Shown: piece after piece, positions 1-64,000 of the stretch
Layout: every line of letters begins with the position of its first letter
How positions within the stretch are numbered: the stretch's first letter is position 1
Assembly: GCF_900101025.1 (NCBI RefSeq)
Contig: NZ_FMUH01000004.1
Coordinates: 62,001 to 126,000, forward strand
Reading direction: 5' to 3'
Length of the DNA stretch: 64,000 bases
Origin: Klenkia marina
Lineage (GTDB): Bacteria > Actinomycetota > Actinomycetes > Mycobacteriales > Geodermatophilaceae
Notes under the pieces: model-generated
Seen by the model: the letters and a program-made list of their open reading frames with translations, nothing else
Database searches by the model: none
Told to the model about the DNA's origin: nothing
Made by a program: the position numbers and the translations under genes

Positions 1-1361
1 ACGCCGCGAGCGTGCGCTCGACCCTGGCCCGCACCGTGCGCGAGCTGCAGAGCCGCAACGGCGAGGCCGGGAACTTCGACACCGTGCTCGTCTACCGCAC
101 CGGCGACACGGCCCGGCCCGCGGCGAGCCGGCCCAGCCTCTACCCGGCCCTCCCGCCCGAGCTGGTCGCCGCGGTCGACGGCGGCGCGCAGGTGTGGCAG
201 TACGCCTCGATCCCCGACGGCGCGTCCGGCACCGTGCCCACGTTGCTGGTCGGGGTGCCGGTACCGCTGGACGGGCAGGGCGGCGAGCAGGTCGACCTGT
301 ACTACGCCTTCCCGCTGGACCAGGAGCAGGAGACCCTCTCGCTGGTGCGCAGCACGGTGGCCATCAGCGGCATCGCGCTCACGCTGTTCGTCGTCGGCAT
401 CGGGGTGCTGGTCACCCGGCTGGTGGTCGACCCGGTGCGCCGGGCCGCGAGCAGCGCCCAACGGCTGGCCGAGGGGCAGCTGGAGGAGCGGCTGGCGGTG
501 AACGGCGAGGACGACCTCGCCCGGCTGGCCACCAGCTTCAACGCCATGGCCGACAGCCTGCAACGGCAGATCACCCAGCTCGAGGGGTTGTCCCAGCTCC
601 AGCAGCGGTTCACCTCCGACGTCTCGCACGAGCTGCGCACCCCGCTGACCACCGTGCAGATGGCCGCCGAGGTGCTGCACGAGTCGCGGTCGGACTTCGA
701 CCCGCACGTGGCCCGCTCGGCCGAGCTCCTGTACGCCGAGGTCAACCGGTTCGAGTCCCTGCTGTCGGACCTGCTCGAGATCAGCCGCTACGACGCCGGA
801 GCAGCCGAGCTGGAGGCCGAACCCACCGACCTGGGCCCGCTCGTCCGCCGGGTGGCGGCGGACATGTCCAGCCTGGCCGACCGCCTCGGCTGCCGGCTCG
901 AGGTGCGCGCGCCCCAGCGACCGGTCATCGCCGACGTCGACGCCCGGCGGGTGCAGCGGGTGCTGCGCAACCTGGTCGGCAACGCCGTCGAGCACGGGGC
1001 CGGCCGCCCGGTCGAGCTGACCCTGGCCGCCAACCGCACGGCCGCCGCGGTCACCGTGCGCGACCACGGCATCGGCCTGACCTCGGAGGAGGCCGCGCAC
1101 GTCTTCGACCGCTTCTGGCGCGCCGACCCCGCCCGGGTGCGCACCGTGGGCGGCTCCGGGCTGGGCCTGTCGATCAGCCTGGAGGACGCCCGCCTGCACG
1201 GGGGCTGGCTGCAGGTCTGGGGCCAGCCCGACCAGGGAGCCCAGTTCCGGCTGACCCTGCCGCTGAACGCGGGGGACGATCTGACGGGCTCACCGCTGCC
1301 GCTGCGCCCGGTGGTCGTCCGCCGCCGCCCCGACAGCCGCCGTCCGGAGGGACCCCGATGA
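1..1361 (+). CDS. mtrB: MtrB-type sensor histidine kinase, 5' end outside the window
   Basis: Membrane histidine kinase of the MtrAB two-component system, which in actinobacteria controls cell-wall and division genes. The frame is open from base 3, so the N-terminus lies outside. Visible in order: part of the extracellular sensor, a transmembrane helix (about bases 340-420), a HAMP domain, the H-box SHELRTPLT with the phospho-acceptor His at 627-629, an N-box (NLVGNAVEHG), G1 box DHGIGL, an FDRFWRAD F-box and G2 box GGSGLGLS. All catalytic boxes are intact. Its stop overlaps the start of lpqB by 4 nt (ATGA), so the two are translationally coupled, as in the mtrA-mtrB-lpqB operon of mycobacteria. 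The MtrB identity rests on motifs plus the neighbouring lpqB, comF, hpf and secA. Confidence 0.93.
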   Translation, partial: AASVRSTLARTVRELQSRNGEAGNFDTVLVYRTGDTARPAASRPSLYPALPPELVAAVDGGAQVWQYASIPDGASGTVPTLLVGVPVPLDGQGGEQVDLYYAFPLDQEQETLSLVRSTVAISGIALTLFVVGIGVLVTRLVVDPVRRAASSAQRLAEGQLEERLAVNGEDDLARLATSFNAMADSLQRQITQLEGLSQLQQRFTSDVSHELRTPLTTVQMAAEVLHESRSDFDPHVARSAELLYAEVNRFESLLSDLLEISRYDAGAAELEAEPTDLGPLVRRVAADMSSLADRLGCRLEVRAPQRPVIADVDARRVQRVLRNLVGNAVEHGAGRPVELTLAANRTAAAVTVRDHGIGLTSEEAAHVFDRFWRADPARVRTVGGSGLGLSISLEDARLHGGWLQVWGQPDQGAQFRLTLPLNAGDDLTGSPLPLRPVVVRRRPDSRRPEGPR

Positions 1362-3076
1362 GGGCCGGCCGCCGGGCCGCCGCGGCCGTGGCCGCGGCGG
1401 CGGCGCTGCTGGTCGCCGGCTGCACCACCGTGCCCACGAGCTCGACGCCGGTCGAGATCACCCAGGTCGCCGACCCGCCCGACGACGTCGGCATCGAGGC
1501 CCTGCCGCCGGTGCCCGGTGCCGGCCCGGAGGAGGTCGTGCGCGGCTTCGTCGACGCGATGGCCAGCACCACCCGCAACCACCCGGTCGCCCGCCAGTTC
1601 CTCACGGCCGGTGCGGCCGACACCTGGAGCGACACCGACGGCGTGACGGTCATCAGCGCCGACTACGCCCCGGTGGCCGCCGACGACGGCACCGTCGTCC
1701 TCACCGCCGGCCTGGTCGGCCGGGTGGACCCCGGTGGGGTGTTCAGCACCGGCGCCGGTCAGCCGTACTCCGCGACGTTCGACCTCGTGCAGGAGGACGG
1801 CGAGTGGCGCATCGCCTCGCCGCCGGACGGCCTGGTCCTGCTCGAACCCGACTTCATCCGCACCTACGACCAGGTGAACGCCTACTTCGTGGACCCGACG
1901 GGCACCCGCGTCGTCCCCGACCCACGGTTCCTGGTGTCGGGTGGTTCCCAGGCCACGGCCCTGGTCGACCGGCTGGTCGCCGGGGCCTCCACGGCGGTGG
2001 CCGCCGGCGTGCTCAACCCGCTGGCGGGGGTCGAGCTGCGCAGCAACGTGCAGGTGCGCCAGCAGGTCGCCACGGTCGACCTCACCGGGCTGCCGCCGGG
2101 CGCCGGCGACGGGGTGTCGCTGCTGTGCGCCCAGCTGGTCTGGGCGCTCGACCAGCTCGACGACGTCCGGGCCGTGCGGGTGCGCGTGGACGGCGCCCCG
2201 GTCGCCGTCGACGGCGTGCCCGACGTGCAGACCGTCGACGACTGGGCCTCCTTCGACCCCGACGCCGTCCCGGCCGTCTCGGTGGCCCACTACGTCTCCG
2301 CCGGCGCGCTGCGCACCGGCACCGGTGAGCCGGCCCCGGGCCCGGCCGGCACCGGGCAGTACCAGCTCACCGCGGCCGCGATCACCGCCGACGCCCGCAC
2401 CAACCAGCTGGGCACCACCGTGGCGGTCGCGGCGGCCGGGGGCACCAGCACGCTGCTCACCGGCGCCTACGCCGACGCGCTCACCCCGGTGCTGACGGCG
2501 ACCACCTTCACCGCGCCCACGACCGCGGCCACCCGACCCGAGGTGTGGACGGTGCGCGACGGCAGCGAGGTGATCCGCATCCCGGCGACCGGTTCGCCGC
2601 AGACGGTCAACGCCACCACGCTGCCCGGGCTCGGCGGCGCACGGGTCTTCCAGCTCTCACCCGACGGCGTCCGTGCCGCGGTCGTCGTCGACGGGCCCGA
2701 CGGGGGGCAACTGCTCGTGGGCACCGTGGTGCGCAGCGACGACCAGGTCGCCGTCCGCGACCTGCGGTCGATCGCCCCGCAGCTGTCCCAGGTCGTCGAC
2801 GTCGCCTGGCGGACGGCCGGTGGACTGGTGGTGCTCGCCGGTGCCCCCGGCGAGGACGGCACCGCGCCCTACGAGATGGGCGTCGACGGGTGGGGACTGG
2901 ACGCGGTGAGCACGGCCGGTCTCCCGGCGCAGCCGACCGCAGTGGCCGCCGCGCCCAGTCGCCCGCCGCTGGTCGTGGCCGGGGGGACGCTGTGGCAGCT
3001 GGTGGGCGGGGTCTGGACCACCCTCGTGCGGGGCCAGGGGCCGCTGGTCGGCCAGGCGCCGACCTACCCGCTCTGA
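1358..3076 (+). CDS. lpqB: Lipoprotein LpqB
   Basis: 572-residue lipoprotein that partners MtrB; in mycobacteria LpqB modulates MtrAB signalling. The N-terminus has two arginines, an Ala-rich hydrophobic helix and a lipobox ending L-V-A-G-C with the acylated Cys at residue 22. After the linker come a GerMN-type region (around residues 190-310) and a C-terminal beta-propeller-like region, the family arrangement. The ATG overlaps the mtrB stop (ATGA). A strong hairpin follows the gene, so the operon probably ends here and the downstream comF-type gene has its own start signals. Length and signal peptide agree with the family. Confidence 0.93.
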   Translation: MRAGRRAAAAVAAAAALLVAGCTTVPTSSTPVEITQVADPPDDVGIEALPPVPGAGPEEVVRGFVDAMASTTRNHPVARQFLTAGAADTWSDTDGVTVISADYAPVAADDGTVVLTAGLVGRVDPGGVFSTGAGQPYSATFDLVQEDGEWRIASPPDGLVLLEPDFIRTYDQVNAYFVDPTGTRVVPDPRFLVSGGSQATALVDRLVAGASTAVAAGVLNPLAGVELRSNVQVRQQVATVDLTGLPPGAGDGVSLLCAQLVWALDQLDDVRAVRVRVDGAPVAVDGVPDVQTVDDWASFDPDAVPAVSVAHYVSAGALRTGTGEPAPGPAGTGQYQLTAAAITADARTNQLGTTVAVAAAGGTSTLLTGAYADALTPVLTATTFTAPTTAATRPEVWTVRDGSEVIRIPATGSPQTVNATTLPGLGGARVFQLSPDGVRAAVVVDGPDGGQLLVGTVVRSDDQVAVRDLRSIAPQLSQVVDVAWRTAGGLVVLAGAPGEDGTAPYEMGVDGWGLDAVSTAGLPAQPTAVAAAPSRPPLVVAGGTLWQLVGGVWTTLVRGQGPLVGQAPTYPL

Positions 3077-3126
3077 GGCCCGAGCGCCTACACCAGCGCG
3101 CACGTGCGCGTCGGCCGCCGTCCACA

Positions 3127-3157
3127 GGCCGGGCCCCGGTCCACACGGGGCCCGGCC
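3127..3157 (+). terminator. Hairpin terminator after lpqB
   Basis: Perfect 12-bp inverted repeat (3127-3138 and 3146-3157, GGCCGGGCCCCG and its complement) around a 7-nt loop, 50 nt after the lpqB stop. There is no T-tract, as usual in high-GC actinobacteria. It probably ends the mtrAB-lpqB transcript. Confidence 0.6.
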
Positions 3158-3195
3158 GACGGGCCGCACGGCCCCCGGTCGGGCAGCCTGGAGCG

Positions 3196-4008
3196 GTGAT
3201 CGGGTCACCGCACGTACTCGGCCGCACCCTGGCCGACCTCGTGCTGCCCCGGGTGTGCGCCGGGTGCGGCCACCCCGGGCACGTGCTGTGCCCGCCCTGC
3301 GCCGCGCTGCTGGCCCGGCCGCGGCCGGCCACCCCGCGCCGGCACCCCCACGGCTTCCCGCCGACGGTCGCCGCCGGTGAGTACGCCGGGCCGGTGCGCC
3401 CGGCGGTCAACGCGTTCAAGGAGCACGCCCGCACCGAGCTGGCCGGTCCCCTGGGAGCCGCACTGGCCCTGGCGGTGGGGGCCGTGCAGGTGGCGTCCGG
3501 CCGGCGCGACGCCGTCGTGCTCGTCCCGCTGCCCAGCAGCCGGTCCGCGCTGCGGGTCCGCGGCCGCGACCCCGTCGCCGAGCTCGCCGCGGCGGCGGTG
3601 CGCGAGCTGCGCCGCGCCGGGGTCCCGGCGACCGTCGTGGCCGCGCTGGGCCGGCGGGGCCGGGTGCAGGACTCGGCGGGGCTGGGCTCCGAGCAGCGGC
3701 GGGCCAACCTCGCGGGCACCGTCGTGCTGCGCGAGCCCTCGCGCCGGCTGCCCGGCCTCGTGGTGCTGGTGGACGACGTCGTGAGCAGCGGGGCGACCCT
3801 CACCGAGGCGGCCACGGCCCTCGCCCCGGCCCTCGCCCCGGCGGCCGCGGGCGGGGACACGCCGGTGGTCGCCGCGGTCGTGGCCGCCACCCCGCGGGGG
3901 CGCGCCCGGCCCCCGGTCCCGGGCGGAGCAGGGGTGTTCACCGTGCGTGACGTGCCCGCGGCCGGCTTCCCCGGCCCCGGACTGTCGGACCGGGCCGTCC
4001 GGCACTAG
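3196..4008 (+). CDS. comFC: ComF-family phosphoribosyltransferase
   Basis: 270-residue cytoplasmic protein of the ComF/GntX family, which joins an N-terminal four-cysteine zinc motif (CAGC...CPPC, residues about 18-35) to a type I phosphoribosyltransferase domain. The PRPP-binding loop is VVLVDDVVSSGATLTE near residue 190. In naturally competent bacteria ComFC helps DNA uptake; its substrate in actinobacteria is unknown. The GTG at 3196 follows CAGCCT by 6 nt, so the mRNA may be leaderless. It lies between lpqB and hpf, the same order as in mycobacteria. The C-terminus is Ala/Pro/Gly rich. Confidence 0.85.
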   Translation: MIGSPHVLGRTLADLVLPRVCAGCGHPGHVLCPPCAALLARPRPATPRRHPHGFPPTVAAGEYAGPVRPAVNAFKEHARTELAGPLGAALALAVGAVQVASGRRDAVVLVPLPSSRSALRVRGRDPVAELAAAAVRELRRAGVPATVVAALGRRGRVQDSAGLGSEQRRANLAGTVVLREPSRRLPGLVVLVDDVVSSGATLTEAATALAPALAPAAAGGDTPVVAAVVAATPRGRARPPVPGGAGVFTVRDVPAAGFPGPGLSDRAVRH

Positions 4009-4044
4009 CGTCGGGTCGACCAACACCCGAGTTCGGGAGGTCAC

Positions 4045-4680
4045 ATGGAGATCGTGGTCCGAGGTCGCAACGTCGAGGTGCCCGAGCACTTCCGGCAGCA
4101 CGTCGAGGACAAGGTCGGCCAGCTGGAGCGGTTCGACGCGAAGATCGAACGCTTCGACGTGGAGCTGCTCCACGAGAAGAACCCACGCCAGTCCGCGAAC
4201 TGCCAGCGCGTGGAGATCACCCTGCGGGGCAAGGGCCCCGTCGTGCGGGCCGAGGCGTGCGCCGCGGACTTCCAGTCCGCCCTGGACGCCTCCGTCGCCA
4301 AGCTGGAGAACCGGCTCCGGCGTGCCGCCGACCGCCGGCGCGTGCACCACGGCCGGCGCACCCCGGCCAGCGTCCGGCTCGACGGCAGCGCCGCGGCTGC
4401 GGCGCTCGACGAGCTCGACCAGCAGCTGGCGGCGGCGCAGCCCGACACGCCCGAGGTCGAGGAGAACCTGCCCGGCCGCGTCGTCCGTGAGAAGCAGCAC
4501 CCCGCCACACCCATGACCGTCGACCAGGCGCTGCACGAGATGGAGCTCGTGGGGCACGACTTCTTCCTGTTCGCCTGCGCCGACACCGGCCAGCCGACGG
4601 TGGTCTACCGCCGGCACGCCTACGACTACGGGCTGATCAGGCTCGGCGCCCCGGACCGGGAACCCGCCCACGCCGGGTGA
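4045..4680 (+). CDS. hpf: Ribosome hibernation promoting factor, long form
   Basis: 211-residue long-form HPF/RaiA protein that binds the decoding region of the small ribosomal subunit and, through its C-terminal domain, dimerises 70S ribosomes into 100S particles in stationary phase. The S30AE domain occupies about residues 1-105 (start MEIVVRGRNVEVPEHF) and the dimerisation domain about 150-207 (PMTVDQALHEMELVGHDFFLF). A GGGAGG ribosome site lies 6 nt before the ATG. A -10-like TAGCGT at 4006-4011 overlaps the comF stop codon and would give a leader of roughly 27 nt. Conserved upstream of secA in actinobacteria. Confidence 0.96.
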   Translation: MEIVVRGRNVEVPEHFRQHVEDKVGQLERFDAKIERFDVELLHEKNPRQSANCQRVEITLRGKGPVVRAEACAADFQSALDASVAKLENRLRRAADRRRVHHGRRTPASVRLDGSAAAAALDELDQQLAAAQPDTPEVEENLPGRVVREKQHPATPMTVDQALHEMELVGHDFFLFACADTGQPTVVYRRHAYDYGLIRLGAPDREPAHAG

Positions 4681-4687
4681 GCTGGGC

Positions 4688-4751
4688 GAGGGGCCCCCTC
4701 GCCGGGTCCCGCGGGCCGCACAGCGGCTCGTGGGTGGCGAGGGGGCCCCTC
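4688..4751. terminator. Bidirectional terminator between convergent genes
   Basis: Perfect 16-bp inverted repeat: 4688-4703 (GAGGGGCCCCCTCGCC) pairs with 4736-4751 across a 32-nt loop. Each arm is also nearly self-complementary, so alternative foldings exist. The right arm runs into the stop codon of the minus-strand gene. It serves hpf (plus) and the F420-type gene (minus). Confidence 0.7.
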
Positions 4752-5142
4752 ACTGGTTGCCCAGGACCCGGTCGACGGCGATCTCGAGGACGACGCGGGC
4801 CGGGTTGACCCGGGGCTGGCGGTAGCGCTCGGCGTAGCGGCGCACGGCGTCGGCGACCGAGGCCTCGTCGTCGCGCAGCACGGCGACGCCCTCGAGCGTC
4901 GTCCACCGCCGGCCGTCGACCTGGCACACGGCCACCCGGGCCGTGCCCGCACCGTCGCGCACGTGGCCGGCCTTGACCGACGTGCCCGAGGTGATCACCC
5001 GTGCGGTGCTGGTCGACGGGTCGAGGGTGACCCCGACCGGGACCACGTGCGGGGTGCCGTCGGACCGCAGGGTGGTCAGCGTCGCGAGGTGACGCTCGGT
5101 GAAGAAGGCGATGAGGTCGTCGGACAGCTCGGCGCGGGGCAC
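4750..5142 (-). CDS. PPOX-class F420-dependent oxidoreductase
   Basis: 130-residue split-barrel protein of the pyridoxamine-phosphate-oxidase-like superfamily. Actinobacterial members of this size generally bind cofactor F420 and reduce small substrates (TIGR03618-type). Typical features are the helix-strand opening (LIAFFTERHLATLTTLRSDGTPHVVPVG), strands around RVITSGTSVKAGHVRDG and a tail carrying RYAERYRQPR. The GTG at 5142 lies 6 nt after a TAGGCT -10 box on the same strand, implying a leaderless mRNA. It is divergent from the SDR gene. The substrate cannot be read from the sequence. Confidence 0.82.
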   Translation of the reverse strand: MPRAELSDDLIAFFTERHLATLTTLRSDGTPHVVPVGVTLDPSTSTARVITSGTSVKAGHVRDGAGTARVAVCQVDGRRWTTLEGVAVLRDDEASVADAVRRYAERYRQPRVNPARVVLEIAVDRVLGNQ

Positions 5143-5148
5143 CGGCGC

Positions 5149-5154
5149 AGCCTA
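5149..5154 (-). promoter_or_regulatory. -10 box of the leaderless F420-type gene
   Basis: TAGGCT on the minus strand ends 6 nt before the GTG at 5142, which places the predicted transcription start at the first base of the start codon. Confidence 0.5.
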
Positions 5155-5216
5155 CGGGGCGCCCGGCAGCCCGGCTCCGAACTGCGCAAATGCGGATGGT
5201 CCCGCAGGATCGGCGC

Positions 5217-5918
5217 GTGGAGATCCAGGGTGCGCGGGTGTGGGTGGCCGGGGCCACCGGGGTGCTGGGCGGGGCGCTGGCCCGGGAGCTGGCCGCGGCC
5301 GGGGCCCGCGTCGCGCTGGGCGGGCGGGACGCCGACCGGCTGGCTGCGCTGGCCGACGAGCTCGGCGGGGCGCCCACCCAGGTGCTCGACGTCGTCGACG
5401 TCGAGTCCGGCCGCGCGGCGGTGACCGCGGCGGCCGAGGCGCTCGGCGGGCTGGACGCCGTGGTCGTCGCCTCCGGGGTGGTGGCGTTCGGGCCGGCCGC
5501 CGACGCCGACGACGCGGTGGTGGAGGAGCTGTTCGCGGTCAACACCCTCGGGCCCATGAGCATGGTGCGGGGCGCGCTGCCGCACCTGGCCGACGGGGGA
5601 GCGGTGGTCCTGCTCTCGGCGATCGTCGCCGACGCCCCGACCCTGCAGATGGCCGAGTACTCGGCGTCGAAGGCCGCGCTGTCGGCCTGGGCGTCGGTGC
5701 TGCGGCGCGAGCTGCGCCCACGGCGCGTCGCCGTCCTCGACGTCAAGCCCCCGCACGTGGACACCGGACTGGTCCACCGGGCGCTGGCCGGCACCCCGCC
5801 GAGGCTGCCGGCCGGGTTCGACCAGCGGGCGGTGGTCGACGCCGTGCTCGCCGGCCTGCGCGGGACCAGCCGGGAGGTCGTGCTCGACCCGAAGGCCGGG
5901 GAGCTGGTCCTGCGCTGA
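5217..5918 (+). CDS. Short-chain dehydrogenase/reductase
   Basis: Classical SDR, 233 residues from the GTG chosen. The Rossmann glycine motif is GATGVLGG near residue 13, there is an NTLG-like strand at FAVNTLGP, and the catalytic Ser-Tyr-Lys set is visible as LLSAIVADAP and YSASKAAL. An ATG at 5190 is also in frame and adds nine residues, but the GTG at 5217 puts the glycine motif at the usual distance and has AGGA about 10 nt upstream. It is divergent from the F420-type gene and followed 48 nt later by secA. Substrate unknown. Confidence 0.85.
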   Translation: MEIQGARVWVAGATGVLGGALARELAAAGARVALGGRDADRLAALADELGGAPTQVLDVVDVESGRAAVTAAAEALGGLDAVVVASGVVAFGPAADADDAVVEELFAVNTLGPMSMVRGALPHLADGGAVVLLSAIVADAPTLQMAEYSASKAALSAWASVLRRELRPRRVAVLDVKPPHVDTGLVHRALAGTPPRLPAGFDQRAVVDAVLAGLRGTSREVVLDPKAGELVLR

Positions 5919-5954
5919 CAGCTCGCGTCCAGCTGGGCGGTGGCGGGACCGCAC

Positions 5955-5960
5955 TACATT
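5955..5960 (+). promoter_or_regulatory. -10 box of secA
   Basis: TACATT ends 6 nt before the GTG at 5967. This position fits a leaderless transcript and favours 5967 over the upstream in-frame GTG at 5940. Confidence 0.5.
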
Positions 5961-5966
5961 GGTCGC

Positions 5967-8996
<3,030 letters not shown>

Positions 8997-9005
8997 GGCC
9001 GCATC

Positions 9006-9036
9006 GGTGACCGCGACCGCTGCGGTCGCGGGCACC
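9006..9036. terminator. Terminator after secA
   Basis: GGTG-A-CCGCGACC, loop GCTGC, GGTCGCGG-G-CACC: a 12-bp stem with one mismatch, located 10 nt after the secA stop and 3 nt before the stop of the converging gene, so it can serve both strands. Confidence 0.65.
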
Positions 9037-9038
9037 GC

Positions 9039-9674
9039 TCAACCCACCTGCAGGGCCGTGCACCGCCAGCGTCCGTCGATGACCTCGAGGCGGGCCGCGA
9101 CGGCGTGCGCCCGGCCGTTGCGCCGGGCCACCGCGCACACCTCGGCGACGCCCTCCACCGGCTCGGCCACCCGGACACCGCCGACCAGCAGGGGGCCGCT
9201 GCCGGCTGCGCACCACGCGGGACGGCGGCCGCGGGTGATCGCGGTGAACACCGGCAGCGTGTAGGCCGCACGCAGCTGGGCCAGTGGCCGCAGCCCGCTG
9301 AACGCCTCGAGCGTCATGGTCAGCAACCGGTGCGCCACGGGTGCCGGCGGGCCCGCCGGCGACGGCGCCCCGGTCCGCACGGCGGCGCCGGCCGGCACCG
9401 CGCCGGGTCGTGGGCCCGGGGCCAGCACCGGCCGCAGGGCAGGGACGCCCCGCTGCACCAGCTGCGTCACCGGGACCGCCTGCGTGCTCGGACCCGGGGT
9501 GGGGACCAGCCGCAGTCGGACCCGTCCAGGGGCGGGGCGCTCGTGGACGGCTGGGTTCGAGGCCGCTGGGTTCGAGGTCGCCGGGTTCGAGGTCGCCGAG
9601 TTCGAGGTCGCGGGGTTCGAGGTCGCGGGGTTCGAGGTCGCGGGGTCCAGGTGCAGCGGGGCCGGGGTGCTCAT
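9039..9674 (-). CDS. Rv3235-family protein with an N-terminal pentapeptide repeat
   Basis: 211-residue protein. The C-terminal part (about residues 110-211; LEAFSGLRPLAQLRAAYTLP, then GVRVAEPVEGVAEVCAVARR and GRWRCTALQVG) resembles the Rv3235 family found next to secA1 in mycobacteria; its function is unknown. The N-terminal 35 residues are a tandem DPATSN/PATSN-type repeat encoded by 15-bp units, followed by a Pro/Ala/Gly-rich linker. GGAGAG lies ahead of the ATG. It sits 36 nt downstream of the LysM gene and is probably cotranscribed with it. Confidence 0.7.
   Translation of the reverse strand: MSTPAPLHLDPATSNPATSNPATSNSATSNPATSNPAASNPAVHERPAPGRVRLRLVPTPGPSTQAVPVTQLVQRGVPALRPVLAPGPRPGAVPAGAAVRTGAPSPAGPPAPVAHRLLTMTLEAFSGLRPLAQLRAAYTLPVFTAITRGRRPAWCAAGSGPLLVGGVRVAEPVEGVAEVCAVARRNGRAHAVAARLEVIDGRWRCTALQVG
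9553..9657 (-). repeat. 15-bp tandem repeat, about 7 copies, in frame
   Basis: Units of GGGTTCGAGGTCGCC (plus strand) begin at 9553, 9568, 9583, 9598, 9613, 9628 and, degenerate, 9643. They encode the repeated pentapeptide N-P-A-T-S at the N-terminus of the Rv3235-like protein. Because the unit is five codons, copy-number change would keep the frame. Confidence 0.9.
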
Positions 9675-9710
9675 GGGGATCTCTCCTCGGGTGCGGTGGG
9701 TGCGGGGGTC

Positions 9711-10445
9711 TCAGGGCGCGGCCGGTGCGCGCAGCACCTGGCCCGGGAGCAGCAGGTCGGGGTCGGACCCGATGACGTCGGCGTTGGCGCGCCACCAGGC
9801 GTCCGCGGCGGCTGCGGTCGCTGCCGGGGTGACCTGGGCCGGGGAGTGCTCGGCCAACCAGGTGGCCGCGATGTCCCACAGGCAGTCACCGCGGAGCACG
9901 ACGTGCTCGCCGCTGCTGGGCGCGGCGGGCCAGTCCGGCACCGCCGGCGGGACCGGGGCGACGTCGGACCAGGCCGGTGCGGACGTGGGCCCGGTCTTCT
10001 GGACCGCCCCGCCGCCGACGTCCGCCCCGCCGCCGTCCGCGCCGGGGCTGGCCGTCGCGGTGGTGCTCGCAGTGGTGGTTGTCGGCGGCGCGGCGGTGGC
10101 GACGACGGGGACGGTGGCCAGCGACACCCCGACGGCGACGGCGGCCACCCGGCGCAGCCCGGCCGGCAGGACGACGCCCAGCAGGGCCTCGGCCACCCGG
10201 CCGACGAGCCCGGTGCGCACGCTCAGGGCGGTCAGTGCGATACCGACCGTGCCCCACACCCAGCACGCGGCGGCCAGCAGCCAGACCAGGGGCACCAGCA
10301 GGGCGTCGGTCCCGGCGGTGTCCACGACCCGCTGCGGGCCGGTGAGTGCGGCCGTCACGGCGTCCGCGCCCGGCGCCAGGACGGCGAGCGCCCAGCCGAC
10401 CAGCGCCATCACCGCGGTCGTGGCTGCCCACCGTCGCACCGTCAT
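9711..10445 (-). CDS. LysM-domain membrane protein
   Basis: 244 residues. Two or three hydrophobic segments (about residues 5-35, 50-75 and 95-120) are followed by a Thr/Ala/Gly-rich linker and a C-terminal LysM-like domain (EHVVLRGDCLWDIAATWL ... DVIGSDPDLLLPGQVLRAP), which usually binds peptidoglycan. Inferred topology: membrane-anchored with the LysM outside. The ATG at 10445 is preferred over an upstream in-frame start at 10499 because AGGAGG lies 6 nt before it. Divergent from the two-Sm-motif gene. Confidence 0.78.
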   Translation of the reverse strand: MTVRRWAATTAVMALVGWALAVLAPGADAVTAALTGPQRVVDTAGTDALLVPLVWLLAAACWVWGTVGIALTALSVRTGLVGRVAEALLGVVLPAGLRRVAAVAVGVSLATVPVVATAAPPTTTTASTTATASPGADGGGADVGGGAVQKTGPTSAPAWSDVAPVPPAVPDWPAAPSSGEHVVLRGDCLWDIAATWLAEHSPAQVTPAATAAAADAWWRANADVIGSDPDLLLPGQVLRAPAAP

Positions 10446-10535
10446 GTGTCCTCCTCGGATTCGAACGCACGCTAACACGATCGAACACATCAAACGCAAG
10501 CAAATGCATGAACTGGGCTCGACTACGGTGCGCCC
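10446..10535. promoter_or_regulatory. AT-richer divergent promoter region with direct repeats
   Basis: This 90-bp region is clearly lower in GC than its surroundings. It contains TCGAACGCAC at 10461 and TCGAACACAT at 10481, exactly 20 bp apart, and a third variant TCAAACGCAA at 10490. The plus-strand -10 box TACGGT (10524-10529) ends 6 nt before the ATG at 10536 (leaderless). On the minus strand TAGCGT lies within the repeats. The repeats look like an operator; the regulator is unknown. Confidence 0.5.
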
Positions 10536-11105
10536 ATGCGCTGGGAGCAGCTGTTCGCCGACCTCGACGCCGCGTTCGAGGCCGAGGAGGCCGCCGCGGA
10601 GCGGGCGGAGGCGGGCTCACGGGCCCGGGCCGCCGTCGGTGCGGTGCGGCTGGCCGACCGGCTGCGCGGGTCGGGCGGGCACGAGCTCGTGCTCGAGTGC
10701 CGCGGGGCCGGTCCCGTGCGCGGACGGTTGCTCGACGTCGGCGTCGACTGGGTGCTGCTGCGGGACGACCAGGGCCGGGAGGTGCTGGTGGCCCTCGACG
10801 CCCTCGAGGCGGTCGCCGGTCTGGGGGTCGCGACCGCCGCGGCCGAGGAGGAGGGGGTCGTCGGCCGGTCCTGGGACCTCCGGCGGGCGGTGCGCGGGTT
10901 GGCGCGGGACCGGGCCGCGGTGCAGTGCCGGCTGACGGGCGGCTCGGTGCTGACCGGGACGGTGGACCGGGTGGGCGCGGACTTCCTGGAGCTGGCCGAG
11001 CACCACCTCGACCGACCGCGGCGGCGGACAGCGGTGCGCTCGGTGCGTGCGGTGGCCCTGGCGGCCGTCGCGGTCGTGGTGTCGGTGGAGCCGTCGGTCG
11101 GGTGA
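10536..11105 (+). CDS. Uncharacterised protein with two Sm-like motifs
   Basis: 189 residues, no assignable family. An acidic, Ala-rich helical N-terminus (1-45) precedes two related stretches: G-x-L-L-D-V-G-V-D-W-V-L-L (about 63-75) and G-T-V-D-R-V-G-A-D-F-L-E-L (about 137-149), each preceded by a C-R-x-x-G-x-x-V-x-G pattern. This is reminiscent of the Sm1 motif of LSm/SH3-like barrels; the domain call is an inference. No membrane segment or signal peptide is evident. The -10 box TACGGT lies 6 nt before the ATG, so the mRNA is probably leaderless. Divergent from the LysM gene. Confidence 0.6.
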   Translation: MRWEQLFADLDAAFEAEEAAAERAEAGSRARAAVGAVRLADRLRGSGGHELVLECRGAGPVRGRLLDVGVDWVLLRDDQGREVLVALDALEAVAGLGVATAAAEEEGVVGRSWDLRRAVRGLARDRAAVQCRLTGGSVLTGTVDRVGADFLELAEHHLDRPRRRTAVRSVRAVALAAVAVVVSVEPSVG

Positions 11106-11132
11106 GCTCCGGCGGGGCGCGACCCGGGCCGG

Positions 11133-11378
11133 TCAGTCGGCGGTGCGGGCGACCTCGGGCGTGGCCGACTCCAGCGGCGGCGGGGTGGCGCCCCGCGCCT
11201 CGGCGTACTTCTGGGCGATGAAGCGCTCGAGCTCGTCGCGCTCCACGCGCCACTGGCCCCGCCCGCCGATCTGGATGGCGATGAGCTCCTTGCGGCGCAC
11301 CAGCGCGTAGGCCTGGGACCACGAGACGTTGAGGGTCTCGGCGACGTCGTCGAGGGTCAGGAAGCGCGGGGTGGCCAT
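11133..11378 (-). CDS. Excisionase-type helix-turn-helix protein
   Basis: 81-residue DNA-binding protein of the MerR/excisionase HTH superfamily (same fold class as BldC). It opens with FLTLDDVAETLNVSWSQAYALVRRKEL, a recognisable HTH, then a wing (IQIGGRGQWRVERDELERFIAQKY) and a short Pro/Glu tail. No phage genes are nearby, so it is more likely a chromosomal regulator than a recombination factor. It converges with the two-Sm-motif gene and is divergent from the SAF gene. The 197-bp gap upstream shows no other gene. Confidence 0.8.
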   Translation of the reverse strand: MATPRFLTLDDVAETLNVSWSQAYALVRRKELIAIQIGGRGQWRVERDELERFIAQKYAEARGATPPPLESATPEVARTAD

Positions 11379-11575
11379 CGGGGTGGGTCGTCTCCTCTTC
11401 GGGGGTCGGGAGCCAGTCTGGCACCTCGGGCATGACCCGGTCGGGTGGATCCACAGGCAGAGGTGTCCACAACCAGTGCACGCGAACGTCCGCGTACGCC
11501 ATCATCTGCAGCTGATCGCGCCCGGACCGGCCCGGCGGCGACGAACGGCAGCCGATGTCGAGGAACGGGAGCGCG

Positions 11576-12328
11576 ATGAGCACCAGGACGCCCTCGGCGG
11601 TGGCACCCGCCGGGCCCGAGGGGCCCGTGCCCCGACGGGTGCGACCGCCCCGCTGGCTCGACCTGCGCCTGGTGTTCGGGGTGCTGCTCGTGCTGGGCTC
11701 GGTGCTGATCGGGGCCCGCGTCGTGAGCGCCGCCGACGCCACCGTCCCGGTCTGGTCGGCCACCGGTGACCTCGCCGCGGGCACGGTGCTGGCCGCCGAC
11801 GACCTGGTGGCGGCCCAGGTGCGGCTCGACGACGCCGCCGGTGGCTACCTCGCCACCACCACCGACCCCGTCGGCCAGGTGCTCGGCCGGGCCGTGGGTG
11901 GCGGGGAGCTGCTGCCCCGCTCGGCGCTGTACCCGGCGTCGGAGGACGTGCAGCTGGCCCTGCCCGTGCAGGCGGGGTACGCACCGCCCGCGCTGGCCCG
12001 CGGGCAGCTGGTCGACGTGTACGCCGTCGCGGACCCCGCGGCGGGGGCGACCGACGTGTCCGGGGACGTCGACCTCGTGGTCGGCGGGGCCACCGTGCAG
12101 GCCGTGACCGGGCGGGGGGACGGCGTGCTGTCCACCAGTGCGACCACGATCCAGGTGGTCGTCGGGGTGCCCGCCGAGGACGTCCCCGCCGTCCTGGCCG
12201 CGGTCGGGGGCCGCGCCCTCGTGGTCGTCGTGCGCGACGGCGTCGACACCGGACGCACCGCCGGTCCCGCGACCCCGACCGTGCCGGCGGGCACGCCGAC
12301 GACCCCGCCCGCCGGGCCGACCGGCTGA
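11576..12328 (+). CDS. SAF-domain (CpaB/RcpC-like) membrane protein
   Basis: 250 residues: a basic N-terminus, one transmembrane helix (LVFGVLLVLGSVLIGARVV, about 30-50), then a SAF domain (TGDLAAGTVLAADDLVAAQV ... GGGELLPRSALYP) as in CpaB/RcpC proteins that help assemble Flp/Tad pili, and a Pro/Thr-rich tail. An in-frame ATG at 11555 is possible, but the ATG at 11576 has a GGGAG site just upstream. Its stop shares a base with the start of the next gene (TGATG), so the two are coupled. No tadA, flp or prepilin peptidase is in the window, so a pilus role is doubtful. Confidence 0.8.
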   Translation: MSTRTPSAVAPAGPEGPVPRRVRPPRWLDLRLVFGVLLVLGSVLIGARVVSAADATVPVWSATGDLAAGTVLAADDLVAAQVRLDDAAGGYLATTTDPVGQVLGRAVGGGELLPRSALYPASEDVQLALPVQAGYAPPALARGQLVDVYAVADPAAGATDVSGDVDLVVGGATVQAVTGRGDGVLSTSATTIQVVVGVPAEDVPAVLAAVGGRALVVVVRDGVDTGRTAGPATPTVPAGTPTTPPAGPTG

Positions 12329-13608
12329 TGGCGCTGCAGGTCTTCACCGCCGTCACCGGGGCCGCCTGGGAGTCCGAGCTGGTGGGCGCGCTGGACCGGG
12401 CCGACCACGGCGTGACCGTCGTCCGGCGGTGCGTCGACGTCGGCGACCTGCTCGCCGCGGCCACCACGGGCACCGGCCAGGCCGTGCTGCTGTCGGCCGA
12501 GCTGCGCCGGCTGGACGGCGATGCCGTGGCCCGGCTGACCGCGGCCGGGGTGGCGGTGGTCGGGCTGGTGGAGCCGGGCGACGAGCGGGCCGTCGAGCGG
12601 CTGCACCAGCTCGGCGTGGGCCGCGTGCTGCCGGCCGACACCGAAGCGGCCCGCATCGCCGCGGCCCTGCGGGAGGCCGTGCTGGGGACCGGTGACGCGC
12701 CCGGCGGCCACGACGTCGGTGACCCGCGCGCGGCGCTGCCGGCCCTCGGCGTGCCCGACGACCCGACCGCCCGACCGGCCGGCCGCGGCACGGTGGTGGC
12801 CGTGTGGGGCCCGACCGGCGCGCCCGGCCGCACCACGGTGGCGGTGGGCCTGGCCGACGAGGCGGCCCGGCTCGGTGTCCCCACCCTCCTCGTGGACGCC
12901 GACGTCTACGGCGGCGTGGTGGCCCAGGTGCTCGGCCTGCTCGACGAGTCACCGGGCATCGCCGCCGCCGCCCGGCAGGCCACCGCCGGCACCCTGGACG
13001 TCGCCCGCCTGGCCCGGCTGGCCTGGGCGGTCACGCCTCAGCTGCGGGTGCTCACCGGTCTGGCGCGGGCCGACCGCTGGCCGGAGCTGCGGCCGCAGGC
13101 GGTCGGGACGGTCCTGGACCAGGCGCGGCGGCTGTCGGCGCTCACCGTGGTCGACTGCGCCTTCTGCGTCGAGGAGGACGAGGAGCTGTCCTTCGACACC
13201 GCGGCGCCCCGGCGCAACGGGGTGACCACCACGGTGCTGGAGCAGGCCGACGTGGTCCTCTGCGTGAGCGGCGCCGACCCGGTCGCCCTGCAGCGCACCA
13301 TCCGGGCCCTGGGCCAGCTGCAGGACGTGCTCCCCGACGTCGATCCGGGCGTGCTGGTCAACCAGGTCCGCCGCGGTCCGGTGCCCGGCGACCCGCGCGA
13401 GGAGATCGGCGGGGCCCTCACCCGCTTCGCCGGTGCCCGCGTCGTCGGCTTCCTGCCGGCCGACCGCAAGGCCACCGACGCGGCCCTGGCGGCCGGCCGC
13501 ACCCTGGCCGAGGTGGCTGAGCGCTCACCGCTGCGGGTGGCCCTGCGCGCACTGGCCGCCGAGCTGACCGGCGTCCCCGCCCCCGGACGCAGCCGTCGCC
13601 GTCGCTGA
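12328..13608 (+). CDS. CpaE-like P-loop ATPase
   Basis: 426-residue protein of the CpaE/MinD/ParA type. The N-terminal 130 residues look like a degenerate receiver-like domain. An ATPase domain begins near residue 155 with VWGPTGAPGRTTVAVGLADE and LVDADVYGG. The Walker A position normally Lys is Arg168 (G-A-P-G-R-T-T), and the second signature Lys of deviant Walker A proteins is also absent, so nucleotide hydrolysis is uncertain. Later strands (VVDCAF, DVVLCVSGADPVALQRT) fit the fold. It is translationally coupled to the SAF gene; CpaB and CpaE normally act together in localising Tad machinery. Confidence 0.78.
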   Translation: MALQVFTAVTGAAWESELVGALDRADHGVTVVRRCVDVGDLLAAATTGTGQAVLLSAELRRLDGDAVARLTAAGVAVVGLVEPGDERAVERLHQLGVGRVLPADTEAARIAAALREAVLGTGDAPGGHDVGDPRAALPALGVPDDPTARPAGRGTVVAVWGPTGAPGRTTVAVGLADEAARLGVPTLLVDADVYGGVVAQVLGLLDESPGIAAAARQATAGTLDVARLARLAWAVTPQLRVLTGLARADRWPELRPQAVGTVLDQARRLSALTVVDCAFCVEEDEELSFDTAAPRRNGVTTTVLEQADVVLCVSGADPVALQRTIRALGQLQDVLPDVDPGVLVNQVRRGPVPGDPREEIGGALTRFAGARVVGFLPADRKATDAALAAGRTLAEVAERSPLRVALRALAAELTGVPAPGRSRRRR

Positions 13609-13649
13609 CCGGTGTGGCTAGGGTCGGGTCCTGCGACGGAGGGAGCACC

Positions 13650-15110
13650 GTGGTCGACCGCCTGACCTCGCTGGACGCGTCGTTCCTCTACCTGGAGGAC
13701 AAGGACACGCCGATGCACGTGGCCGGGTTCTTCGTGCTGGAGTCCCCGCGCGGCGGCCTGGACCACGAGGACCTCGTCGACCTGGTGCAGTCGCGGCTGT
13801 CCCTCGTGCCTCGGTTCCGGCAGAAGGTCGTCGAGGTGCCCGGGCACCTGGCGAACCCCGCCTGGGTGGACGACCCCGACTTCGACGTCACCTACCACGT
13901 GCGGCGTTCGGCGCTGCCGCGACCGGGCACCGAGGCGCAGCTGCTCGACCTGGTGGCGCGGTTGACCGCGCGGCCGCTGGACCACGCCCGGCCGCTGTGG
14001 GAGATGTACCTGGTCGAGGGGCTGGCCGACGACCGCATCGCCGTGGTCACCAAGACCCACCCGGCCCTGGTCGACGGCCTCACCGCCATCGACATCGGGC
14101 AGGTCATCCTCGACGACGCCCCGGTGCCGGCCGACCGCCCGGCGCCCCCCGACGACTGGCGGCCCCGCCGCCCGCCCGGTCCGGTCGCGCTGGTGTGGGA
14201 GGCCGTGGAGGAGGTGGTCCAGCGGCCCACGGCCGTGCTGGACACCGTCCGCACCGCCACCGGGGACCTGCGGGCCACCGCCGGGCGTCTGGCCGGCACC
14301 GCGGGGTCGCTGCTCACCGCGCTGGCCCGCACCGCCGTCCGCCCGGCGCCGACGAGCCCGCTCAACGGGTCGATCGGCCGGCAGCGCCGGGTGGCCGTGG
14401 CCCGCGCCGACCTCGACCAGCTCAAGGCCGTGCGCCGGGAGCTGGGAGGCACGGTCAACGACGTCCTGCTCGCGACGGTCACCGGCGCCCTCCGCGAATG
14501 GCTGCTCTCGCGCGGCGAGCCGGTGGTGGGGTCCACGTCGGTCCGGGCGCTGGTGCCGGTGTCGGTCCGGCCGGAGGACGCCGCCGAGGACGACGGCCCG
14601 GCCGGCACGGTCGTGTCCTCGTTGCTGCTGGACCTCCCGGTCGGTGAGCCCAACCCGCGGGTCCGCGTCGCCCGCATCGGCTACGCCATGCGCGGGGCGG
14701 CCCACGGCAGCCAGTCGGTCGGCGCCGACGCCCTCGTCGCGCTCTCGGGGTTCGCGCCGCCCACCCTGCACGCCCTCGGCGCCCGGGCTGCCAGCGGGCT
14801 GTCCCGGCGGCTGTTCAACCTGGTGGTCACCAACGTGCCGGGTCCGCAGGTCCCGCTCTACGCCTCGGGCGCCCGCATGCTCGAGGTGTTCCCGGTGGTG
14901 CCGCTGGCGCGCGGGCAGGGGCTGGCGATCGGGCTGACGAGCTACGACGGCACCGTCTACTTCGGGCTCAACGCCGACCGCGACTCGGTCAGCGACGTCG
15001 ACGTGCTCGCCGACCTCATCGAGCAGGAGGTCGCCGACCTCGTCGAGACCACCGGTGGCTCGGAGCAGCCCCGGCGGGGCCGCGGCCCCGGTGCCGCGCC
15101 GGGTGCGTGA
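13650..15110 (+). CDS. Wax ester synthase/diacylglycerol acyltransferase family protein, altered active site
   Basis: 486 residues of the WS/DGAT family, which makes triacylglycerol or wax esters from acyl-CoA. Family landmarks are present: SLDASFLYLEDKDTPMHVAG at the start, PLWEMYLVEGL, NDVLLATVTGALR and a C-terminal VVTNVPGPQVPLYASGA. The catalytic HHxxxDG motif reads H137-P138-A-L-V-D-G, so the second His, the general base in studied enzymes, is Pro. Either it is inactive or it uses another chemistry. The GTG at 13650 has GGAGGGA 6-12 nt upstream; TAGGGT at 13619-13624 is a likely -10 box. Confidence 0.88.
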   Translation: MVDRLTSLDASFLYLEDKDTPMHVAGFFVLESPRGGLDHEDLVDLVQSRLSLVPRFRQKVVEVPGHLANPAWVDDPDFDVTYHVRRSALPRPGTEAQLLDLVARLTARPLDHARPLWEMYLVEGLADDRIAVVTKTHPALVDGLTAIDIGQVILDDAPVPADRPAPPDDWRPRRPPGPVALVWEAVEEVVQRPTAVLDTVRTATGDLRATAGRLAGTAGSLLTALARTAVRPAPTSPLNGSIGRQRRVAVARADLDQLKAVRRELGGTVNDVLLATVTGALREWLLSRGEPVVGSTSVRALVPVSVRPEDAAEDDGPAGTVVSSLLLDLPVGEPNPRVRVARIGYAMRGAAHGSQSVGADALVALSGFAPPTLHALGARAASGLSRRLFNLVVTNVPGPQVPLYASGARMLEVFPVVPLARGQGLAIGLTSYDGTVYFGLNADRDSVSDVDVLADLIEQEVADLVETTGGSEQPRRGRGPGAAPGA

Positions 15111-15120
15111 CACTGGGCGG

Positions 15121-15621
15121 ATGCGCGTGTACCTGCCGGCCACCACGACCGTCCTGCGCCAGCTGCTCGACGAGGGCCGGCTGACCGGTCCGCTCACCGT
15201 GTTCGCCGTGACGCCCGAGGTGCGGGACTTCTACGACGAGGGCGACGAGGAGGAGCTCGAGTACGCCGCGATGTCGGCCGCGGCGCGGGCCAGCCTGCGG
15301 CTGCTGGACGTCGACCCGGTGGCCGCCCGGCGACGGGTGGTGCTGGCCGCCGACCTGCCCGACGACGCCGTCACCCCGCTCGGTGACCCCGACACCGACC
15401 GCGGTGCGGCGCGGGCCGGCGTCGACCTGACGCTGGCCGAGGTCGCCAGTGCGCACGTCGACGTGGCCGACGCCGAGACCGACGTGGCCGCAGCCGTGCG
15501 TGTGGTGCTGGAGGCCGACCTCGGGAGCGAGGACGCCCAGTTCGTGGTCGACCAGGCGGAGGGCCACGAGCTGGCCTGGTACGCCACGCAGGAGATCGGA
15601 CCGGTGCTCGACCTGCTCTGA
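15121..15621 (+). CDS. Conserved actinobacterial protein (DUF6912-like)
   Basis: 166-residue soluble protein opening MRVYLPATTTVLRQLLDEGRL, then a strand (TVFAVTPEVRDFY) and an acidic helical region, ending with HELAWYATQEIGPVLDLL. I believe this matches the actinobacterial DUF6912 family, but no function is known. No signal peptide, membrane segment or metal motif is visible. Its ATG lies 10 nt after the WS/DGAT stop with GACACT 6 nt before it, a weak leaderless-type signal. It converges on the FtsK-type gene with only 3 nt between the stops. Confidence 0.7.
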   Translation: MRVYLPATTTVLRQLLDEGRLTGPLTVFAVTPEVRDFYDEGDEEELEYAAMSAAARASLRLLDVDPVAARRRVVLAADLPDDAVTPLGDPDTDRGAARAGVDLTLAEVASAHVDVADAETDVAAAVRVVLEADLGSEDAQFVVDQAEGHELAWYATQEIGPVLDLL

Positions 15622-15624
15622 GCG

Positions 15625-18600
15625 TCACCGTCGTCGGGAGACCTGCACGCGCACCACGACGCCCGGCGTGACCAGCCAGCCCGCGCCGGGTCGGGTCGGC
15701 AGGGGGTCGCGGGGCAGCCGCATGCCGAGCAGCTCGGCGTCACCGCGGGCCGGCTGCAGCAGCAGCGCGGTGCGGTTGCGGCGCAGTGCCGGGCCCGGAC
15801 CACGGAACGCGGACCCGACGTCGGCGGCGGAGGCGGCCGCGACCAGCACCGCGGGCGCGCCGGGGCCGGTGACCGAGGCGAGGGCGTCGAGCACCGGGTC
15901 GGGGAGCCGGCCGAGGTCGTCGGCGAGCACCACGCCGCCCTCGGGTCCCCACGCATCGAGTCGCTCGAGCACCGCAGCGGTGGGCGCTCCCGGTGCCACC
16001 TGGAGCACGGGCGTGCCGGCCTCGGTCAACCGCGCGGCGAGGGCGGCGAGGGTGCAGCTGCGCCCGCTGCCCGGCGGACCGGCCACCAGCAGACCCCCGC
16101 ACCGCCGGAGGTCCAGCAGCACCGGCGCCCCGTCGTCCCCGCCCGGCCCCAGAGCGACCTGCCCGGGGGGTCCGGGCGCGCAGGGCGGCGGGTCCGCGGG
16201 CAGCTCCACCACCTCGACCCGCCCGGGCACCGTGGCCCGCGCCGACCCGGGCAGCGGGCCGGGCAGTGCGAGCTGCACCTGCACCGCGTCGGGCCCCAGC
16301 AGCCCACGCCCGGGCGGCCGGTGGCCCGGGACGAGGGCGGCGGGCACCCCGGCCAGGGGGTAGTCCGCCCGGTCGGGGAGGGGCAGTACGACGCGGTGCC
16401 CGGCGGCCCCGGCCAACCGGCTGCCCGGCAGCACCCGGTCGGCGGTGAGGACGGCGGTCAGACCCACCGCGGCGCCCTCGCGGAGCACCCGCAGCAGCGT
16501 CGCGGCCCCCACGCCGGGCAGCACCTCCTCGGCGGCGTCGGCGACCGCCTCGAGGCCGTCGACCAGGACCAGCAGGTGCGGGTGCGGGCCCGGGGCGCTG
16601 CGGCGCCGGTCGACCTCGTGCTGGAGCCGCACGAGCAGGCGGTGAAGCCGGTGGCCGTCGCCCCGGGCGACCGCGGTGCCGGTGTGCGGGAGCCCCTGGG
16701 CGAGGCCGACCAGCGCGCCCCCGGCGTGGTCGAGGACGTGCACGTGCAGCTGGTCGGGGCGCAGCCGGGTCGTGGCCGCGGCCAGCAGGGTGCGCAGGGC
16801 GGTGGTGCGCCCGCTGCCGGGGCCGCCCACCACCAGCCACCCACCACCCGCGGCGAGGTCGACCAGCAGCGGCTCCTGGGACTGCCGTCCGGGGTGGTCG
16901 ACGAGGCCCCAGCGCAGCACCGCCGGCGGGTCCCGGTCGGTGGCCGGCGCCGGTGCGACCCGGTCGGGCAACGGCGGCAACCACGGTCGCGGAGGAGCGG
17001 GCAGGGGCACGGCGAGGCGGCGCAGGCGGGCCACCTCGAGGGAGAGGTCGGTGTCGCCGTCGCCCGCCCCGGTGTCCGCCCCGGGGGCCGCGGGCACGGC
17101 GGGGGAGGCGGGCCAGGTGCGCCGCCGGACCAGGACCGGCGTCCCGTCCGTGGTGGGCTGCGGGGCTGCTTCCCCCACCTGGGCCACCTGGAGCAGCGCC
17201 GGGGCGCCGGCCCCCACCCGCAGCAGTGCGCGTCCGGGTCGGTCGACCGGGAGCCGCGCGGCGTCGGGCACCCCGATGACGTCGCGCGAGCCCGTCTCGT
17301 CGGTCGTGCGCAGGCACAGCCGCACCGTGCAGTTGGCCCGGATCTCGGGACCGACGCTGCCCGACGGCCGTTGGGTGGCCAGCACCAGGTGGACGCCCAG
17401 GGACCGGCCGCGCTGGGCGATGCCGACCAGGCCGGGGACGAACCCGGGCAGCTCGTCGCCCAGGGTGGCGAACTCGTCGACGACGATGACCAACCGCGGG
17501 AGCAGCACGGTGTCGGGGAGGTCGGCGAGGTCGCGGGCGCCGTGGTCGGCCAGCAGCCTCTCGCGGCGGGTCAGCTCGGCGACCAGGGACTGCAGCGCCC
17601 GGGCGGTGGCCGCGCCGTCGAGGTCGGTCAGCACCCCGACCGTGTGCGGCAGGTCGGCGCAGTCGGCGAAGGCCGCCCCGCCCTTGTAGTCCACGAGCAG
17701 GAAGCTGCAGCGGTCGGGTGGGTGGGCCCGGGCCAGGCCGAGCACCAGGGTGCGCAGCAGCTCGGACTTGCCGGCCCCGGTCGTCCCGGCCACGAGCACG
17801 TGCGGGCCGACCGCGCAGAGGTCCAGCTCGACCGGGCCGTCCACTCCGACCCCGAGGACGGTGGTGAGCCGTCGGCGGGACCGCGACCACGTCGTGGCCC
17901 GCCCGGCGACCAGGTCGCGCCAGCGCACCCGGTCCGGGAGCCCCGCCGGCCCGCCGGGCACGGTCAGGGGAGCCAGGTCCACGGCCAGCTGCTCGGCGAC
18001 GTCGCGGTCGACCAGGTCGAGCTCGACGGTCCGCGTGGGCAGCCCGGGGACGGCCAGTCGACCGTGCGCCCCGGTCTCGCCCACGACGTCGAGCACCGCG
18101 GCCCCGGCCGCCCCCTCGTTCCGGGTGGTCACCACGACCGCCCCCTCGGCGCGGGCGCGGTGCAACCAGGCCCGGGCTGGTCCGTGGGGTTCCCCGTCGA
18201 GCACGACGACGTGCCGGGGCACGGGCCCGGCGCCCGGTGACGGGGCCACGGCGCAGTGCGGCAGCCAGCGGGTCCACGCCCACGCGTCGAGGGCCGCGGG
18301 CGGGGCGAGCACGGTGAGCGCCCACCGCCCGGGCGGGTGCAGGGTGACCAGCTGGCAGAGCACCGACCGCAGCACCCCGAGGACGGCGTCGCGCGGCCCG
18401 CGCACGACGAGGTCCGGGCCGACCCCGGCCGGCCCGGACAGGTCCAGGGTCACCGGGTGCAGGTCGACCGCCAGCGGCGGGCCCGCGCCGCGGACGACCC
18501 GGGTCGCTCCCGGACCGCTGCCCAGGCGCACCGTGGTCGTCGTGGCGGCCGCGCCCCACAGCGGCGCGGTGCGCCGGTGGGCGGCCCCGGTGAGCACGGC

Positions 18601-19632
18601 GGGGTCGGGGGCGGCGCGTTCGCGCTGCGCGGTCTCCGCGCCGACGGCGGCGCTGACCTGCTCGGCGACCTCGACCAGGGCCAGCTCGTGCTCGGCGCGT
18701 CGGCGACGGTGCCCCCGACGACCGGACCAGCGGTCCGAGACCCAGGTGCCGAGGGCCACGAGGGGGCCCAGCAGGGCCACGAGCAGGAAGTGCGGCGAGC
18801 CCAGCACCACGGCCAGCGCTCCTCCGGCCAGGGCGGGCAGCGCGACCGCCACCCAGGCCGGGGGCCGGCGGGGCGGGTCGGGCGGGTCGTCCGGGACGGC
18901 GACCACGACCTCGCCCACCGCCGTCCTGCCTCCCGGTGCGTCGGTGCACGCCTCGTCCGCAGGGGTCGCGCCGGCTCGGAGGCCCTCCAGCTGCAGGCGT
19001 CCACCAGGGACGGACCTGACCGTCCGCGCCGGACCGCTGGGCACCGTCAGCCGCAGCGACGTCGACCCCAGCCGCAGGACGGCGCCCAGCGGCCAGGGCT
19101 GCGGCTGGTCGCCGACGGGGTCGCCGACCGACCCGGCGACCAGCCAGCGGGTGCCGTTGGCCGAGCCCGGGTCGCGCACCGTCACCGACGGCCCGTCGAC
19201 GGTGACCTCGAGGTGGGTGCGGGACACCCCGGGGTCGGGCAGGGGGAGGTGCCCCCGGGCGTGGGCCCCGTCGGTCGGGCCGCGCCCCACCGTCGACCGG
19301 CCGTGCGCCAGGGCATGGCGCCGGCCGGCACCGGGCCCCGCGCAGACCTGGAGCTCGAGCGCACCGCCGTCCCCGGGCTGCCGGAGCCCCGGGCGGTCGG
19401 AACCCAGCCGTGCCCCGTGGCGCAGCCGGGGGTCGTGCAGGGGGAGCGAGTCGGCCAGCGGGTCCGCGCCGGACCACAACGGGCCGGCCGGGAGACCCGC
19501 GGCGGCGAGCGCTGCCCGGACCCGGCCCAGGGTGGTCCCCTCCGTGGCGTGCACCTCGACGTCGACCGGCCCCGACCCGTCGTCCAGGGTCCAGCAGCGG
19601 GCCGCGGAGGGCGGCGGCCAGGCATCGGTCAC
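15625..19632 (-). CDS. FHA-FtsK/SpoIIIE ATPase, EccC/EssC-like
   Basis: 1335-residue membrane ATPase of the type VII secretion EccC/EssC class. Order: a small N-terminal domain; an FHA domain (about 110-180, with STVGRGP, VSRTHLEV and DPGSANGT) for phosphothreonine recognition; two hydrophobic helices near 255-300; then three FtsK-like ATPase modules. Module 1 has a canonical Walker A (GTTGAGKS, Lys622) and VIVVDEFATL; modules 2 and 3 carry Arg instead of Lys (GGPGSGRT, Arg942; GPPGSGRS, Arg1191), so probably only module 1 hydrolyses ATP. It is divergent from a WXG100-like gene 152 bp away. No eccB, eccD, eccE or mycP is present here. Confidence 0.9.
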   Translation of the reverse strand: MTDAWPPPSAARCWTLDDGSGPVDVEVHATEGTTLGRVRAALAAAGLPAGPLWSGADPLADSLPLHDPRLRHGARLGSDRPGLRQPGDGGALELQVCAGPGAGRRHALAHGRSTVGRGPTDGAHARGHLPLPDPGVSRTHLEVTVDGPSVTVRDPGSANGTRWLVAGSVGDPVGDQPQPWPLGAVLRLGSTSLRLTVPSGPARTVRSVPGGRLQLEGLRAGATPADEACTDAPGGRTAVGEVVVAVPDDPPDPPRRPPAWVAVALPALAGGALAVVLGSPHFLLVALLGPLVALGTWVSDRWSGRRGHRRRRAEHELALVEVAEQVSAAVGAETAQRERAAPDPAVLTGAAHRRTAPLWGAAATTTTVRLGSGPGATRVVRGAGPPLAVDLHPVTLDLSGPAGVGPDLVVRGPRDAVLGVLRSVLCQLVTLHPPGRWALTVLAPPAALDAWAWTRWLPHCAVAPSPGAGPVPRHVVVLDGEPHGPARAWLHRARAEGAVVVTTRNEGAAGAAVLDVVGETGAHGRLAVPGLPTRTVELDLVDRDVAEQLAVDLAPLTVPGGPAGLPDRVRWRDLVAGRATTWSRSRRRLTTVLGVGVDGPVELDLCAVGPHVLVAGTTGAGKSELLRTLVLGLARAHPPDRCSFLLVDYKGGAAFADCADLPHTVGVLTDLDGAATARALQSLVAELTRRERLLADHGARDLADLPDTVLLPRLVIVVDEFATLGDELPGFVPGLVGIAQRGRSLGVHLVLATQRPSGSVGPEIRANCTVRLCLRTTDETGSRDVIGVPDAARLPVDRPGRALLRVGAGAPALLQVAQVGEAAPQPTTDGTPVLVRRRTWPASPAVPAAPGADTGAGDGDTDLSLEVARLRRLAVPLPAPPRPWLPPLPDRVAPAPATDRDPPAVLRWGLVDHPGRQSQEPLLVDLAAGGGWLVVGGPGSGRTTALRTLLAAATTRLRPDQLHVHVLDHAGGALVGLAQGLPHTGTAVARGDGHRLHRLLVRLQHEVDRRRSAPGPHPHLLVLVDGLEAVADAAEEVLPGVGAATLLRVLREGAAVGLTAVLTADRVLPGSRLAGAAGHRVVLPLPDRADYPLAGVPAALVPGHRPPGRGLLGPDAVQVQLALPGPLPGSARATVPGRVEVVELPADPPPCAPGPPGQVALGPGGDDGAPVLLDLRRCGGLLVAGPPGSGRSCTLAALAARLTEAGTPVLQVAPGAPTAAVLERLDAWGPEGGVVLADDLGRLPDPVLDALASVTGPGAPAVLVAAASAADVGSAFRGPGPALRRNRTALLLQPARGDAELLGMRLPRDPLPTRPGAGWLVTPGVVVRVQVSRRR

Positions 19633-19784
19633 GGGCCGCAGGGTGCCCGCCGGCGCCCGTCGTCGGCAGGGTCCGCGCAGATCTGTGGACGGCGGGGCCG
19701 CCTGTGGACGACGAGCAGCGAGACGTCGCGGTCGCGCCCTACCGTCCCCGCTCGACCGGGACGGGCCCGGACGGAGGAGGAACC

Positions 19785-20078
19785 GTGAAGGTCGACATCG
19801 CCACCCTGCAGGCCATGGCCGCCCAGTGCCGGGGGGAGGCCGCGGAGCAGACGTCCCGGTTGGGCACGTTGTCCGCCGGCATCGACACCGGCGTCACCGA
19901 CGGCTGGTCCGACAGCTCCGCGGCGCTGGAGTTCCGTCGGCTGTACGACCAGTGGCGGGCCAGCAGCCAGGGCGTCAGCCAGGCATTGGCGGGGATGGGG
20001 GACCTGCTCACCGACGTGGGCACCGCCTACCAGCAGCACGAGGCCGAGATGGCCGCACGCATCGGCGCCCTGGTCTGA
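19785..20078 (+). CDS. WXG100-like small secreted protein
   Basis: 97-residue helical hairpin protein of WXG100 size, the substrate class of type VII secretion. It has two predicted helices around a turn with G-W41-S-D-S-S, where canonical members have W-x-G; the Gly is Asp here. A Trp (YDQW) and heptad-like hydrophobics follow in helix two, and the tail is HEAEMAARIGALV. AGGAGG lies 4-5 nt before the GTG. Being divergent from the FtsK/EccC-like ATPase supports a secretion pair. Confidence is moderate because the signature is imperfect. Confidence 0.75.
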   Translation: MKVDIATLQAMAAQCRGEAAEQTSRLGTLSAGIDTGVTDGWSDSSAALEFRRLYDQWRASSQGVSQALAGMGDLLTDVGTAYQQHEAEMAARIGALV

Positions 20079-20084
20079 GCCGCC

Positions 20085-21029
20085 TCAGCCCGGCGGGTCG
20101 CCGTCCCGGTACGGGGCGGCGGCCGGCGCGGGTGCGGCCCGGTCGACGGCCGTCTCGGCGGGCGGGGCGGCGTCGGCCCGGGGCCGACGCAGCCGCTCCC
20201 ACGGGAGGACCGACAGGATGGCGATGCAGTGCGGCAGGAAGATGATGCCGACGCCGGCGTAGACCATCACGTGGAAGCCGAGCAGGAACGCCACCAGCCA
20301 GACCCTCGCCCGGTCGCTGCGCACCAGCAGGATCAGCGGTGAGGCGAACTCGAACACCAGCATCACCCACTGCGCGGCGGGCAGCAGCCAGGCGACGTCG
20401 AGGGTCCACAGCGACAGCTCGGTGCCCCGGCGCACCACCGCGCGGGTCAGGGTGGCCCCGGTTGCCCAGTCCCAGCCGCCGAAGCGCATCTTGGCCCAGG
20501 CCGCCAGGAAGTAGGTCAGCATGACCGTGACCAGCACGGCGGCGGTGGCGAAGCCGGCGGCCTCCGACGACCGCCGGTCGCGCCACCGGGCCCGGCCGAT
20601 GGTGGGCAGCACCGCCAGGGCCACGAGGTAGGCGATGCGGTCGTGGTCGACCTTGCCGTAGCTCATCGCGATGACCATCCACTCCGCGTACAGGAGGAAG
20701 ACGGCCCAGCCGAGCAGTCGGGGGGCCCGCCCGGTCGCCGCGGCGACCGCGGCCACCACCAGGGCCCACTGCACCACCAGGACGACCGTGTGGGTGGGGG
20801 TGGGCAGGTGCAGGAGGCGACCGATGGCCAACGGTTGGTAGAAGGCCGTGGGGACGTCGGCGTGCGCCTTCACCCACGCGGTGGTGAGGAAGACGTCGAC
20901 GGGGACGAACAGGTAGGCGATCACCCGGAAGACCGCGATGCGGGCCAGCGGCACCGGGCGGAACCACCACCGCGGGGTCAGCGGCACCGCTGCTGCGGTC
21001 TCCGGTCGCCCGGTCGGCGGGGCGCTCAC
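20085..21029 (-). CDS. HTTM-domain multi-pass membrane protein
   Basis: 314 residues with about seven hydrophobic segments, beginning near ARIAVFRVIAYLFVPVDVFL. The spacing and the motifs YGKVDHDRIAYL and FGGWDWATGATL recall HTTM (vitamin-K-dependent gamma-carboxylase-like) proteins; bacterial members have largely unknown substrates. The start is the GTG at 21029, which overlaps the stop of the upstream gene by 4 nt (GTGA), so the two are coupled. The C-terminus is Ala/Pro rich and cytoplasmic. Enzymatic activity cannot be judged from the sequence. Confidence 0.78.
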   Translation of the reverse strand: MSAPPTGRPETAAAVPLTPRWWFRPVPLARIAVFRVIAYLFVPVDVFLTTAWVKAHADVPTAFYQPLAIGRLLHLPTPTHTVVLVVQWALVVAAVAAATGRAPRLLGWAVFLLYAEWMVIAMSYGKVDHDRIAYLVALAVLPTIGRARWRDRRSSEAAGFATAAVLVTVMLTYFLAAWAKMRFGGWDWATGATLTRAVVRRGTELSLWTLDVAWLLPAAQWVMLVFEFASPLILLVRSDRARVWLVAFLLGFHVMVYAGVGIIFLPHCIAILSVLPWERLRRPRADAAPPAETAVDRAAPAPAAAPYRDGDPPG

Positions 21030-21514
21030 GCGGCACCGTCCAGCTCGTAGGAGACGAGCACCTCGTCGGTGTAGGTGCCGGTCTGCTGCCCGCCGGAGAG
21101 GTCGAAGTGCCGCTGCACGACCTCGACCCGCACCAGCTCCGGGGCCGAGGGGTGCCGCGACTCGTAGGACTCGGCGACCAGGCCGAGCAGCGAGGGGTCG
21201 TCGACCAGCCGGGGCAGCTGGCCCTCGAACTCGGCTCGCCGCAGACCCACCTCGCCCCCGGACAGGCGCACCTCCTCGCCCGCGGCGGTCACGCCGACCA
21301 CCCGGGTCGAGACGACCGGGGCGTCGGGGTCGGCGCGGGTGGAGTACATGCGGAAGGGGCCGAACGGGAACTCGGAGTCGTCGCCCCAGACGCTGCCGGC
21401 CAGCAGCAGGACGAGCACGACGCAGGCGGCGGCGAGCCGGGCCCGCCGGCCGGCCGGGGTCAGCCGTTCGACCTCCTGCCCGGCCTCGGCATCGGTCGCG
21501 GTCAGCAGGGGCAC
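21026..21514 (-). CDS. Membrane-anchored partner of the HTTM protein
   Basis: 162 residues: a short cytoplasmic N-terminus, one transmembrane helix (LAAACVVLVLLLAGSVWG, about 27-45), then an outer domain starting FPFGPFRMYSTRADPDAPV. No known family assigned. The 4-nt overlap with the HTTM gene and small anchored architecture suggest a dedicated subunit or substrate-handling partner. The GTG at 21514 lies 6 nt after a TACGAT -10 box, so transcription and translation probably start together. Confidence 0.7.
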   Translation of the reverse strand: MPLLTATDAEAGQEVERLTPAGRRARLAAACVVLVLLLAGSVWGDDSEFPFGPFRMYSTRADPDAPVVSTRVVGVTAAGEEVRLSGGEVGLRRAEFEGQLPRLVDDPSLLGLVAESYESRHPSAPELVRVEVVQRHFDLSGGQQTGTYTDEVLVSYELDGAA

Positions 21515-21520
21515 GGACCC

Positions 21521-21579
21521 ATCGTAGGATCGCCGACGCGCTGCTGGCCGTTGACCGGCCGGCAGAACACCAGGTCAAC
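21521..21579. promoter_or_regulatory. Overlapping divergent -10 boxes and an inverted repeat
   Basis: ATCGTAGGAT contains two -10 boxes sharing two bases: TACGAT on the minus strand (21526-21521, leaderless for the gene starting at 21514) and TAGGAT on the plus strand (21525-21530, giving a leader of about 60 nt for the MaoC gene). Within that leader a perfect 7-bp inverted repeat, GTTGACC (21550-21556) and GGTCAAC (21573-21579), resembles an operator. Confidence 0.45.
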
Positions 21580-21597
21580 GACGACAGGAGCGCATCC

Positions 21598-22104
21598 GTG
21601 CAGTTCGGCCGGTACTACGAGGAGTTCGAGGTCGGGGCGGTCTACAAGCACTGGCCCGGGAAGACGGTCACCGAGTACGACGACCACCTCTTCTGCCTCA
21701 TCACCATGAACCACCACCCACTGCACATGGACGCCCACTACGCGGGGGAGACCACCGACTTCGGCAAGAACGTCGTGGTCGGCAACTACGTCTACTCGCT
21801 GCTGCTGGGCATGAGCGTCGCCGACGTCAGCGGCAAGGCCATCGCCAACCTCGAGGTCGAGTCGCTCAGGCACATCGCCCCGACCTTCCACGGCGACACG
21901 ATCTACGGCGAGACCACCGTGCTCGACAAGACGGAGTCCCGCTCCAAGGACGACCGCGGGGTCGTCCACGTCGAGACCATCGGCTACAAGCAGGACGGCA
22001 CGGTCGTCTGCGTCTTCCGGCGCAAGGTGATGGTGCCCAAGCGGTCCTACGGCGACGCCCGCGGCGGCGAGCAGCCCGGCCGCCCCGAGCCGCGCCGCCC
22101 CTGA
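21598..22104 (+). CDS. MaoC-family hydratase/dehydratase
   Basis: 168-residue hot-dog-fold protein of the MaoC family, which hydrates enoyl-CoA-type substrates. Visible are EVGAVYKHWPGKTVTEYD, NHHPLHMDAHYA (the Asp/His-containing hydratase region), VVVGNYVYSLLLGMSVAD and FHGDTIYGETTVLDK. The exact CoA substrate is unknown; similar actinobacterial proteins are annotated as generic or mesaconyl-type hydratases. ACAGGAG lies 7 nt before the GTG. It is divergent from the HTTM pair and converges on the Nudix gene. Confidence 0.85.
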   Translation: MQFGRYYEEFEVGAVYKHWPGKTVTEYDDHLFCLITMNHHPLHMDAHYAGETTDFGKNVVVGNYVYSLLLGMSVADVSGKAIANLEVESLRHIAPTFHGDTIYGETTVLDKTESRSKDDRGVVHVETIGYKQDGTVVCVFRRKVMVPKRSYGDARGGEQPGRPEPRRP

Positions 22105-22132
22105 TCCGGGCCGTCCGCGACCCCGGCGCACG

Positions 22133-22528
22133 TCAGCAGCGGGGCAGCAGGTCCCACCCGCCGAGGGTGGGCACCAGCCCCGGCGTGCAGCGCAGGGTGG
22201 CCAGCGTGGCCCGGTCGACGAACGCCGCTGCCTCGGCGTCGTCGCCGGCCACCGGGGTCGCCGCCGTGCCCACGAGCTCGCACACCAGGTCGACGACCTC
22301 GTACCGCGGCGCCCCGGCGGGCACCAGGACCCGCCCGGCCACCACGTGCAGGCCGGTCTCCTCCAGCACCTCCCGCACGACGGCGGTCGCGTCGTCCTCA
22401 CCGGGCTCGACCCGACCGCCGGGCACCGACCAGCTGCCCCGGTCCGGGTCGTGCGCACGGCGGACCAGCAGCAGGCGGCCGGCGGGGTCGTGCACCACCC
22501 CGCCCACGCACGCCACCAACCCGGTCAC
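22133..22528 (-). CDS. Nudix hydrolase
   Basis: 131-residue hydrolase of nucleoside-diphosphate-linked compounds. The Nudix box is complete: G-G-R-V-E-P-G-E-x7-R-E-V-L-E-E-T-G-L (about residues 36-59), with all metal-binding acids. The opening LVACVGGVVHDPAGRLLLVRR is typical. The GTG at 22528 lies 7 nt after TACCGT on the same strand, another leaderless arrangement. Specificity is not evident. Confidence 0.9.
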   Translation of the reverse strand: MTGLVACVGGVVHDPAGRLLLVRRAHDPDRGSWSVPGGRVEPGEDDATAVVREVLEETGLHVVAGRVLVPAGAPRYEVVDLVCELVGTAATPVAGDDAEAAAFVDRATLATLRCTPGLVPTLGGWDLLPRC

Positions 22529-22535
22529 GGCGCCG

Positions 22536-22541
22536 ACGGTA
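22536..22541 (-). promoter_or_regulatory. -10 box of the leaderless Nudix gene
   Basis: TACCGT on the minus strand ends 7 nt before the GTG at 22528. Confidence 0.5.
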
Positions 22542-22591
22542 GCGGCCGGTGGCGTTGACAGGAGCGGTCCCGGGCCGCGACGGTGGGCGGG

Positions 22592-23212
22592 ATGAACGTC
22601 GGTCCGGTGTGTCCTCGGTGCGGTGCGGACCTCGTGGTGCGCCCGGGGTCCGACGAGGCCTGGTGCCACCTGCACGCGGCGGTCACGCCGCTGCACCACA
22701 CCGCCGTCCTGGACCACGACACCCTGTCCGCGGTGTGCCTGGACTCCCGGGTCCCGGCCTGGGTGCCCGACCCCATGCCGGCCGGGTGGTCGGTCACCGG
22801 GGCGGCCTGGGGCGGGGAGCCCGGCGCACGGGGCATCGTGGTCGGCTGCTCGGGCCCGGCGCCGCTGGGTGGCCAGGCCGAGCTGGTGCTCGTGGCCGAG
22901 GAGCCGGGCACCGGGTTGGGAGCGGGGTACGCCGGCCTGCCGTGGGTGGACCCCGGCGACCTGGTGGGCGGTGCGTCGGCAGCGGCGGTGCAGGCGGCCG
23001 GCCAGCGCGCACCGCTGTGGTCGGTGCCGACGAGGGAGGACCGGTCGGCCTTCGTGGGCGAGGCGTACGGGGTCTGGCTGTGGCTGGTCACGTGGCCGGC
23101 CACCGCGGCGTGGCTGCTGGCCGAGGACCTCGTGCTCACCGACCTGCGGGACCGGGTGCCCCCGGACCTCCCGCTGGGGCCGCCGGGTGAGCACCTGCTG
23201 CCCGGCGACTGA
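22592..23212 (+). CDS. Conserved actinobacterial protein with N-terminal zinc-ribbon-like cysteines (DUF6758-like)
   Basis: 206 residues. It begins with C-P-R-C-G (residues about 7-11) and a later W-C-H-L-H, a possible zinc knuckle, followed by WVPDPMPAGWSVTGAAWGG and a tail with a hydrophobic stretch (VWLWLVTWPATAAWLLA, about 155-172). I believe this is the DUF6758 family that commonly sits near PH and PHP genes in actinobacteria; the function is unknown. GACGGT 7 nt before the ATG is a weak leaderless-type signal. The ATG is preferred over a GTG three codons upstream. Confidence 0.7.
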   Translation: MNVGPVCPRCGADLVVRPGSDEAWCHLHAAVTPLHHTAVLDHDTLSAVCLDSRVPAWVPDPMPAGWSVTGAAWGGEPGARGIVVGCSGPAPLGGQAELVLVAEEPGTGLGAGYAGLPWVDPGDLVGGASAAAVQAAGQRAPLWSVPTREDRSAFVGEAYGVWLWLVTWPATAAWLLAEDLVLTDLRDRVPPDLPLGPPGEHLLPGD

Positions 23213-23344
23213 AGTGCGGTCGCGCCGACCCCGCGTGTCGCGGCCGTGACGCGTGCGACCCGTGTTACCCATGTGACTGCGGTCCTCCCCGGCCGCGCGG
23301 GGTCCGTGCGGTCCCGTCCCAGGCTCTCGAGGAGGAGGTGTCGG

Positions 23345-23503
23345 GTGAACGTCAAGAAGCTCCTCGGCTTCGTCGTCGTCGCGTTCGTGCTGTTCTACGT
23401 GATCTCGCAGCCCGAGCGGTCCGCCGACATCGTCCGCACCACCGGCACGGCCCTCGCCGACGCCGCGGGCCAGCTGTCCACCTTCGTCGGTTCGCTGTTC
23501 TGA
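23345..23503 (+). CDS. Small single-span membrane protein
   Basis: 52 residues: a Lys-Lys start (VNVKKLLGFVVVAFVLFYVI) forming one transmembrane helix, then an amphipathic tail ending TFVGSLF. GGAGGAGG precedes the GTG at an appropriate distance, supporting translation. No family recognised. It lies just upstream of the PH-domain gene with 25 nt between, so the two are probably in one transcript. Confidence 0.7.
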   Translation: MNVKKLLGFVVVAFVLFYVISQPERSADIVRTTGTALADAAGQLSTFVGSLF

Positions 23504-23528
23504 CCTGCTCGAGCACGGCAGCGCGGGC

Positions 23529-24191
23529 ATGACGGGGGCGCGGGCACCGGGGGCGCCGCTGGGGCGCGACGCCGGGCGCTACCTGCTCCCGGGGGAGACC
23601 GCGGTGGTCAACCAGCGGCGTCACTGGGCTGCGCTCGTGCGCCCCGGGGTGCGCGGCGTCCCCGTCCTCGTCCTCGGCGTGTGGGTGCTGGCGCTGGACC
23701 CCGGCAACCGCGTCACCGTCGTGCTCGGCCTGGTCATCGCGCTGGGCGCGCTCGGCTACCTGGGTCTGGCGGTCGCCGAGTGGTGGATCCGGCACTTCCT
23801 GGTCACCAAGCGCCGCGTGCTGCTCACCTCAGGGGTGGTCGTGCGCAAGGTGGCGGTGATGCCCCTGCGCCGCATCACCGACCTCACCTACCAGGAGACC
23901 CTCGTCGGGCAGCTGCTCGGCTACGGGGGCTTCCGGTTCGAGTCCGCCGGGCAGGACCAGGCGCTCTCCCAGATCACCTACCTGCCCGACGCCAAGAAGA
24001 TCTACGACGACATCAGCGAACTGCTGTTCCCCAGCGACGCCGGGTCGCGCGGTGGTGGTGGTGAGGACGAGGACGGATCCCCGCTCGTCGGGCGCGCCAC
24101 GGTCGTCCGGCGCCCCGCCCCCACGGGGGACGGTCGGCACCCCACCGGCCCCATCCCGGGGTTCCGCAGCCGCTACCCCCGCCCGCGCTGA
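23529..24191 (+). CDS. PH-domain membrane protein (YdbS/bPH2 type)
   Basis: 220 residues. YLLPGETAVVNQRRHWAAL leads into two transmembrane helices (about 44-85), then a bacterial PH domain: WWIRHFLVTKRRVLLTSGVVVRKVAVMPLRRITDLTYQETLVGQLLGYGGFRFESAG. The tail is Gly/Asp/Pro rich. Proteins of this type are envelope-associated, function mostly unknown. Together with the preceding 52-residue membrane protein it may form a small membrane module. Confidence 0.88.
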   Translation: MTGARAPGAPLGRDAGRYLLPGETAVVNQRRHWAALVRPGVRGVPVLVLGVWVLALDPGNRVTVVLGLVIALGALGYLGLAVAEWWIRHFLVTKRRVLLTSGVVVRKVAVMPLRRITDLTYQETLVGQLLGYGGFRFESAGQDQALSQITYLPDAKKIYDDISELLFPSDAGSRGGGGEDEDGSPLVGRATVVRRPAPTGDGRHPTGPIPGFRSRYPRPR

Positions 24192-24217
24192 GCCGACGTC
24201 GGGCAGGCTGGGGGCCG

Positions 24218-25075
24218 ATGCGCATCGACCTGCACACGCACTCGTCGGTCTCCGACGGCACCGACACCCCGGCCGAGCTCGTCGCGGCGGCCGCCGCGAC
24301 CGGGCTGGACGTCGTGGCGCTGACCGACCACGACACCACCGACGGCTGGGACGCCGCCCGCGCCGCCTGCCCCCCGGGCCTGACGCTGGTGCCGGGGATG
24401 GAGCTGTCCTGCCGCTGGTTCCCCGCCGACGAGCCCCCGATCAGCGTGCACCTGCTGGCCTACCTGTTCGACCCCGCGGCCCCCGAGCTCACCGCCGAAC
24501 GGGCCCGGCTGCGGGCCGAGCGCCTGACCCGGGGCGAGCGGATGGTCGACGCGCTGGCCGCCGACGGCCACCCGGTCTCGTGGGCCGCGATCGTCGAGCG
24601 CAGCCGCGGCGGCGTGGTCGGCCGACCGCACGTCGCCCGGGCCCTGGTCGAGGCCGGCGTGGTGGCGTCGGTGGACGCCGCCTTCGCCGGCCCCCTGCAC
24701 CACACCAGCCCCTACTACGTCGTCAAGGCCGACACCGACGTCCTCGAGGGGATCGCCCTGGTGCGGGCCGCCGGCGGGGTGCCGGTCTTCGCCCACGGCC
24801 TGGCGCGGTCCCGGGGCCGGGTGGTGGGGGACGCCGCGTTGGCCGCCATGGCGACGGCGGGACTGCTGGGGCTGGAGGTCGACCACCCCGACCACGCCCC
24901 CGCCGACCGAGACCACCTGCGGGGGCTGGCCGGTGACCTGGGCCTGCTCACCACCGGGTCCAGCGACTACCACGGCAGCAACAAGCAGACGCCCATCGCG
25001 GCGTGCACCACGCACCCGGCCGAGTACGAGCGGCTGCTGGCGGCCGGTACGGGCAGCGCACCGACGGCCGGCTGA
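24218..25075 (+). CDS. PHP-domain phosphoesterase
   Basis: 285-residue metal-dependent phosphoesterase of the PHP family. Metal ligands are visible: DLHTHSSVSDGT at the start, ALTDHDTTDGW, GMELSC, HLLAY, GRPHVA and GSSDYHG near the end. Its size and layout fit the YciV/RNase AM or 3',5'-nucleotide bisphosphatase group rather than polymerase-associated PHP. It follows the PH gene by 26 nt. CAGGCT 8 nt before the ATG is a weak leaderless signal. The exact substrate is not certain. Confidence 0.9.
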   Translation: MRIDLHTHSSVSDGTDTPAELVAAAAATGLDVVALTDHDTTDGWDAARAACPPGLTLVPGMELSCRWFPADEPPISVHLLAYLFDPAAPELTAERARLRAERLTRGERMVDALAADGHPVSWAAIVERSRGGVVGRPHVARALVEAGVVASVDAAFAGPLHHTSPYYVVKADTDVLEGIALVRAAGGVPVFAHGLARSRGRVVGDAALAAMATAGLLGLEVDHPDHAPADRDHLRGLAGDLGLLTTGSSDYHGSNKQTPIAACTTHPAEYERLLAAGTGSAPTAG

Positions 25076-25107
25076 GGCCGTCGGACCCCCGGGTCGCGGT
25101 GCCTGCC

Positions 25108-25567
25108 GTGACCGGAGCCCAGCTGGAGATGCCCGGCATGCCGCGGCGGCTGTTCCCGGCCACGCCGAGCAAGCTGGCCACGTACTCCGACTGCCCCGCC
25201 GCTACCGGTTCTCCTACCTCGAGCGGCCCACCCCGCCGGAGGGCCCGCCCTGGGCGCACAACACGGTCGGGTCGGCGGTGCACGCCGCCCTGCGGTCGTG
25301 GTGGGAGCTGCCGGTGCAGGAGCGCGCGCCGCGGGCGGCGCGCCAGCTGCTGTACGGGCACTGGTCGGACACCGGCTTCGCCGACGCCGAGCAGTCGGCC
25401 GCGTGGCGCGCGCGGGCGGCCGGGTGGCTCGACGAGTACGTGCCCACGACGAGCCCTTCCCGCCGGCGCCGGGGCAGCAGTGCGGCTGGTGCGACTTCCG
25501 CCGGTCCTGCCGCACCGGCCAGGCGGCAGCTCCCGCCCGCGAGCCCTGGTCCTTCCTCCCGACGTGA
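25108..25567 (+). pseudogene. Broken RecB-family (PD-(D/E)XK) exonuclease gene
   Basis: Remains of a gene for a RecB-like exonuclease read in three frames. Starting from the GTG at 25108, frame 1 gives TGAQLEMPGMPRRLFPATPSKLATYSDCP. A one-base loss near 25194-25200 moves the match to frame 3: RYRFSYLERPTPPEGPPWAH, then NTVGSAVHAALRSWWELP and AAGWLDEYV. The match then jumps to a third frame: PPAPGQQCGWCDFRRSCRTG up to the stop at 25567. The middle of the gene, where intact homologues carry the catalytic Asp-Glu-Lys region (DYKTG type), is absent, so several hundred bases were deleted. The last four-cysteine segment persists but without nuclease residues. Confidence 0.8.
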
Positions 25568-25630
25568 CCTACGGCCTCGACGCAGGGACCCGGTCGGCGC
25601 GGAGCGTCGCCCGGGGGGCGTCGACGTCCG

Positions 25631-26464
25631 TCAGGCCACCCGGAGGCGGGCCGCCCGCAGGGTCGGGTTCTCCCGGATGCGCGGGGGCACCGCCAGCGCG
25701 GTGGTGCGGAAGGCCCGCACCGCGGCCGTCGTGGCCGGCTCGGTGAGCGCGAGGCCGGGCAGCCCGTACATCGACCGCGCCCACCGGGGCAGCGTGGCCA
25801 GACCCAGCGAGGCCAGCCCGGCCCACGCGGGGCGCGCCGGGGTGAGCACCTGCACCCAGCCCGGCATCGGCGGGACCAGGACGAAGCGGGCCGCCAGCCG
25901 GGCCGGCTCGGTCAGGGCGAGCTGCGGCCGCACCCGCCGGAAGTAGGCGGCCAGCTCGGCGACGGTGGTCGGCACGGTCCCGGGGGTGCACCCGACCAGC
26001 TCGGCAGCGACGACCTGCTCGCGCACGTACCGGTCGGCGTCGTCCTGGGTGAGCTGCATCCCCGAACGGCGGGCCACCGACAGCAGCGAGTCGACCTCGC
26101 AGGCGTGCACCCACAGCAGCAGGTCGGGGTCGTCGACCGAGTACGCCCGGCCGGTGGTCGGCTCGGTGTCGGACTTGCCGCGGTGCGCCCCGCGCACCCG
26201 CCGGACGGCGCGCAGCGCCTCCCGCCGGGTGCCGAAGGTGAGCGTGGCGACGTACTCGGCGGTGCGGGTGAGCCGGGCCCACGGCTCGTCGCGGAAGCCG
26301 TCGGAGAACCGGTGCACCCCGCCCATCGCCACGGGGTGCAGGGCCTGCAGCAGCAGCGCCCGGATCCCGCCGACGGAGAAGCTGGGGTCCCCGTGGATCC
26401 GCCAGGTCACCGAGTCGGGCCCGAAGAAGCCGTCGCGGTCCTCCGTGACGGTGGGGCCGCTCAT
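25631..26464 (-). CDS. Oxygenase MpaB family protein (DUF2236)
   Basis: 277-residue protein of the MpaB/latex-clearing-protein-like family, haem-binding oxygenases in studied members. The family pattern is visible: LLLQALHPVAMGGVHRFS, RTAEYVATLTFG, VRGAHRGKSD followed by GRAYSVDDPDLLLWVHA. The ATG overlaps the stop of the upstream hydrolase by 4 nt, indicating an operon. The physiological substrate is unknown; an oxygenase-hydrolase pair suggests catabolism or modification of a hydrophobic compound (inference). Confidence 0.85.
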   Translation of the reverse strand: MSGPTVTEDRDGFFGPDSVTWRIHGDPSFSVGGIRALLLQALHPVAMGGVHRFSDGFRDEPWARLTRTAEYVATLTFGTRREALRAVRRVRGAHRGKSDTEPTTGRAYSVDDPDLLLWVHACEVDSLLSVARRSGMQLTQDDADRYVREQVVAAELVGCTPGTVPTTVAELAAYFRRVRPQLALTEPARLAARFVLVPPMPGWVQVLTPARPAWAGLASLGLATLPRWARSMYGLPGLALTEPATTAAVRAFRTTALAVPPRIRENPTLRAARLRVA

Positions 26465-27357
26465 GCGTCCACCCCGGCCGGCACGCTCGCCCAGAAGCTG
26501 GTGAGCACGGCGACGGTGACCGCAGGCTGCTCGATGGCCGGGGAGTGTACCGCCCCGGCGATGACCTCGTGGTGCGCGCCGAGCCGGTGCGCCATGTCCT
26601 CCTGCGCCGCCGGGCTCCAGGCGTCGTCGTCGACCCCGTGCGCGACCAGCACCGGCACCCCGGTGGCGGCCAGGTCGGCGACCCGGTCGGGCTCGCCGGT
26701 CATGGCCTCGCCCATGCCGGTCAGCCCGGCGGCGGCGTTGGCCAGGAAGCGCTCGGCCAGGAACGCCCGCACCGGGGCGGGCACCTCCTGGGTGCGCGGG
26801 TCGGTCAGGGCCAGCCGCTCCAGCGTCTCGTGCACCAGCGGCACGCCGCCGGCGGCCAGCAGCGGGGCGAGGTGGTCCAGCAGCTCGGCGCGCGGCCCGG
26901 TGAGCCCGACCGGACCGCTGCCCAGCAGGGTCAGCGAGGCGAACGCACCGGGGTCGGCCAGCACGGCACCCCGGGTCACCAGGCCGCCGAAGCTGTGCCC
27001 CAGCAGGTGCACCGGGCCGTCGCCGCGCAGCTCGTCGGCCACGGCCAGGACGTCGGCGGCCAGCTCGGCGACGGTGTAGGCGCCCGGGTCCTCGGGGCCG
27101 GGGGAGCGGTACTGGCCGCGCTGGTCGATGGCCACCGCGCGCCACCCGGCGTCGGCGACCGGGTCCAGCAGCGGGGCGAAGTCCTCCTTGGACCCGGTGT
27201 AGCCGGGCACCAGCAGGACCGTGCCGCGGGCTGCCGGTCCGGTGTCCAGGGCGGCGAGCGGTCCGGTGCCGCCGGGGAAGGTGACGGTGGCCGCCCGGTG
27301 CGGGGTGAGCTGCCGGAGGTCGTCGGGAGCGCTGTTCTCGGAGCCGCCAGGGAGCAT
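26461..27357 (-). CDS. Alpha/beta hydrolase
   Basis: 298 residues. The serine nucleophile elbow is G-H-S-F-G-G, with an oxyanion region LLVPGYTGSKEDF; candidate acid residues lie in VDDDAWSP and the catalytic His in AVHSPAIEQP. No signal peptide. It is coupled to the MpaB gene by ATGA overlap. CACACT 7 nt before the ATG is a weak -10 candidate. Substrate unknown. Confidence 0.88.
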   Translation of the reverse strand: MLPGGSENSAPDDLRQLTPHRAATVTFPGGTGPLAALDTGPAARGTVLLVPGYTGSKEDFAPLLDPVADAGWRAVAIDQRGQYRSPGPEDPGAYTVAELAADVLAVADELRGDGPVHLLGHSFGGLVTRGAVLADPGAFASLTLLGSGPVGLTGPRAELLDHLAPLLAAGGVPLVHETLERLALTDPRTQEVPAPVRAFLAERFLANAAAGLTGMGEAMTGEPDRVADLAATGVPVLVAHGVDDDAWSPAAQEDMAHRLGAHHEVIAGAVHSPAIEQPAVTVAVLTSFWASVPAGVDA

Positions 27358-27395
27358 GCGCCCCAGTGTGCCCCGAGCAGCTGGGCGTCCGCCGG

Positions 27396-28535
27396 TCAGC
27401 GGTGGGCGGTGATCCGTCCGGGGGAGGAGACGACCACGACGTCGCCGACCACGGCCGTGCGGGCGCCGGCGGGGAGGGCGCCGGGGAGGGTGGACCGGGA
27501 CACCTCGGCGCCGGTGACGGCGTCGCGTCGCACGAGCGCGCCGTCCTCGGGGACGAGCACGGTGGCCGGCGCGGCCTTGGCGTCACCGGCGGCGGGCAGC
27601 CCGGACGCGGCGACCGACCAGCGCAGTGCCCCCGTGCCGGCGTCGAGGGCGAGGACGGTGCCGCGCGCCCACACCAGCGTCGTGGCGTCCAGCCCGACCT
27701 CCAGGACCGGGCCGTCGGGGTCGGGGTCGGCGGGCAGCGCCGTGCTGCCCAGCAGGGTGCCGTCGGCCGGGGCGAGGGAGCGCAGCTCGTCGCCGACGAC
27801 GACTCCGACGAACCCGTCGGCGCCGGCCAGGCGTGCCGGACCGGCGCCGAGGTCGACGACCCAGCGCTGGGTGCCGGCGAACCCGTCGAGGAGCACGGCC
27901 TGCAGCTGGTCGCCGCACTGCTGCAGGGCGGCGACACCGGTGCTGCCGGCCGCGGCGGCGGTGAACCGGCAGCCCTCGGGGGCGGCCTGGTGCCAGCGCA
28001 GGTTGTTGCCGGTGGGGTCGACGGTGGCCAGGCCCGTGGGGCTCACCGCGAGGACGACGCGGTCGGTGCTGGTCAGGGTGGCGTCGGCGCGGAAGCCCAC
28101 CGACCGGTACCAGAGCCGCTCACCGGTGCCGGCGCGCAGCGCGGTGAGCTCGTTGCACCGACCGCCGGTGGAGAACAGCACGACGACCAGCTGGTCGACC
28201 GTCGTCGCCCCGCACAGCCGTGCACCGGCGCGGGTGTAGTGCCAGGCCTCGGTGCCGGTGGCCGGGTCGAGCAGGGCCACGCCGTCGGTCGAGGTGCGCA
28301 GCACGCGTGCGTCGGCGACCACGTCCCCGGTCGTCGGGCCGTCGGTGCTGGTCGACCACGCCTCGCTGAGCTGCGCGGCCGGCGACCCCGTGGCCGGCGC
28401 GGGCGCCGCGGCGGTGGTGCTCGAGGTCGCCGCGGCGTCGGAGCTGCGCCAGGCCAGGACGGCGACGACGACCACCACGAGGGTGACCGCCGTCCACACC
28501 AGGACCCGGACGGGGGGACGGTGCACGGGGCTCAC
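27396..28535 (-). CDS. Membrane-anchored PQQ-like beta-propeller protein
   Basis: 379 residues: a short cytoplasmic start, one transmembrane helix (VLVWTAVTLVVVVVAVLAW, about 10-30), an Ala/Thr/Ser linker and an outer beta-propeller made of PQQ-like blades (GVALLDPATGTEAWHY, ELTALRAGTGERLWYRS, TVLALDAGTGALRWSVA). Such proteins usually act as scaffolds or sensors, and no quinone-enzyme residues are evident. The GTG at 28535 lies 34 nt after the DEAD-box gene, so the two may be cotranscribed. Confidence 0.82.
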   Translation of the reverse strand: MSPVHRPPVRVLVWTAVTLVVVVVAVLAWRSSDAAATSSTTAAAPAPATGSPAAQLSEAWSTSTDGPTTGDVVADARVLRTSTDGVALLDPATGTEAWHYTRAGARLCGATTVDQLVVVLFSTGGRCNELTALRAGTGERLWYRSVGFRADATLTSTDRVVLAVSPTGLATVDPTGNNLRWHQAAPEGCRFTAAAAGSTGVAALQQCGDQLQAVLLDGFAGTQRWVVDLGAGPARLAGADGFVGVVVGDELRSLAPADGTLLGSTALPADPDPDGPVLEVGLDATTLVWARGTVLALDAGTGALRWSVAASGLPAAGDAKAAPATVLVPEDGALVRRDAVTGAEVSRSTLPGALPAGARTAVVGDVVVVSSPGRITAHR

Positions 28536-28569
28536 GCCCAGATGGTGCCCGACCGTCCGGGTGGGGTGG

Positions 28570-30261
28570 TCAGGAGGCGGCGGTCTCGCCGCCTCCTGAG
28601 CGCCCGGCGCCCCCGCGGCGACGGCGACGGCGCGGCCGGGGAGCCCCGCCCTCGGCCGGTGCACCCTCGGCGGCCGCCCCGGCCGTCGAGTCGCCCTCGG
28701 CAGCGGCTGCGGCACCCGCCGCGGCCTCGCCGTTGCCCCGGGTGCGCCGGCGCGGCCGGCTCTTGCGCGGACCGGCCGCGGGGGTCTCCTCCGCCGGCGC
28801 CTCGCGGCCCGGGCCCGACCCGCCGGAGCGGCCGCCACGGTCGCCGCCGCGGTCACCGGTGCGCTGGCGCTTGCCGGTCTCGCCGAGGTCCTCCAGCGAC
28901 TCGGCGTCCAGGCCCTCGCGGGTGCGCTGGGCGCGGGGGAGCCGCCCGGTGGCCGTCGTCGGCACGTCGAGGTCGGTGTAGACCCACGGGGAGGTCGAGT
29001 ACGTCTCCGGCGGGTCGGCGAAGTCGAGGTCGAGCGCCTTGTTGATCAGCTGCCAGCGGGGGATGTCGTCCCAGTCGACCAGCGTGACGGCGACGCCGGT
29101 GCTGCCCGCGCGGCCGGTGCGGCCGATGCGGTGCACGTAGGTCTTCTCGTCCTCGGGGCACTGGTAGTTGACGACGTGGCTGACGCCCGTGACGTCGATG
29201 CCGCGGGCGGCGACGTCGGTGGCGACCAGGACGTCGACCTTGCCGGCCCGGAAGGCGCGCAGTGCCTGCTCGCGGGCGCCCTGGCCCAGGTCGCCGTGCA
29301 CGGCGGCGGCGGCGAACCCGCGGTCGACCAGCTCGTCGGACACCTTCTGCGCCGTGCGCTTGGTGCGGCAGAAGACCATGACCAGGCCGCGGTCGCGGGA
29401 CTGCAGCACGCGCGAGAGCAGCTCGGGCTTGTCCAGGTTGTGCGCCCGGTAGATGAACTGGGTGGTCTGCGGGACCGTGGAGCCCTCGTCGTTGCCGTGC
29501 GCCCGGATGTGGGTCGGCTGCGACATGAACGACCGCGACAGCGTCACGATCGGCCCCGGCATGGTGGCCGAGAACAGCATGGTCTGCCGCTTGGTCGGGA
29601 CCATGGCGAGGATGCGCTCGATGTCGGGCAGGAAGCCCAGGTCGAGCATCTCGTCGGCCTCGTCGAGCACCAGGCCGCCGACCTTGCCCAGGATCAGGTC
29701 ACCGCGCTGGGCCAGGTCGAGCAGCCGGCCGGGGGTGCCGACGACCACCTCGACGCCGGCCTGCAGCGCCGCGATCTGCGGCTCGAAGGCGCGGCCGCCG
29801 TAGATCGCGTGCACCCGGATCCCGCGGCGGGCACCGGCGGCGGCGAGGTCGCGGGAGACCTGCACGCACAGCTCGCGGGTGGGGACGACGACCAGCGCCT
29901 GCGGGACGCCGTCGGCGCCCTCGGACGGCGGCGTGACCCGCTGCAGCAGCGGGACGCCGAAGCCCAGCGTCTTGCCGGTGCCGGTGCGCGCCTGGCCGAT
30001 GAGGTCGTTGCCGCTCAGGGCGAGGGGGAGCGTGAGCTCCTGGATGGCGAACGTGCGGGTGATCCCGACGTCGGCCAGCGACGCGATGATGTCGGGGTGC
30101 ACGTCGAAGTCGCTGAACAACGGCGCGTCGGGGGGCACGGGGGCGCCGCCGAGCTCGTCGATCTGCTGCTCGAGCTGCTCGGGGGCGGGTGCCCCCGACT
30201 CGGCGTGGTCGACCTCGGGGGTCTGCGGGGTGTCGTTCGGGGTGTGCTCTGTGGTGGTCAG
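28570..30261 (-). CDS. DEAD-box RNA helicase, probable CTG start
   Basis: RNA helicase of the RhlE/CsdA group. Motifs: Q-motif region (FAIQELTLPLAL), Walker A ARTGTGKT, PTRELC, GTPGRLLDL, DEADEMLDLGF, SATMPG, and HRIGRTGRAG; the C-terminal 130 residues are Arg/Gly/Ala/Pro rich and probably bind RNA. The first ATG/GTG in frame is the GTG at 30138, but it has no ribosome site and the frame stays open upstream with normal composition. A CTG at 30261 with GAGG about 10 nt upstream would add 41 residues (TTTEHTPNDTPQTPEVDH...). I chose the CTG; the GTG is the conservative alternative (522 residues). Matches Rv3211 by position. Confidence 0.9.
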   Translation of the reverse strand: MTTTEHTPNDTPQTPEVDHAESGAPAPEQLEQQIDELGGAPVPPDAPLFSDFDVHPDIIASLADVGITRTFAIQELTLPLALSGNDLIGQARTGTGKTLGFGVPLLQRVTPPSEGADGVPQALVVVPTRELCVQVSRDLAAAGARRGIRVHAIYGGRAFEPQIAALQAGVEVVVGTPGRLLDLAQRGDLILGKVGGLVLDEADEMLDLGFLPDIERILAMVPTKRQTMLFSATMPGPIVTLSRSFMSQPTHIRAHGNDEGSTVPQTTQFIYRAHNLDKPELLSRVLQSRDRGLVMVFCRTKRTAQKVSDELVDRGFAAAAVHGDLGQGAREQALRAFRAGKVDVLVATDVAARGIDVTGVSHVVNYQCPEDEKTYVHRIGRTGRAGSTGVAVTLVDWDDIPRWQLINKALDLDFADPPETYSTSPWVYTDLDVPTTATGRLPRAQRTREGLDAESLEDLGETGKRQRTGDRGGDRGGRSGGSGPGREAPAEETPAAGPRKSRPRRRTRGNGEAAAGAAAAAEGDSTAGAAAEGAPAEGGAPRPRRRRRRGGAGRSGGGETAAS

Positions 30262-30589
30262 TGCTCTCGCCTCGGTCCGGAGGGGACCGCTGCGGCGTCG
30301 TGTGCCGACGCGCTGCGGCCCGGTCGTCTTCTTCGATCCAGCGCCGACGCGGCCAGCAGACCGGGCGTCGTGGGGCAGACAGGCCCGGGGACCGACCGTG
30401 GTGCCGCCGCCGTCACGGGCGGGGTTCCGACGGGCGTCGTCCAGCGGTCATCAGCGCACACGGAGAGCGAGCCGTGCGGCTCGCCGCGGCCATCCTACCT
30501 CGGGATACGGTCCGACCCGGCCCCGCGCTGCGGTGCGGGTCACCCGCGCCCGCCCGGGAGCGGACCCGCGCAGTCGAGGAGGCACCCGC
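30262..30589. promoter_or_regulatory. 328-bp divergent region between helicase and ferritin-like genes
   Basis: No convincing gene. Two -10 candidates face outward: TACGGT at 30506-30511 (plus, leader about 75 nt) and TAGGAT at 30497-30492 (minus, giving a helicase leader of more than 220 nt). The long minus-strand leader includes a small hairpin, GCGTCG-TGTGC-CGACGC, near 30295-30311. Long structured leaders are common for cold-shock-type RNA helicases, so autoregulation is possible (inference). Confidence 0.4.
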
Positions 30590-31246
30590 GTGAGCGCGCT
30601 CAACACGGTGGAACCGGCGGTCGTGGACCTGCTGGGGGTGCTGGCCTACGCGGAGCTGACCGCCTTCGACCGGCTGGCCGAGGACGCCCGGTTGGCCCCC
30701 ACGCTGGAGGGGCACGCGGCCCTGGCCCGCATGGCCGCCGCGGAGATCGGCCACCACCAGCGGCTGTGCGACCGGCTGCGCGAGCTCGACGTCGAGCCGG
30801 CCCGCGCCATGGCCCCCTTCGTGCGGCCGCTGGACGCCTTCCACGACTCCACCCGTGCCAGCACCTGGCTGGAGGGGCTGGTCAAGGCCTACGTCGGGGA
30901 CGGGCTGGCGACGGACTTCTACCGCGAGGTCGCCGCGTTCCTGCCCGAGCCCGACCGCACCCTGGTGCTGGAGACCCTGGCCGACAGCGGGCACGCGCAG
31001 TTCGCCGTCCGGGAGGTACGGGCCGCGATCGCGGCGGACCGGCGGGTCGGCGGGCGTCTGGCCCTGTGGGCCCGGCGACTGGTGGGCGAGGCGCTGACCC
31101 AGTCGCAGGCCGTCATCGCCGAGCGCGACGGCCTGGCCGACCTGCTGATCACCGGCACCGGCGACCTCAACGGCATCGCCGACCTGCTCACCCGCCTGAC
31201 CACGGCGCACGGCGAGCGGATGAGCGCGCTGGGCCTGGCCGGCTGA
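30590..31246 (+). CDS. Ferritin-like-fold protein
   Basis: 218-residue all-helical protein of the ferritin-like superfamily (Rv3210c type, sometimes compared with MiaE hydroxylases). Putative di-iron ligands are spread over the four helices: YAELTAF, AEIGHHQRL, EGLVKAYVGDGL, DSGHAQFAVREV; the Glu-x-x-His pattern is only partly canonical, so metal content is uncertain. GAGGAGG precedes the GTG. It is divergent from the DEAD-box gene, as in mycobacteria. Confidence 0.8.
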   Translation: MSALNTVEPAVVDLLGVLAYAELTAFDRLAEDARLAPTLEGHAALARMAAAEIGHHQRLCDRLRELDVEPARAMAPFVRPLDAFHDSTRASTWLEGLVKAYVGDGLATDFYREVAAFLPEPDRTLVLETLADSGHAQFAVREVRAAIAADRRVGGRLALWARRLVGEALTQSQAVIAERDGLADLLITGTGDLNGIADLLTRLTTAHGERMSALGLAG

Positions 31247-31248
31247 TG

Positions 31249-31302
31249 AGGTAGCTCCCGCACGGGAGTGGCAGGTAGGAGAACCCGACCACCACGAGGT
31301 AG
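31249..31302 (+). repeat. Three AGGTAG motifs spaced exactly 24 bp
   Basis: AGGTAG occurs at 31249, 31273 and 31297, each 24 bp from the last, starting 3 nt after the ferritin-like stop codon. Between the first two lies the small hairpin CTCCCG-CA-CGGGAG (31255-31268). Meaning unknown. Confidence 0.6.
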
Positions 31303-31349
31303 GGAGGTCCGGCGGGACGGGGGTCGGAGACCTCCTCCCACCGGACCTC
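31303..31349. terminator. Alternative hairpins between convergent genes
   Basis: The left arm at 31303-31312 can pair with 31329-31335 (GGAGGTC/GACCTCC) or, more extensively, with 31341-31349 (GAGGTCCGG/CCGGACCTC, 9 bp). These are mutually exclusive folds. The position between converging genes suggests termination. Confidence 0.45.
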
Positions 31350-31412
31350 GGACACGCTCAGCACATCAGGGGAACGGCACCTGGCCGCGGTGCGATCCGG
31401 AGGATCGCGATG

Positions 31413-31646
31413 TCACGGCCCGGCGATGAAGCCGACGCGCCGGGTGTCGGCCTCGGCGATCTCGACGTAGGCGATCCGGTCGGTGGGGACGACGATGCGG
31501 CGCCCGCGCTCGTCGACCAGGGTGAGCAGGCCGTCCTTCGAGCCGGTCATGGCCTTGGAGACCTCGGCCGCGATCTCGTCGGGGGTGTTCGGGCTGTCGA
31601 TGACCAGCTCGCGGGGGGAGTGCTGAACACCGATCTTGACTTCCAC
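31413..31646 (-). CDS. DUF3107 protein
   Basis: 77-residue small cytoplasmic protein of family DUF3107, equivalent to Rv3208A (TB9.4). It reads MEVKIGVQHSPRELVID ... LLTLVDERGRRIVVPTDRIAYVEI and ends VGFIAGP. Function unknown. GAGGAGG lies about 10 nt before the GTG. Its place between a ferritin-like gene and a TetR gene matches the mycobacterial order. Confidence 0.88.
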   Translation of the reverse strand: MEVKIGVQHSPRELVIDSPNTPDEIAAEVSKAMTGSKDGLLTLVDERGRRIVVPTDRIAYVEIAEADTRRVGFIAGP

Positions 31647-31753
31647 GCTGGAGATGCCTCCTCAGGTCTGGCGGCCGCTCTGGCTGCTGCCCCCGACGCT
31701 AGTCCAGCCGGGGCGGGTCGGTGGCCCGCCGAGGTGCGCTGAGCGCGAACGGC

Positions 31754-32416
31754 TCAGGAGCGGGTCGGGTGGTCGGCGTCGCCCAGCCGCGGGAAGCCCG
31801 AGATGCCCCGCCAGGACAGCGAGCTCATCAGCGCCACGGCCTCGTCCCGGGACACGGTGCCCTTGCGCGGCAGCCACCAGCGCGCGCTGGTCTCGGCCAG
31901 CCCGGTCATGCCCGAGGCCAGCAGCAGGGCGCGTTCCTGGTCGACCCCGGTGTCGGCGGCGATCACCTCGGCGATGGCCTCGACGCAGCCCCGCGTGCCC
32001 TCGTCGACGATGCGGCGGACCTCCTCGTCGTTGCGCAGGTCGGACTCGAACACCAGCCGGAACGCCTCGCCGTCGGCGTCGACGAAGTCGAAGTAGGCCC
32101 CGACCGCGCCGTCGACCCGGGTGCGGTTGTCGTCGGTACCGCTCATCGCCTCGCGCATGCGCTCGGTGAGCTCGCCGACCTGCTGCTCGAGCAGCGCCAG
32201 GTACAGCTCGCGCTTGCCGGGGAAGTGCTGGTACAGCACCGGCTTGCTGACCCCGGCGGCCACGGCGATGTCGTCCATGGCCGCGGCGTGGAAGCCCTGG
32301 GCGACGAACACCTCCTGCGCCGCGCGCAGCAGCTGGAGCCGGCGGGCGCCCCGCGGCAGGCGGGAGGGGCGGCGGCCGGGTGCGTCGAGGGGCGCGGGCG
32401 GTCGGGGAGGCTGCAT
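31754..32416 (-). CDS. TetR-family transcriptional regulator
   Basis: 220 residues. The N-terminal HTH is clear: QLLRAAQEVFVAQGFHAAAMDDIAVAAGVSKPVLYQHFPGKRELYLALLE (about 25-75), followed by an all-helical ligand-binding domain. It corresponds to Rv3208 by position. TAACAT lies 10 nt before the ATG, giving at most a few bases of leader. It is divergent from an alpha/beta hydrolase, a natural candidate target. Confidence 0.92.
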   Translation of the reverse strand: MQPPRPPAPLDAPGRRPSRLPRGARRLQLLRAAQEVFVAQGFHAAAMDDIAVAAGVSKPVLYQHFPGKRELYLALLEQQVGELTERMREAMSGTDDNRTRVDGAVGAYFDFVDADGEAFRLVFESDLRNDEEVRRIVDEGTRGCVEAIAEVIAADTGVDQERALLLASGMTGLAETSARWWLPRKGTVSRDEAVALMSSLSWRGISGFPRLGDADHPTRS

Positions 32417-32484
32417 GGCCCGGCAGATGTTACCGGCGAGTTCGCCCCCGGGTCGCCGGGCGGTCGCCGGGCGGGGAGGTGGTC

Positions 32485-32490
32485 TACCGT
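32485..32490 (+). promoter_or_regulatory. -10 box of a leaderless hydrolase gene
   Basis: TACCGT ends 7 nt before the GTG at 32498. Confidence 0.5.
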
Positions 32491-32497
32491 CGCGCGG

Positions 32498-33604
32498 GTG
32501 CCCGACGTCCGACCGGCCCCGGTGACGGCGACCGCGCCCGGTGGCGTGCGCCCGGCGGGGCGCTCCGCCGCCGACCTGCCGGACCTCCCGTCCCCGGTGC
32601 CGGCGTGGCCCGGGGAGCAGGTGCCCGCCGACGGCGGCACCGTGTTCCTGCGGCACACGCCCCGCACCGGTGCCGACGAAGGGGCCCGCGCCCTCTACGT
32701 GCACGGCCTCGGCGGGGCCTCCACGAACTGGACCGACCTCGCCGCCCTGCTGTCCGGCCGGCTCGAGGGCTTCGCGGTGGACCTGCCCGGCTTCGGCCGC
32801 TCGGCGCCGCCGCCGCACGGCCGCTACTCCATCGCCCGTCACGTGCAGGCGGTCGAGGCGGTGCTGGCCGACGTCGCCGCCCGCCCCGGACCCGGTCGGG
32901 ACCAGCCGGTGCACCTGCTGGGCAACTCCCTCGGCGGCCTGGTCAGCCTGCTCGTCGCCGTCCGCCGTCCCGACCTCGTGGCGACCCTCACCCTGATCTC
33001 CCCGGCCATGCCGGTGTACCGGGTGCCGCCGGCGTTCGACCGGGCGATCGCCCTGCTGCTCGTGCCCGGCGTGCCGGCCCTGGCCGAGAAGCGCGTGCGG
33101 CTCGGTGCGCCGGAGGACCGCGTGCGGATGACCCTGGAGATGTGCTTCGGCGACCCCGCGCGGGTGCCGCCGGAGCGCTTGGCCGAGGCCGTGGAGGAGA
33201 TGCGGCTGCGCGACGGGCAGAGCTGGTCCGGTCGGGCGCTGACCCGCAGCATGCGCGGCCTCATGACCTCCTACCTGCGCGTGGGGCGGGCCAACGCCTG
33301 GCGGGCGGCCCGCTCCGTCACGGCCCCCGCGCTGGTCGTCTGGGGCGACCGCGACAAGCTGGTCGACCCGCGGCTGGCCCCGCGCCTGGCGACGGCGCTG
33401 CCCGACGCCCGGCTGCAGGTGCAGGCCGGCATCGGCCACGTCGCGATGATGGAGGCACCCGAGGACACCGCGCGGGCGGTGCTGGCGATGCTGGAGGAGA
33501 CCGGCTCCGGACTCCTCGACGGGACGGGTGCGACGGGTGCGACGGGACGGTCCGACACGTCCTCGGCCGGGCCCGACCACGACGGCGGCCCCGCACCGGC
33601 GTGA
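32498..33604 (+). CDS. Alpha/beta hydrolase
   Basis: 368 residues. VHGLGGASTNWTDL (oxyanion region), the nucleophile elbow GNSLGG, the acid in WGDRDKLVDPR and the His in GIGHVAMME make a complete Ser-Asp-His set. An N-terminal Pro-rich 55 residues and a C-terminal tail with the repeat GATGATG and an Asp/Gly-rich end are extra to the core. It is divergent from TetR and 13 nt upstream of the DUF3152 gene. Substrate unknown. Confidence 0.87.
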   Translation: MPDVRPAPVTATAPGGVRPAGRSAADLPDLPSPVPAWPGEQVPADGGTVFLRHTPRTGADEGARALYVHGLGGASTNWTDLAALLSGRLEGFAVDLPGFGRSAPPPHGRYSIARHVQAVEAVLADVAARPGPGRDQPVHLLGNSLGGLVSLLVAVRRPDLVATLTLISPAMPVYRVPPAFDRAIALLLVPGVPALAEKRVRLGAPEDRVRMTLEMCFGDPARVPPERLAEAVEEMRLRDGQSWSGRALTRSMRGLMTSYLRVGRANAWRAARSVTAPALVVWGDRDKLVDPRLAPRLATALPDARLQVQAGIGHVAMMEAPEDTARAVLAMLEETGSGLLDGTGATGATGRSDTSSAGPDHDGGPAPA

Positions 33605-33617
33605 GAACCTGGGACGT

Positions 33618-34727
33618 GTGACCCGTCCGGACCCCGCCGACCGCGCGGTCGGCGCGTCGGACGGCCAGGGTCCTGGACCCGGCCGTGCGCCGGACCCCCG
33701 ACCGGGGCTCCCCCCGGTCCCGCGGCCACCGTTGGTCGGCCCCCGGCCGCGCGGCCGGTCCCGCAGCCACTTCCCCCCGGCCCCGGACCCGCTGCCGCGG
33801 CCGCTGCCCGGCACGGGCCTGCGCACCACCGCGGGTCCGCTGGTCGCCCGTCGCGACCCGGTCGGCCGCCGGTCGAGCCGTTCGCCCGGGCACGGGCGGG
33901 CGGGCGGCGTGCGTGGCGGCTGGGCCACCCGGTTCGCCGCACGCTGGGGGTGGCGGGCCTACGCACTGCCGGTGCTCGCCGTCCTCACCGTCCTGGCCCT
34001 GGTCGACGTCGCGGTCACCGGGACCGGGCAGGCCCGCTCCACCAGCGCCGCGACGGCCGTGACCACGGCCCCGGCGACCGACCCCGCCCCCGAGGCCCCC
34101 GACGCTGCGGTGCTGCCCACCGACCCGGCGGTGGCCCAGGGCGACGCCGACCCCACCGGCCTCGCCCCGACCACCGGCGCGGCCAGCTACGTCGAGCTCG
34201 GAGCGGGCACCGTCGGCGTCGTCGACGGCAGCTCGGCGGTGTACGGCACCGGCCCGCTGCGCCGCTTCGTCGTGGAGGTCGAGGACGGCATCGGGATGGA
34301 CGGCCCCGCCTTCGCCGCAGCGGTCGAGGCCACCCTCGGGGACCCGCGGTCCTGGGGCCACGACGGCGCGATGAGCTTCCAGCGCGTCGGGGCCGCCGAG
34401 GCCGCCGCCGGGGACTACGACTTCCGGGTCAGCCTGATCAGCCCCGGCAGCATGGAGACCTACTGCCCCGGCGTCGGCACCGGCGGGTACACCTCCTGCC
34501 GCTACGGCGAGCGCGCGGTGATCAACCTGGCCCGGTGGGAGACCGCCGTCCCCGACTACGCCGGCGACATCGCCACCTACCGGCAGTACGTGGTCAACCA
34601 CGAGGTCGGTCACGCCCTGGGCAACGGGCACCAGCCCTGCCCCGGTCCCGGTGAGCTCGCGCCGGTCATGCAGCAGCAGACCCTCGGCCTGCAGGGGTGC
34701 GCGAAGAACGCCTGGCCCTACCCCTGA
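33618..34727 (+). CDS. DUF3152 anchored zinc-metalloprotease-like protein
   Basis: 369 residues: a long Pro/Arg/Gly-rich cytoplasmic N-terminus (about 1-110), a transmembrane helix (YALPVLAVLTVLALVDVAV), a Thr/Ala/Pro linker and an outer DUF3152 domain. That domain ends with a zincin motif, NHEVGHALGNGH (H-E-x-x-H-x-x-G-x-x-H), followed by PVMQQQ resembling a Met-turn, and holds paired cysteines (YCPGV...TSCRYG; PCPG...GCAKN). It is equivalent to Rv3207c. Proteolysis is plausible from the motif but unproven for the family. Confidence 0.88.
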   Translation: MTRPDPADRAVGASDGQGPGPGRAPDPRPGLPPVPRPPLVGPRPRGRSRSHFPPAPDPLPRPLPGTGLRTTAGPLVARRDPVGRRSSRSPGHGRAGGVRGGWATRFAARWGWRAYALPVLAVLTVLALVDVAVTGTGQARSTSAATAVTTAPATDPAPEAPDAAVLPTDPAVAQGDADPTGLAPTTGAASYVELGAGTVGVVDGSSAVYGTGPLRRFVVEVEDGIGMDGPAFAAAVEATLGDPRSWGHDGAMSFQRVGAAEAAAGDYDFRVSLISPGSMETYCPGVGTGGYTSCRYGERAVINLARWETAVPDYAGDIATYRQYVVNHEVGHALGNGHQPCPGPGELAPVMQQQTLGLQGCAKNAWPYP

Positions 34728-34829
34728 GCACCCACCCGCAGCAGCGGGAAGAGGGGCGGCTGGCAGGCTGTTGGGGCTCGTGAGGACGCCGTCCCCAGCT
34801 GCCAGACCCCGCACGCAAGGAGCCCCGAC

Positions 34830-35990
34830 GTGTCGTTGCCACCCCTGGTGGAGCCCGCCGCCGACCTCTCGATCGACGAGGTCCGCCGCTACAGCCGCCA
34901 CCTGATCATCCCCGACGTCGGGATGGACGGGCAGAAGCGGCTGAAGAACGCCAAGGTGCTCGCCGTCGGCGCCGGTGGGCTGGGCTCGCCCGTGCTGATG
35001 TACCTGGCCGCCGCCGGGGTCGGCACGCTGGGCATCGTCGAGTTCGACGTCGTCGACGAGTCCAACCTGCAGCGCCAGATCATCCACGGTGCCTCCGACG
35101 TGGGCCGCTCCAAGGCCGAGAGCGCGCGCGACTCCGTCAAGGAGATCAACCCGCTGGTCGACGTCCGGCTGCACGAGACCCGGCTGGACTCCTCGAACGT
35201 CGAGGAGATCTTCAGCCAGTACGACCTGATCGTCGACGGCACCGACAACTTCGCCACCCGCTACCTGGTCAACGACGCCTGCGTGCTGCTGGGCAAGCCC
35301 TACGTCTGGGGCTCGATCTACCGCTTCGACGGCCAGGTGTCGGTGTTCTGGGCCGAGCACGGCCCGAACTACCGCGACCTCTACCCCGTGCCCCCGCCGC
35401 CGGGGATGGTGCCCTCGTGCGCCGAGGGCGGCGTGCTCGGTGTGCTCTGCGCGACCATCGGCGCCATCCAGGCCACCGAGGCGGTCAAGCTGATCACCGG
35501 CATCGGTGACTCGCTGCTGGGCCGGCTGATGGTCTACGACGCCCTGGAGATGACCTTCCGCACGATTAAGGTGCGCAAGGACCCCGAGGCCGAGCCCATC
35601 ACCGGGCTCATCGACTACGAGGCGTTCTGCGGCGTCGTGTCCGACGAGGCGCAGGCTGCCGCGGCCGGCTCGACGATCACCGTCGACGAGCTCAAGGACA
35701 TGATGGACGCCGGCAAGGACTTCGAGCTGATCGACGTCCGCGAGCCCAACGAGTACGAGATCGTCTCGATCCCCGGTGCGCGCCTGGTGCCCAAGGACGA
35801 GATCCTCTCCGGCCGCGCCCTGTCGACCCTGCCGCAGGACAAGCCGATCGTGCTGCACTGCAAGACCGGCGTGCGCTCGGCCGAGGCGCTGGCCGCGGTC
35901 AAGGCGGCGGGCTTCTCCGACGCCGTCCACGTGCAGGGCGGCGTCACCGCCTGGGCGACGCGCATCGACAAGGCCCTCCCGACCTACTGA
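34830..35990 (+). CDS. moeZ: Sulfur-carrier adenylyltransferase/sulfurtransferase MoeZ
   Basis: 386 residues in two domains. The ThiF/MoeB-type adenylation domain (1-260) has VLAVGAGGLGSPVLMYLAAAG for ATP binding and FDVVDESNLQRQ; the Cys in VPSCAEGGVLG matches the adenyl-thioester region. The rhodanese domain (about 275-386) has the persulfide Cys in L-H-C-K-T-G-V-R-S. In actinobacteria MoeZ adenylates and thiocarboxylates small sulfur carriers for molybdopterin, cysteine (CysO) and thiamin pathways. AAGGAG lies 9 nt before the GTG. Ortholog of Rv3206c. Confidence 0.95.
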   Translation: MSLPPLVEPAADLSIDEVRRYSRHLIIPDVGMDGQKRLKNAKVLAVGAGGLGSPVLMYLAAAGVGTLGIVEFDVVDESNLQRQIIHGASDVGRSKAESARDSVKEINPLVDVRLHETRLDSSNVEEIFSQYDLIVDGTDNFATRYLVNDACVLLGKPYVWGSIYRFDGQVSVFWAEHGPNYRDLYPVPPPPGMVPSCAEGGVLGVLCATIGAIQATEAVKLITGIGDSLLGRLMVYDALEMTFRTIKVRKDPEAEPITGLIDYEAFCGVVSDEAQAAAAGSTITVDELKDMMDAGKDFELIDVREPNEYEIVSIPGARLVPKDEILSGRALSTLPQDKPIVLHCKTGVRSAEALAAVKAAGFSDAVHVQGGVTAWATRIDKALPTY

Positions 35991-36002
35991 CGCAGGTCCC
36001 GC

Positions 36003-36040
36003 GCACCGGCCCCTCGCCCCCACGGGTGGGGGGCCGGTGC
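36003..36040 (+). terminator. Terminator after moeZ
   Basis: 10-bp perfect outer stem (GCACCGGCCC at 36003-36012 with 36031-36040) enclosing an inner CCCCCAC/GTGGGGG stem, starting 13 nt after the moeZ stop. Confidence 0.7.
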
Positions 36041-36054
36041 GTTTGACTGAGCAG

Positions 36055-36672
36055 GTGGATCCCCGGCAGGTGCTGTTGCTCGAGCTCTTCCAGCGGGCGC
36101 AAGCCCAGGTCACCGATGCTGTCGACGCCGTCGAGCCGCAGCAGTGGGACGCCGTCGTCCTGCCCGGGTGGACCGTGGCCGACCTCGTCGCGCACCTCGT
36201 CGCCGGCCAGCTGCACGAGCCCCTGCTGGTCGACGACGACCCGGTCCCGGCCGCGATGCCGACGGGGACCGAGGACCTGCTCGCCGGCGACCCGCTCGGC
36301 TCGTGGGAGGCCGCCGCCGACGGCGCGCTGACCGTGTGGGCGGTGCCGCGGGACCTCGACGTGCCCGTGCCGGTCGCGGGCGGGGCCCAGCAGCGGGTAC
36401 CCGCCGCGGTGCACCTCATGGACCTCGTCGTCCAGCTGCTGGTGCACTCCTGGGACCTGGCGCGGGCGACCGGTTCGGACCCGGTGGGCGATGCCGACCT
36501 GGTCGAGGCGGCCTGGGAGCACGCCCGACGCCACCCCGTGCGCCCCGGGGTGCCCGGTCTCCCCGTGCCTTCCGCGGATCCCGACGGCGCCGGTCCGGCC
36601 GGCGCCCCGTCCCCGGCGGTCGGCACCGATCCGCGGTCCGGCCTGCTCGCCGTGTACGGACGGCGAGCGTGA
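36055..36672 (+). CDS. DinB-like/maleylpyruvate isomerase N-terminal family protein
   Basis: 205-residue protein of the mycothiol-dependent isomerase N-terminal superfamily (TIGR03086-like). It reads LLELFQRAQAQVTDAVDAVEPQQWDAVVLPGWTVADLVAHLVAGQ, with later HLMDLVVQLLVHSWDLARATG; the histidines at HLV, HLMD and VHSWD are the usual metal-binding set. The position fits Rv3205c. Start choice: a GTG at 36037 lies inside the moeZ terminator stem, so I prefer the GTG at 36055; a TTG at 36043 is also possible. Reaction unknown. Confidence 0.75.
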   Translation: MDPRQVLLLELFQRAQAQVTDAVDAVEPQQWDAVVLPGWTVADLVAHLVAGQLHEPLLVDDDPVPAAMPTGTEDLLAGDPLGSWEAAADGALTVWAVPRDLDVPVPVAGGAQQRVPAAVHLMDLVVQLLVHSWDLARATGSDPVGDADLVEAAWEHARRHPVRPGVPGLPVPSADPDGAGPAGAPSPAVGTDPRSGLLAVYGRRA

Positions 36673-36759
36673 TCATCTCGTGACCGGTTCGACCGGCCCG
36701 GGACGACCCGTGGCCCTACGATCCGGGTCGGTACGGTCCGCACCAGCTGGAGGTCCCCG

Positions 36760-37824
36760 ATGAGTCAGCCGCCCTACGGCAACCCGCAGCACGGCGGGCA
36801 GCCGCCGTTCGGCCAGCAGCCCGGGGGCGAGCCGCCGACCGAGGCGTTCGGCCAGCAGGGCGGGTCCTCCGGCGGGTGGGGCGCCCAGCAGCCCACCCAG
36901 CAGTTCGGCCAGCCGGGCCAGCCCGGGTTCGGTCAGCAGGGCCCCGGGCAGCAGGGCCCGCCGCCGACCCAGCAGTTCGGCCAGCCCGGCTACGGCCAGC
37001 CCGGCCAGCCCGGCGGGGCGCCCTACGGTCAGCCCGGTTCGCCCGGCGGGGCGCCGTACGGCCAGCCCGGCTTCGGAGGCCCCGGTGGGCCGTCCGGCCC
37101 CGGGGGTCCCGGCGGTCCGGGTGGGCCGGGGGGTCCCTTCGGCGGTCAGCCGCCGGCTCCCGGCGGGAACAACAAGGGCCTGATCATCGGTGCGGTGGCC
37201 GCCCTCGTGGTCGCCATCGCGGTCGGGGTCACCCTGTTCCTCACCCTCGGTGGCGACGACTCCGACGACGTCGTGACCACCCCGACGGCCACCTCCACGA
37301 CCGCCACGACGTCGTCGTCCTCGGAGTCCTCGTCGGAGTCCTCGTCGTCGGCGTCCTCGACCTCGTCCTCCTCCGGCTCCGACGAGGAGGAGGAGTTCCT
37401 GGCCACGCTGCCCAGCGACTTCACCGACTGCGAGCCCGCGACCCCGAGCGACGACGGCTCCACCAACGCCGCCGAGTGCGGTGCGGCGCTGACGCAGCCC
37501 GGTCCCCAGGGCGCCACGTTCTACGAGTACCCGGACCAGTCCACGATGGACTCGGTGTTCCAGACCGACGTGACCGGTGCCGGTCTCACCGAGCTCACGG
37601 GCGACCAGGACTGCACGACCGCGGTCGGCTACTTCCCCTGGGCGACCGACGACCGCAGCCAGACCGGCATGGTCGGGTGCGGCATCAACACCAACGGCAC
37701 GGTCGTGGTCGTATGGACCGACGACCAGTACACGATCGAGGGCATCGCCGTGGCCACCGGCACCACGCAGGCCGACGTCGCCAGCCTGTACACGTGGTGG
37801 CAGGCCAACAGCAACTACAACTGA
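36760..37824 (+). CDS. Gln/Pro/Gly-rich membrane protein with a kinase-type outer domain
   Basis: 354 residues. The cytoplasmic N-terminal 135 residues are a low-complexity repeat of Q-P-G, F-G-Q and G-G-P units. One transmembrane helix follows (LIIGAVAALVVAIAVGVTLFL, about 141-163), then an Asp/Thr/Ser-rich stalk with a long serine tract, and an outer domain (about 215-354). That domain (LPSDFTDCEPA ... GLTELTGDQDCTTAVGYF ... GMVGCGINTNG ... VVWTDDQY ... LYTWWQ) resembles the outer domain of the Ser/Thr kinase at 47386-49104. GGAGG lies 6 nt before the ATG. Probably an envelope sensor or scaffold. Confidence 0.75.
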   Translation: MSQPPYGNPQHGGQPPFGQQPGGEPPTEAFGQQGGSSGGWGAQQPTQQFGQPGQPGFGQQGPGQQGPPPTQQFGQPGYGQPGQPGGAPYGQPGSPGGAPYGQPGFGGPGGPSGPGGPGGPGGPGGPFGGQPPAPGGNNKGLIIGAVAALVVAIAVGVTLFLTLGGDDSDDVVTTPTATSTTATTSSSSESSSESSSSASSTSSSSGSDEEEEFLATLPSDFTDCEPATPSDDGSTNAAECGAALTQPGPQGATFYEYPDQSTMDSVFQTDVTGAGLTELTGDQDCTTAVGYFPWATDDRSQTGMVGCGINTNGTVVVVWTDDQYTIEGIAVATGTTQADVASLYTWWQANSNYN

Positions 37825-37847
37825 GCGACCGCACCGGGGGGCGACCC

Positions 37848-38141
37848 GTGACCCGACCGGCCGAGGACGTGGACGAGGCGGTGTTCGACGTCGTCGAGCG
37901 CGTCCCGGCCGGTCGCGTCACGACCTACGGCGACGTCGGGCGGCTCGTCGGGGTCGGTCCCCGGCGGGTCGCCCGGGCGCTCTCGCAGGGGGGCGCCGCG
38001 GTGCCCTGGTTCCGCGTGGTCCGCGCCGACGGCACGGCGGCCGAACCGGTGCGGGCCCGTCAGCTGGCCCTGCTGGCGGCCGAGGGCGTCCCGGTCCGGG
38101 GCCAGCGGGTGGACCTCGACGCCGTCCGCTGGTCCGGCTGA
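37848..38141 (+). CDS. Alkyltransferase-like (ATL) DNA repair protein
   Basis: 97 residues resembling the C-terminal domain of O6-alkylguanine-DNA alkyltransferase: VFDVVERVPAGRVTTYGDVGRLVG with the helix-turn-helix, then the active-site region. The acceptor PCHRV is replaced by V-P-W54-F55-R-V-V, so it cannot take the alkyl group. ATL proteins (PWHR type) bind alkylated bases and direct nucleotide excision repair. The His following Trp in ATLs is Phe here. Equivalent to Rv3204, directly upstream of adnA. Confidence 0.88.
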   Translation: MTRPAEDVDEAVFDVVERVPAGRVTTYGDVGRLVGVGPRRVARALSQGGAAVPWFRVVRADGTAAEPVRARQLALLAAEGVPVRGQRVDLDAVRWSG

Positions 38142-38190
38142 CCCCACGCCCCGCCCGGTCCTGTCGGACCTTCGTGGTGTCATCGCGGCC

Positions 38191-41100
38191 ATGACGACCA
38201 CGGGCACCGCTGCACCGGCCTACCGGCTCGTCGTCCCGCCGCCGAGCAGCGTGGCGCGCCCCGAGCTCGACCCCACCCAGCAGGTCGTCGTCGACCACAC
38301 CGGTGGCCCGTTGCTCGTGCTCGCCGGCCCCGGCACGGGCAAGACCACCACGGTCGTCGAGGCGGTCGCCCGGCGCATCGAGGCGGGGGTGGGCCCCGAG
38401 CGCATCCTGGTGCTCACCTTCAGCCGCAAGGCCGCCGCTGAGCTGCGCACCCGCATCGCGGCGCGCGTCGGCCGCACCATCCGCGAGCCGGTCGCCCGCA
38501 CCTTCCACTCCTACGCGTTCGGGGTGCTCCACCGGGCCGCGGCGCTGCGCGGCGACCCGCCGCCCCGGCTGCTCACCTCCGCCGAGCAGGACCTCACGGT
38601 GGGCCGGCTGCTGGCCGGCGACGCCGAGGACGACGGCGTCGCGTGGCCCACCGACCTCGAGCCCGCGCTGCGCACCGCCGGGTTCCGGCGCGAGCTGCGC
38701 GAGCTGCTGCTGCGGGCCACCGAGCGGGGGGTCGACCCCGGGCGGCTGGCCGAGCTGGGGCACGCCCTCGACCGCCCCCACTGGGTGGCTGCGGCCCGGT
38801 TCGCCCGGCAGTACGACGACGTCACCGGCCTGGAGACCGCGTTCCAGGGGTCGGGCAGCGGGTACGACCCGGCCGAGCTGGTCCGGGCCGCGATCGACGA
38901 GCTACGGGCCGACGACGCCCTGCTGCGGCAGGAGCAGCTCCGGTCGAGCTGGCTGTTCGTCGACGAGTACCAGGACACCGACCCGGCCCAGGTCGAGCTG
39001 CTGCACCTGCTGTCCGGGGCCGGCCGCGACCTCGTGGTCGTCGGCGACCCCGACCAGGCCATCTACGCCTTCCGCGGGTCCGAGCCCCGGGGCATCGCGG
39101 AGTTCACCGACCGCTTCCGGCACCGCGACGGCCGACCGGCCCAGCGGGTGTCGCTGGGGGTGTGCCGCCGGTCGGGGGCCACGCTGCTCGAGGTCAGTCG
39201 GCGGGTGGCCGCCGGCCTGCCGGGCCCGTGGGAGCACCGGCAGCTGGTCCCCGGGGTCGATGGTGCGCCGGGGCACGCCGAGGTGCACGTGTTCGACACG
39301 CCCGCGGTCGAGGCGGCGCACGTCGCCGACACCCTGCGCCGGGCCCACCTGCTCGACGGCCTCCCGTGGTCGTCGATGGCCGTGGTCGTGCGCACCTCGA
39401 GCGCCTTGGCCCCCGTGCGCCGGGCCCTGGCCCAGGCCGGGGTGCCGGTGGCGGTGTCCGCAGACGACCTCGCGCTGGCCCAGCAGCCCGCCGTCGAACC
39501 GCTGCTGGCGGCGCTGCGCTCGTTGCTGCCCGCCGGTGGGCCCGCTCCGGCCGGGCTCACCGAGCCCGGCGCCGAGGCCCTGCTGGCCTCGCCGCTGGGC
39601 GGGGCCACCGTGCTCGACCTCCGCCGGCTGCGCCGGGCGACCCGCCGCGCCCTGGTGGCCCGCGGCGTGGACCCGGCCGAGCGCGGCACCCCCCTGGCCG
39701 ACCTGCTGGCCGACGCCACGCTGCTCGACGCCGTCCCCCCGCCGGTGGCCCGCGCGGCGGTCCGCGTGGCGGGGGTGCTGGCCGCCGGACGGGTCGCCCT
39801 GCTGCGCGAGGGGTCGGCCGAGGACGTGCTGTGGGCCATGTGGCAGGCCAGCGGGCTGGCGCCGGTGTGGGCGGCCCTCAGCGCCGCCGGTGGCCCGCCC
39901 GGGGCCGTGGCCGACCGCGACCTCGACGCCGTCGTCGCCCTGTTCGACGCCGCGGCCCGGTTCGTCGACCGCCTGCCCGGCGCCCAGGTGGCCGACTTCG
40001 TCGACCACTTCGGCGCCCAGGAGCTGCCCGGCGACGGGGGTGCCGCCCGCGCTCCCGAGGGCCAGACGGTGCGGTTGCTCACCGCGCACGCGTCCAAGGG
40101 CCTGGAGTGGGACCTCGTGTGCGTCGTGGGGGTGCAGGAGGGCGTCTGGCCCGATCTGCGCACCCGTGCCAGCCTGCTCGGTGCCGAGGACCTCGTCGAG
40201 GTCGCGGCCGGCACCGACGTCACCGACGTCGACCGCCGCACGCTGGCCCTGGCCGAGGAGCGCCGCCTGTTCTACGTGGCGGTCACCCGGGCGCGGCGAC
40301 GGCTGGTGGTGACCGCCGTCGACGGCGGCCTGGAGGGCGGCGACGTCGGGGCCAACGCCTCCCGGTTCCTCGACCTGGTCGCCCCGCCCCGCCCCGACGA
40401 CGCAGGCGCCGACGGCGGCCGCCCGCACACCCCGCTCCCGCGGGCGCTGACCCTGCCCGCACTCGTCGCCGAGCTGCGCCGCGCGCTCACCGACCCGCAC
40501 ACCCCTGCCGGCCGGCGGCGCAGCGCTGCCGCGGTGCTGCGCCGCCTGGCCGAGGAACGGGTCCCCGGTGCCGACCCGGCGTCGTGGTGGGGGCTCGCGC
40601 CGCTGTCCGACGACGCCCCGCTCGTCGACCCCGGCGCCGTGGTCCGCGTGCGGCCCTCGGCGGTGGACACCTTCCAGCGGTGCCCCCTGCGGTGGGTGCT
40701 GGGTGCCGTCGGCGCGGAGGCCTCGCCCGAGACCACCCGCACCGTCGGGTCGGCGGTGCACGACGTCGCCCAGCAGGTGGCCGAGGGGTTGCCCGCCGAT
40801 CGCGCCCCCGAGGTGCTCGCGGCCGAGCTCGACCAGCTCGACCTGGGCCCGGGGTGGTTCGACCAGCGCCAGCGGGACCGCGCCCAGGAGATGCTGGCCA
40901 AGTTCCTCGCCTGGCACGCGCGTGCCGACCGCGAGCTGGTGGCCGCCGAGCACGACTTCGACGTCGTCGTCGGCCGTGCCCGGCTGCGTGGTCAGGTCGA
41001 CCGGCTCGAGCGCGACGACGCCGGCCGGCTGGTGGTGGTCGACCTCAAGACCGGCAAGACCGCCCCGCGCGCCGTCGCCGAGCACGGCCAGCTGGCGGCC

Positions 41101-41388
41101 TACCAGGTCGCCGTCGCCGAGGGCGCCTTCGCCGAGCACGGCACCGTGCCCGGCGGGGCGGCGCTGCTGCAGGTCGGCGGCAGCCAGAAGGCGGCGAAGG
41201 AGCACGTGCAACCGCCGCTGCCACCCGACGTCCCGGCGCGCGGCACCTGGGCCGGCGAGCTGGTCGCCGAGGTCGGCGAGGGCATGGGGGCGGGCAGCTT
41301 CCTGGCCCGTACCGACACCGACTGCGAGCGGTGCGCCTTCCGGCGCAGCTGCCCGGTGCAGGAGTCGGGCCGGCAGGTGACCCGGTGA
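38191..41388 (+). CDS. adnA: Helicase-nuclease subunit AdnA
   Basis: 1065 residues. Together with AdnB it forms the actinobacterial motor-nuclease that resects double-strand breaks. UvrD-type helicase motifs: Walker A GPGTGKTTT (Lys near 51), QQVVV upstream, DEYQDTDPAQ (about 258), GDPDQAIYAFRG, HASKGLEWD, and VTRARRRL. The C-terminal PD-(D/E)XK nuclease has DLKTGKT with Asp951 and Lys953. Four cysteines, one before the nuclease core (831) and three at the end (1045, 1048, 1054; CERCAFRRSC), fit the AddB-type iron-sulfur clasp. The stop overlaps adnB by 4 nt. Ortholog of Rv3202c. Confidence 0.95.
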   Translation: MTTTGTAAPAYRLVVPPPSSVARPELDPTQQVVVDHTGGPLLVLAGPGTGKTTTVVEAVARRIEAGVGPERILVLTFSRKAAAELRTRIAARVGRTIREPVARTFHSYAFGVLHRAAALRGDPPPRLLTSAEQDLTVGRLLAGDAEDDGVAWPTDLEPALRTAGFRRELRELLLRATERGVDPGRLAELGHALDRPHWVAAARFARQYDDVTGLETAFQGSGSGYDPAELVRAAIDELRADDALLRQEQLRSSWLFVDEYQDTDPAQVELLHLLSGAGRDLVVVGDPDQAIYAFRGSEPRGIAEFTDRFRHRDGRPAQRVSLGVCRRSGATLLEVSRRVAAGLPGPWEHRQLVPGVDGAPGHAEVHVFDTPAVEAAHVADTLRRAHLLDGLPWSSMAVVVRTSSALAPVRRALAQAGVPVAVSADDLALAQQPAVEPLLAALRSLLPAGGPAPAGLTEPGAEALLASPLGGATVLDLRRLRRATRRALVARGVDPAERGTPLADLLADATLLDAVPPPVARAAVRVAGVLAAGRVALLREGSAEDVLWAMWQASGLAPVWAALSAAGGPPGAVADRDLDAVVALFDAAARFVDRLPGAQVADFVDHFGAQELPGDGGAARAPEGQTVRLLTAHASKGLEWDLVCVVGVQEGVWPDLRTRASLLGAEDLVEVAAGTDVTDVDRRTLALAEERRLFYVAVTRARRRLVVTAVDGGLEGGDVGANASRFLDLVAPPRPDDAGADGGRPHTPLPRALTLPALVAELRRALTDPHTPAGRRRSAAAVLRRLAEERVPGADPASWWGLAPLSDDAPLVDPGAVVRVRPSAVDTFQRCPLRWVLGAVGAEASPETTRTVGSAVHDVAQQVAEGLPADRAPEVLAAELDQLDLGPGWFDQRQRDRAQEMLAKFLAWHARADRELVAAEHDFDVVVGRARLRGQVDRLERDDAGRLVVVDLKTGKTAPRAVAEHGQLAAYQVAVAEGAFAEHGTVPGGAALLQVGGSQKAAKEHVQPPLPPDVPARGTWAGELVAEVGEGMGAGSFLARTDTDCERCAFRRSCPVQESGRQVTR

Positions 41389-44300
41389 GCCGGCACGGCA
41401 CCCCGCCCGAGGGGCAGCTGACCTTCGACCTCCCCGGGTTCGTCGAGCCCCGGGCCGCCGCGGTCCCCGAGCTGCTCGACCCGGCCGAGGTGGCTCGGCG
41501 CTGCGGGCTGTCCTACGCCCCGTCGGCCGAGCAGGCGCAGGTCGTGCAGGCGCCGGTCGACCGCCCCATGGTGGTGGTCGCCGGTGCCGGGTCGGGCAAG
41601 ACCGAGACGATGGCCGCCCGGGTGGCCTGGCTGGTGGCCAACCAGCTGGTGGCCCCCGAGGCGGTGCTGGGGCTCACCTTCACCCGCAAGGCCGCCAGCG
41701 AGCTCGGCGCCCGCATCCGGCTGCGCCTGGGGGCGCTGGCCACCCACCCCGACACCGAGCCGCAGCTGCGCGAGCGGCTGGAGATCGCGCAGCCCACGGT
41801 CGCGACCTACCACGGCTACGCGGCGGGCATCGTCGCCGAGCACGGGCTGCGCATCGGCGTCGAGCCCGGCGCCGGCGTACTCGGTCCGGCCATGTGCTGG
41901 GGTCAGGCGGCCACGGCCGTCGCCGCGCACACCGGTGACATGAGCGACGTGGCCCTCGGTCTGGTCACCACCACCGAGGACGTCCTGCAGCTGGCGGCCG
42001 AGCTGGGCGAGCACGACATCACCCCCGACCGGTTGCGGTCCTGGACCGCCCGGCTCCAGGCCCAGGTTCACGCCTACCCGGTCACCGGCCGCACCAAGGG
42101 GCCCTACGCCGACGTGCTCAAGATGCTCGCCCGCCAGCGGGCCCGGGTCGCGCTGCTGCCCATGGTGGAGGCCTTCGAGGCGCGCAAGCGGGCCGCCGGG
42201 GCCATCGACTACGCCGACCAGGTGGCCGCAGCCGCCCGCGCGGCGACCGGGTCCCCCGAGGTGGGCCGCCGCGAGCGCGCCCGCTGGCGGGTGGTGCTGC
42301 TCGACGAGTACCAGGACACCTCGGTCGGGCAGCTGCGCATGCTCGAGGCGCTGTTCGGCGGCGCGGCCCACCACCCGGTGCTGGCCGTCGGCGACCCGCG
42401 CCAGTCCATCTACGGCTGGCGGGGGGCCTCGGCCGGCACCATCGAGAGGTTCTCCCGCACCTTCCCCGGCGCGCCGGGCCGGCCGGCCGAGCGGCTGACG
42501 CTGTCCACCAGCTGGCGCAACGACGACGCCGTCCTGGCCGTGGCCAACCGGGTCGCGGCCGAGCTGCCCCAGCCCGTCCGCGCCGACCCGCTGCCCGACC
42601 TCACGGCCGCGCCCACGGCCGGGCCGGGCGAGGTGCGGGTGGGCCTGTACGCGACGGTGGCCGAGGAGACCGCGGCCCTGGCCGACCGGCTGGCCGCCGA
42701 GTGGCACGGTCCCGGCGACGCCGGCCCGGGCGACGCCGGCCCGGGCGACGCCGGCCCGGGCGGGACCGGCCCGGGCGGGACCGGCCCGGGCGGGACCGGC
42801 CCCGGCGAGGCCGGTGCGGGGGAGGCCCGTTCGCAGGGTGCCGGCCCGGGGGGCGCCGATCCGTCCGCGACCGGGCCGCAGGTGGACGGCGCGGAGGGGG
42901 GCCCGCGCCGGCGCCCGACCGTGGCCGTCCTGGCCCGTCGCCGCGCCCAGCTGCCGGGCATCGCCGCAGCGCTGCGCGAGCGCGGCCTCCCCGTCGAGGT
43001 CGTCGGACTGGGTGGGCTGCTCGACGTGCCCGAGGTGATCGACGTGGTCGCCACCCTCACCGTGCTGGTCGACCCGACCGCCGGCGACGCCCTCGGGCGC
43101 CTGCTCACCGGGGCCCGCTGGCGCATCGGGCCCCGAGACCTCGCCGCCCTGGAGGCCCGCGCGCGGGTCCTGGTCCGCGACCGGCGACCCGCCCCGGACG
43201 GGGACGCAGGCACCGGCGGCGGGGCGGTCGCCGGTCCGGCCCCCGACCCCACGACGGCCCCGGCGCTGCCCACCGAGCGCGGCAGCATCGTCGAGGCCCT
43301 CGACGACCTGGGGGCACCGGTGGGGTACTCGGCCGACGGCTACCGGCGGCTGCGCCGCCTCGGCGCCGAGCTCGGCGCCCTCCGCGGCCGGCTCGGCGCC
43401 CCGCTGCCCGACCTGGTCGACGAGGTGGTGCGCACCCTGGGGCTGGAGACCGAGCTGGCCAGCCATCCCGACGCCAGCCCGGGCGGGGCCCGGGTGCACC
43501 TCGACGCCCTGCACGCGGTGGCGGCCGAGTTCGCCGACCTGGCCGAGCTGCCGTCGCTGCCGGCGTTCCTGGGCTACCTGTCCGACGCCGAGGTCCGCGA
43601 GCGCGGCCTGGAGCCCGGCGAGGTCGCGGTCAACCCCGACGCGGTGCAGCTGCTCACCGGGCACTCGGCCAAGGGTCTCGAGTGGGACGTCGTCGCCGTC
43701 CCCGGCCTCACCGTCGGCCAGTTCCCCAGCCGCACCGACACCTCCGACTCCTGGATCAACGACCCCGGTGCGGTGCCGGCCGAGCTGCGGCTCACCGACC
43801 GCGACGACCTCCCCGCGCTGCGGCTGCCCGTGCCGGGCTCCGGCGACCAGGCCGCGGTCCGTGACGCGCTCGCCGACTACGTCGCCGAGTGGAAGGCGTT
43901 CGGCACCGCCGAGGAGGTCCGCCTGGGCTACGTGGCGGTGACCCGGGCCCGGCACCTGCTCCTGTGCTCGGGCAGCTGGTGGCGCGACGGGGTCAAGCCC
44001 ACCGGCCCCTCGTCCCTGCTGCTCGCCGTCCGCGAGGTGGTCGACGGCGGTTCCGTGCGCGGTGCGGTCGACCACTGGGCCGACCCGCCGGCCGACGGCG
44101 ACACCAACCCGGCGCTGGCCGAGTGGCCCGTGGGCGTCTGGCCGGCCGACCCGCTGTCGGCCGGCCGGCGGCGCGCCCTCACCGCCGCGGCCGAGCTCGT
44201 GGCCGGCACCGCGCCGCACCCCCTGGGCGAGCCGGGCCTCGGCGCCGCCGACGACCCGCTGGTCACCGACTGGGTGCGCGACGCCCAGCTGCTGCTGCGC

Positions 44301-44945
44301 GAACGTGCCGAGTCCGGCCGCAGCGCCACCGAGGTGGTGCTGCCCGGGCACCTGTCGGTCTCGGCCCTGGTGGCCCTCCGGCGCGACCCGGCCGGGCTGG
44401 CCCGCCGGCTCCGGCGACCCATGCCCGCCGCGCCTGCCCCGTTGGCCCGGCGGGGCACCGCGTTCCACCTGTGGCTCGAGCAGCGGTTCGGCACCACCCG
44501 GCTCATCGACCTCGACGAGCTGCCCGGTTCCGGCGACGCCGACGCCGCCCCCGACGAGGCCCTCGCCGCGCTGCAGGCGGCGTTCCTGGCGGGGGAGTGG
44601 GCCGACCGCCAGCCGGTGGAGGTGGAGGCCCCGTTCGAGACGCCGCTGGGGCCGCTGACGCTGCGCGGGCGCATCGACGCCGTCTACGCCGACGCCGACG
44701 GGGGGTACGAGGTCATCGACTGGAAGACCGGCCCGGTCCCCGGCGCCGCCGAGCTCTCCGCCGCCGCGGTGCAGCTGGCCGCCTACCGGCTGGGGTGGTC
44801 CCGGTTGGCCGGGGTGCCTGTCGACCGGGTCAGCGCCGGGTTCCACCACGTGCTGGCCGGGGTCACGCTCCGCCCCGCCGACCTGCTCGACGAGGCGGGC
44901 CTGCTCGCCCTGGTCACCGACGGGCCCGGGGACGGTGCGCGGTGA
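41385..44945 (+). CDS. adnB: Helicase-nuclease subunit AdnB with a repeat insertion
   Basis: 1186 residues, partner of AdnA and, in Mycobacterium, the leading translocation motor. Motifs: Walker A GAGSGKTET (Lys72), TFTRKAASEL, DEYQDTSVGQ, GDPRQSIYGWRG, HSAKGLEWD, VTRARHLLL, and a C-terminal nuclease with GTAFHLWLEQRF and VIDWKTGP (Asp1112, Lys1114). There are no iron-sulfur cysteines, as expected for this subunit. About 65 residues of Pro/Gly/Ala/Asp/Thr repeats (from residue 443) interrupt the region between the helicase motifs. The GTG overlaps the adnA stop (GTGA). Ortholog of Rv3201c. Confidence 0.95.
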   Translation: MSRHGTPPEGQLTFDLPGFVEPRAAAVPELLDPAEVARRCGLSYAPSAEQAQVVQAPVDRPMVVVAGAGSGKTETMAARVAWLVANQLVAPEAVLGLTFTRKAASELGARIRLRLGALATHPDTEPQLRERLEIAQPTVATYHGYAAGIVAEHGLRIGVEPGAGVLGPAMCWGQAATAVAAHTGDMSDVALGLVTTTEDVLQLAAELGEHDITPDRLRSWTARLQAQVHAYPVTGRTKGPYADVLKMLARQRARVALLPMVEAFEARKRAAGAIDYADQVAAAARAATGSPEVGRRERARWRVVLLDEYQDTSVGQLRMLEALFGGAAHHPVLAVGDPRQSIYGWRGASAGTIERFSRTFPGAPGRPAERLTLSTSWRNDDAVLAVANRVAAELPQPVRADPLPDLTAAPTAGPGEVRVGLYATVAEETAALADRLAAEWHGPGDAGPGDAGPGDAGPGGTGPGGTGPGGTGPGEAGAGEARSQGAGPGGADPSATGPQVDGAEGGPRRRPTVAVLARRRAQLPGIAAALRERGLPVEVVGLGGLLDVPEVIDVVATLTVLVDPTAGDALGRLLTGARWRIGPRDLAALEARARVLVRDRRPAPDGDAGTGGGAVAGPAPDPTTAPALPTERGSIVEALDDLGAPVGYSADGYRRLRRLGAELGALRGRLGAPLPDLVDEVVRTLGLETELASHPDASPGGARVHLDALHAVAAEFADLAELPSLPAFLGYLSDAEVRERGLEPGEVAVNPDAVQLLTGHSAKGLEWDVVAVPGLTVGQFPSRTDTSDSWINDPGAVPAELRLTDRDDLPALRLPVPGSGDQAAVRDALADYVAEWKAFGTAEEVRLGYVAVTRARHLLLCSGSWWRDGVKPTGPSSLLLAVREVVDGGSVRGAVDHWADPPADGDTNPALAEWPVGVWPADPLSAGRRRALTAAAELVAGTAPHPLGEPGLGAADDPLVTDWVRDAQLLLRERAESGRSATEVVLPGHLSVSALVALRRDPAGLARRLRRPMPAAPAPLARRGTAFHLWLEQRFGTTRLIDLDELPGSGDADAAPDEALAALQAAFLAGEWADRQPVEVEAPFETPLGPLTLRGRIDAVYADADGGYEVIDWKTGPVPGAAELSAAAVQLAAYRLGWSRLAGVPVDRVSAGFHHVLAGVTLRPADLLDEAGLLALVTDGPGDGAR
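42711..42815 (+). repeat. 15-bp tandem repeats inside adnB
   Basis: Three units of the type CCCGGGCGACGCCGG followed by three of CCCGGGCGGGACCGG and a degenerate copy. They encode P-G-D-A-G and P-G-G-T-G pentapeptides and keep the reading frame whatever the copy number. Confidence 0.9.
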
Positions 44946-45034
44946 CCGAACCGGGGTGGCCGGCGACCCCCGGCAGCTCATCGGCCCCGGCCCGACGCCC
45001 GGGCGGTCGCGGCCCCGGCGCGACGGGGTGGTGG

Positions 45035-45053
45035 GCCCCGCCGGGGGTGGGGC
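45035..45053. terminator. Hairpin between adnB and the converging hydrolase gene
   Basis: GCCCCGCC-GGG-GGTGGGGC, an 8-bp stem with one G-U pair, about 90 nt after the adnB stop and just before the stop of the minus-strand gene. Confidence 0.45.
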
Positions 45054-45056
45054 AGG

Positions 45057-45890
45057 TCAGCCCGTGGCGACCCGGTCCAGGATCGCTGCGGCGAGCTCCT
45101 GCGGCGCCTTCTCCGGGATCCAGTGCGAGACCCCGGGCAGCTCGACGAAGCGGTAGTCGGCGGTGACCTGGTCGGCGCAGGCCTCGGCGGCCGTCCGGCC
45201 CACGGCCATGTCCTCGTCGCTCCACACGTAGGTGGTCGGCACGCCGACCGGGTCGACCGGGGTGGAGGAGCTCATCGCCCGGTACCAGTCCAGCGCCGCG
45301 GTGAGCGCCCCCGGCGCCGACAGGTGCGCCACGTAGGTGTCGATCGCCTCGGGCGGCACGTCGCCGAGGATCCGTCGCAGCCGGCGGGCGTCGTCCTCGA
45401 GCAGCACGCGCTCGGCCTTGTCGCGCTGCCAGAACAGCTTGATGTAGGCCGAGCGCTCCTTCTGCTCCGGGTCGGCGCGGTAGGCGAGGGTGTAGGCGGT
45501 CGGGTGCGGCACCGACACCGCGGTGAGGGTGCGCACGCGGTCGGGGTGCCACCCGGCCAGCGCCCACGCGACGTTGGCACCCCAGTCGTGGCCCACGACG
45601 TCGGCGGTCGTCAGGTCCAGCGCGGTCATCAGGTCGGCGGTCACCGCGGCCAGCGCCGGGAGGGCGTAGGCGTCGGTCTCCCCGGGCCGGGCGCCGGGGG
45701 AGTAGCCCAGCTGGTCGGGGGCGTAGGTGCGCAGCCCGGCCTCGGCCAGCAGCGGGGTCACCGCCGACCACGACAGCGACGTCTGCGGGAACCCGTGCAG
45801 CAGCAGCACGGGGCGACCGTCCTCCGGGCCGTCGGTCCGCACGTCGAACACGAGGTCGCCGACGTCCACCTGCAGCTGCCCAGCACCCAT
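45057..45890 (-). CDS. Alpha/beta hydrolase, epoxide-hydrolase-like
   Basis: 277 residues. LLLHGFPQTSLSWSAV is the oxyanion HGFP motif; the nucleophile is Asp in G-H-D-W-G-A, the signature of epoxide hydrolases and haloalkane dehalogenases; acid in WSDEDM and catalytic His in GVSHWIPEKAP. A cap domain of typical length lies between. The ATG at 45890 is 7 nt from a TACCTT -10 box (leaderless) and only 51 bp from the divergent peptidase gene. Substrate unknown. Confidence 0.88.
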   Translation of the reverse strand: MGAGQLQVDVGDLVFDVRTDGPEDGRPVLLLHGFPQTSLSWSAVTPLLAEAGLRTYAPDQLGYSPGARPGETDAYALPALAAVTADLMTALDLTTADVVGHDWGANVAWALAGWHPDRVRTLTAVSVPHPTAYTLAYRADPEQKERSAYIKLFWQRDKAERVLLEDDARRLRRILGDVPPEAIDTYVAHLSAPGALTAALDWYRAMSSSTPVDPVGVPTTYVWSDEDMAVGRTAAEACADQVTADYRFVELPGVSHWIPEKAPQELAAAILDRVATG

Positions 45891-45941
45891 GCCCGCGAAG
45901 GTAGCGGGGCCCGCGACGAGCGGCGCGTTACGGTCGCCTGC
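45891..45941. promoter_or_regulatory. Compact divergent pair of leaderless promoters
   Basis: 51-bp gap with TACCTT on the minus strand (45903-45898, 7 nt from the ATG at 45890) and TACGGT on the plus strand (45929-45934, 7 nt from the GTG at 45942). The -35 regions would overlap the opposite -10, so the two promoters may interfere. Confidence 0.5.
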
Positions 45942-47372
45942 GTGAGCAGCGACCCCAGCAGCAACCCCGAGCGCACGTTCGTCCGCGCCCACCTCGACGA
46001 CCTGCACGCCGACCTGGACGCCTGGCTGCGCATCCCGTCGATCTCCGCCGACCCCGCGCACGCCGCCGACGTGCGGGCCAGTGCCGAGTGGCTGGCCGGG
46101 GCGCTGCGCGGGGTCGGTTTCCCCGTCGTCGAGGTGTGGGAGACCCCGGGTGCGCCGGCGGTCTACGCCGAGTGGCCGGCGGCCGAGGCCGACGCCCCCG
46201 TCGCGCTGGTCTACGGCCATCACGATGTGCAGCCGGTGACCCCCGAGGACGCCTGGACCCACCCGCCGTTCGAGCCCACCGTCGTCGAGACCGACCGCGG
46301 CCCCGAGCTGCACGCCCGCGGTGCCATCGACGACAAGGGCAACGTGGCGTTCCACCTGCTGGGCCTGCGCGCCCACCTGGCCGCCACCGGCCGTGACACC
46401 CCCGCGGTGACCGTCAAGCTGCTGGTCGAGGGCGAGGAGGAGTCCGGCTCCCCGCACTTCCGCGCCCTGCTCGACGAGCGCCGCGACCGGCTGGGCTGCG
46501 ACGTCGTGGTGGTCAGCGACACCGGCATGGCCGCCCCCGACGTGCCCAGCGCGGTCACCGCGATGCGCGGGCTGGCCGACGCCGAGATCACCCTGCGCGG
46601 CCCCGGCGTCGACCTGCACTCCGGGTCGTTCGGCGGCGCGGTCCCGAACCCGCTCCACGCCATGGCGTCGCTGCTGGCCGCGCTGCACGACGAGCAGGGA
46701 CGGGTCACGCTGCCCGGGTTCTACGACATGGTGCGGCCGCTGTCGGACCGCGAGCGCGAGCTCATGGGCCGCGTGCCCTTCGACGAGGCGGCCTGGCTGG
46801 CCGGCCCCGCAGCGTCGCGAGCGACCGCCGGCGAGGCCGGGTTCAGCACGCTCGAGCGCATCGGTGCCCGCCCCACCGCCGAGGTCAACGGCATGTGGGG
46901 CGGCTACACCGGACCGGGGCACAAGACCATCGTCCCGGCCGAGGCGCACGCCAAGATCACCTTCCGGCTGGTGGCCGACCAGGTGCCGGCCGACCTCGGC
47001 GACCAGCTGCGTGCGTGGGTCGCCGACCACCTGCCCGCCGGCATCGAGGCCGACGTGCACGTGCCCGAGGGCGGCGTGAGCCCCTGCGCCAGCGACCTCG
47101 ACCACCCGGCCATGGCCGCGCTGCTCACCGCCATCGGGCGGGCCTTCGACCGCCCCGCCGACGAGGTGCTGTTCACCCGCGAGGGCGGCAGCGGCCCCGA
47201 GGCCGACCTGGTGGCGGTCCTCGACGCCCCGCTGCTCTTCCTCGGGGTGGGCCTGCCCACCGACCGCATCCACGCGCCCAACGAGCGGGTGCTCTTGCCG
47301 ATGCTGCACCGCGGTGCCGAGGCGGCGGCGCACCTGTGGCGCGAGCTCGCCGCCCTCGCTCCGGCCCGCTGA
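45942..47372 (+). CDS. M20-family dipeptidase
   Basis: 476-residue zinc peptidase of the M20/ArgE/CPG2 family. Metal ligands: YGHHDVQPV, ARGAIDDKGN, EGEEESGS with the catalytic Glu, VSDTGM, and a last His in DRIHAPNER. The dimerisation lid domain (about 200-330) includes VDLHSGSFGGAVPNP. Family members without a signal peptide usually cleave cytosolic dipeptides. The GTG at 45942 is 7 nt after TACGGT. It is followed 13 nt later by the kinase gene. Confidence 0.92.
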   Translation: MSSDPSSNPERTFVRAHLDDLHADLDAWLRIPSISADPAHAADVRASAEWLAGALRGVGFPVVEVWETPGAPAVYAEWPAAEADAPVALVYGHHDVQPVTPEDAWTHPPFEPTVVETDRGPELHARGAIDDKGNVAFHLLGLRAHLAATGRDTPAVTVKLLVEGEEESGSPHFRALLDERRDRLGCDVVVVSDTGMAAPDVPSAVTAMRGLADAEITLRGPGVDLHSGSFGGAVPNPLHAMASLLAALHDEQGRVTLPGFYDMVRPLSDRERELMGRVPFDEAAWLAGPAASRATAGEAGFSTLERIGARPTAEVNGMWGGYTGPGHKTIVPAEAHAKITFRLVADQVPADLGDQLRAWVADHLPAGIEADVHVPEGGVSPCASDLDHPAMAALLTAIGRAFDRPADEVLFTREGGSGPEADLVAVLDAPLLFLGVGLPTDRIHAPNERVLLPMLHRGAEAAAHLWRELAALAPAR

Positions 47373-47385
47373 GGGGACGACGACG

Positions 47386-49104
47386 ATGCGCGAGGGCGAC
47401 CAGTTCGGCCCCTACCGGGTGCTGGGCCTGCTCGGGTCCGGTGGCATGGGTGAGGTGGTGCGTGCCCTGGACGCCGAGCACGAGCGCGAGGTGGCGCTCA
47501 AGGTGCTCCACCCGCAGTGGGCCGGCGACGAGTCCTACCGCGAACGGTTCCGCCGCGAGGCCCGGGTGGTGGCCCGGCTGCGCGAGCCGCACGTGGTGCC
47601 CATCCACCGCTACGGGGAGATCGACGGTCGGCTGTTCCTGGACATGCGGCTGGTCGAGGGCGAGGACCTCGGGTCGCTGCTGCGCCGCACCGGCCCGCTG
47701 CACCCGGCCCGCGCGGTCGACATCGTCGGCCAGGTGGCCCGCGCGCTGGACGCCGCCCACGCCGACGGCCTGGTGCACCGCGACGTCAAGCCCTCCAACG
47801 TGCTGCTGGTCGCCCGCGCCGACGGCGGCGACCTCGCCGGCTCCGTGGTCGGGGACGACTTCGCCTACCTGGTCGACTTCGGCATCGCCCGCCCGGTCGG
47901 CGACGAGACCGGCCCCGCCCTCACCGGCACCGGGCTGACCATCGGCAGCACCGAGTACATGGCGCCCGAGCGCTTCCACGGACGCCAGCTGTCGCCGGCC
48001 ACCGACGTGTACTCCCTGGCCTGCGTCCTCCACGAGGCGCTCACCGGCGAGCGCCCGTTCCCGCCCGGCGACGCGGTGAGCCAGATGTACGCGCACGTGA
48101 ACAGCACCCCCCGGCCGCCCAGCGAGGTGCGACCAGGCGGGTCCGGCGGCGTCGACCTGGCGGTCCTGGACGGCGTGGTGCTGCGCGGCCTGGCCAAGGA
48201 CCCGGCTCAGCGCTGGACGTCGGCCGGCGGGATGGCCGCGGCGGCCCGCGCAGCGCTCGGGGTGAACGGCATCGAGGTGCCCCGCCCCGGCGATCGCCCC
48301 CCCGGCCCGAACGGCACCGCGCCCACCACCGTCGGCCTGCAGGGCGAGGACCCCGGTCGGGCCGGCACGGCCCTGCGCACCGACCCGACCGCTCTGCTCC
48401 CGGGTCACGCCCCGCAGGGTGCGCCGCTCGGCGACGCGGTGCGCGGGCCCGTGCCGCCGCCGGGCCCGCCCCCGTGGGCGCCCGGCCAGGGCCAGGGCCG
48501 GGTCCGGGCACCGCGGCGTCGGTCGGGGCGCGGGCTGCTCGTGCTGGCCGTCGTCCTCGCGCTGGTGGCGGCTGCCCTGGGGGTGTGGGCCGCGATCGCC
48601 ACGGCCCGGGCCGGTGACGCCGAGGACGCTGCGCTGGACGCCCAGCAGGCCCTGCTGGCCGTCGGGCTGCCGACCGACGTCGTCCCCGCCGACTGCACGC
48701 GCACCGCAGCCGAGGACGCCGTCCTCACCGGGCTGGACTGCGGGGTCAGCCCGTCCCCCGACGGCCCCAGCGGCCAGACCTACCAGCTGTACGACTCCCC
48801 GGAGTCGGCCGCGGCCGCGTTCGACGACGCCGTGGCCGCCGCCGGGCTCGGCCAGCTCGACGGCGACGACGCGTTCGCCTGCTCGAGCTCGGACGGCGAC
48901 CAGGGCTGGGTGCGCCTCGCGGACTTCGACGACCAGCCGGTCGGTCGGCTCTCCTGCGGCGTCGACGCCGACGGTGCGCCCGTGCTGACCTGGACCTGGG
49001 ACGACCGGTCCGGCTACGCCTCGGTCACCGGCCGCGGCGGCCAGGACGGGCTGTCGGACCTGCTCTCCTGGTGGCGGGACACCGCTGACCGCGAGGACCT
49101 CTGA
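47386..49104 (+). CDS. Membrane Ser/Thr protein kinase (PknB type)
   Basis: 572 residues. Kinase domain 1-280: Gly loop LGSGGMGEV, ATP-binding Lys39 in VALKVL, H131-R-D-V-K-P-S-N catalytic loop, VDFGIA metal motif, GSTEYMAPER P+1 loop. A Pro/Gly linker leads to one transmembrane helix (about 382-405) and an outer domain (about 425-572) with four cysteines, related to the outer domain of the protein at 36760-37824. There are no PASTA repeats. GAGGGGACGACG precedes the ATG. It is probably transcribed with the dipeptidase. The ligand is unknown. Confidence 0.93.
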   Translation: MREGDQFGPYRVLGLLGSGGMGEVVRALDAEHEREVALKVLHPQWAGDESYRERFRREARVVARLREPHVVPIHRYGEIDGRLFLDMRLVEGEDLGSLLRRTGPLHPARAVDIVGQVARALDAAHADGLVHRDVKPSNVLLVARADGGDLAGSVVGDDFAYLVDFGIARPVGDETGPALTGTGLTIGSTEYMAPERFHGRQLSPATDVYSLACVLHEALTGERPFPPGDAVSQMYAHVNSTPRPPSEVRPGGSGGVDLAVLDGVVLRGLAKDPAQRWTSAGGMAAAARAALGVNGIEVPRPGDRPPGPNGTAPTTVGLQGEDPGRAGTALRTDPTALLPGHAPQGAPLGDAVRGPVPPPGPPPWAPGQGQGRVRAPRRRSGRGLLVLAVVLALVAAALGVWAAIATARAGDAEDAALDAQQALLAVGLPTDVVPADCTRTAAEDAVLTGLDCGVSPSPDGPSGQTYQLYDSPESAAAAFDDAVAAAGLGQLDGDDAFACSSSDGDQGWVRLADFDDQPVGRLSCGVDADGAPVLTWTWDDRSGYASVTGRGGQDGLSDLLSWWRDTADREDL

Positions 49105-49121
49105 CCCGGCACGCCTGGGCC

Positions 49122-49127
49122 TAGGGT
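49122..49127 (+). promoter_or_regulatory. -10 box of the leaderless DUF2510 gene
   Basis: TAGGGT ends 7 nt before the ATG at 49135. Confidence 0.5.
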
Positions 49128-49134
49128 GCTCGAC

Positions 49135-49998
49135 ATGAGCGCTCCCGGTGCGGCACCTCCGGGCTGGTACCCGGACCCGGACGGCGCACCCGGCATGGTG
49201 CGCTGGTGGAACGGCATCGGCTGGTCCGACGTCGCCACCCCGGCCGGGCCCGGCGTCACCACCGGCACCGGTGAGCAGACGCTGCGCCCGCCCCGGCCGG
49301 TGTGGCAGCCCGCCGGCCCTGCAGCCACCCGTAGCCGCGTGCCGTGGGTCGTGGGCGCGGTGGTCGCGGCCGTCGTCGTCCTGGTGGTCGGCGTCGTCCT
49401 CGGCACCTCCGGTGGGCGCACCGGCGACCCCGGCCCCACCGGCGTGGCGGGGCCCACCGCGACCGGCCCCACCTTCGCGCCGGGCACCGTGCAGATCGTC
49501 GACAACCAGGCCGGGATCGCCTACCCGTTCCTCGGCGACGGCTGGTACCAGTACGTGCTCAGCCCCCCGCTGGAGACCACGTCGGTGGCCGGGCAGTACT
49601 TCGTCACCCAGGACACCGTGCCCGACGGCGGCGAGTTCATCGCGCAGATCACCTCCGGGCCCGTCGCCGAGGGCTACGGGTGGACCGGTCCCGGCAGCGC
49701 GCAGGCCACGGTGGACACCTTGACCGAGAGCGTGCGGGCGAACTACTACCCGGGGCCCAACGAGGCCGAGGTGCTGCGCGACGAGGCGGTCACCGTCGAC
49801 GGCGCCCCGGGCTGGATCCGGGAGTTCGTCCTGTCCTGGGACAACCCCGGGTACGACGCCACCGGTGAGCGGGCGGCGCTCCTGGTCGTCGACACCGGCC
49901 GCTCGGCCCCGGCGCTGCTCTACCTGTCGATCCCCAACACCCACGCCGAGCTGTACGGCGTGATCGACCGCGTCGTGGAGGCCGTCGACGTCCTCTGA
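49135..49998 (+). CDS. DUF2510 membrane protein
   Basis: 287 residues. The N-terminal DUF2510 motif PPGWYPDPDGAPGMVRWWNG (residues about 8-28) is followed by a Pro-rich linker, one transmembrane helix (WVVGAVVAAVVVLVVGVVLG, about 67-87) and an outer domain of about 180 residues (VQIVDNQAGIAYPFLGDGWYQYV ...). The outer domain shares no obvious family. DUF2510 is common in actinobacterial envelope proteins, with unknown function. An in-frame GTG at 49126 overlaps the -10 box, so the ATG is preferred. Confidence 0.82.
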   Translation: MSAPGAAPPGWYPDPDGAPGMVRWWNGIGWSDVATPAGPGVTTGTGEQTLRPPRPVWQPAGPAATRSRVPWVVGAVVAAVVVLVVGVVLGTSGGRTGDPGPTGVAGPTATGPTFAPGTVQIVDNQAGIAYPFLGDGWYQYVLSPPLETTSVAGQYFVTQDTVPDGGEFIAQITSGPVAEGYGWTGPGSAQATVDTLTESVRANYYPGPNEAEVLRDEAVTVDGAPGWIREFVLSWDNPGYDATGERAALLVVDTGRSAPALLYLSIPNTHAELYGVIDRVVEAVDVL

Positions 49999-50031
49999 CG
50001 CCCGGCCCGGGCCGGGCGGCCGCGGCGCGAC

Positions 50032-50037
50032 TAGGGT
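50032..50037 (+). promoter_or_regulatory. -10 box of the leaderless M16 operon
   Basis: TAGGGT ends 6 nt before the GTG at 50044. Confidence 0.5.
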
Positions 50038-50043
50038 CGGGAC

Positions 50044-51354
50044 GTGAGCTCACCTGCTGCTGATCTGACCCTGCGGCACCCGGTGGAGCGCTTCACCCTC
50101 GACAACGGGCTGCGGGTGGTCCTCGCCCCCGACAGCAGCGTGCCGGTCGTGGCGGTCAGCGTCTTCTACGACGTCGGCATGCGCTCCGAGCCCGAGGGCC
50201 GCACCGGGTTCGCCCACCTCTTCGAGCACGTCATGTTCCAGGGCTCGGCCAACGTGCCGAAGATGGAGCACGCCCGCCTGGTGCAGGCTGCCGGCGGCAC
50301 CTTCAACGGCTCCACCCACCAGGACTACACGAACTACTTCGAGGCCCTGCCCGCCGAGGCCCTCGAGCGCGCCCTGTTCCTCGAGGCCGACCGCATGGCG
50401 GCCCCGGCGATCACCGAGGAGAACCTCCGCAACCAGATCGACGTGGTGAAGGAGGAGATCCGGGTCAACGTGCTCAACCGGCCCTACGGCGCCTTCCCCT
50501 GGTTGCAGCTGCCGCAGATCGCCTTCGAGTCCTTCGCCAACACCCACGACGGCTACGGCTCCTTCGTCGACCTCGAGTCCTCCACCGTCGCCGACGCCCA
50601 GGACTTCTTCGACCGCTACTACGCCCCGGCCAACGCCGTCCTGTGCCTGGGCGGCGACCTCGACGTCACCGAGACCGAGAAGCTGGTCCGCCGCTGGTTC
50701 GACCAGGTCCCGCACCGGCCGGCGCCACCCACGCCCTACACCGGCGAGCCGTCGCCGACCACCGCCCGCCACGGCGTCGTGGTCGACCCGCTTGCCCCGG
50801 CCCCCGCGCTGGCCATCGCGTGGCGGGTGCCCGACCCGGTCGCCGACCTCGACACCTACCTCGGCACGGTGCTGCTGAGCGAGCTGCTCAGCGAGGGCGA
50901 CGCCTCGCGGCTCGAGCTCCGCCTGGTGCACCGCGACCACCTGGCCATCGCCCAGTCCTCCTACGTCGGCCTGTTCGGCGACCCGTTCGACGTGCGCGAC
51001 GCCACCACGCTGACCACCCAGGTGCACCACCCCGCCGAGATCACCCCCGAGCGGGTGCTGGCCGCGGTCCACGAGGAGGTCGAGAAGGTCGCCCAGGACG
51101 GCGTCCCGGCCGAGGAGCTGGCCCGCGTGCAGGCCCGCACCAGCGCGCAGCTGCTGCGCGGCGCCGACTCCGTGCTCGGCCGCACCCTCGGCTTCGCCTC
51201 CGCCGAGCTGATCCACGGCCGCGCCGAGCTGGCCGGCGAGCTCGCCGCCCGGCTGGCCGCGGTCACCCCCGAGGCGGTGCAGCACGCCGCCCGCGGGCTC
51301 GTGCCCGACACCGCCGCCGTCCTCGAGCTGCACACCGCCGGAGGTGCCGCATGA
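50044..51354 (+). CDS. M16-family zinc peptidase, catalytic subunit
   Basis: 436-residue insulinase-type peptidase. The inverted zinc motif H-L-F-E-H (GFAHLFEHVMFQGS, about residues 57-70) and the distal Glu in DVVKEEIRVNVLN region are intact. The N-terminal strand FTLDNGLRVVLAPDSSVPVVAVSVFYDVG is typical. The stop overlaps the next M16 gene (ATGA). Bacterial two-gene M16 systems form a heterodimer of active and inactive subunits that degrades small peptides. Confidence 0.93.
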   Translation: MSSPAADLTLRHPVERFTLDNGLRVVLAPDSSVPVVAVSVFYDVGMRSEPEGRTGFAHLFEHVMFQGSANVPKMEHARLVQAAGGTFNGSTHQDYTNYFEALPAEALERALFLEADRMAAPAITEENLRNQIDVVKEEIRVNVLNRPYGAFPWLQLPQIAFESFANTHDGYGSFVDLESSTVADAQDFFDRYYAPANAVLCLGGDLDVTETEKLVRRWFDQVPHRPAPPTPYTGEPSPTTARHGVVVDPLAPAPALAIAWRVPDPVADLDTYLGTVLLSELLSEGDASRLELRLVHRDHLAIAQSSYVGLFGDPFDVRDATTLTTQVHHPAEITPERVLAAVHEEVEKVAQDGVPAEELARVQARTSAQLLRGADSVLGRTLGFASAELIHGRAELAGELAARLAAVTPEAVQHAARGLVPDTAAVLELHTAGGAA

Positions 51355-52697
51355 GCGCGCCCGTCCTGGACCTCGCGCTGGTCCCGCCGCTGGGGGAGCC
51401 CCGCCCGCAGCCGGTGCCCGACGTCCACCTGACCACCCTCGACACCGGCCTGCAGGTCGCGGTCGTGCCCCGCGCCGGGGTGCCGCTGGTCGAGCTGCGG
51501 CTGCGCATCCCCTTCGCTGCCGCCTCGGCCCGCACCGTGGCCGCGCACGTCGCCCGCACGTCGGTGCTGACCGGCGCCGTGCTGCTGGGCACCGCCGCGC
51601 ACGACCAGGTGCAGATCGCCCAGCTGCTGCAGGCCCAGGGCGCCGAGCTGTCGGTGTCGGCCGACCCCGACCGCCTGCTGCTGTCCACCACGATGCTGCC
51701 CGACGGCCTGCCCGCCGTCCTCGGTGTGCTGGCCGAGCTGCTCGGTCGCCCCACCTACCCGGCCGCCCAGGTCGCCGCGGAGAAGGCCCGCGTCGCCGAG
51801 CGCGTGGCCATCGCCCGCTCGCAGCCGGGCGTGGTCGCCCGCACGGCGCTGGCCGCCCGGCGCTACGGGGCCCACCCCTACGCCGTCGGGTTGCCCGACC
51901 CCGAGCAGGTCGCGGCCACCACCCCGGCCGCGCTGCGCAAGCTGCACCGCGAGCGGGTCCTGCCCGCCGGCAGCACGCTGGTGCTGGTCGGGGACGTCGA
52001 CCCGGCCGCGGCGACCGACGCCGTGGCCACCGCGCTCGGGGGCTGGGCCGGGACCGGCACCGCCGTCGACGCCCCGCCGCTCACCCCGGCCCCGCCCGGG
52101 CCCCTGCTGCTGGTGGACCGGCCCGGCGCCGTGCAGTCCAACATCCGCATCGGCGGCCCCGCCCCGGGCCGCCGCGACCCCGAGTTGCCCGCCGTGCGGC
52201 TGGCCAGCATGGTCTACGGGGGCTACTTCTCCTCCCGGCTGGTCGAGAACATCCGCGAGCGCCGCGGCTACACGTACAGCCCGCGCAGCGCGGTGGACCA
52301 CCTGCAGGCCGGGTCCTCGTTCCTCGTGGAGGCCGACGTCGCCACCGAGGTCACCGGGCCGGCGCTGCTGGAGACGGTCTACGAGCTGGGCCGCATCGCG
52401 CTGCTGCCGGTCACCGAGGCCGAGCTCGACGCCGCGCGTCGCTACGTGCTGGGCAGCACGGCCCTGGCGACGGCGACGCACGCCGGCCTGGCCAGCACGC
52501 TGTCCGCCCTCGTGGGGTCCGGGCTGCCGGCCGGCTGGCTGGCCGACCACCAGGCCGCGCTGGCCGCGGTCACCCTCGACGAGGTCACCGCGGCGGCCCG
52601 GCGCTGGCTGCACCCGGCGGGGCTCACCACCGTCGTGGTCGGCGACGCCGCGCAGGCCGGCGACCAGCTGGCGGCCCTGGGCCCGGTGGAGCGGTGA
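51351..52697 (+). CDS. M16-family peptidase, non-catalytic subunit
   Basis: 448 residues with the M16 fold but no HxxEH motif; the equivalent region reads HVARTSVLTGAVLLG. The conserved C-terminal Arg/Tyr substrate-clamp segment is kept (SSRLVENIRERRGYTYSPRS). This is the expected inactive partner of the upstream peptidase, joined by a 4-nt overlap. Its own stop overlaps the start of nudC by 4 nt (GTGA), so all three genes are coupled. Confidence 0.9.
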   Translation: MSAPVLDLALVPPLGEPRPQPVPDVHLTTLDTGLQVAVVPRAGVPLVELRLRIPFAAASARTVAAHVARTSVLTGAVLLGTAAHDQVQIAQLLQAQGAELSVSADPDRLLLSTTMLPDGLPAVLGVLAELLGRPTYPAAQVAAEKARVAERVAIARSQPGVVARTALAARRYGAHPYAVGLPDPEQVAATTPAALRKLHRERVLPAGSTLVLVGDVDPAAATDAVATALGGWAGTGTAVDAPPLTPAPPGPLLLVDRPGAVQSNIRIGGPAPGRRDPELPAVRLASMVYGGYFSSRLVENIRERRGYTYSPRSAVDHLQAGSSFLVEADVATEVTGPALLETVYELGRIALLPVTEAELDAARRYVLGSTALATATHAGLASTLSALVGSGLPAGWLADHQAALAAVTLDEVTAAARRWLHPAGLTTVVVGDAAQAGDQLAALGPVER

Positions 52698-53695
52698 GCG
52701 TCCCGCCCGTCGACCCCGCCGCGGCCCCGCCGGGGGGATCCGGCCCGGCCGACAACCCGCCGCCGTCCGAGCTGCCGGTCGACGTCGCCGTCTGGCCCGA
52801 GCACAGCGGACCCACCACGGACGACGTCCCCGTGCTGTCCCGGGTCGGCCACGACCGCGGCCACCTCGACCGGACCCTCGACGACCCGGCCCGCGGCCGG
52901 CCGGTGCGGGTGCTCACCATCGACGCCCAGCGCCAGGTCCCGCTGCGCGAGACGGCCACCGGCCCCGAGCTGCTGTGGGACGAGCGGGTCGAGTTCCCCG
53001 CCGGTGGCATCTACCTCGGGCACGCCGAGGACGTCGCCTACGCCGTCGTCCGCGGTGAGCGTTCGCTGACCATCAGCGGCACACCGGTCGACGGGTGGAG
53101 CGGCCTGCGCGAGGTCGGGTCCGACCTCGGTGCGCGCGACGCCGGCCTGCTGGCCCAGGCCGTGGGCATCGTCGAGTGGCACGAGCGCAACCGGTTCAGC
53201 CCGTACACCGGCGCGGCCACCGTCGTCGAGAAGTCGGGTTGGACCCAGCGCGACCCCACCACCGGGCAGGAGGTTTTCCCGCGCACCGACCCGGCCGTGA
53301 TCATGCTGGTGCACGACGGCGGCGACCGGGTCCTGCTGGGCCGGCAGGCCGTCTGGCCGCCGGGGCGGTTCTCGATCCTGGCCGGGTTCGTCGAGCCGGG
53401 CGAGAGCGCCGAGGCCGCCGTGGCCCGCGAGGTCGCCGAGGAGGTCGGCGTGGAGGTCACCGACGTCCGCTACGTCTCGAGCCAGCCGTGGCCGTTCCCG
53501 CAGTCGCTGATGCTGGGCTTCACCGCCCGGGCGGTGGGCACGGACCTGCACGTCGACCACGACGAGATCGAGGAGGCGCGCTGGTTCAGCCGCGACGAGC
53601 TGCGCTCTGGCGCCGGCCCGGCCGCGCTGCCGCCGCCGGTGTCCATCGCCCGCCACATCATCGACACCTGGCTGGCCGGGGACCCTCAGGCGTAG
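52694..53695 (+). CDS. nudC: NAD+ diphosphatase / mRNA-decapping Nudix hydrolase NudC, zinc ribbon lost
   Basis: 333 residues. The Nudix box is intact (GFVEPGESAEAAVAREVAEE, continuing VGV) and is followed by the NudC signature SQPWPFPQS. NudC hydrolyses NAD(H) and removes NAD caps from RNA; in mycobacteria Rv3199c also affects isoniazid- and NAD-adduct sensitivity. The zinc ribbon that normally precedes FPRTDPAVI has no cysteines: the four positions are occupied by Ser169, Thr172, Asp187 and Thr190. The GTG overlaps the M16 stop; the 3' end overlaps the converging gene by 10 nt. Confidence 0.92.
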   Translation: MSVPPVDPAAAPPGGSGPADNPPPSELPVDVAVWPEHSGPTTDDVPVLSRVGHDRGHLDRTLDDPARGRPVRVLTIDAQRQVPLRETATGPELLWDERVEFPAGGIYLGHAEDVAYAVVRGERSLTISGTPVDGWSGLREVGSDLGARDAGLLAQAVGIVEWHERNRFSPYTGAATVVEKSGWTQRDPTTGQEVFPRTDPAVIMLVHDGGDRVLLGRQAVWPPGRFSILAGFVEPGESAEAAVAREVAEEVGVEVTDVRYVSSQPWPFPQSLMLGFTARAVGTDLHVDHDEIEEARWFSRDELRSGAGPAALPPPVSIARHIIDTWLAGDPQA

Positions 53696-54330
53696 CGGCC
53701 CTGCACGACCAGGGCGGGGCGGTCGGCGTGGTCGGCCAGCACGACGAGGTCGGCCAGCGCCGCCGGGTCGACCTCGTCGTCGTAGCGGTCGAACGCGGGC
53801 AGCTCCCACTGCTGCTCCGCGGGGAACCGCCGACGCCGGGCGGGGCCGCTCACCCGCAGGTGGACGACGACGTCGAAGGCCAACCCCACGCCCTGCAGCA
53901 GCGCACCGGGCACCAGCACGACCGCGGCGGCCGGCACCCGGGCAGCCCGGGTGGCCCGGTCCCGCTCGACGTCCCACAGCTGCGGCAGCACGTCGCCCGG
54001 GCCACCCGGGCCGACCCGGTCGAGCACCTCGCGGCCCAGGCCCGCGACGTCGAGCCAGTCGGTGTAGCGGGCGTCGGGATCGGTGCGTCCGTGCTCGAGG
54101 CGCACCGAGGCCGGGCGCAGGAACCCGACGGCCGGGACGACGAGGGTCGACCGGCCCAGCGCCGGCAACCGGTCGGCGACCTGCGCGGCCAGCCGCTCGG
54201 GTGCGGCGACGTCGGGGCCGTCGAGGGCCACGCGCACCGCCGTCGCCCCCGCCTCGGGTGGGGTGGCGGCCAGCAGCGCCGCCAGCCGGTCGGCCAGCGC
54301 GTCCGGGGACAGCGGGAGCGGAGCGCTCAG
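53686..54330 (-). CDS. Uridine-kinase-like protein without a P-loop, probable CTG start
   Basis: 214 residues resembling actinobacterial uridine-kinase-like proteins: an N-terminal helix DALADRLAALLA, strand VRVALDGPD, later YTDWLDVAGLGREVLDRV and VVLVPGALLQ, and a tail YDDEVDPAALADLVVLADHADRPALVV. Where homologues have G-x-x-G-x-G-K-S/T it reads G-P-D-V-A-A-P-E-R, so ATP binding is doubtful. The only start in register with the family N-terminus is a CTG at 54330 that overlaps the upstream stop (CTGA). GTGs at 54237 and 54231 would remove the first helix. Coupled to the ANTAR gene. Confidence 0.7.
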   Translation of the reverse strand: MSAPLPLSPDALADRLAALLAATPPEAGATAVRVALDGPDVAAPERLAAQVADRLPALGRSTLVVPAVGFLRPASVRLEHGRTDPDARYTDWLDVAGLGREVLDRVGPGGPGDVLPQLWDVERDRATRAARVPAAAVVLVPGALLQGVGLAFDVVVHLRVSGPARRRRFPAEQQWELPAFDRYDDEVDPAALADLVVLADHADRPALVVQGRYA

Positions 54331-54965
54331 CGGTCGCCCTCGACCAGCGCCGGGCGACGGTGACCGCGCTCGACCCGGCGACGGGTCGGACGGTCGGCGT
54401 CGGCGACCGACTCGACCGAGGGCGCCGGGGCCGGCGGGGGCACGTCGGGCGCCGGGGTCGGGGTGACGGCAGCGGGCGCGCACACCAGGCCGTCGAGCAC
54501 CTCGCGCGCGAGGTCGTGCACCGGTCGACCGCTGGCGCGGGCGTCGCGCCGCAGCTGCTCGAAGGCCGCGCGCGGCGTCGTGGCGTGCACAGCGGCCAGG
54601 ACACCGATCGCGCGCTCGGTGGAGACGCGGGTGGCCAGGGCGTGCTCGAGCTGACCGACGGTGCGCCGCAGTGCGGCGAGCTCCTGGTCACGGGGGTCGT
54701 CGGCACCGGGCTCCGGGGCCGCGGGGCCCCGGGCGGCCCGGCGGACGTCGCGGCCGGGCTCGGGGGAGGCCCCGAGGTCCTCGGCGATGAGGTCGGCCAG
54801 GCTCATGGCCTCGACCAGGTCGGGGGCCTGCTCGGTGCCGGCCGGCGTCAGCACCGCCCACCCCCGGGTGGTGCGGGTGATCACGAACGCTGCCTCACCG
54901 GTGCCGGTGCGCACGACGTCGTCGGGCGTCGGACTGCTCACGGGGGTGTCGGCGACGCCATCCAC
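54327..54965 (-). CDS. ANTAR-domain protein
   Basis: 212 residues. The N-terminal half (VITRTTRGWAVLTPAGTEQ...) is a small domain of unknown type, followed by a coiled region (QELAALRRTVGQLEHALATRV) and an ANTAR RNA-binding domain (STERAIGVLAAVHATTPRAAFEQLRRDARASGRPVHDLAREVL). ANTAR proteins act as antiterminators on paired hairpins. The C-terminus is Pro/Ala and Arg rich. GGAGGA lies 8 nt before the GTG. The target RNA is unknown. Confidence 0.85.
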   Translation of the reverse strand: MDGVADTPVSSPTPDDVVRTGTGEAAFVITRTTRGWAVLTPAGTEQAPDLVEAMSLADLIAEDLGASPEPGRDVRRAARGPAAPEPGADDPRDQELAALRRTVGQLEHALATRVSTERAIGVLAAVHATTPRAAFEQLRRDARASGRPVHDLAREVLDGLVCAPAAVTPTPAPDVPPPAPAPSVESVADADRPTRRRVERGHRRPALVEGDR

Positions 54966-55072
54966 GGCCCTGTCCTCCCTCGGTCCTCCTGACCACGGTG
55001 GCCGGGACGGTACGGGCCCCCCGCAGCCAGCACCACCGTGATCATGGACCGTCGAGGGCCGTGGGTGGGGGA

Positions 55073-55333
55073 TCACGCGCCGGAGGAGGCCAGCTGGCTC
55101 TTCACCTGCTCGATGGTGGGGTTGGTCAGCGCGGTGCCGTCGGCGAAGATCAGCGTGGGCACGGTCTGGTTCCCGCCGTTGGCCTTCATGACCAGGTCGG
55201 CGGCGGCCTCGTCGGTCTCGATGTTGACCTCGGCCCACTCGATGCCCTCGCGCTGCATGAGCTTCTTCAGGCGCACGCAGTAGCCGCACCAGCTGGTGGT
55301 GTACATGGTCACGGGGGCGGTGGGGGCGCTCAT
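55073..55333 (-). CDS. mrx1: Mycoredoxin Mrx1
   Basis: 86-residue glutaredoxin-fold protein with active site C16-G-Y-C19 (TSWCGYCVRLKKLM), cis-Pro TVPTLIFADG and a glutaredoxin-type GTALTNP end. Mycoredoxin uses mycothiol to reduce mixed disulfides. Divergent from uvrD2, as Rv3198A is in M. tuberculosis. Confidence 0.93.
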   Translation of the reverse strand: MSAPTAPVTMYTTSWCGYCVRLKKLMQREGIEWAEVNIETDEAAADLVMKANGGNQTVPTLIFADGTALTNPTIEQVKSQLASSGA

Positions 55334-55406
55334 GCGGTGGGACCTCCGTCGAGGGTGGCGCCGGTGACCTGGTGGCCCCGGCTCGTCGGGAGGACCAACG
55401 CCGCCG

Positions 55407-55442
55407 GTCCGGGGATGCTTCCCCGGACTGCTCCCCGGACTG
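55407..55442. promoter_or_regulatory. Inverted and direct repeats between mrx1 and uvrD2
   Basis: GTCCGGGG (55407-55414) and CCCCGGAC (55421-55428) form a perfect dyad; TCCCCGGACTG is then repeated 12 bp further on (55432-55442). The left arm could pair with either copy. A likely operator or promoter-proximal structure in the 135-bp divergent gap. Confidence 0.4.
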
Positions 55443-55468
55443 TCGGACCCGGCTGCCAGACTCGGGGG

Positions 55469-57484
55469 ATGACCGGGGGAGTGCAGGGCGCGGAGGCGGT
55501 GCTGGCCGGGCTCGACGAGCAGCAGCGGGCCGCGGCGGCCGCCGTCCGGGGCCCGGTGTGCATCCTCGCCGGTGCCGGCACGGGCAAGACCCGCACCATC
55601 ACCCACCGCATCGCCTACGGGGTGCACGCCGGGGTGTACGTGCCCGAGCAGGTCCTGGCCGTCACCTTCACCGCACGGGCCGCGGGCGAGCTGCGCGGGC
55701 GCCTGTCGGCGCTGGGTGTGGGGGGTGTGCAGGCCCGCACCTTCCATGCGGCGGCCATGCGGCAACTGCGGTACTTCGCCCCCCGCGTGCTCGGCGGCCC
55801 GATGCCCGAGCTGGTCGAGAACAAGCTGCGGGTGGTGGCCGGGGCGGCCACCCGGCACCGGTTGACCACCGACCGGGCCAGCCTGCGCGACCTCGCCGGC
55901 GAGATCGAGTGGGCCAAGACCACCCTGGCCACCCCCGACGAGTACCCGGCCCGGGCCCGGGCCGCCGGTCGCGAGGCACCGTTCGAGGCGGCTGCCGTCG
56001 CCGCGGTCTACGCCTCCTACGAGCAGGCCAAGCAGCGCGAGGGCGCGCTGGACTTCGAGGACCTTCTCCTGGTCACCGCCTACGCCCTCGAGGAGCACCG
56101 CGACGTCGCCCAGGAGGTGCGCGGGCAGTACCGGCACTTCGTGGTCGACGAGTACCAGGACGTCAACCCGCTCCAGCAGCGGCTGCTCGACGCCTGGCTG
56201 GGCGGCCGGGCCGAGCTGTGCGTCGTCGGCGACCCGCACCAGACGATCTACTCCTTCACCGGCGCCGACCCCGACTACCTGCTCGGCTTCGCCGACCGCT
56301 ACCCCGACGCCGAGGTGGTCAAGCTCGAGCGCGACTACCGCTCCACCCCCGAGGTGGTCGGGCTGGCCAACCGGCTCATCGGCATGGCCCCCCGGCGCAC
56401 CGGGTTGCCCGGGCTGCGGCTGCTGGGCCAGCGGGCCGCCGGTCCCGAGCCGCGGTTCGTCGAGCACCCCGACGAACCCACCGAGGCGGCCGCGGTGGCC
56501 GCCATGTGCCGTGCGCTGGTCGACTCCGGCCTGCCGGCGGCCGAGATCGCCGTGCTGTTCCGGATCAACGCCCAGTCCCAGGTCTACGAGTCCGCCCTCG
56601 CCGACCTGGGCGTGCCGTACGTGCTCAAGGGCGGCGAACGGTTCTTCGAGCGGCCCGAGGTGCGCGAGGCGGTGCTGCTGCTGCGCGGCGCGGCCGCCGG
56701 GCGCGACGACGGCGGTCCGCTGGTGCCGGCCGTGCGCGACGTCCTGGCCTCGGTCGGCTGGGTCGAGCACCGTCCGCCGCCCGGGGGTGCGGCCCGGGAC
56801 CGGTGGCAGTCGCTCTCGGCGCTGGTCGACCTCGCCGTCGACCTGGTCGCCGAGCAGCCCGACCTCACCCTGGCCGGCTTCGTGGCCCACCTGGCCGAGC
56901 GCGCCAACGCCCAGCACGCCCCCACCGTGCAGGGCGTCACCCTGGCCTCCATGCACGCGGCCAAGGGCCTCGAGTGGGACGCGGTGTTCGTGGTCGGCCT
57001 GGTCGACGGCGTCGTCCCCATCGCGCAGTCGCTGGCCCGTCCCGCCGCGGTCGAGGAGGAGCGGCGGCTGCTGTACGTCGCGGTCACCCGCGCCCGCGAG
57101 CAGCTCACCCTGTCGTGGTCGCTGTCCCGGCAACCCGGCGGCAAGCGGTCCCGCCCCCGCAGCCGCTTCCTCGACGGCCTGGCCCCCGACACCGCCGAGC
57201 AACGGGCCCGCGCTCGTCGGTCGCCGGCCCGGCGGGCGGAGGTGCAGCTCGACGGCGCGGCCGGCGAGCGGTTCGAGCGGCTCCGCGCCTGGCGGGCGGC
57301 CACCGCGTCGGCCGCGTCGGTGCCGGCCTACGTGGTGCTCAACGACGCCACCCTCCAGGCCATCGCCGAGTCCCGGCCGGCCTCGCTCACCGAGCTGTCG
57401 GCCCTCCCGGGCATCGGCGCCCGCAAGCTGGAGATGTACGGCGCCGACGTCCTGGCGGCCGTCGACGAGAACTCCTCCGTCTAA
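55469..57484 (+). CDS. uvrD2: DNA helicase UvrD2 with HRDC domain, tetracysteine module missing
   Basis: 671-residue superfamily 1 helicase. Walker A AGAGTGKTRT (Lys40), DEYQDVNPLQ (Asp near 227), GDPHQTIYSFTG, HAAKGLEWD, VTRAREQL; the C-terminal HRDC domain is YVVLNDATLQAIAESRP...LPGIGARKLEMYG. Mycobacterial UvrD2 has a tetracysteine motif between the motor and HRDC that is needed for unwinding in vitro. Here that segment (RARRSPARRAEVQLDGAAGE) has no cysteines. CAGACT 6 nt before the ATG suggests a near-leaderless start. The stop codon TAA overlaps the whiB7 promoter element. Confidence 0.93.
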   Translation: MTGGVQGAEAVLAGLDEQQRAAAAAVRGPVCILAGAGTGKTRTITHRIAYGVHAGVYVPEQVLAVTFTARAAGELRGRLSALGVGGVQARTFHAAAMRQLRYFAPRVLGGPMPELVENKLRVVAGAATRHRLTTDRASLRDLAGEIEWAKTTLATPDEYPARARAAGREAPFEAAAVAAVYASYEQAKQREGALDFEDLLLVTAYALEEHRDVAQEVRGQYRHFVVDEYQDVNPLQQRLLDAWLGGRAELCVVGDPHQTIYSFTGADPDYLLGFADRYPDAEVVKLERDYRSTPEVVGLANRLIGMAPRRTGLPGLRLLGQRAAGPEPRFVEHPDEPTEAAAVAAMCRALVDSGLPAAEIAVLFRINAQSQVYESALADLGVPYVLKGGERFFERPEVREAVLLLRGAAAGRDDGGPLVPAVRDVLASVGWVEHRPPPGGAARDRWQSLSALVDLAVDLVAEQPDLTLAGFVAHLAERANAQHAPTVQGVTLASMHAAKGLEWDAVFVVGLVDGVVPIAQSLARPAAVEEERRLLYVAVTRAREQLTLSWSLSRQPGGKRSRPRSRFLDGLAPDTAEQRARARRSPARRAEVQLDGAAGERFERLRAWRAATASAASVPAYVVLNDATLQAIAESRPASLTELSALPGIGARKLEMYGADVLAAVDENSSV

Positions 57485-57519
57485 TTGCGTTGACCGCCTC
57501 AGCAGGGGTCCCCTAGCCT
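57482..57519 (+). promoter_or_regulatory. whiB7 promoter with an AT-rich autoregulation element
   Basis: TAATT (57482-57486), 3-bp GCG, -35 TTGACC (57490-57495), 18-bp spacer, -10 TAGCCT (57514-57519). An AT-rich tract 3 bp upstream of the -35 is the arrangement recognised by WhiB7 with SigA in mycobacteria. The predicted transcript start near 57526 gives a leader of about 510 nt before whiB7. Confidence 0.65.
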
Positions 57520-57530
57520 CTGCTGCACGC

Positions 57531-57612
57531 GCTCCGGTGACGGAGCACACCAGCACGGCGCACGAGGACGAGCAGCACGTCCGCACCGCGGGACCGGCCC
57601 ACCGGCCGGTCC
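57531..57612 (+). ncRNA. Two leader hairpins upstream of the whiB7 upstream ORF
   Basis: Hairpin one: GCTCCG-GTGA-CGGAGC (57531-57546). Hairpin two: GGACCGGCC-CACC-GGCCGGTCC (57591-57612, 9 bp perfect). The second ends 9 nt before a strong AAGGAGG site. They probably structure the 5' leader RNA. Confidence 0.5.
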
Positions 57613-57637
57613 CCGAACCCCGGAAGGAGGGGTCACC

Positions 57638-57895
57638 TTGGGCAGCACCGCCATCTACGCGAAGGCCCCGTCCCGCGTCGGGGTCTTCGTCGCGTGCGGC
57701 CGAGCCGTCGAGGGCGCCTCGGTGGCGCACACCGCCGCTCCGTTCCGTGGCACCGGTCTGCCCGTCGGCGCCGGACTGCGGCTCCGCCCGGCCGGCGTCC
57801 CCATGACCGTCCGGCCCGTCGACGCCATCGGCGGCGACGTCCAGCTGAACAGCGACACCCCGGGTGACCTGCCCCCGAGAGACCCCCTGAGCTAG
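57638..57895 (+). CDS. 85-codon upstream ORF in the whiB7 leader
   Basis: Begins with TTG, 7 nt after AAGGAGG (57624-57630), and has the GC-rich third positions of a translated gene. The product (MGSTAIYAKAPSRVGVFVAC ... PRDPLS) has no recognised family, membrane segment or signal peptide. The stop lies 22 nt before a strong terminator hairpin, an arrangement suited to ribosome-controlled attenuation of whiB7. uORF-dependent attenuation of whiB7/wblC is described in other actinobacteria; whether this long ORF is that regulator or a separate small protein is not settled by the sequence. Confidence 0.6.
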   Translation: MGSTAIYAKAPSRVGVFVACGRAVEGASVAHTAAPFRGTGLPVGAGLRLRPAGVPMTVRPVDAIGGDVQLNSDTPGDLPPRDPLS

Positions 57896-57916
57896 CGCTC
57901 AGGTCGGTCCTCCTCG

Positions 57917-57954
57917 AGGCCGCGGAACCCGGACAGAACCGGGATCCGCGGCCT
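57917..57954 (+). terminator. Attenuator-type terminator before whiB7
   Basis: AGGCCGCGGA (57917-57926) pairs perfectly with TCCGCGGCCT (57945-57954); inside, CCCGG (57928-57932) pairs with CCGGG (57939-57943). TCTCC follows. It lies within the predicted whiB7 transcript, 83 nt before the whiB7 start. Confidence 0.7.
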
Positions 57955-58036
57955 TCTCCATGTGCCGTCGATCCCACCGACCACCCGTCGGCGGGCCCTC
58001 CGCCGTCGGTTGCACGACGAGGAGAGAGGACCGACC

Positions 58037-58330
58037 GTGCAGCACACGATCGAGCGACCGGTGTCCCTGCCGCGCGCCGAGCTCGAACGGACCCCGCGGA
58101 CGGCGCTGCCCTGTCGCACGCAGGACGCCGACCTGTGGTTCGCAGAGGCGCCGGCCCAGCTGGAGCAGGCCAAGGAGTTCTGCGGGGCCTGCCCGCTGCA
58201 GGCCTCCTGCCTGGCCGGCGCACTGGACCGCGGCGAGCCGTGGGGCGTCTGGGGCGGGCAGATCTTCGACCACGGGGTCGTGATCGCCCGCAAGCGTCCC
58301 CGGGGCCGCCCCCGCAAGGTCGCCGCATGA
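58037..58330 (+). CDS. whiB7: WhiB7 transcriptional activator
   Basis: 97 residues. Four iron-sulfur ligands, Cys26, Cys49, Cys52 and Cys58 (CGACPLQASC), the WhiB turn G-V-W-G-G at 70-74, and a C-terminal AT-hook R-G-R-P-R-K at 89-94 identify WhiB7 specifically. It binds SigA region 4 and activates intrinsic antibiotic-resistance genes with AT-rich elements before the -35. GAGAGAGGA precedes the GTG. It lies after uvrD2, as in M. tuberculosis (Rv3197A), under a regulated leader. Its stop overlaps the next gene by 4 nt. Confidence 0.96.
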   Translation: MQHTIERPVSLPRAELERTPRTALPCRTQDADLWFAEAPAQLEQAKEFCGACPLQASCLAGALDRGEPWGVWGGQIFDHGVVIARKRPRGRPRKVAA

Positions 58331-58551
58331 GCGACACCACCCACCCGAGAACCGAGCACGAGACCCCGAGAGGGGGAGTGATGGACCTCTACCGCAACGA
58401 GTTGACCCTGGCGCGCATCCGGCAGGCCGACCTGCTGGCCGACGCCGACGCGTCTGCCCGGGCCCGGCGGATCGTCGCCGCGCGGCGCTGGGCCCGACGG
58501 GCCGAGCGGGCCACGCGCCGGGCCGCCCGCGCCAGCGCCGCCGTCCGGTGA
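58327..58551 (+). CDS. Small basic protein coupled to whiB7
   Basis: 74 residues from the ATG that overlaps the whiB7 stop (ATGA); an internal ATG at 58381 behind GAGAGGGGG would give 56. The sequence is helical and very Arg/Ala rich (LYRNELTLARIRQADLLADA, then AARRWARRAERATRRAA). Similar small proteins follow WhiB genes in other actinobacteria in my recollection. It may bind nucleic acid or membrane; no function known. Confidence 0.65.
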   Translation: MSDTTHPRTEHETPRGGVMDLYRNELTLARIRQADLLADADASARARRIVAARRWARRAERATRRAARASAAVR

Positions 58552-58561
58552 GCCGCTCGAT

Positions 58562-58607
58562 GCGCTGGCCGACGACGACCGGGTACCCGGTCGCCGTCGG
58601 CCAGCGC
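58562..58607. terminator. Long bidirectional terminator
   Basis: A 13-bp stem (GCGCTGGCCGACG at 58562-58574 with 58595-58607) encloses an 18-bp palindrome (58576-58593). It lies between the convergent whiB7 operon and the ABC1 kinase gene. Confidence 0.75.
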
Positions 58608-58611
58608 GGCG

Positions 58612-59934
58612 TCAGTCGACGAAGCCGGGCAGCCAGCGGGCGATGACCGAGCGGAAGTCGGCCTCGGCGTCGAGCTGGCAGAGCACCCCGATGGACCCGA
58701 TCGTCACGCGGTGGATGAGCAGGTAGGCGGGGGGCAGGTTGAGCTGGCGGCCCAGCCGGCTGGCCTCGCTGCGCGGGTCGCCGACGCGGGTGGCCTGCTC
58801 CTGCATCCAGGCCCGGGTGAACCGGAACCGGTCGCTCGCCACCGGTTCGAGCAGCGGGAGCAGGTAGTCCAGCACCGCCTGGGCGTCGACCTCGACCTCG
58901 GGCTTGACGAAGCCCTCGGTGCGCAGGTCGGCCAGCACGTCCTCGGCGCGGCCCTCCAGCGCCCACCGCACCAGCCGGCCGATGGGTTCGGGGTAGCCGC
59001 CGGGCAGGCGGGCGACCGCCCCGAAGTCGATGACGCCGAGCCGGCCGTCGGGCAGCAGCCGGAAGTTGCCCGGGTGCGGGTCGGCGTGCAGCAGGCCGGC
59101 CCGGGTGGGCCCGCCGAAGTGCAGGGTGGACATCAGCAGGCCGGCCCGGTCGCGCTGCTCGCGGGTGCCGCCGGTGATGATCCGGGAGAGCGGGGTGCCC
59201 TCCATCCACTCCGACACGATGACCTTGGGTGCGCTGGCCACGATGCGGGGCACGGCGATGTCGGGGTCGCCGGCGTAGGCAGCGGCGAAGGCCCGCTGGG
59301 AGTCGGCCTCCATCGCGTAGTCGAGCTCCTCGGCGACGCGGGCCTTCAGCTCGGTGATCAGCGGCTTGACGTCCATGCCCGGGAAGAGGACGGCGAACAT
59401 GCGGGCGAAGCGGGCGAGCTGGTTCAGGTCGGCCATCAGCGCCGGCCCGGCCCCGGGGTACTGGATCTTGACCGCAACGTCGCGGCCGTCGCGCCAGACC
59501 GCACGGTGCACCTGGCCGATGCTGGCCGCCGCGGCCGGTTCGTCGTCGAAGGAGCTGAAGCGCGTGCGCCACGTGCCGCCGAGCTGCTGGGCGAGCACCG
59601 CGTGCACGGTGCGCACGGGCATCGGAGGGGCCTCCTCCTGCAGCTTGACCAGCGCCTCGCGGTAGGGGGCGGCGAGCTCCTCGGGCACTGCTGCCTCGAA
59701 CACCGACAGCGTCTGGCCCAGCTTCATGGCGCCGCCCTTGAGCTGGCCGAGCACGGCGAACAGCTGCTCGGCCGTGCGCTGCTGCAGGTCGGCGGAGACC
59801 TGCTCGGCCGACTGGCCCGTGAGCCGGCGGCCGATGCCGAGGGTGGCCCGCCCCGCAGCCCCCAGCGGCAGCGATGCCAGGCGAGCGGTGCGGGACACGC
59901 TCCCGCGTGGGATTCCCCGACCGGTGTCCGTCAC
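58612..59934 (-). CDS. ABC1/UbiB-type atypical kinase
   Basis: 440 residues of the ABC1/ADCK/UbiB family, corresponding to Rv3197. The KxGQ motif reads GGAMKLGQTLS; then AAASIGQVHRA (Ala-rich loop), VAVKIQYPG with the conserved Lys, EELDYAMEA, LLHADPHPGNF (catalytic-like) and VIDFGAVARL (metal). Family members support quinone or lipid metabolism; in mycobacteria Rv3197 has been linked to macrolide resistance in the WhiB7 regulon. It is coupled to the upstream ThiF-like gene by a GTGA overlap. Confidence 0.9.
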   Translation of the reverse strand: MTDTGRGIPRGSVSRTARLASLPLGAAGRATLGIGRRLTGQSAEQVSADLQQRTAEQLFAVLGQLKGGAMKLGQTLSVFEAAVPEELAAPYREALVKLQEEAPPMPVRTVHAVLAQQLGGTWRTRFSSFDDEPAAAASIGQVHRAVWRDGRDVAVKIQYPGAGPALMADLNQLARFARMFAVLFPGMDVKPLITELKARVAEELDYAMEADSQRAFAAAYAGDPDIAVPRIVASAPKVIVSEWMEGTPLSRIITGGTREQRDRAGLLMSTLHFGGPTRAGLLHADPHPGNFRLLPDGRLGVIDFGAVARLPGGYPEPIGRLVRWALEGRAEDVLADLRTEGFVKPEVEVDAQAVLDYLLPLLEPVASDRFRFTRAWMQEQATRVGDPRSEASRLGRQLNLPPAYLLIHRVTIGSIGVLCQLDAEADFRSVIARWLPGFVD

Positions 59935-61067
59935 CCCTCCAGTGTCCCTGGTGCACGCCGGTCGTGCCGGGACGGGCCCGGGACGCCGGCGGGGAGCACC
60001 CCGCAGCTGCATCCGGGGTGCGCCGGCCAGGTCCGTCGCACGGGCAGCAGGTCGGGGACCCGCAGCTCGAGGACGGCGTCGGTGCAGGTGGGCGAGGCCT
60101 GCCCGTCCAGGTGGGCCAGTGCCTGGGTGAGCGCGGTGACGGCGGTGGCCGTGCAGACCCCGGTGCTGCCGGTCGCCGGCGCCGCCGGCGGCCCGCTGCG
60201 GGCCGCCGGCGGCTCGTGCAGCTGCGCGGAGAGCTCGGGCCACCCCGGGTCCGCTGCGGTGCGGGTCATCTCGCCGCAGCGCAGGCAGCCGGTGCGCCCG
60301 GGGACGACGAGCGGGCCGACCACCCCGACCTCGCCGCGCACGGTCGCCACCAGGTGCGGCACCCGTGCGCCGTGCAGACCGGCGTGGACGGGGTCCAGCG
60401 CCGCCCAGGGCCGGGTGAGCACCAGCAGGTGCGGTGCGGTCCCCGGTGGTGGGGGGCGGAGGTCGGCCTCGGGGGCGACCCGTCGCACCGCATCGGCGGC
60501 CGCCAGCGAGCGGGGGCGGCCCTCGTCGGCGGCGGTGAGGCCCCCCACCACGGTGTCGGCCGCGGTCACGGTGCCCCGGTCGCGCACGTGGACGCGGCCG
60601 ACGCCGCTGGCCGCCAGCATGGCCGCCAGCGGGACGCCGACCCGTGTGGCCCCCTCCACGACCACGGTCGAGGCCCGCCGGAGCCGCCACGAGCCCGGGC
60701 CGGCAGCGGCGAGGGCGGCCGGCAGCTCGAGGTCGGCCCGCGCCCGGACGGCGGGCGTGTGCGCGGCGGCCAGCAGGTCCTCGGGGGAGACCTCCAGCAG
60801 CCGCCCGCAGCGCTGCAGCGCCCGCAGGACGTCGTCGACGGCATCGGGGTCGAGACCCGCGGCGACGGCCTCGGCCAGCACGACCCGCGCCGACCGACCG
60901 CCGTCGAGCCCGCGCAGCAGCGCGACCAGCACGGCCGGGAGGCCGGGTGCCAGTGGCCCCAGCCGTACGCCGGGGTCGCCGTCGACACCGCCGACCTGCA
61001 GGGTCGCCGGGCCGAGCCGGAGCAGCGGGGTGGTCCGCGGCAGGAACGGTCGGTGGCTCTCGGTCAC
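59931..61067 (-). CDS. ThiF-like/TOMM-cyclodehydratase-type protein (Rv3196-like)
   Basis: 378 residues. N-terminal winged-helix-like region (residues 1-120, LVALLRGLDGGRSARVVLAEA), then a degenerate ThiF/E1 Rossmann part (VVVEGATRVGVPLAAMLAASG, HVRDRGTVTAADTV) and a zinc-binding set, C-L-R-C-G-E and late C-S-C-G. ATP-binding residues of true E1 enzymes are weak. It resembles the peptide-clamp/ThiF proteins of azoline-forming clusters, but no precursor peptide or YcaO is nearby. Gene order matches Rv3196-Rv3197. Confidence 0.7.
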   Translation of the reverse strand: MTESHRPFLPRTTPLLRLGPATLQVGGVDGDPGVRLGPLAPGLPAVLVALLRGLDGGRSARVVLAEAVAAGLDPDAVDDVLRALQRCGRLLEVSPEDLLAAAHTPAVRARADLELPAALAAAGPGSWRLRRASTVVVEGATRVGVPLAAMLAASGVGRVHVRDRGTVTAADTVVGGLTAADEGRPRSLAAADAVRRVAPEADLRPPPPGTAPHLLVLTRPWAALDPVHAGLHGARVPHLVATVRGEVGVVGPLVVPGRTGCLRCGEMTRTAADPGWPELSAQLHEPPAARSGPPAAPATGSTGVCTATAVTALTQALAHLDGQASPTCTDAVLELRVPDLLPVRRTWPAHPGCSCGVLPAGVPGPSRHDRRAPGTLEG

Positions 61068-61111
61068 GGGCCAGAGGGTGGCAGCAGGACCGGTCCGGCG
61101 GTGCACGGTTC

Positions 61112-61136
61112 CCACACCCTGTGGACAAGGGTGTGG
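61112..61136. other. Hairpin with a perfect DnaA-box sequence
   Basis: CCACACCCT (61112-61120) pairs with AGGGTGTGG (61128-61136) around the loop GTGGACA. Bases 61120-61128 read TGTGGACAA, the complement of the DnaA box TTGTCCACA. A single box, so not a replication origin. Confidence 0.5.
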
Positions 61137-61324
61137 AGCACGTGTTGAGCACTCGGCGTGGCGCTGTGCACGGCCGGGGGACGCGCGGGGGACGACGCGT
61201 CCGCCGAGGTGCCCGTCACCCCGTCCGGGGCGCGGAGGGGTGTGGACGACGGGTGGGGTCCACCGACGGTGTGCACCTGCACCCGACCGGGTGTCGACGG
61301 GTGGGGTTGCCGGCCCGACGTGGT

Positions 61325-61330
61325 TACGGT
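61325..61330 (+). promoter_or_regulatory. -10 box of a leaderless metallopeptidase gene
   Basis: TACGGT ends 6 nt before the GTG at 61337. Confidence 0.5.
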
Positions 61331-61336
61331 GCGTGC

Positions 61337-61900
61337 GTGCAGTCCCCGACCCCACCCCGCTCCGCCCCCACCGGAGCACCGACCTCGACGCCCGGGGCCG
61401 TCGAGGTCCGCCGGAGCACGCGCCGTCGCCGCACCGTCACCGCCTACCGGCAGGACGGTCGCACCGTCGTCCTCATCCCGGCCTCCTTCAGCCGCTCGGA
61501 GGAGCGCTCCTGGGTCGACCGCATGGTCGCCAAGCTCGAGACCCGCGAGAGCCGGGGGCGGCGTCGGTCGGGCACCGACGACGAGCTGATGGTGCGGGCG
61601 CGGGCGCTCTCGGAGGCCCACCTGGGCGGGGTGCTGCCGAGCAGCGTCCGGTGGGTGGACAACCAGCACCGGCGGTGGGGCTCGTGCACCCCGGCCGACG
61701 GCACGATCCGGCTGTCCAGCCGCCTGCGCGGCATGCCCGAGTACGTCGTGGACTACGTGCTGGTGCACGAGCTCGCCCACCTGCTCGAGCCTGCCCACGA
61801 CGCCGCGTTCTGGGCGCTGGTGGGCCGCTATCCGCGCGCCGAGCGCGCCCTGGGCTACCTGGAGGGCGTGGAGGCGCGCACCGGGATCGACCCCGCCTGA
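61337..61900 (+). CDS. YgjP/M48-like zinc metallopeptidase
   Basis: 187 residues. The motif V-H-E-L-A-H (H-E-x-x-H) with a third ligand region in PAHDAAFW, preceded by WGSCTPADGTIRLSSRLRGMPEYVVDYVL, is characteristic of YgjP-type (DUF45/WLM) soluble metallopeptidases. An Arg-rich stretch (RRSTRRRRTVTAYRQDGRTV) opens the domain. Leaderless start as described for the -10 box at 61325. Its stop abuts that of the converging DUF2342 gene with no gap. Substrate unknown. Confidence 0.85.
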   Translation: MQSPTPPRSAPTGAPTSTPGAVEVRRSTRRRRTVTAYRQDGRTVVLIPASFSRSEERSWVDRMVAKLETRESRGRRRSGTDDELMVRARALSEAHLGGVLPSSVRWVDNQHRRWGSCTPADGTIRLSSRLRGMPEYVVDYVLVHELAHLLEPAHDAAFWALVGRYPRAERALGYLEGVEARTGIDPA

Positions 61901-63343
61901 TCAGCGCGGGGCGGACCCGGTGTCCCCGGAGCCGGTGTCCCCGGAGCCGGTGTCCCCGTCGGTGCCCGGGGCGTCGTCGGGGTCGCCGAGGTCCAGGCCG
62001 GCGGTGAGCCGGTCGAACTCGTCCTGCTCGGCTGCGGCGTCGGCGGCCGAGGGGCGGGACTGCCGGCCGACGAAGTCCAGGGGCTCGTCGAGGTCCTCGG
62101 CGGTGGGCAGCAGGTCGGGGTGCGACCACAGCTGGTCACGGGCCTCGCTGCCGTGCTGGGCGGCCATGGCCCCCCAGACCGTCGCCGCGTCGCGCAGCCG
62201 CCGGGGCCGCAGCTGGAGGCCGACCAGCGTGGCGAAGGTCTGCTCGGCGGGCCCGCCCGAGGCGCGCCGGCGGCGCATGGTCTCGGCCAGCGCGCCGTGG
62301 CCGGGCAGCCGCTGCCCGGCGGCCTCGGCGACCACGACGTCGACCCAGCCCTCGACCAGGGCCAGCAGGGTCTCCAGCCGACGCAGGGCGCGCTGCTGCT
62401 CCTCGGTCTCGGCGGGCTCGAGCACCCCGCTGCCCAGCAGCTGCTGCAGCTTCTCGGGGTCCTGGGGGTCGAAGCCGCCCTCCATGCCGCCCATCGCGTC
62501 CTCGAGCCCGCGCTGGATGGCGTCGGCGTCGACGTGGATGCCGCGCGCGTAGGCGTGGACGGCGTCGGCCAGCTGCTGCCGCAGCCACGGGACGTGGGCG
62601 AACAGGCGCTGGTGGGCGGCCTCGCGCAGGGCGAGGAACAGCCGCACCTCCTCCTCGGGCCGGTCCAGGCCCTCGCGGAAGGCGTCGACGTTCTGCGGCA
62701 CCAGTGCGGCGGTGCCGGCCGGGGCGAGCGGGAGACCCACGTCGGTGCTGGTGACGACCTCGTCGGCCAGCTTGCCGAGGGCCTGCCCGACCTGGGCGCC
62801 GAACATGACGCCGCCCATCTGGCCCATGACGCCCGACAGCGGGCCCGCCACGGCGGCGGCCTCGGCCGGCAGCGCGGAGGTCATCGCGGCCACCACCCGC
62901 TCGGCCAGCGGGTCGATGAGGGCGCCCCAGGCGGGCAGCGTCTGCTCCAGCCAGTCGACCCGCGACCAGGCAGCGGTGCGCTCGATGCCCGAGGGCAGCT
63001 CGGTGACCTGGTCCAGCCAGAGGTCGGCCAGCCGCAGGGCCTCGGTCACCTCGCTGCGCTCGGCGGCGGAGGTGGGCTGGTGACCGGCCGCGAGCTGGCT
63101 GATCGCGCCCTGGCGGGCGAGGTCCCAGTTCACCGGGCCGCCCGACCAGGTCATGAGCTTCTGCAGCTCGGCGAACAGCGGCATCTTGCCGAGCAGGTCC
63201 TCCGGCGATCCGCCCCCGGCGCCGCCGAACAACGCGCCGAAGCCGAACGGGTCGGCCGGGTTGCCGCCACCCCCGGGGCCGTTCTCGTCGCGGCGCTGCG
63301 GGTCGCGGTCGGAGGGGCCGAATCCGAAGGGGATGTCGCTCAT
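61901..63343 (-). CDS. DUF2342 zinc-metalloprotease-like protein (Rv3195-like)
   Basis: 480 residues of the DUF2342 family, often annotated zinc-dependent metalloprotease. The Gly/Asn/Asp-rich N-terminus precedes an alpha-helical core: VNWDLARQGAISQLAAG, GVMFGAQVGQALGKLADEV, FLALREAAHQRLFAHVPWL. The E-A-A-H-Q...H pattern stands where a metal site is expected, but a classical HExxH is not visible. The C-terminus is a GDTGS tandem repeat. The ATG at 63343 lies 7 nt after TACCGT (leaderless) and is preferred over a GTG three codons upstream at 63352. Confidence 0.82.
   Translation of the reverse strand: MSDIPFGFGPSDRDPQRRDENGPGGGGNPADPFGFGALFGGAGGGSPEDLLGKMPLFAELQKLMTWSGGPVNWDLARQGAISQLAAGHQPTSAAERSEVTEALRLADLWLDQVTELPSGIERTAAWSRVDWLEQTLPAWGALIDPLAERVVAAMTSALPAEAAAVAGPLSGVMGQMGGVMFGAQVGQALGKLADEVVTSTDVGLPLAPAGTAALVPQNVDAFREGLDRPEEEVRLFLALREAAHQRLFAHVPWLRQQLADAVHAYARGIHVDADAIQRGLEDAMGGMEGGFDPQDPEKLQQLLGSGVLEPAETEEQQRALRRLETLLALVEGWVDVVVAEAAGQRLPGHGALAETMRRRRASGGPAEQTFATLVGLQLRPRRLRDAATVWGAMAAQHGSEARDQLWSHPDLLPTAEDLDEPLDFVGRQSRPSAADAAAEQDEFDRLTAGLDLGDPDDAPGTDGDTGSGDTGSGDTGSAPR
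61919..61958 (-). repeat. 15-bp tandem repeat, C-terminus of the DUF2342 protein
   Basis: GGTGTCCCCGGAGCC at 61919 and 61934 and a partial third copy from 61949; encodes repeated G-D-T-G-S. Confidence 0.85.
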
Positions 63344-63350
63344 GGTCACC

Positions 63351-63356
63351 ACGGTA
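63351..63356 (-). promoter_or_regulatory. -10 box of the leaderless DUF2342 gene
   Basis: TACCGT on the minus strand ends 7 nt before the ATG at 63343. Confidence 0.5.
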
Positions 63357-63448
63357 GCCGCGCCCGGGGCCGCGGAGGTGGGTCACAGGAAGCCCTGGGC
63401 GAACACCCTGCCCGCGCCGGGGAACGGGCCCTCGACCAGGTGGTCACC

Positions 63449-63454
63449 TACTGT
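63449..63454 (+). promoter_or_regulatory. -10 box of the PDZ-protein gene
   Basis: TACTGT ends 8 nt before the GTG at 63463. Confidence 0.45.
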
Positions 63455-63462
63455 CGGCCGCT

Positions 63463-64000
63463 GTGAGCCGTCGTGTGACCGTCCTGGTGGCGGGTGTGGT
63501 GCTGCTGCTGGGGTTCGGGCTGGTGGGCTCCGTGGTGCCCGTGCCCTACGTGGCGCAGGTGCCGGGCCCGACCTACAACACGTTGGGCGAGCTCGACGGC
63601 GAGCCGATCATCAGCGTCGCCGGCCGCGACCGCAACGAGGTCAGCGGCAACCTCAACCTCACCACCGTGGGGGTGCCGCAGCGCCCGCTCACGCTGGTCG
63701 GGGCCGTGCAGGGCTGGTTCGACGGCGAGGTGTCGGTGGTGCCCCGCGACACGGTGTACCCGCCCGACCAGTCGGTGGAGGAGACCCAGCAGCAGAACCG
63801 GCAGGCGTTCCTCACCTCCGAGCAGTCGGCCAACGCGGCTGCGCTGGGCCAGCTGGGCTACCCGGAGAAGGTCGTGGTCCAGGCGGTCGCCGACGACTCG
63901 CCGTCGGCGGGTCGGCTGGAACCGGGCGACGCGATCGAGAGCGTCGACGGCACCCCGACGCCCGACACCGACCGCCTCGACGCAGCCCTGACGGCCATCC
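63463..64000 (+). CDS. PDZ/Lon-like (S16) membrane protease, 3' end outside the window
   Basis: The frame starting at GTG 63463 stays open to the window edge (179 codons). It begins with an N-terminal transmembrane helix (VTVLVAGVVLLLGFGLVGSV), then YVAQVPGPTYNTLGELDGEP and GNLNLTTVGVPQRPLTLVGA, typical of YlbL/Rv3194c-type proteins. A PDZ domain starts near VQAVADDSPSAGRLEPGDAI and continues ESVDGTPTPD. The Lon-type Ser-Lys protease domain expected downstream is not in the window. Gene order (DUF2342 next to it) matches Rv3195-Rv3194c. Confidence 0.88.
   Translation, partial: MSRRVTVLVAGVVLLLGFGLVGSVVPVPYVAQVPGPTYNTLGELDGEPIISVAGRDRNEVSGNLNLTTVGVPQRPLTLVGAVQGWFDGEVSVVPRDTVYPPDQSVEETQQQNRQAFLTSEQSANAAALGQLGYPEKVVVQAVADDSPSAGRLEPGDAIESVDGTPTPDTDRLDAALTAI

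Follow-up and report, generated by a model that had tools for sequence, protein, structure and literature searches.

The analysed window (the whole stretch of DNA studied, 64,000 nt of Klenkia marina, Geodermatophilaceae) harbors uvrD2, followed by a leader and by whiB7 (58037-58330; 97 aa, GTG start), all features described here lying on the forward strand; the same position downstream of uvrD2 was observed for whiB7 in 98/100 relatives. The whiB7 product was recognized by the Pfam Whib model (57.6 bits, cut-off 23.6) and carries a C-terminal RGRPRK AT-hook (58301-58318), which was read from the sequence and scored 14.6 bits with Pfam AT_hook (below the cut-off of 17.4), while a Shine-Dalgarno (SD) region could be read at 58020-58029. 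Folding of the whole leader against shuffled sequences gave z = -5.7. Rfam yielded no match in the window at gathering score and, for the leader at E up to 10, seven matches that were all below gathering and none of them credible.

At the upstream edge of the leader, the AT-rich element TAATT (57482-57486) overlaps the uvrD2 stop codon and is situated just 5' of the -35 of a SigA-type promoter, TTGACC-18-TAGCCT (57490-57519; TTGACC 57490-57495, TAGCCT 57514-57519), recognized by sequence and comparison, from which transcription would start at about 57526. By comparison with the mycobacterial whiB7 promoter, for which the function of the AT-rich element is established (PMC3905903), TAATT is a probable WhiB7 AT-hook site. 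The combination of AT-rich element, TTGACC and TANNNT (17-18 nt further on) was present in 84 of the 101 family sequences scanned (window included), 11 further ones having, by eye, TTGCG in place of TTGACC; the autoregulatory promoter of the original prediction is well supported. Two strict promoter patterns had one genome-wide match each, both at whiB7, and the whole-genome search for a wider WhiB7 regulon by promoter pattern found whiB7 alone.

Within the leader, sequence and folding point to two 5' hairpins (57531-57546, GCTCCGGTGACGGAGC; 57590-57613, GGGACCGGCC/GGCCGGTCCC); on inspection by eye, some relatives have GC hairpins resembling the second one ahead of their SD. These are succeeded by the SD AAGGAGG (57624-57630; sequence and relatives) and by an 85-codon upstream open reading frame (uORF) with TTG start and TAG stop (57638-57895; ORF list and comparison), in which comparison distinguished a GTGLP block (57749-57763), recurring in the class at the RNA or peptide level, and Arg-Leu-Arg codons (57779-57787; residues 48-50 of 85) that conform to the +X+ arrest-type motif (Arg/Lys-X-Arg/Lys) of ErmDL-type arrest peptides. 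The uORF stop codon falls in the apical portion of a hairpin predicted by folding (57877-57912), and 21 nt lie between this codon and the first arm of a predicted intrinsic terminator (57917-57954; arms 57917-57932 and 57939-57954; folding and comparison). The anatomy originally claimed (promoter, two hairpins, SD, 85-codon TTG ORF, terminator and whiB7 with an AT-hook) was confirmed, and of the wider reading the autoregulatory promoter and the attenuator stood, whereas an unusual uORF length and a function in trans did not.

An SD-led uORF was found in 100/100 leaders of sufficient length within the own-family set (which covers all but 11 of the 111 further family genomes), and the leader and its ORF were in this way found to be conserved in close relatives; L090 was excluded, its leader being truncated by a contig end. 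Since these uORFs span 63-134 codons (median 102), the 85 codons of the window, previously described as long, are ordinary. The outgroup uORFs ranged from 39 to 172 codons (n=59), those 55 that have a confirmed terminator spanning 43 to 172; L159 had no uORF, and L161, L163, L171 (from a second whiB7 copy, which lacks the element) and L186, having no terminator near the chosen uORF, stand outside the 55-sequence tests. The GC content by codon position (0.68/0.65/0.91) and the alignment gaps (run length a multiple of three in 885/2049 within the uORF vs 172/1652 outside) are those of a frame predicted to be translated. The peptide behaves otherwise: the codon-level alignment across the family revealed a conserved frame with a body dN/dS of 1.0-1.3, namely 1.05 for the middle (its own whiB7 control used different pairs) and 1.27 for the body in a nucleotide alignment, as against 0.20 for whiB7 in the same pairs as the latter (species and pairs, here and in the comparisons below, are not independent). 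Thus, on comparative grounds, the reading frame is conserved and the peptide sequence is not. The last 16 codons, with a dS of 0.073, form an ending that the same comparison marks as constrained as RNA. That the peptide acts in trans besides its translation in cis, as the original prediction had suggested, could draw on the frame being kept in all 100 usable leaders and on the recurrence of two short blocks (GTGLP and RLR), but is highly improbable because the peptide body evolves at a dN/dS of about 1. The variable uORF length, the lack of any Pfam or NCBIfam match and the reach of a homology search with the window peptide (15/112 family genomes only) speak against it as well, and on the contrast with whiB7 (1.0-1.3 vs 0.20) we rejected a trans-acting peptide.

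The 5' arm of the terminator is shared with a predicted antiterminator, whose own 5' strand (CCGGGTGACCTGCC, 57860-57873; folding and co-evolution) is situated within the last uORF codons. Among 100 sequences the terminator-arm columns were mostly invariant or nearly so; terminator covariation was seen in the alignment, and the number of further pair types was not above shuffles (99/500). The tail of the window terminator is only weakly U-rich. In 100/100 sequences the 5' arm had a mean pairing with upstream RNA above 0.3, the region from -36 to -21 relative to the uORF stop being its main partner. For 100/100 family and 55/55 outgroup leaders, an anchored search placed the predicted antiterminator above the mean of shuffled controls, in which base composition was preserved but dinucleotides were not. 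This search superseded an automatic one with shuffles of the same kind (56 hairpins found, 0.47 vs 0.27 in shuffles, 48 above) that had picked wrong hairpins in many outgroups. Furthermore, in 48/56 the own antiterminator strands paired better than the average of swaps with other families, and when each of 25 families was represented by a single sequence, none of 2000 permutations matched the own strand pairing. By this comparison the strands co-evolve across the 25 families, and together with the predictions in 100/100 and 55/55 leaders this gives the attenuator reading good support. Since the two sequence types are offset by one nucleotide in alignment A1, antiterminator pairs were tabulated by script instead of being scored for covariation there; the first pair was T-A or C-G in 93/96, with four sequences off-pattern, and varied mostly through one clade-level change. 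With the 3' arm present, equilibrium folding favored the terminator (mean P 0.90), so that readthrough would require co-transcriptional kinetics; with the uORF tail hidden, the 5' arm retained a mean chance of 0.32 of pairing upstream. It is also conceivable, though unlikely, that control is exerted on translation, the CU-rich strand between uORF stop and terminator (57896-57920) sequestering the whiB7 SD region as well. Strong duplexes are predicted in 55 leaders (own -24.5 vs swapped -23.1 kcal/mol), the own one being better than its own mean swap in 41/55, but the comparison is one of close relatives, any purine-rich SD would pair with such a strand, and the strand is already engaged by the stop-codon hairpin and the antiterminator.

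Arrest motifs were assessed in uORFs from which the last 16 codons, constrained as RNA, had been removed. The +X+ motif occurred in 94/100 own-family uORFs (33.5 expected, 0/1000 shuffles) and in 37/55 outgroup uORFs from 24 other families (18.6 expected, 0/1000 shuffles). It was also present in 32/35 uORFs from named loci, mostly Nocardia (15.4 expected), a set that includes close Nocardia strains, from which L272 and L308 were dropped and in which L294 looks identical to L160 of the 55 outgroups; ordinary window proteins were not enriched (55/98 vs 54.3). The enrichment was centred on spacing 2, with mild signals at spacing +7 in the own family (4/1000), at +1 in outgroups (23/1000) and, untrimmed, at +6 in outgroups (z 2.0). 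One could suppose that +X+ is a by-product of constraint on the RNA (a stem or pairing in need of CGN NNN CGN), given that the last 16 codons are clearly so constrained and that RVR lies within this ending in some families. We consider this distinctly improbable: the signal outlasted the trimming, RLR is written by eleven synonymous codings at a varying distance to the stop, and conserved Arg codons change synonymously as often in the motif (0.47) as elsewhere (0.43), while the motif Arg itself is retained more often than other Arg (0.69 vs 0.47). In L180-L182 the RVR falls in the antiterminator strand and would therefore stall ribosomes at the wrong place.

The same trimmed bodies were enriched in X+P ([RK]P; 70/100 vs 43.4 in the family, 25/55 vs 16.4 in outgroups) and depleted in Pro-Pro (14/100 vs 45.9 and 1/55 vs 11.1), neither bias being present in window proteins (X+P 43/98 vs 46.5, Pro-Pro 35/98 vs 38.7). 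Pro-Pro stalls ribosomes without any drug; as it is depleted, the idea that polyproline stalling sets the timing within the uORF body was rejected. The erythromycin motifs XDK and XPW showed no significant enrichment in trimmed uORFs. Pro-Pro was observed in the RNA-constrained ending of Klenkia-type uORFs. A simpler reading holds that the uORF measures speed unspecifically, any slowing over some 100 codons leading to readthrough and +X+ being incidental. It would suit the unconserved peptide body, the uORFs that lack +X+ (6/100 in the family, 18/55 in trimmed outgroups) and the responsiveness of whiB7/wblC to several drug classes and amino-acid starvation reported in PMC12121999 and PMC13393426, but we regard it as somewhat unlikely, for the +X+ enrichment has its centre at spacing 2 and is reproduced in three data sets, absent from ordinary proteins, kept with varied codons and accompanied by the opposite biases of X+P and Pro-Pro. 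We favor instead, with some reserve, the view that class-wide the whiB7/wblC uORFs drift freely in peptide but are shaped so that ribosomes stall on them with drug and run through without it, macrolide/ketolide motifs (+X+, often Arg-Leu-Arg, and Arg/Lys-Pro) being kept at the amino-acid level and Pro-Pro avoided upstream of the RNA-constrained antiterminator end, which would make them speed sensors with a built-in macrolide trap. The enrichment of macrolide-arrest motifs in the uORF body is apparently new.

Taken together, the anatomy, the conserved frame, the non-conserved peptide and the co-evolving antiterminator support, at the level of sequence and comparison, a whiB7/wblC-type attenuator in which transcription is governed by sensing of translation, with +X+ as a presumed additional stall site (rough probability 0.88). 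On this reading, polymerase would begin at about 57526 and be trailed by a ribosome through the 85-codon uORF. A ribosome at the uORF end would cover 57860-57873, the terminator (57917-57954) would fold and whiB7 would stay off, whereas with ribosomes stalled or scarce upstream, 57860-57873 could pair with the terminator 5' arm before the 3' arm is made, and the antiterminator so formed would let polymerase read through into whiB7, the product of which would then boost its own AT-rich promoter. The conserved +X+ (Arg-Leu-Arg here) may act as a macrolide/ketolide stall site; as at least 30 codons appear to separate it from the stop in the own family, a ribosome stalled there would leave the antiterminator strand free. 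The start site, the kinetics and the drug response are in this scheme conjectural.

The attenuator mechanism itself is already known. A whiB7/wblC uORF attenuator has reportedly been described in Mycobacterium and Streptomyces by Burian & Thompson (2018) and Lee, Lee & Roe (2022), and ilvB-type attenuators sense amino-acid supply through codon runs. The latter have in common with the present leader that uORF translation sets terminator versus antiterminator (PMC13236596). As described in PMC10727445, PMC11550727, PMC13393426 and PMC4128351, the whiB7/wblC attenuator has in common with that of Klenkia a WhiB7-type gene behind a long leader, an AT-rich SigA-type promoter, an SD-led uORF, an intrinsic terminator and a uORF-using antiterminator, and differs in species and peptide. 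PMC8298421 covers the macrolide arrest chemistry of +X+ and X+P and describes ErmDL of ermD, in which Arg-Leu-Arg likewise stands in a regulatory uORF before a resistance function, but at residues 6-8 instead of 48-50 of 85, and which favors ermD expression by mRNA refolding, whereas the output here would be transcription attenuation of a regulator. The toiL uORF of topAI in Escherichia coli, where several drug classes act on one uORF at different stall places (PMC12121999), belongs to another gene and organism, and homology is not expected. WhiB7 is a driver of the intrinsic resistance of actinobacteria, among them members of clinical importance, and the conserved +X+ motif points to a codon at which stalling could be searched for in many species; the same eLife 2025 paper (PMC12121999) states that antibiotic stalling within the whiB7 uORF was still untested. 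Moreover, the element, class-wide and unmatched by Rfam in the window, could be annotated as an Rfam family: a model search with strict filters placed it in at least 178 of 295 genomes (having missed some in which the anchored search had found it), and 40/40 terminator model matches checked lie 66-266 nt upstream of a whiB7 match.

The uvrD2-like gene (UvrD helicase and HRDC domains) ends at 57484, its stop codon overlapping an AT-rich element followed by TTGACC-18-TAGCCT, and a leader of about 510 nt carrying a Shine-Dalgarno-led upstream ORF (uORF, 57638-57895, 85 codons, TTG start) precedes whiB7 (58037-58330). As the nearest named relatives among the best 80 loci were Klenkia (the first five), then Modestobacter, Blastococcus and Geodermatophilus, the family searched was taken as Geodermatophilaceae; WhiB-type matches (a few of them weak) were found in 112/112 family genomes, and 100 whiB7 loci were drawn from the other 111. 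The uvrD2 end lies upstream of 98 of these loci (exceptions L088 and L090), and the promoter pattern (AT-rich element, TTGACC, and TANNNT 17-18 nt downstream) is present in 84 of 101 sequences, window included; the misses include L088 (foreign upstream sequence), L090 (cut off) and, by eye, eleven loci with TTGCG replacing TTGAC. Genome-wide, each of two stricter versions of the pattern has a single match, in both cases at whiB7. The autoregulatory promoter proposed in the original prediction is well supported; passages of a mycobacterial study describe WhiB7-dependent whiB7 transcription as requiring an AT-rich motif just upstream of the -35 (PMC3905903). Two loci from other genera of the family (L109 and L130, genera g7 and g8) have divergent uORFs of 65 and 68 codons with a AAATAGATTGCG-type promoter and are closer to other families of the class, the terminator type being unchanged. 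At L088 (genome G009), neither uvrD2 nor the TTGACC box was found upstream of the leader, which still has a uORF; the upstream sequence resembles an IS630-type transposase. Elsewhere in the window, a small Arg-rich ORF (56 aa, 58381-58551) directly follows whiB7 and matched nothing in Pfam or NCBIfam, and a long minus-strand ORF ends at about 55073-55330 in what we take to be a mycoredoxin/glutaredoxin-like sequence (MYTTSWCGYC).

An SD-led uORF is present in all 100 usable family leaders (63 to 134 codons, median 102). The reading frame leaves its mark in the GC content per codon position (0.68/0.65/0.91) and in gap runs in multiples of three (885/2049 within the uORF vs 172/1652 outside; 246 close pairs, 86 genomes). 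Across 367 pairs, dN/dS was 1.20 in the first 25 codons, 1.05 in the middle and 1.53 in the last 16; in nucleotide alignments the body gave 1.27 (wrong frames 0.96 and 0.87) as against 0.20 for whiB7 in the same pairs, values biased by GC-rich third positions in uORF and whiB7 alike. These patterns suggest a translated, drifting peptide, which fits a role in cis; the function in trans that had also been entertained for this peptide is unlikely, because the peptide drifts (dN/dS about 1) while the frame is kept.

Judged from sequence comparison, the uORF end is an RNA element (dS in the last 16 codons, 0.073). When the RNA was folded as far as the 5' arm of the terminator (57917-57954) with the uORF tail free, the arm was predicted to pair with upstream RNA, mainly over positions -36 to -21 relative to the stop codon of the uORF (antiterminator, 57860-57873), with a mean probability per arm base of 0.65 (above 0.3 in each of 100 sequences), falling to 0.32 with the tail hidden (mimicking a ribosome at the stop). 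Once the 3' arm is included the terminator prevails (0.90), and therefore the choice must fall during RNA synthesis. In 24 other families of the class, a matching terminator type lies 9-31 nt past the uORF stop in 55 of 59 uORF-bearing leaders, and the antiterminator probability exceeded the mean of composition-preserving tail shuffles in 55/55 of these outgroups (0.71 vs 0.43) and in 100/100 family sequences (0.67 vs 0.36). Own antiterminator strands outpaired the mean swap with other families in 48/56 cases; when each of 25 families was represented by a single sequence, own pairing reached -19.25 kcal/mol vs -17.17 (sd 0.43) after permuting terminator arms (0/2000 permutations as good). In the terminator, 8 of 15 pairs changed on both sides (1/500 shuffles had as many), and further pair types showed no excess over shuffles (99/500). 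Terminator pairs covary, antiterminator strands co-evolve across families, and the predicted attenuator is well supported. A covariance model with strict filters placed the element in 178/295 class genomes (once in K. marina), and in all 40 matches compared with listed whiB7 positions the element precedes the gene by 66-266 nt and shares its strand; an Rfam search of the window matched no family. Genome G332 has two whiB7-like genes (C1:312683 and C1:446377), the single element preceding the latter. Outgroup uORFs (e.g. L191, L192, L198, L215) share a recurrent ending, W-S-P-P-V; its codons seem to be dictated by CCTGGAG, the antiterminator strand that pairs with CTCCAGG at the terminator base, so that this conserved peptide end seems to be an RNA signature.

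The whiB7/wblC uORF and terminator have been described (PMC4128351), and control by uORF, terminator and antiterminator is presented as established in passages of PMC10727445, PMC11550727 and PMC13393426; the present locus, being of the same kind, therefore belongs to a known system. Stalling inside the whiB7 uORF is stated as yet to be tested in a passage from eLife 2025 (PMC12121999). While the attenuator is already known, the possibly new part is a motif pattern in the uORF body, Arg/Lys-X-Arg/Lys (+X+), on which we found no statement for whiB7 uORFs in literature listings and passages.

With the RNA-constrained last 16 codons trimmed before shuffling, +X+ occurs in 94/100 family uORFs (33.5 expected; 0/1000 shuffles reach 94), in 37/55 terminator-confirmed uORFs of the 24 other families (18.6 expected; 0/1000), in 16.6/24 with one uORF per family (8.5 expected) and in 32/35 named uORFs (15.4 expected), the last mostly Nocardia and non-independent. 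Charged-residue spacings 3 to 8 were not enriched in trimmed outgroup uORFs; spacing 1 was mildly enriched there (23/1000) and spacing 7 in the own family (4/1000). Proteins of the window carry +X+ at expectation (55/98 vs 54.3; 90-residue pieces from 18 gene-like ORFs). Arg-Leu-Arg itself (57779-57787 in the window) recurs in 59/100 family uORFs (2.9 expected) in eleven synonymous spellings, and in close pairs motif Arg residues were kept more often than others (0.69 of 4003 comparisons vs 0.47 of 8894) with similar synonymous codon change (0.47 vs 0.43), so selection seems to act on the amino acid.

The trimmed bodies are also enriched in the X+P context, scored as [RK]P (family 70/100 vs 43.4, 0/1000; outgroups 25/55 vs 16.4, 7/1000) and strongly depleted in Pro-Pro (14/100 vs 45.9; 1/55 vs 11.1), window proteins showing neither the excess (43/98 vs 46.5) nor the deficit (35/98 vs 38.7); XDK and XPW were not significantly enriched in these bodies. 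As Pro-Pro stalls ribosomes without drug, its avoidance looks like selection against pauses that need no drug, and both signals point the same way as +X+. For drug arrest at Arg-Leu-Arg, a passage of PMC8298421 places the Leu codon in the P site, and the same source names X+P as another macrolide context. A macrolide-bound ribosome would accordingly stop at 57782-57787, letting the antiterminator form and whiB7 be produced; with other drugs or under starvation, the trigger would be slowed or blocked translation at any point of the uORF. In the family the second charged residue of +X+ lies at least 30 codons upstream of the stop (down to 17 in outgroups), and with a ribosome arrested at that distance the antiterminator strand would stay free in the family. 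Against a strict rule count the uORFs lacking +X+ (6/100 in the family, 18/55 trimmed outgroup uORFs) and three loci (L180-L182) whose RVR falls within the antiterminator strand.

Several families also share a second short block in their uORFs, (Q)GTGLP or (Q)GTGLS (57749-57763 in the window; also L172, L191, L195-L197, L215 and several Nocardia loci). The pattern GT.[LMV][SP] occurs in 67/100 family (3.3 expected) and 15/55 outgroup trimmed bodies (0.7 expected), and in 3/98 pieces of window proteins (1.3 expected); its codons look nucleotide-constrained, with GGT often fixed and a possible small hairpin.
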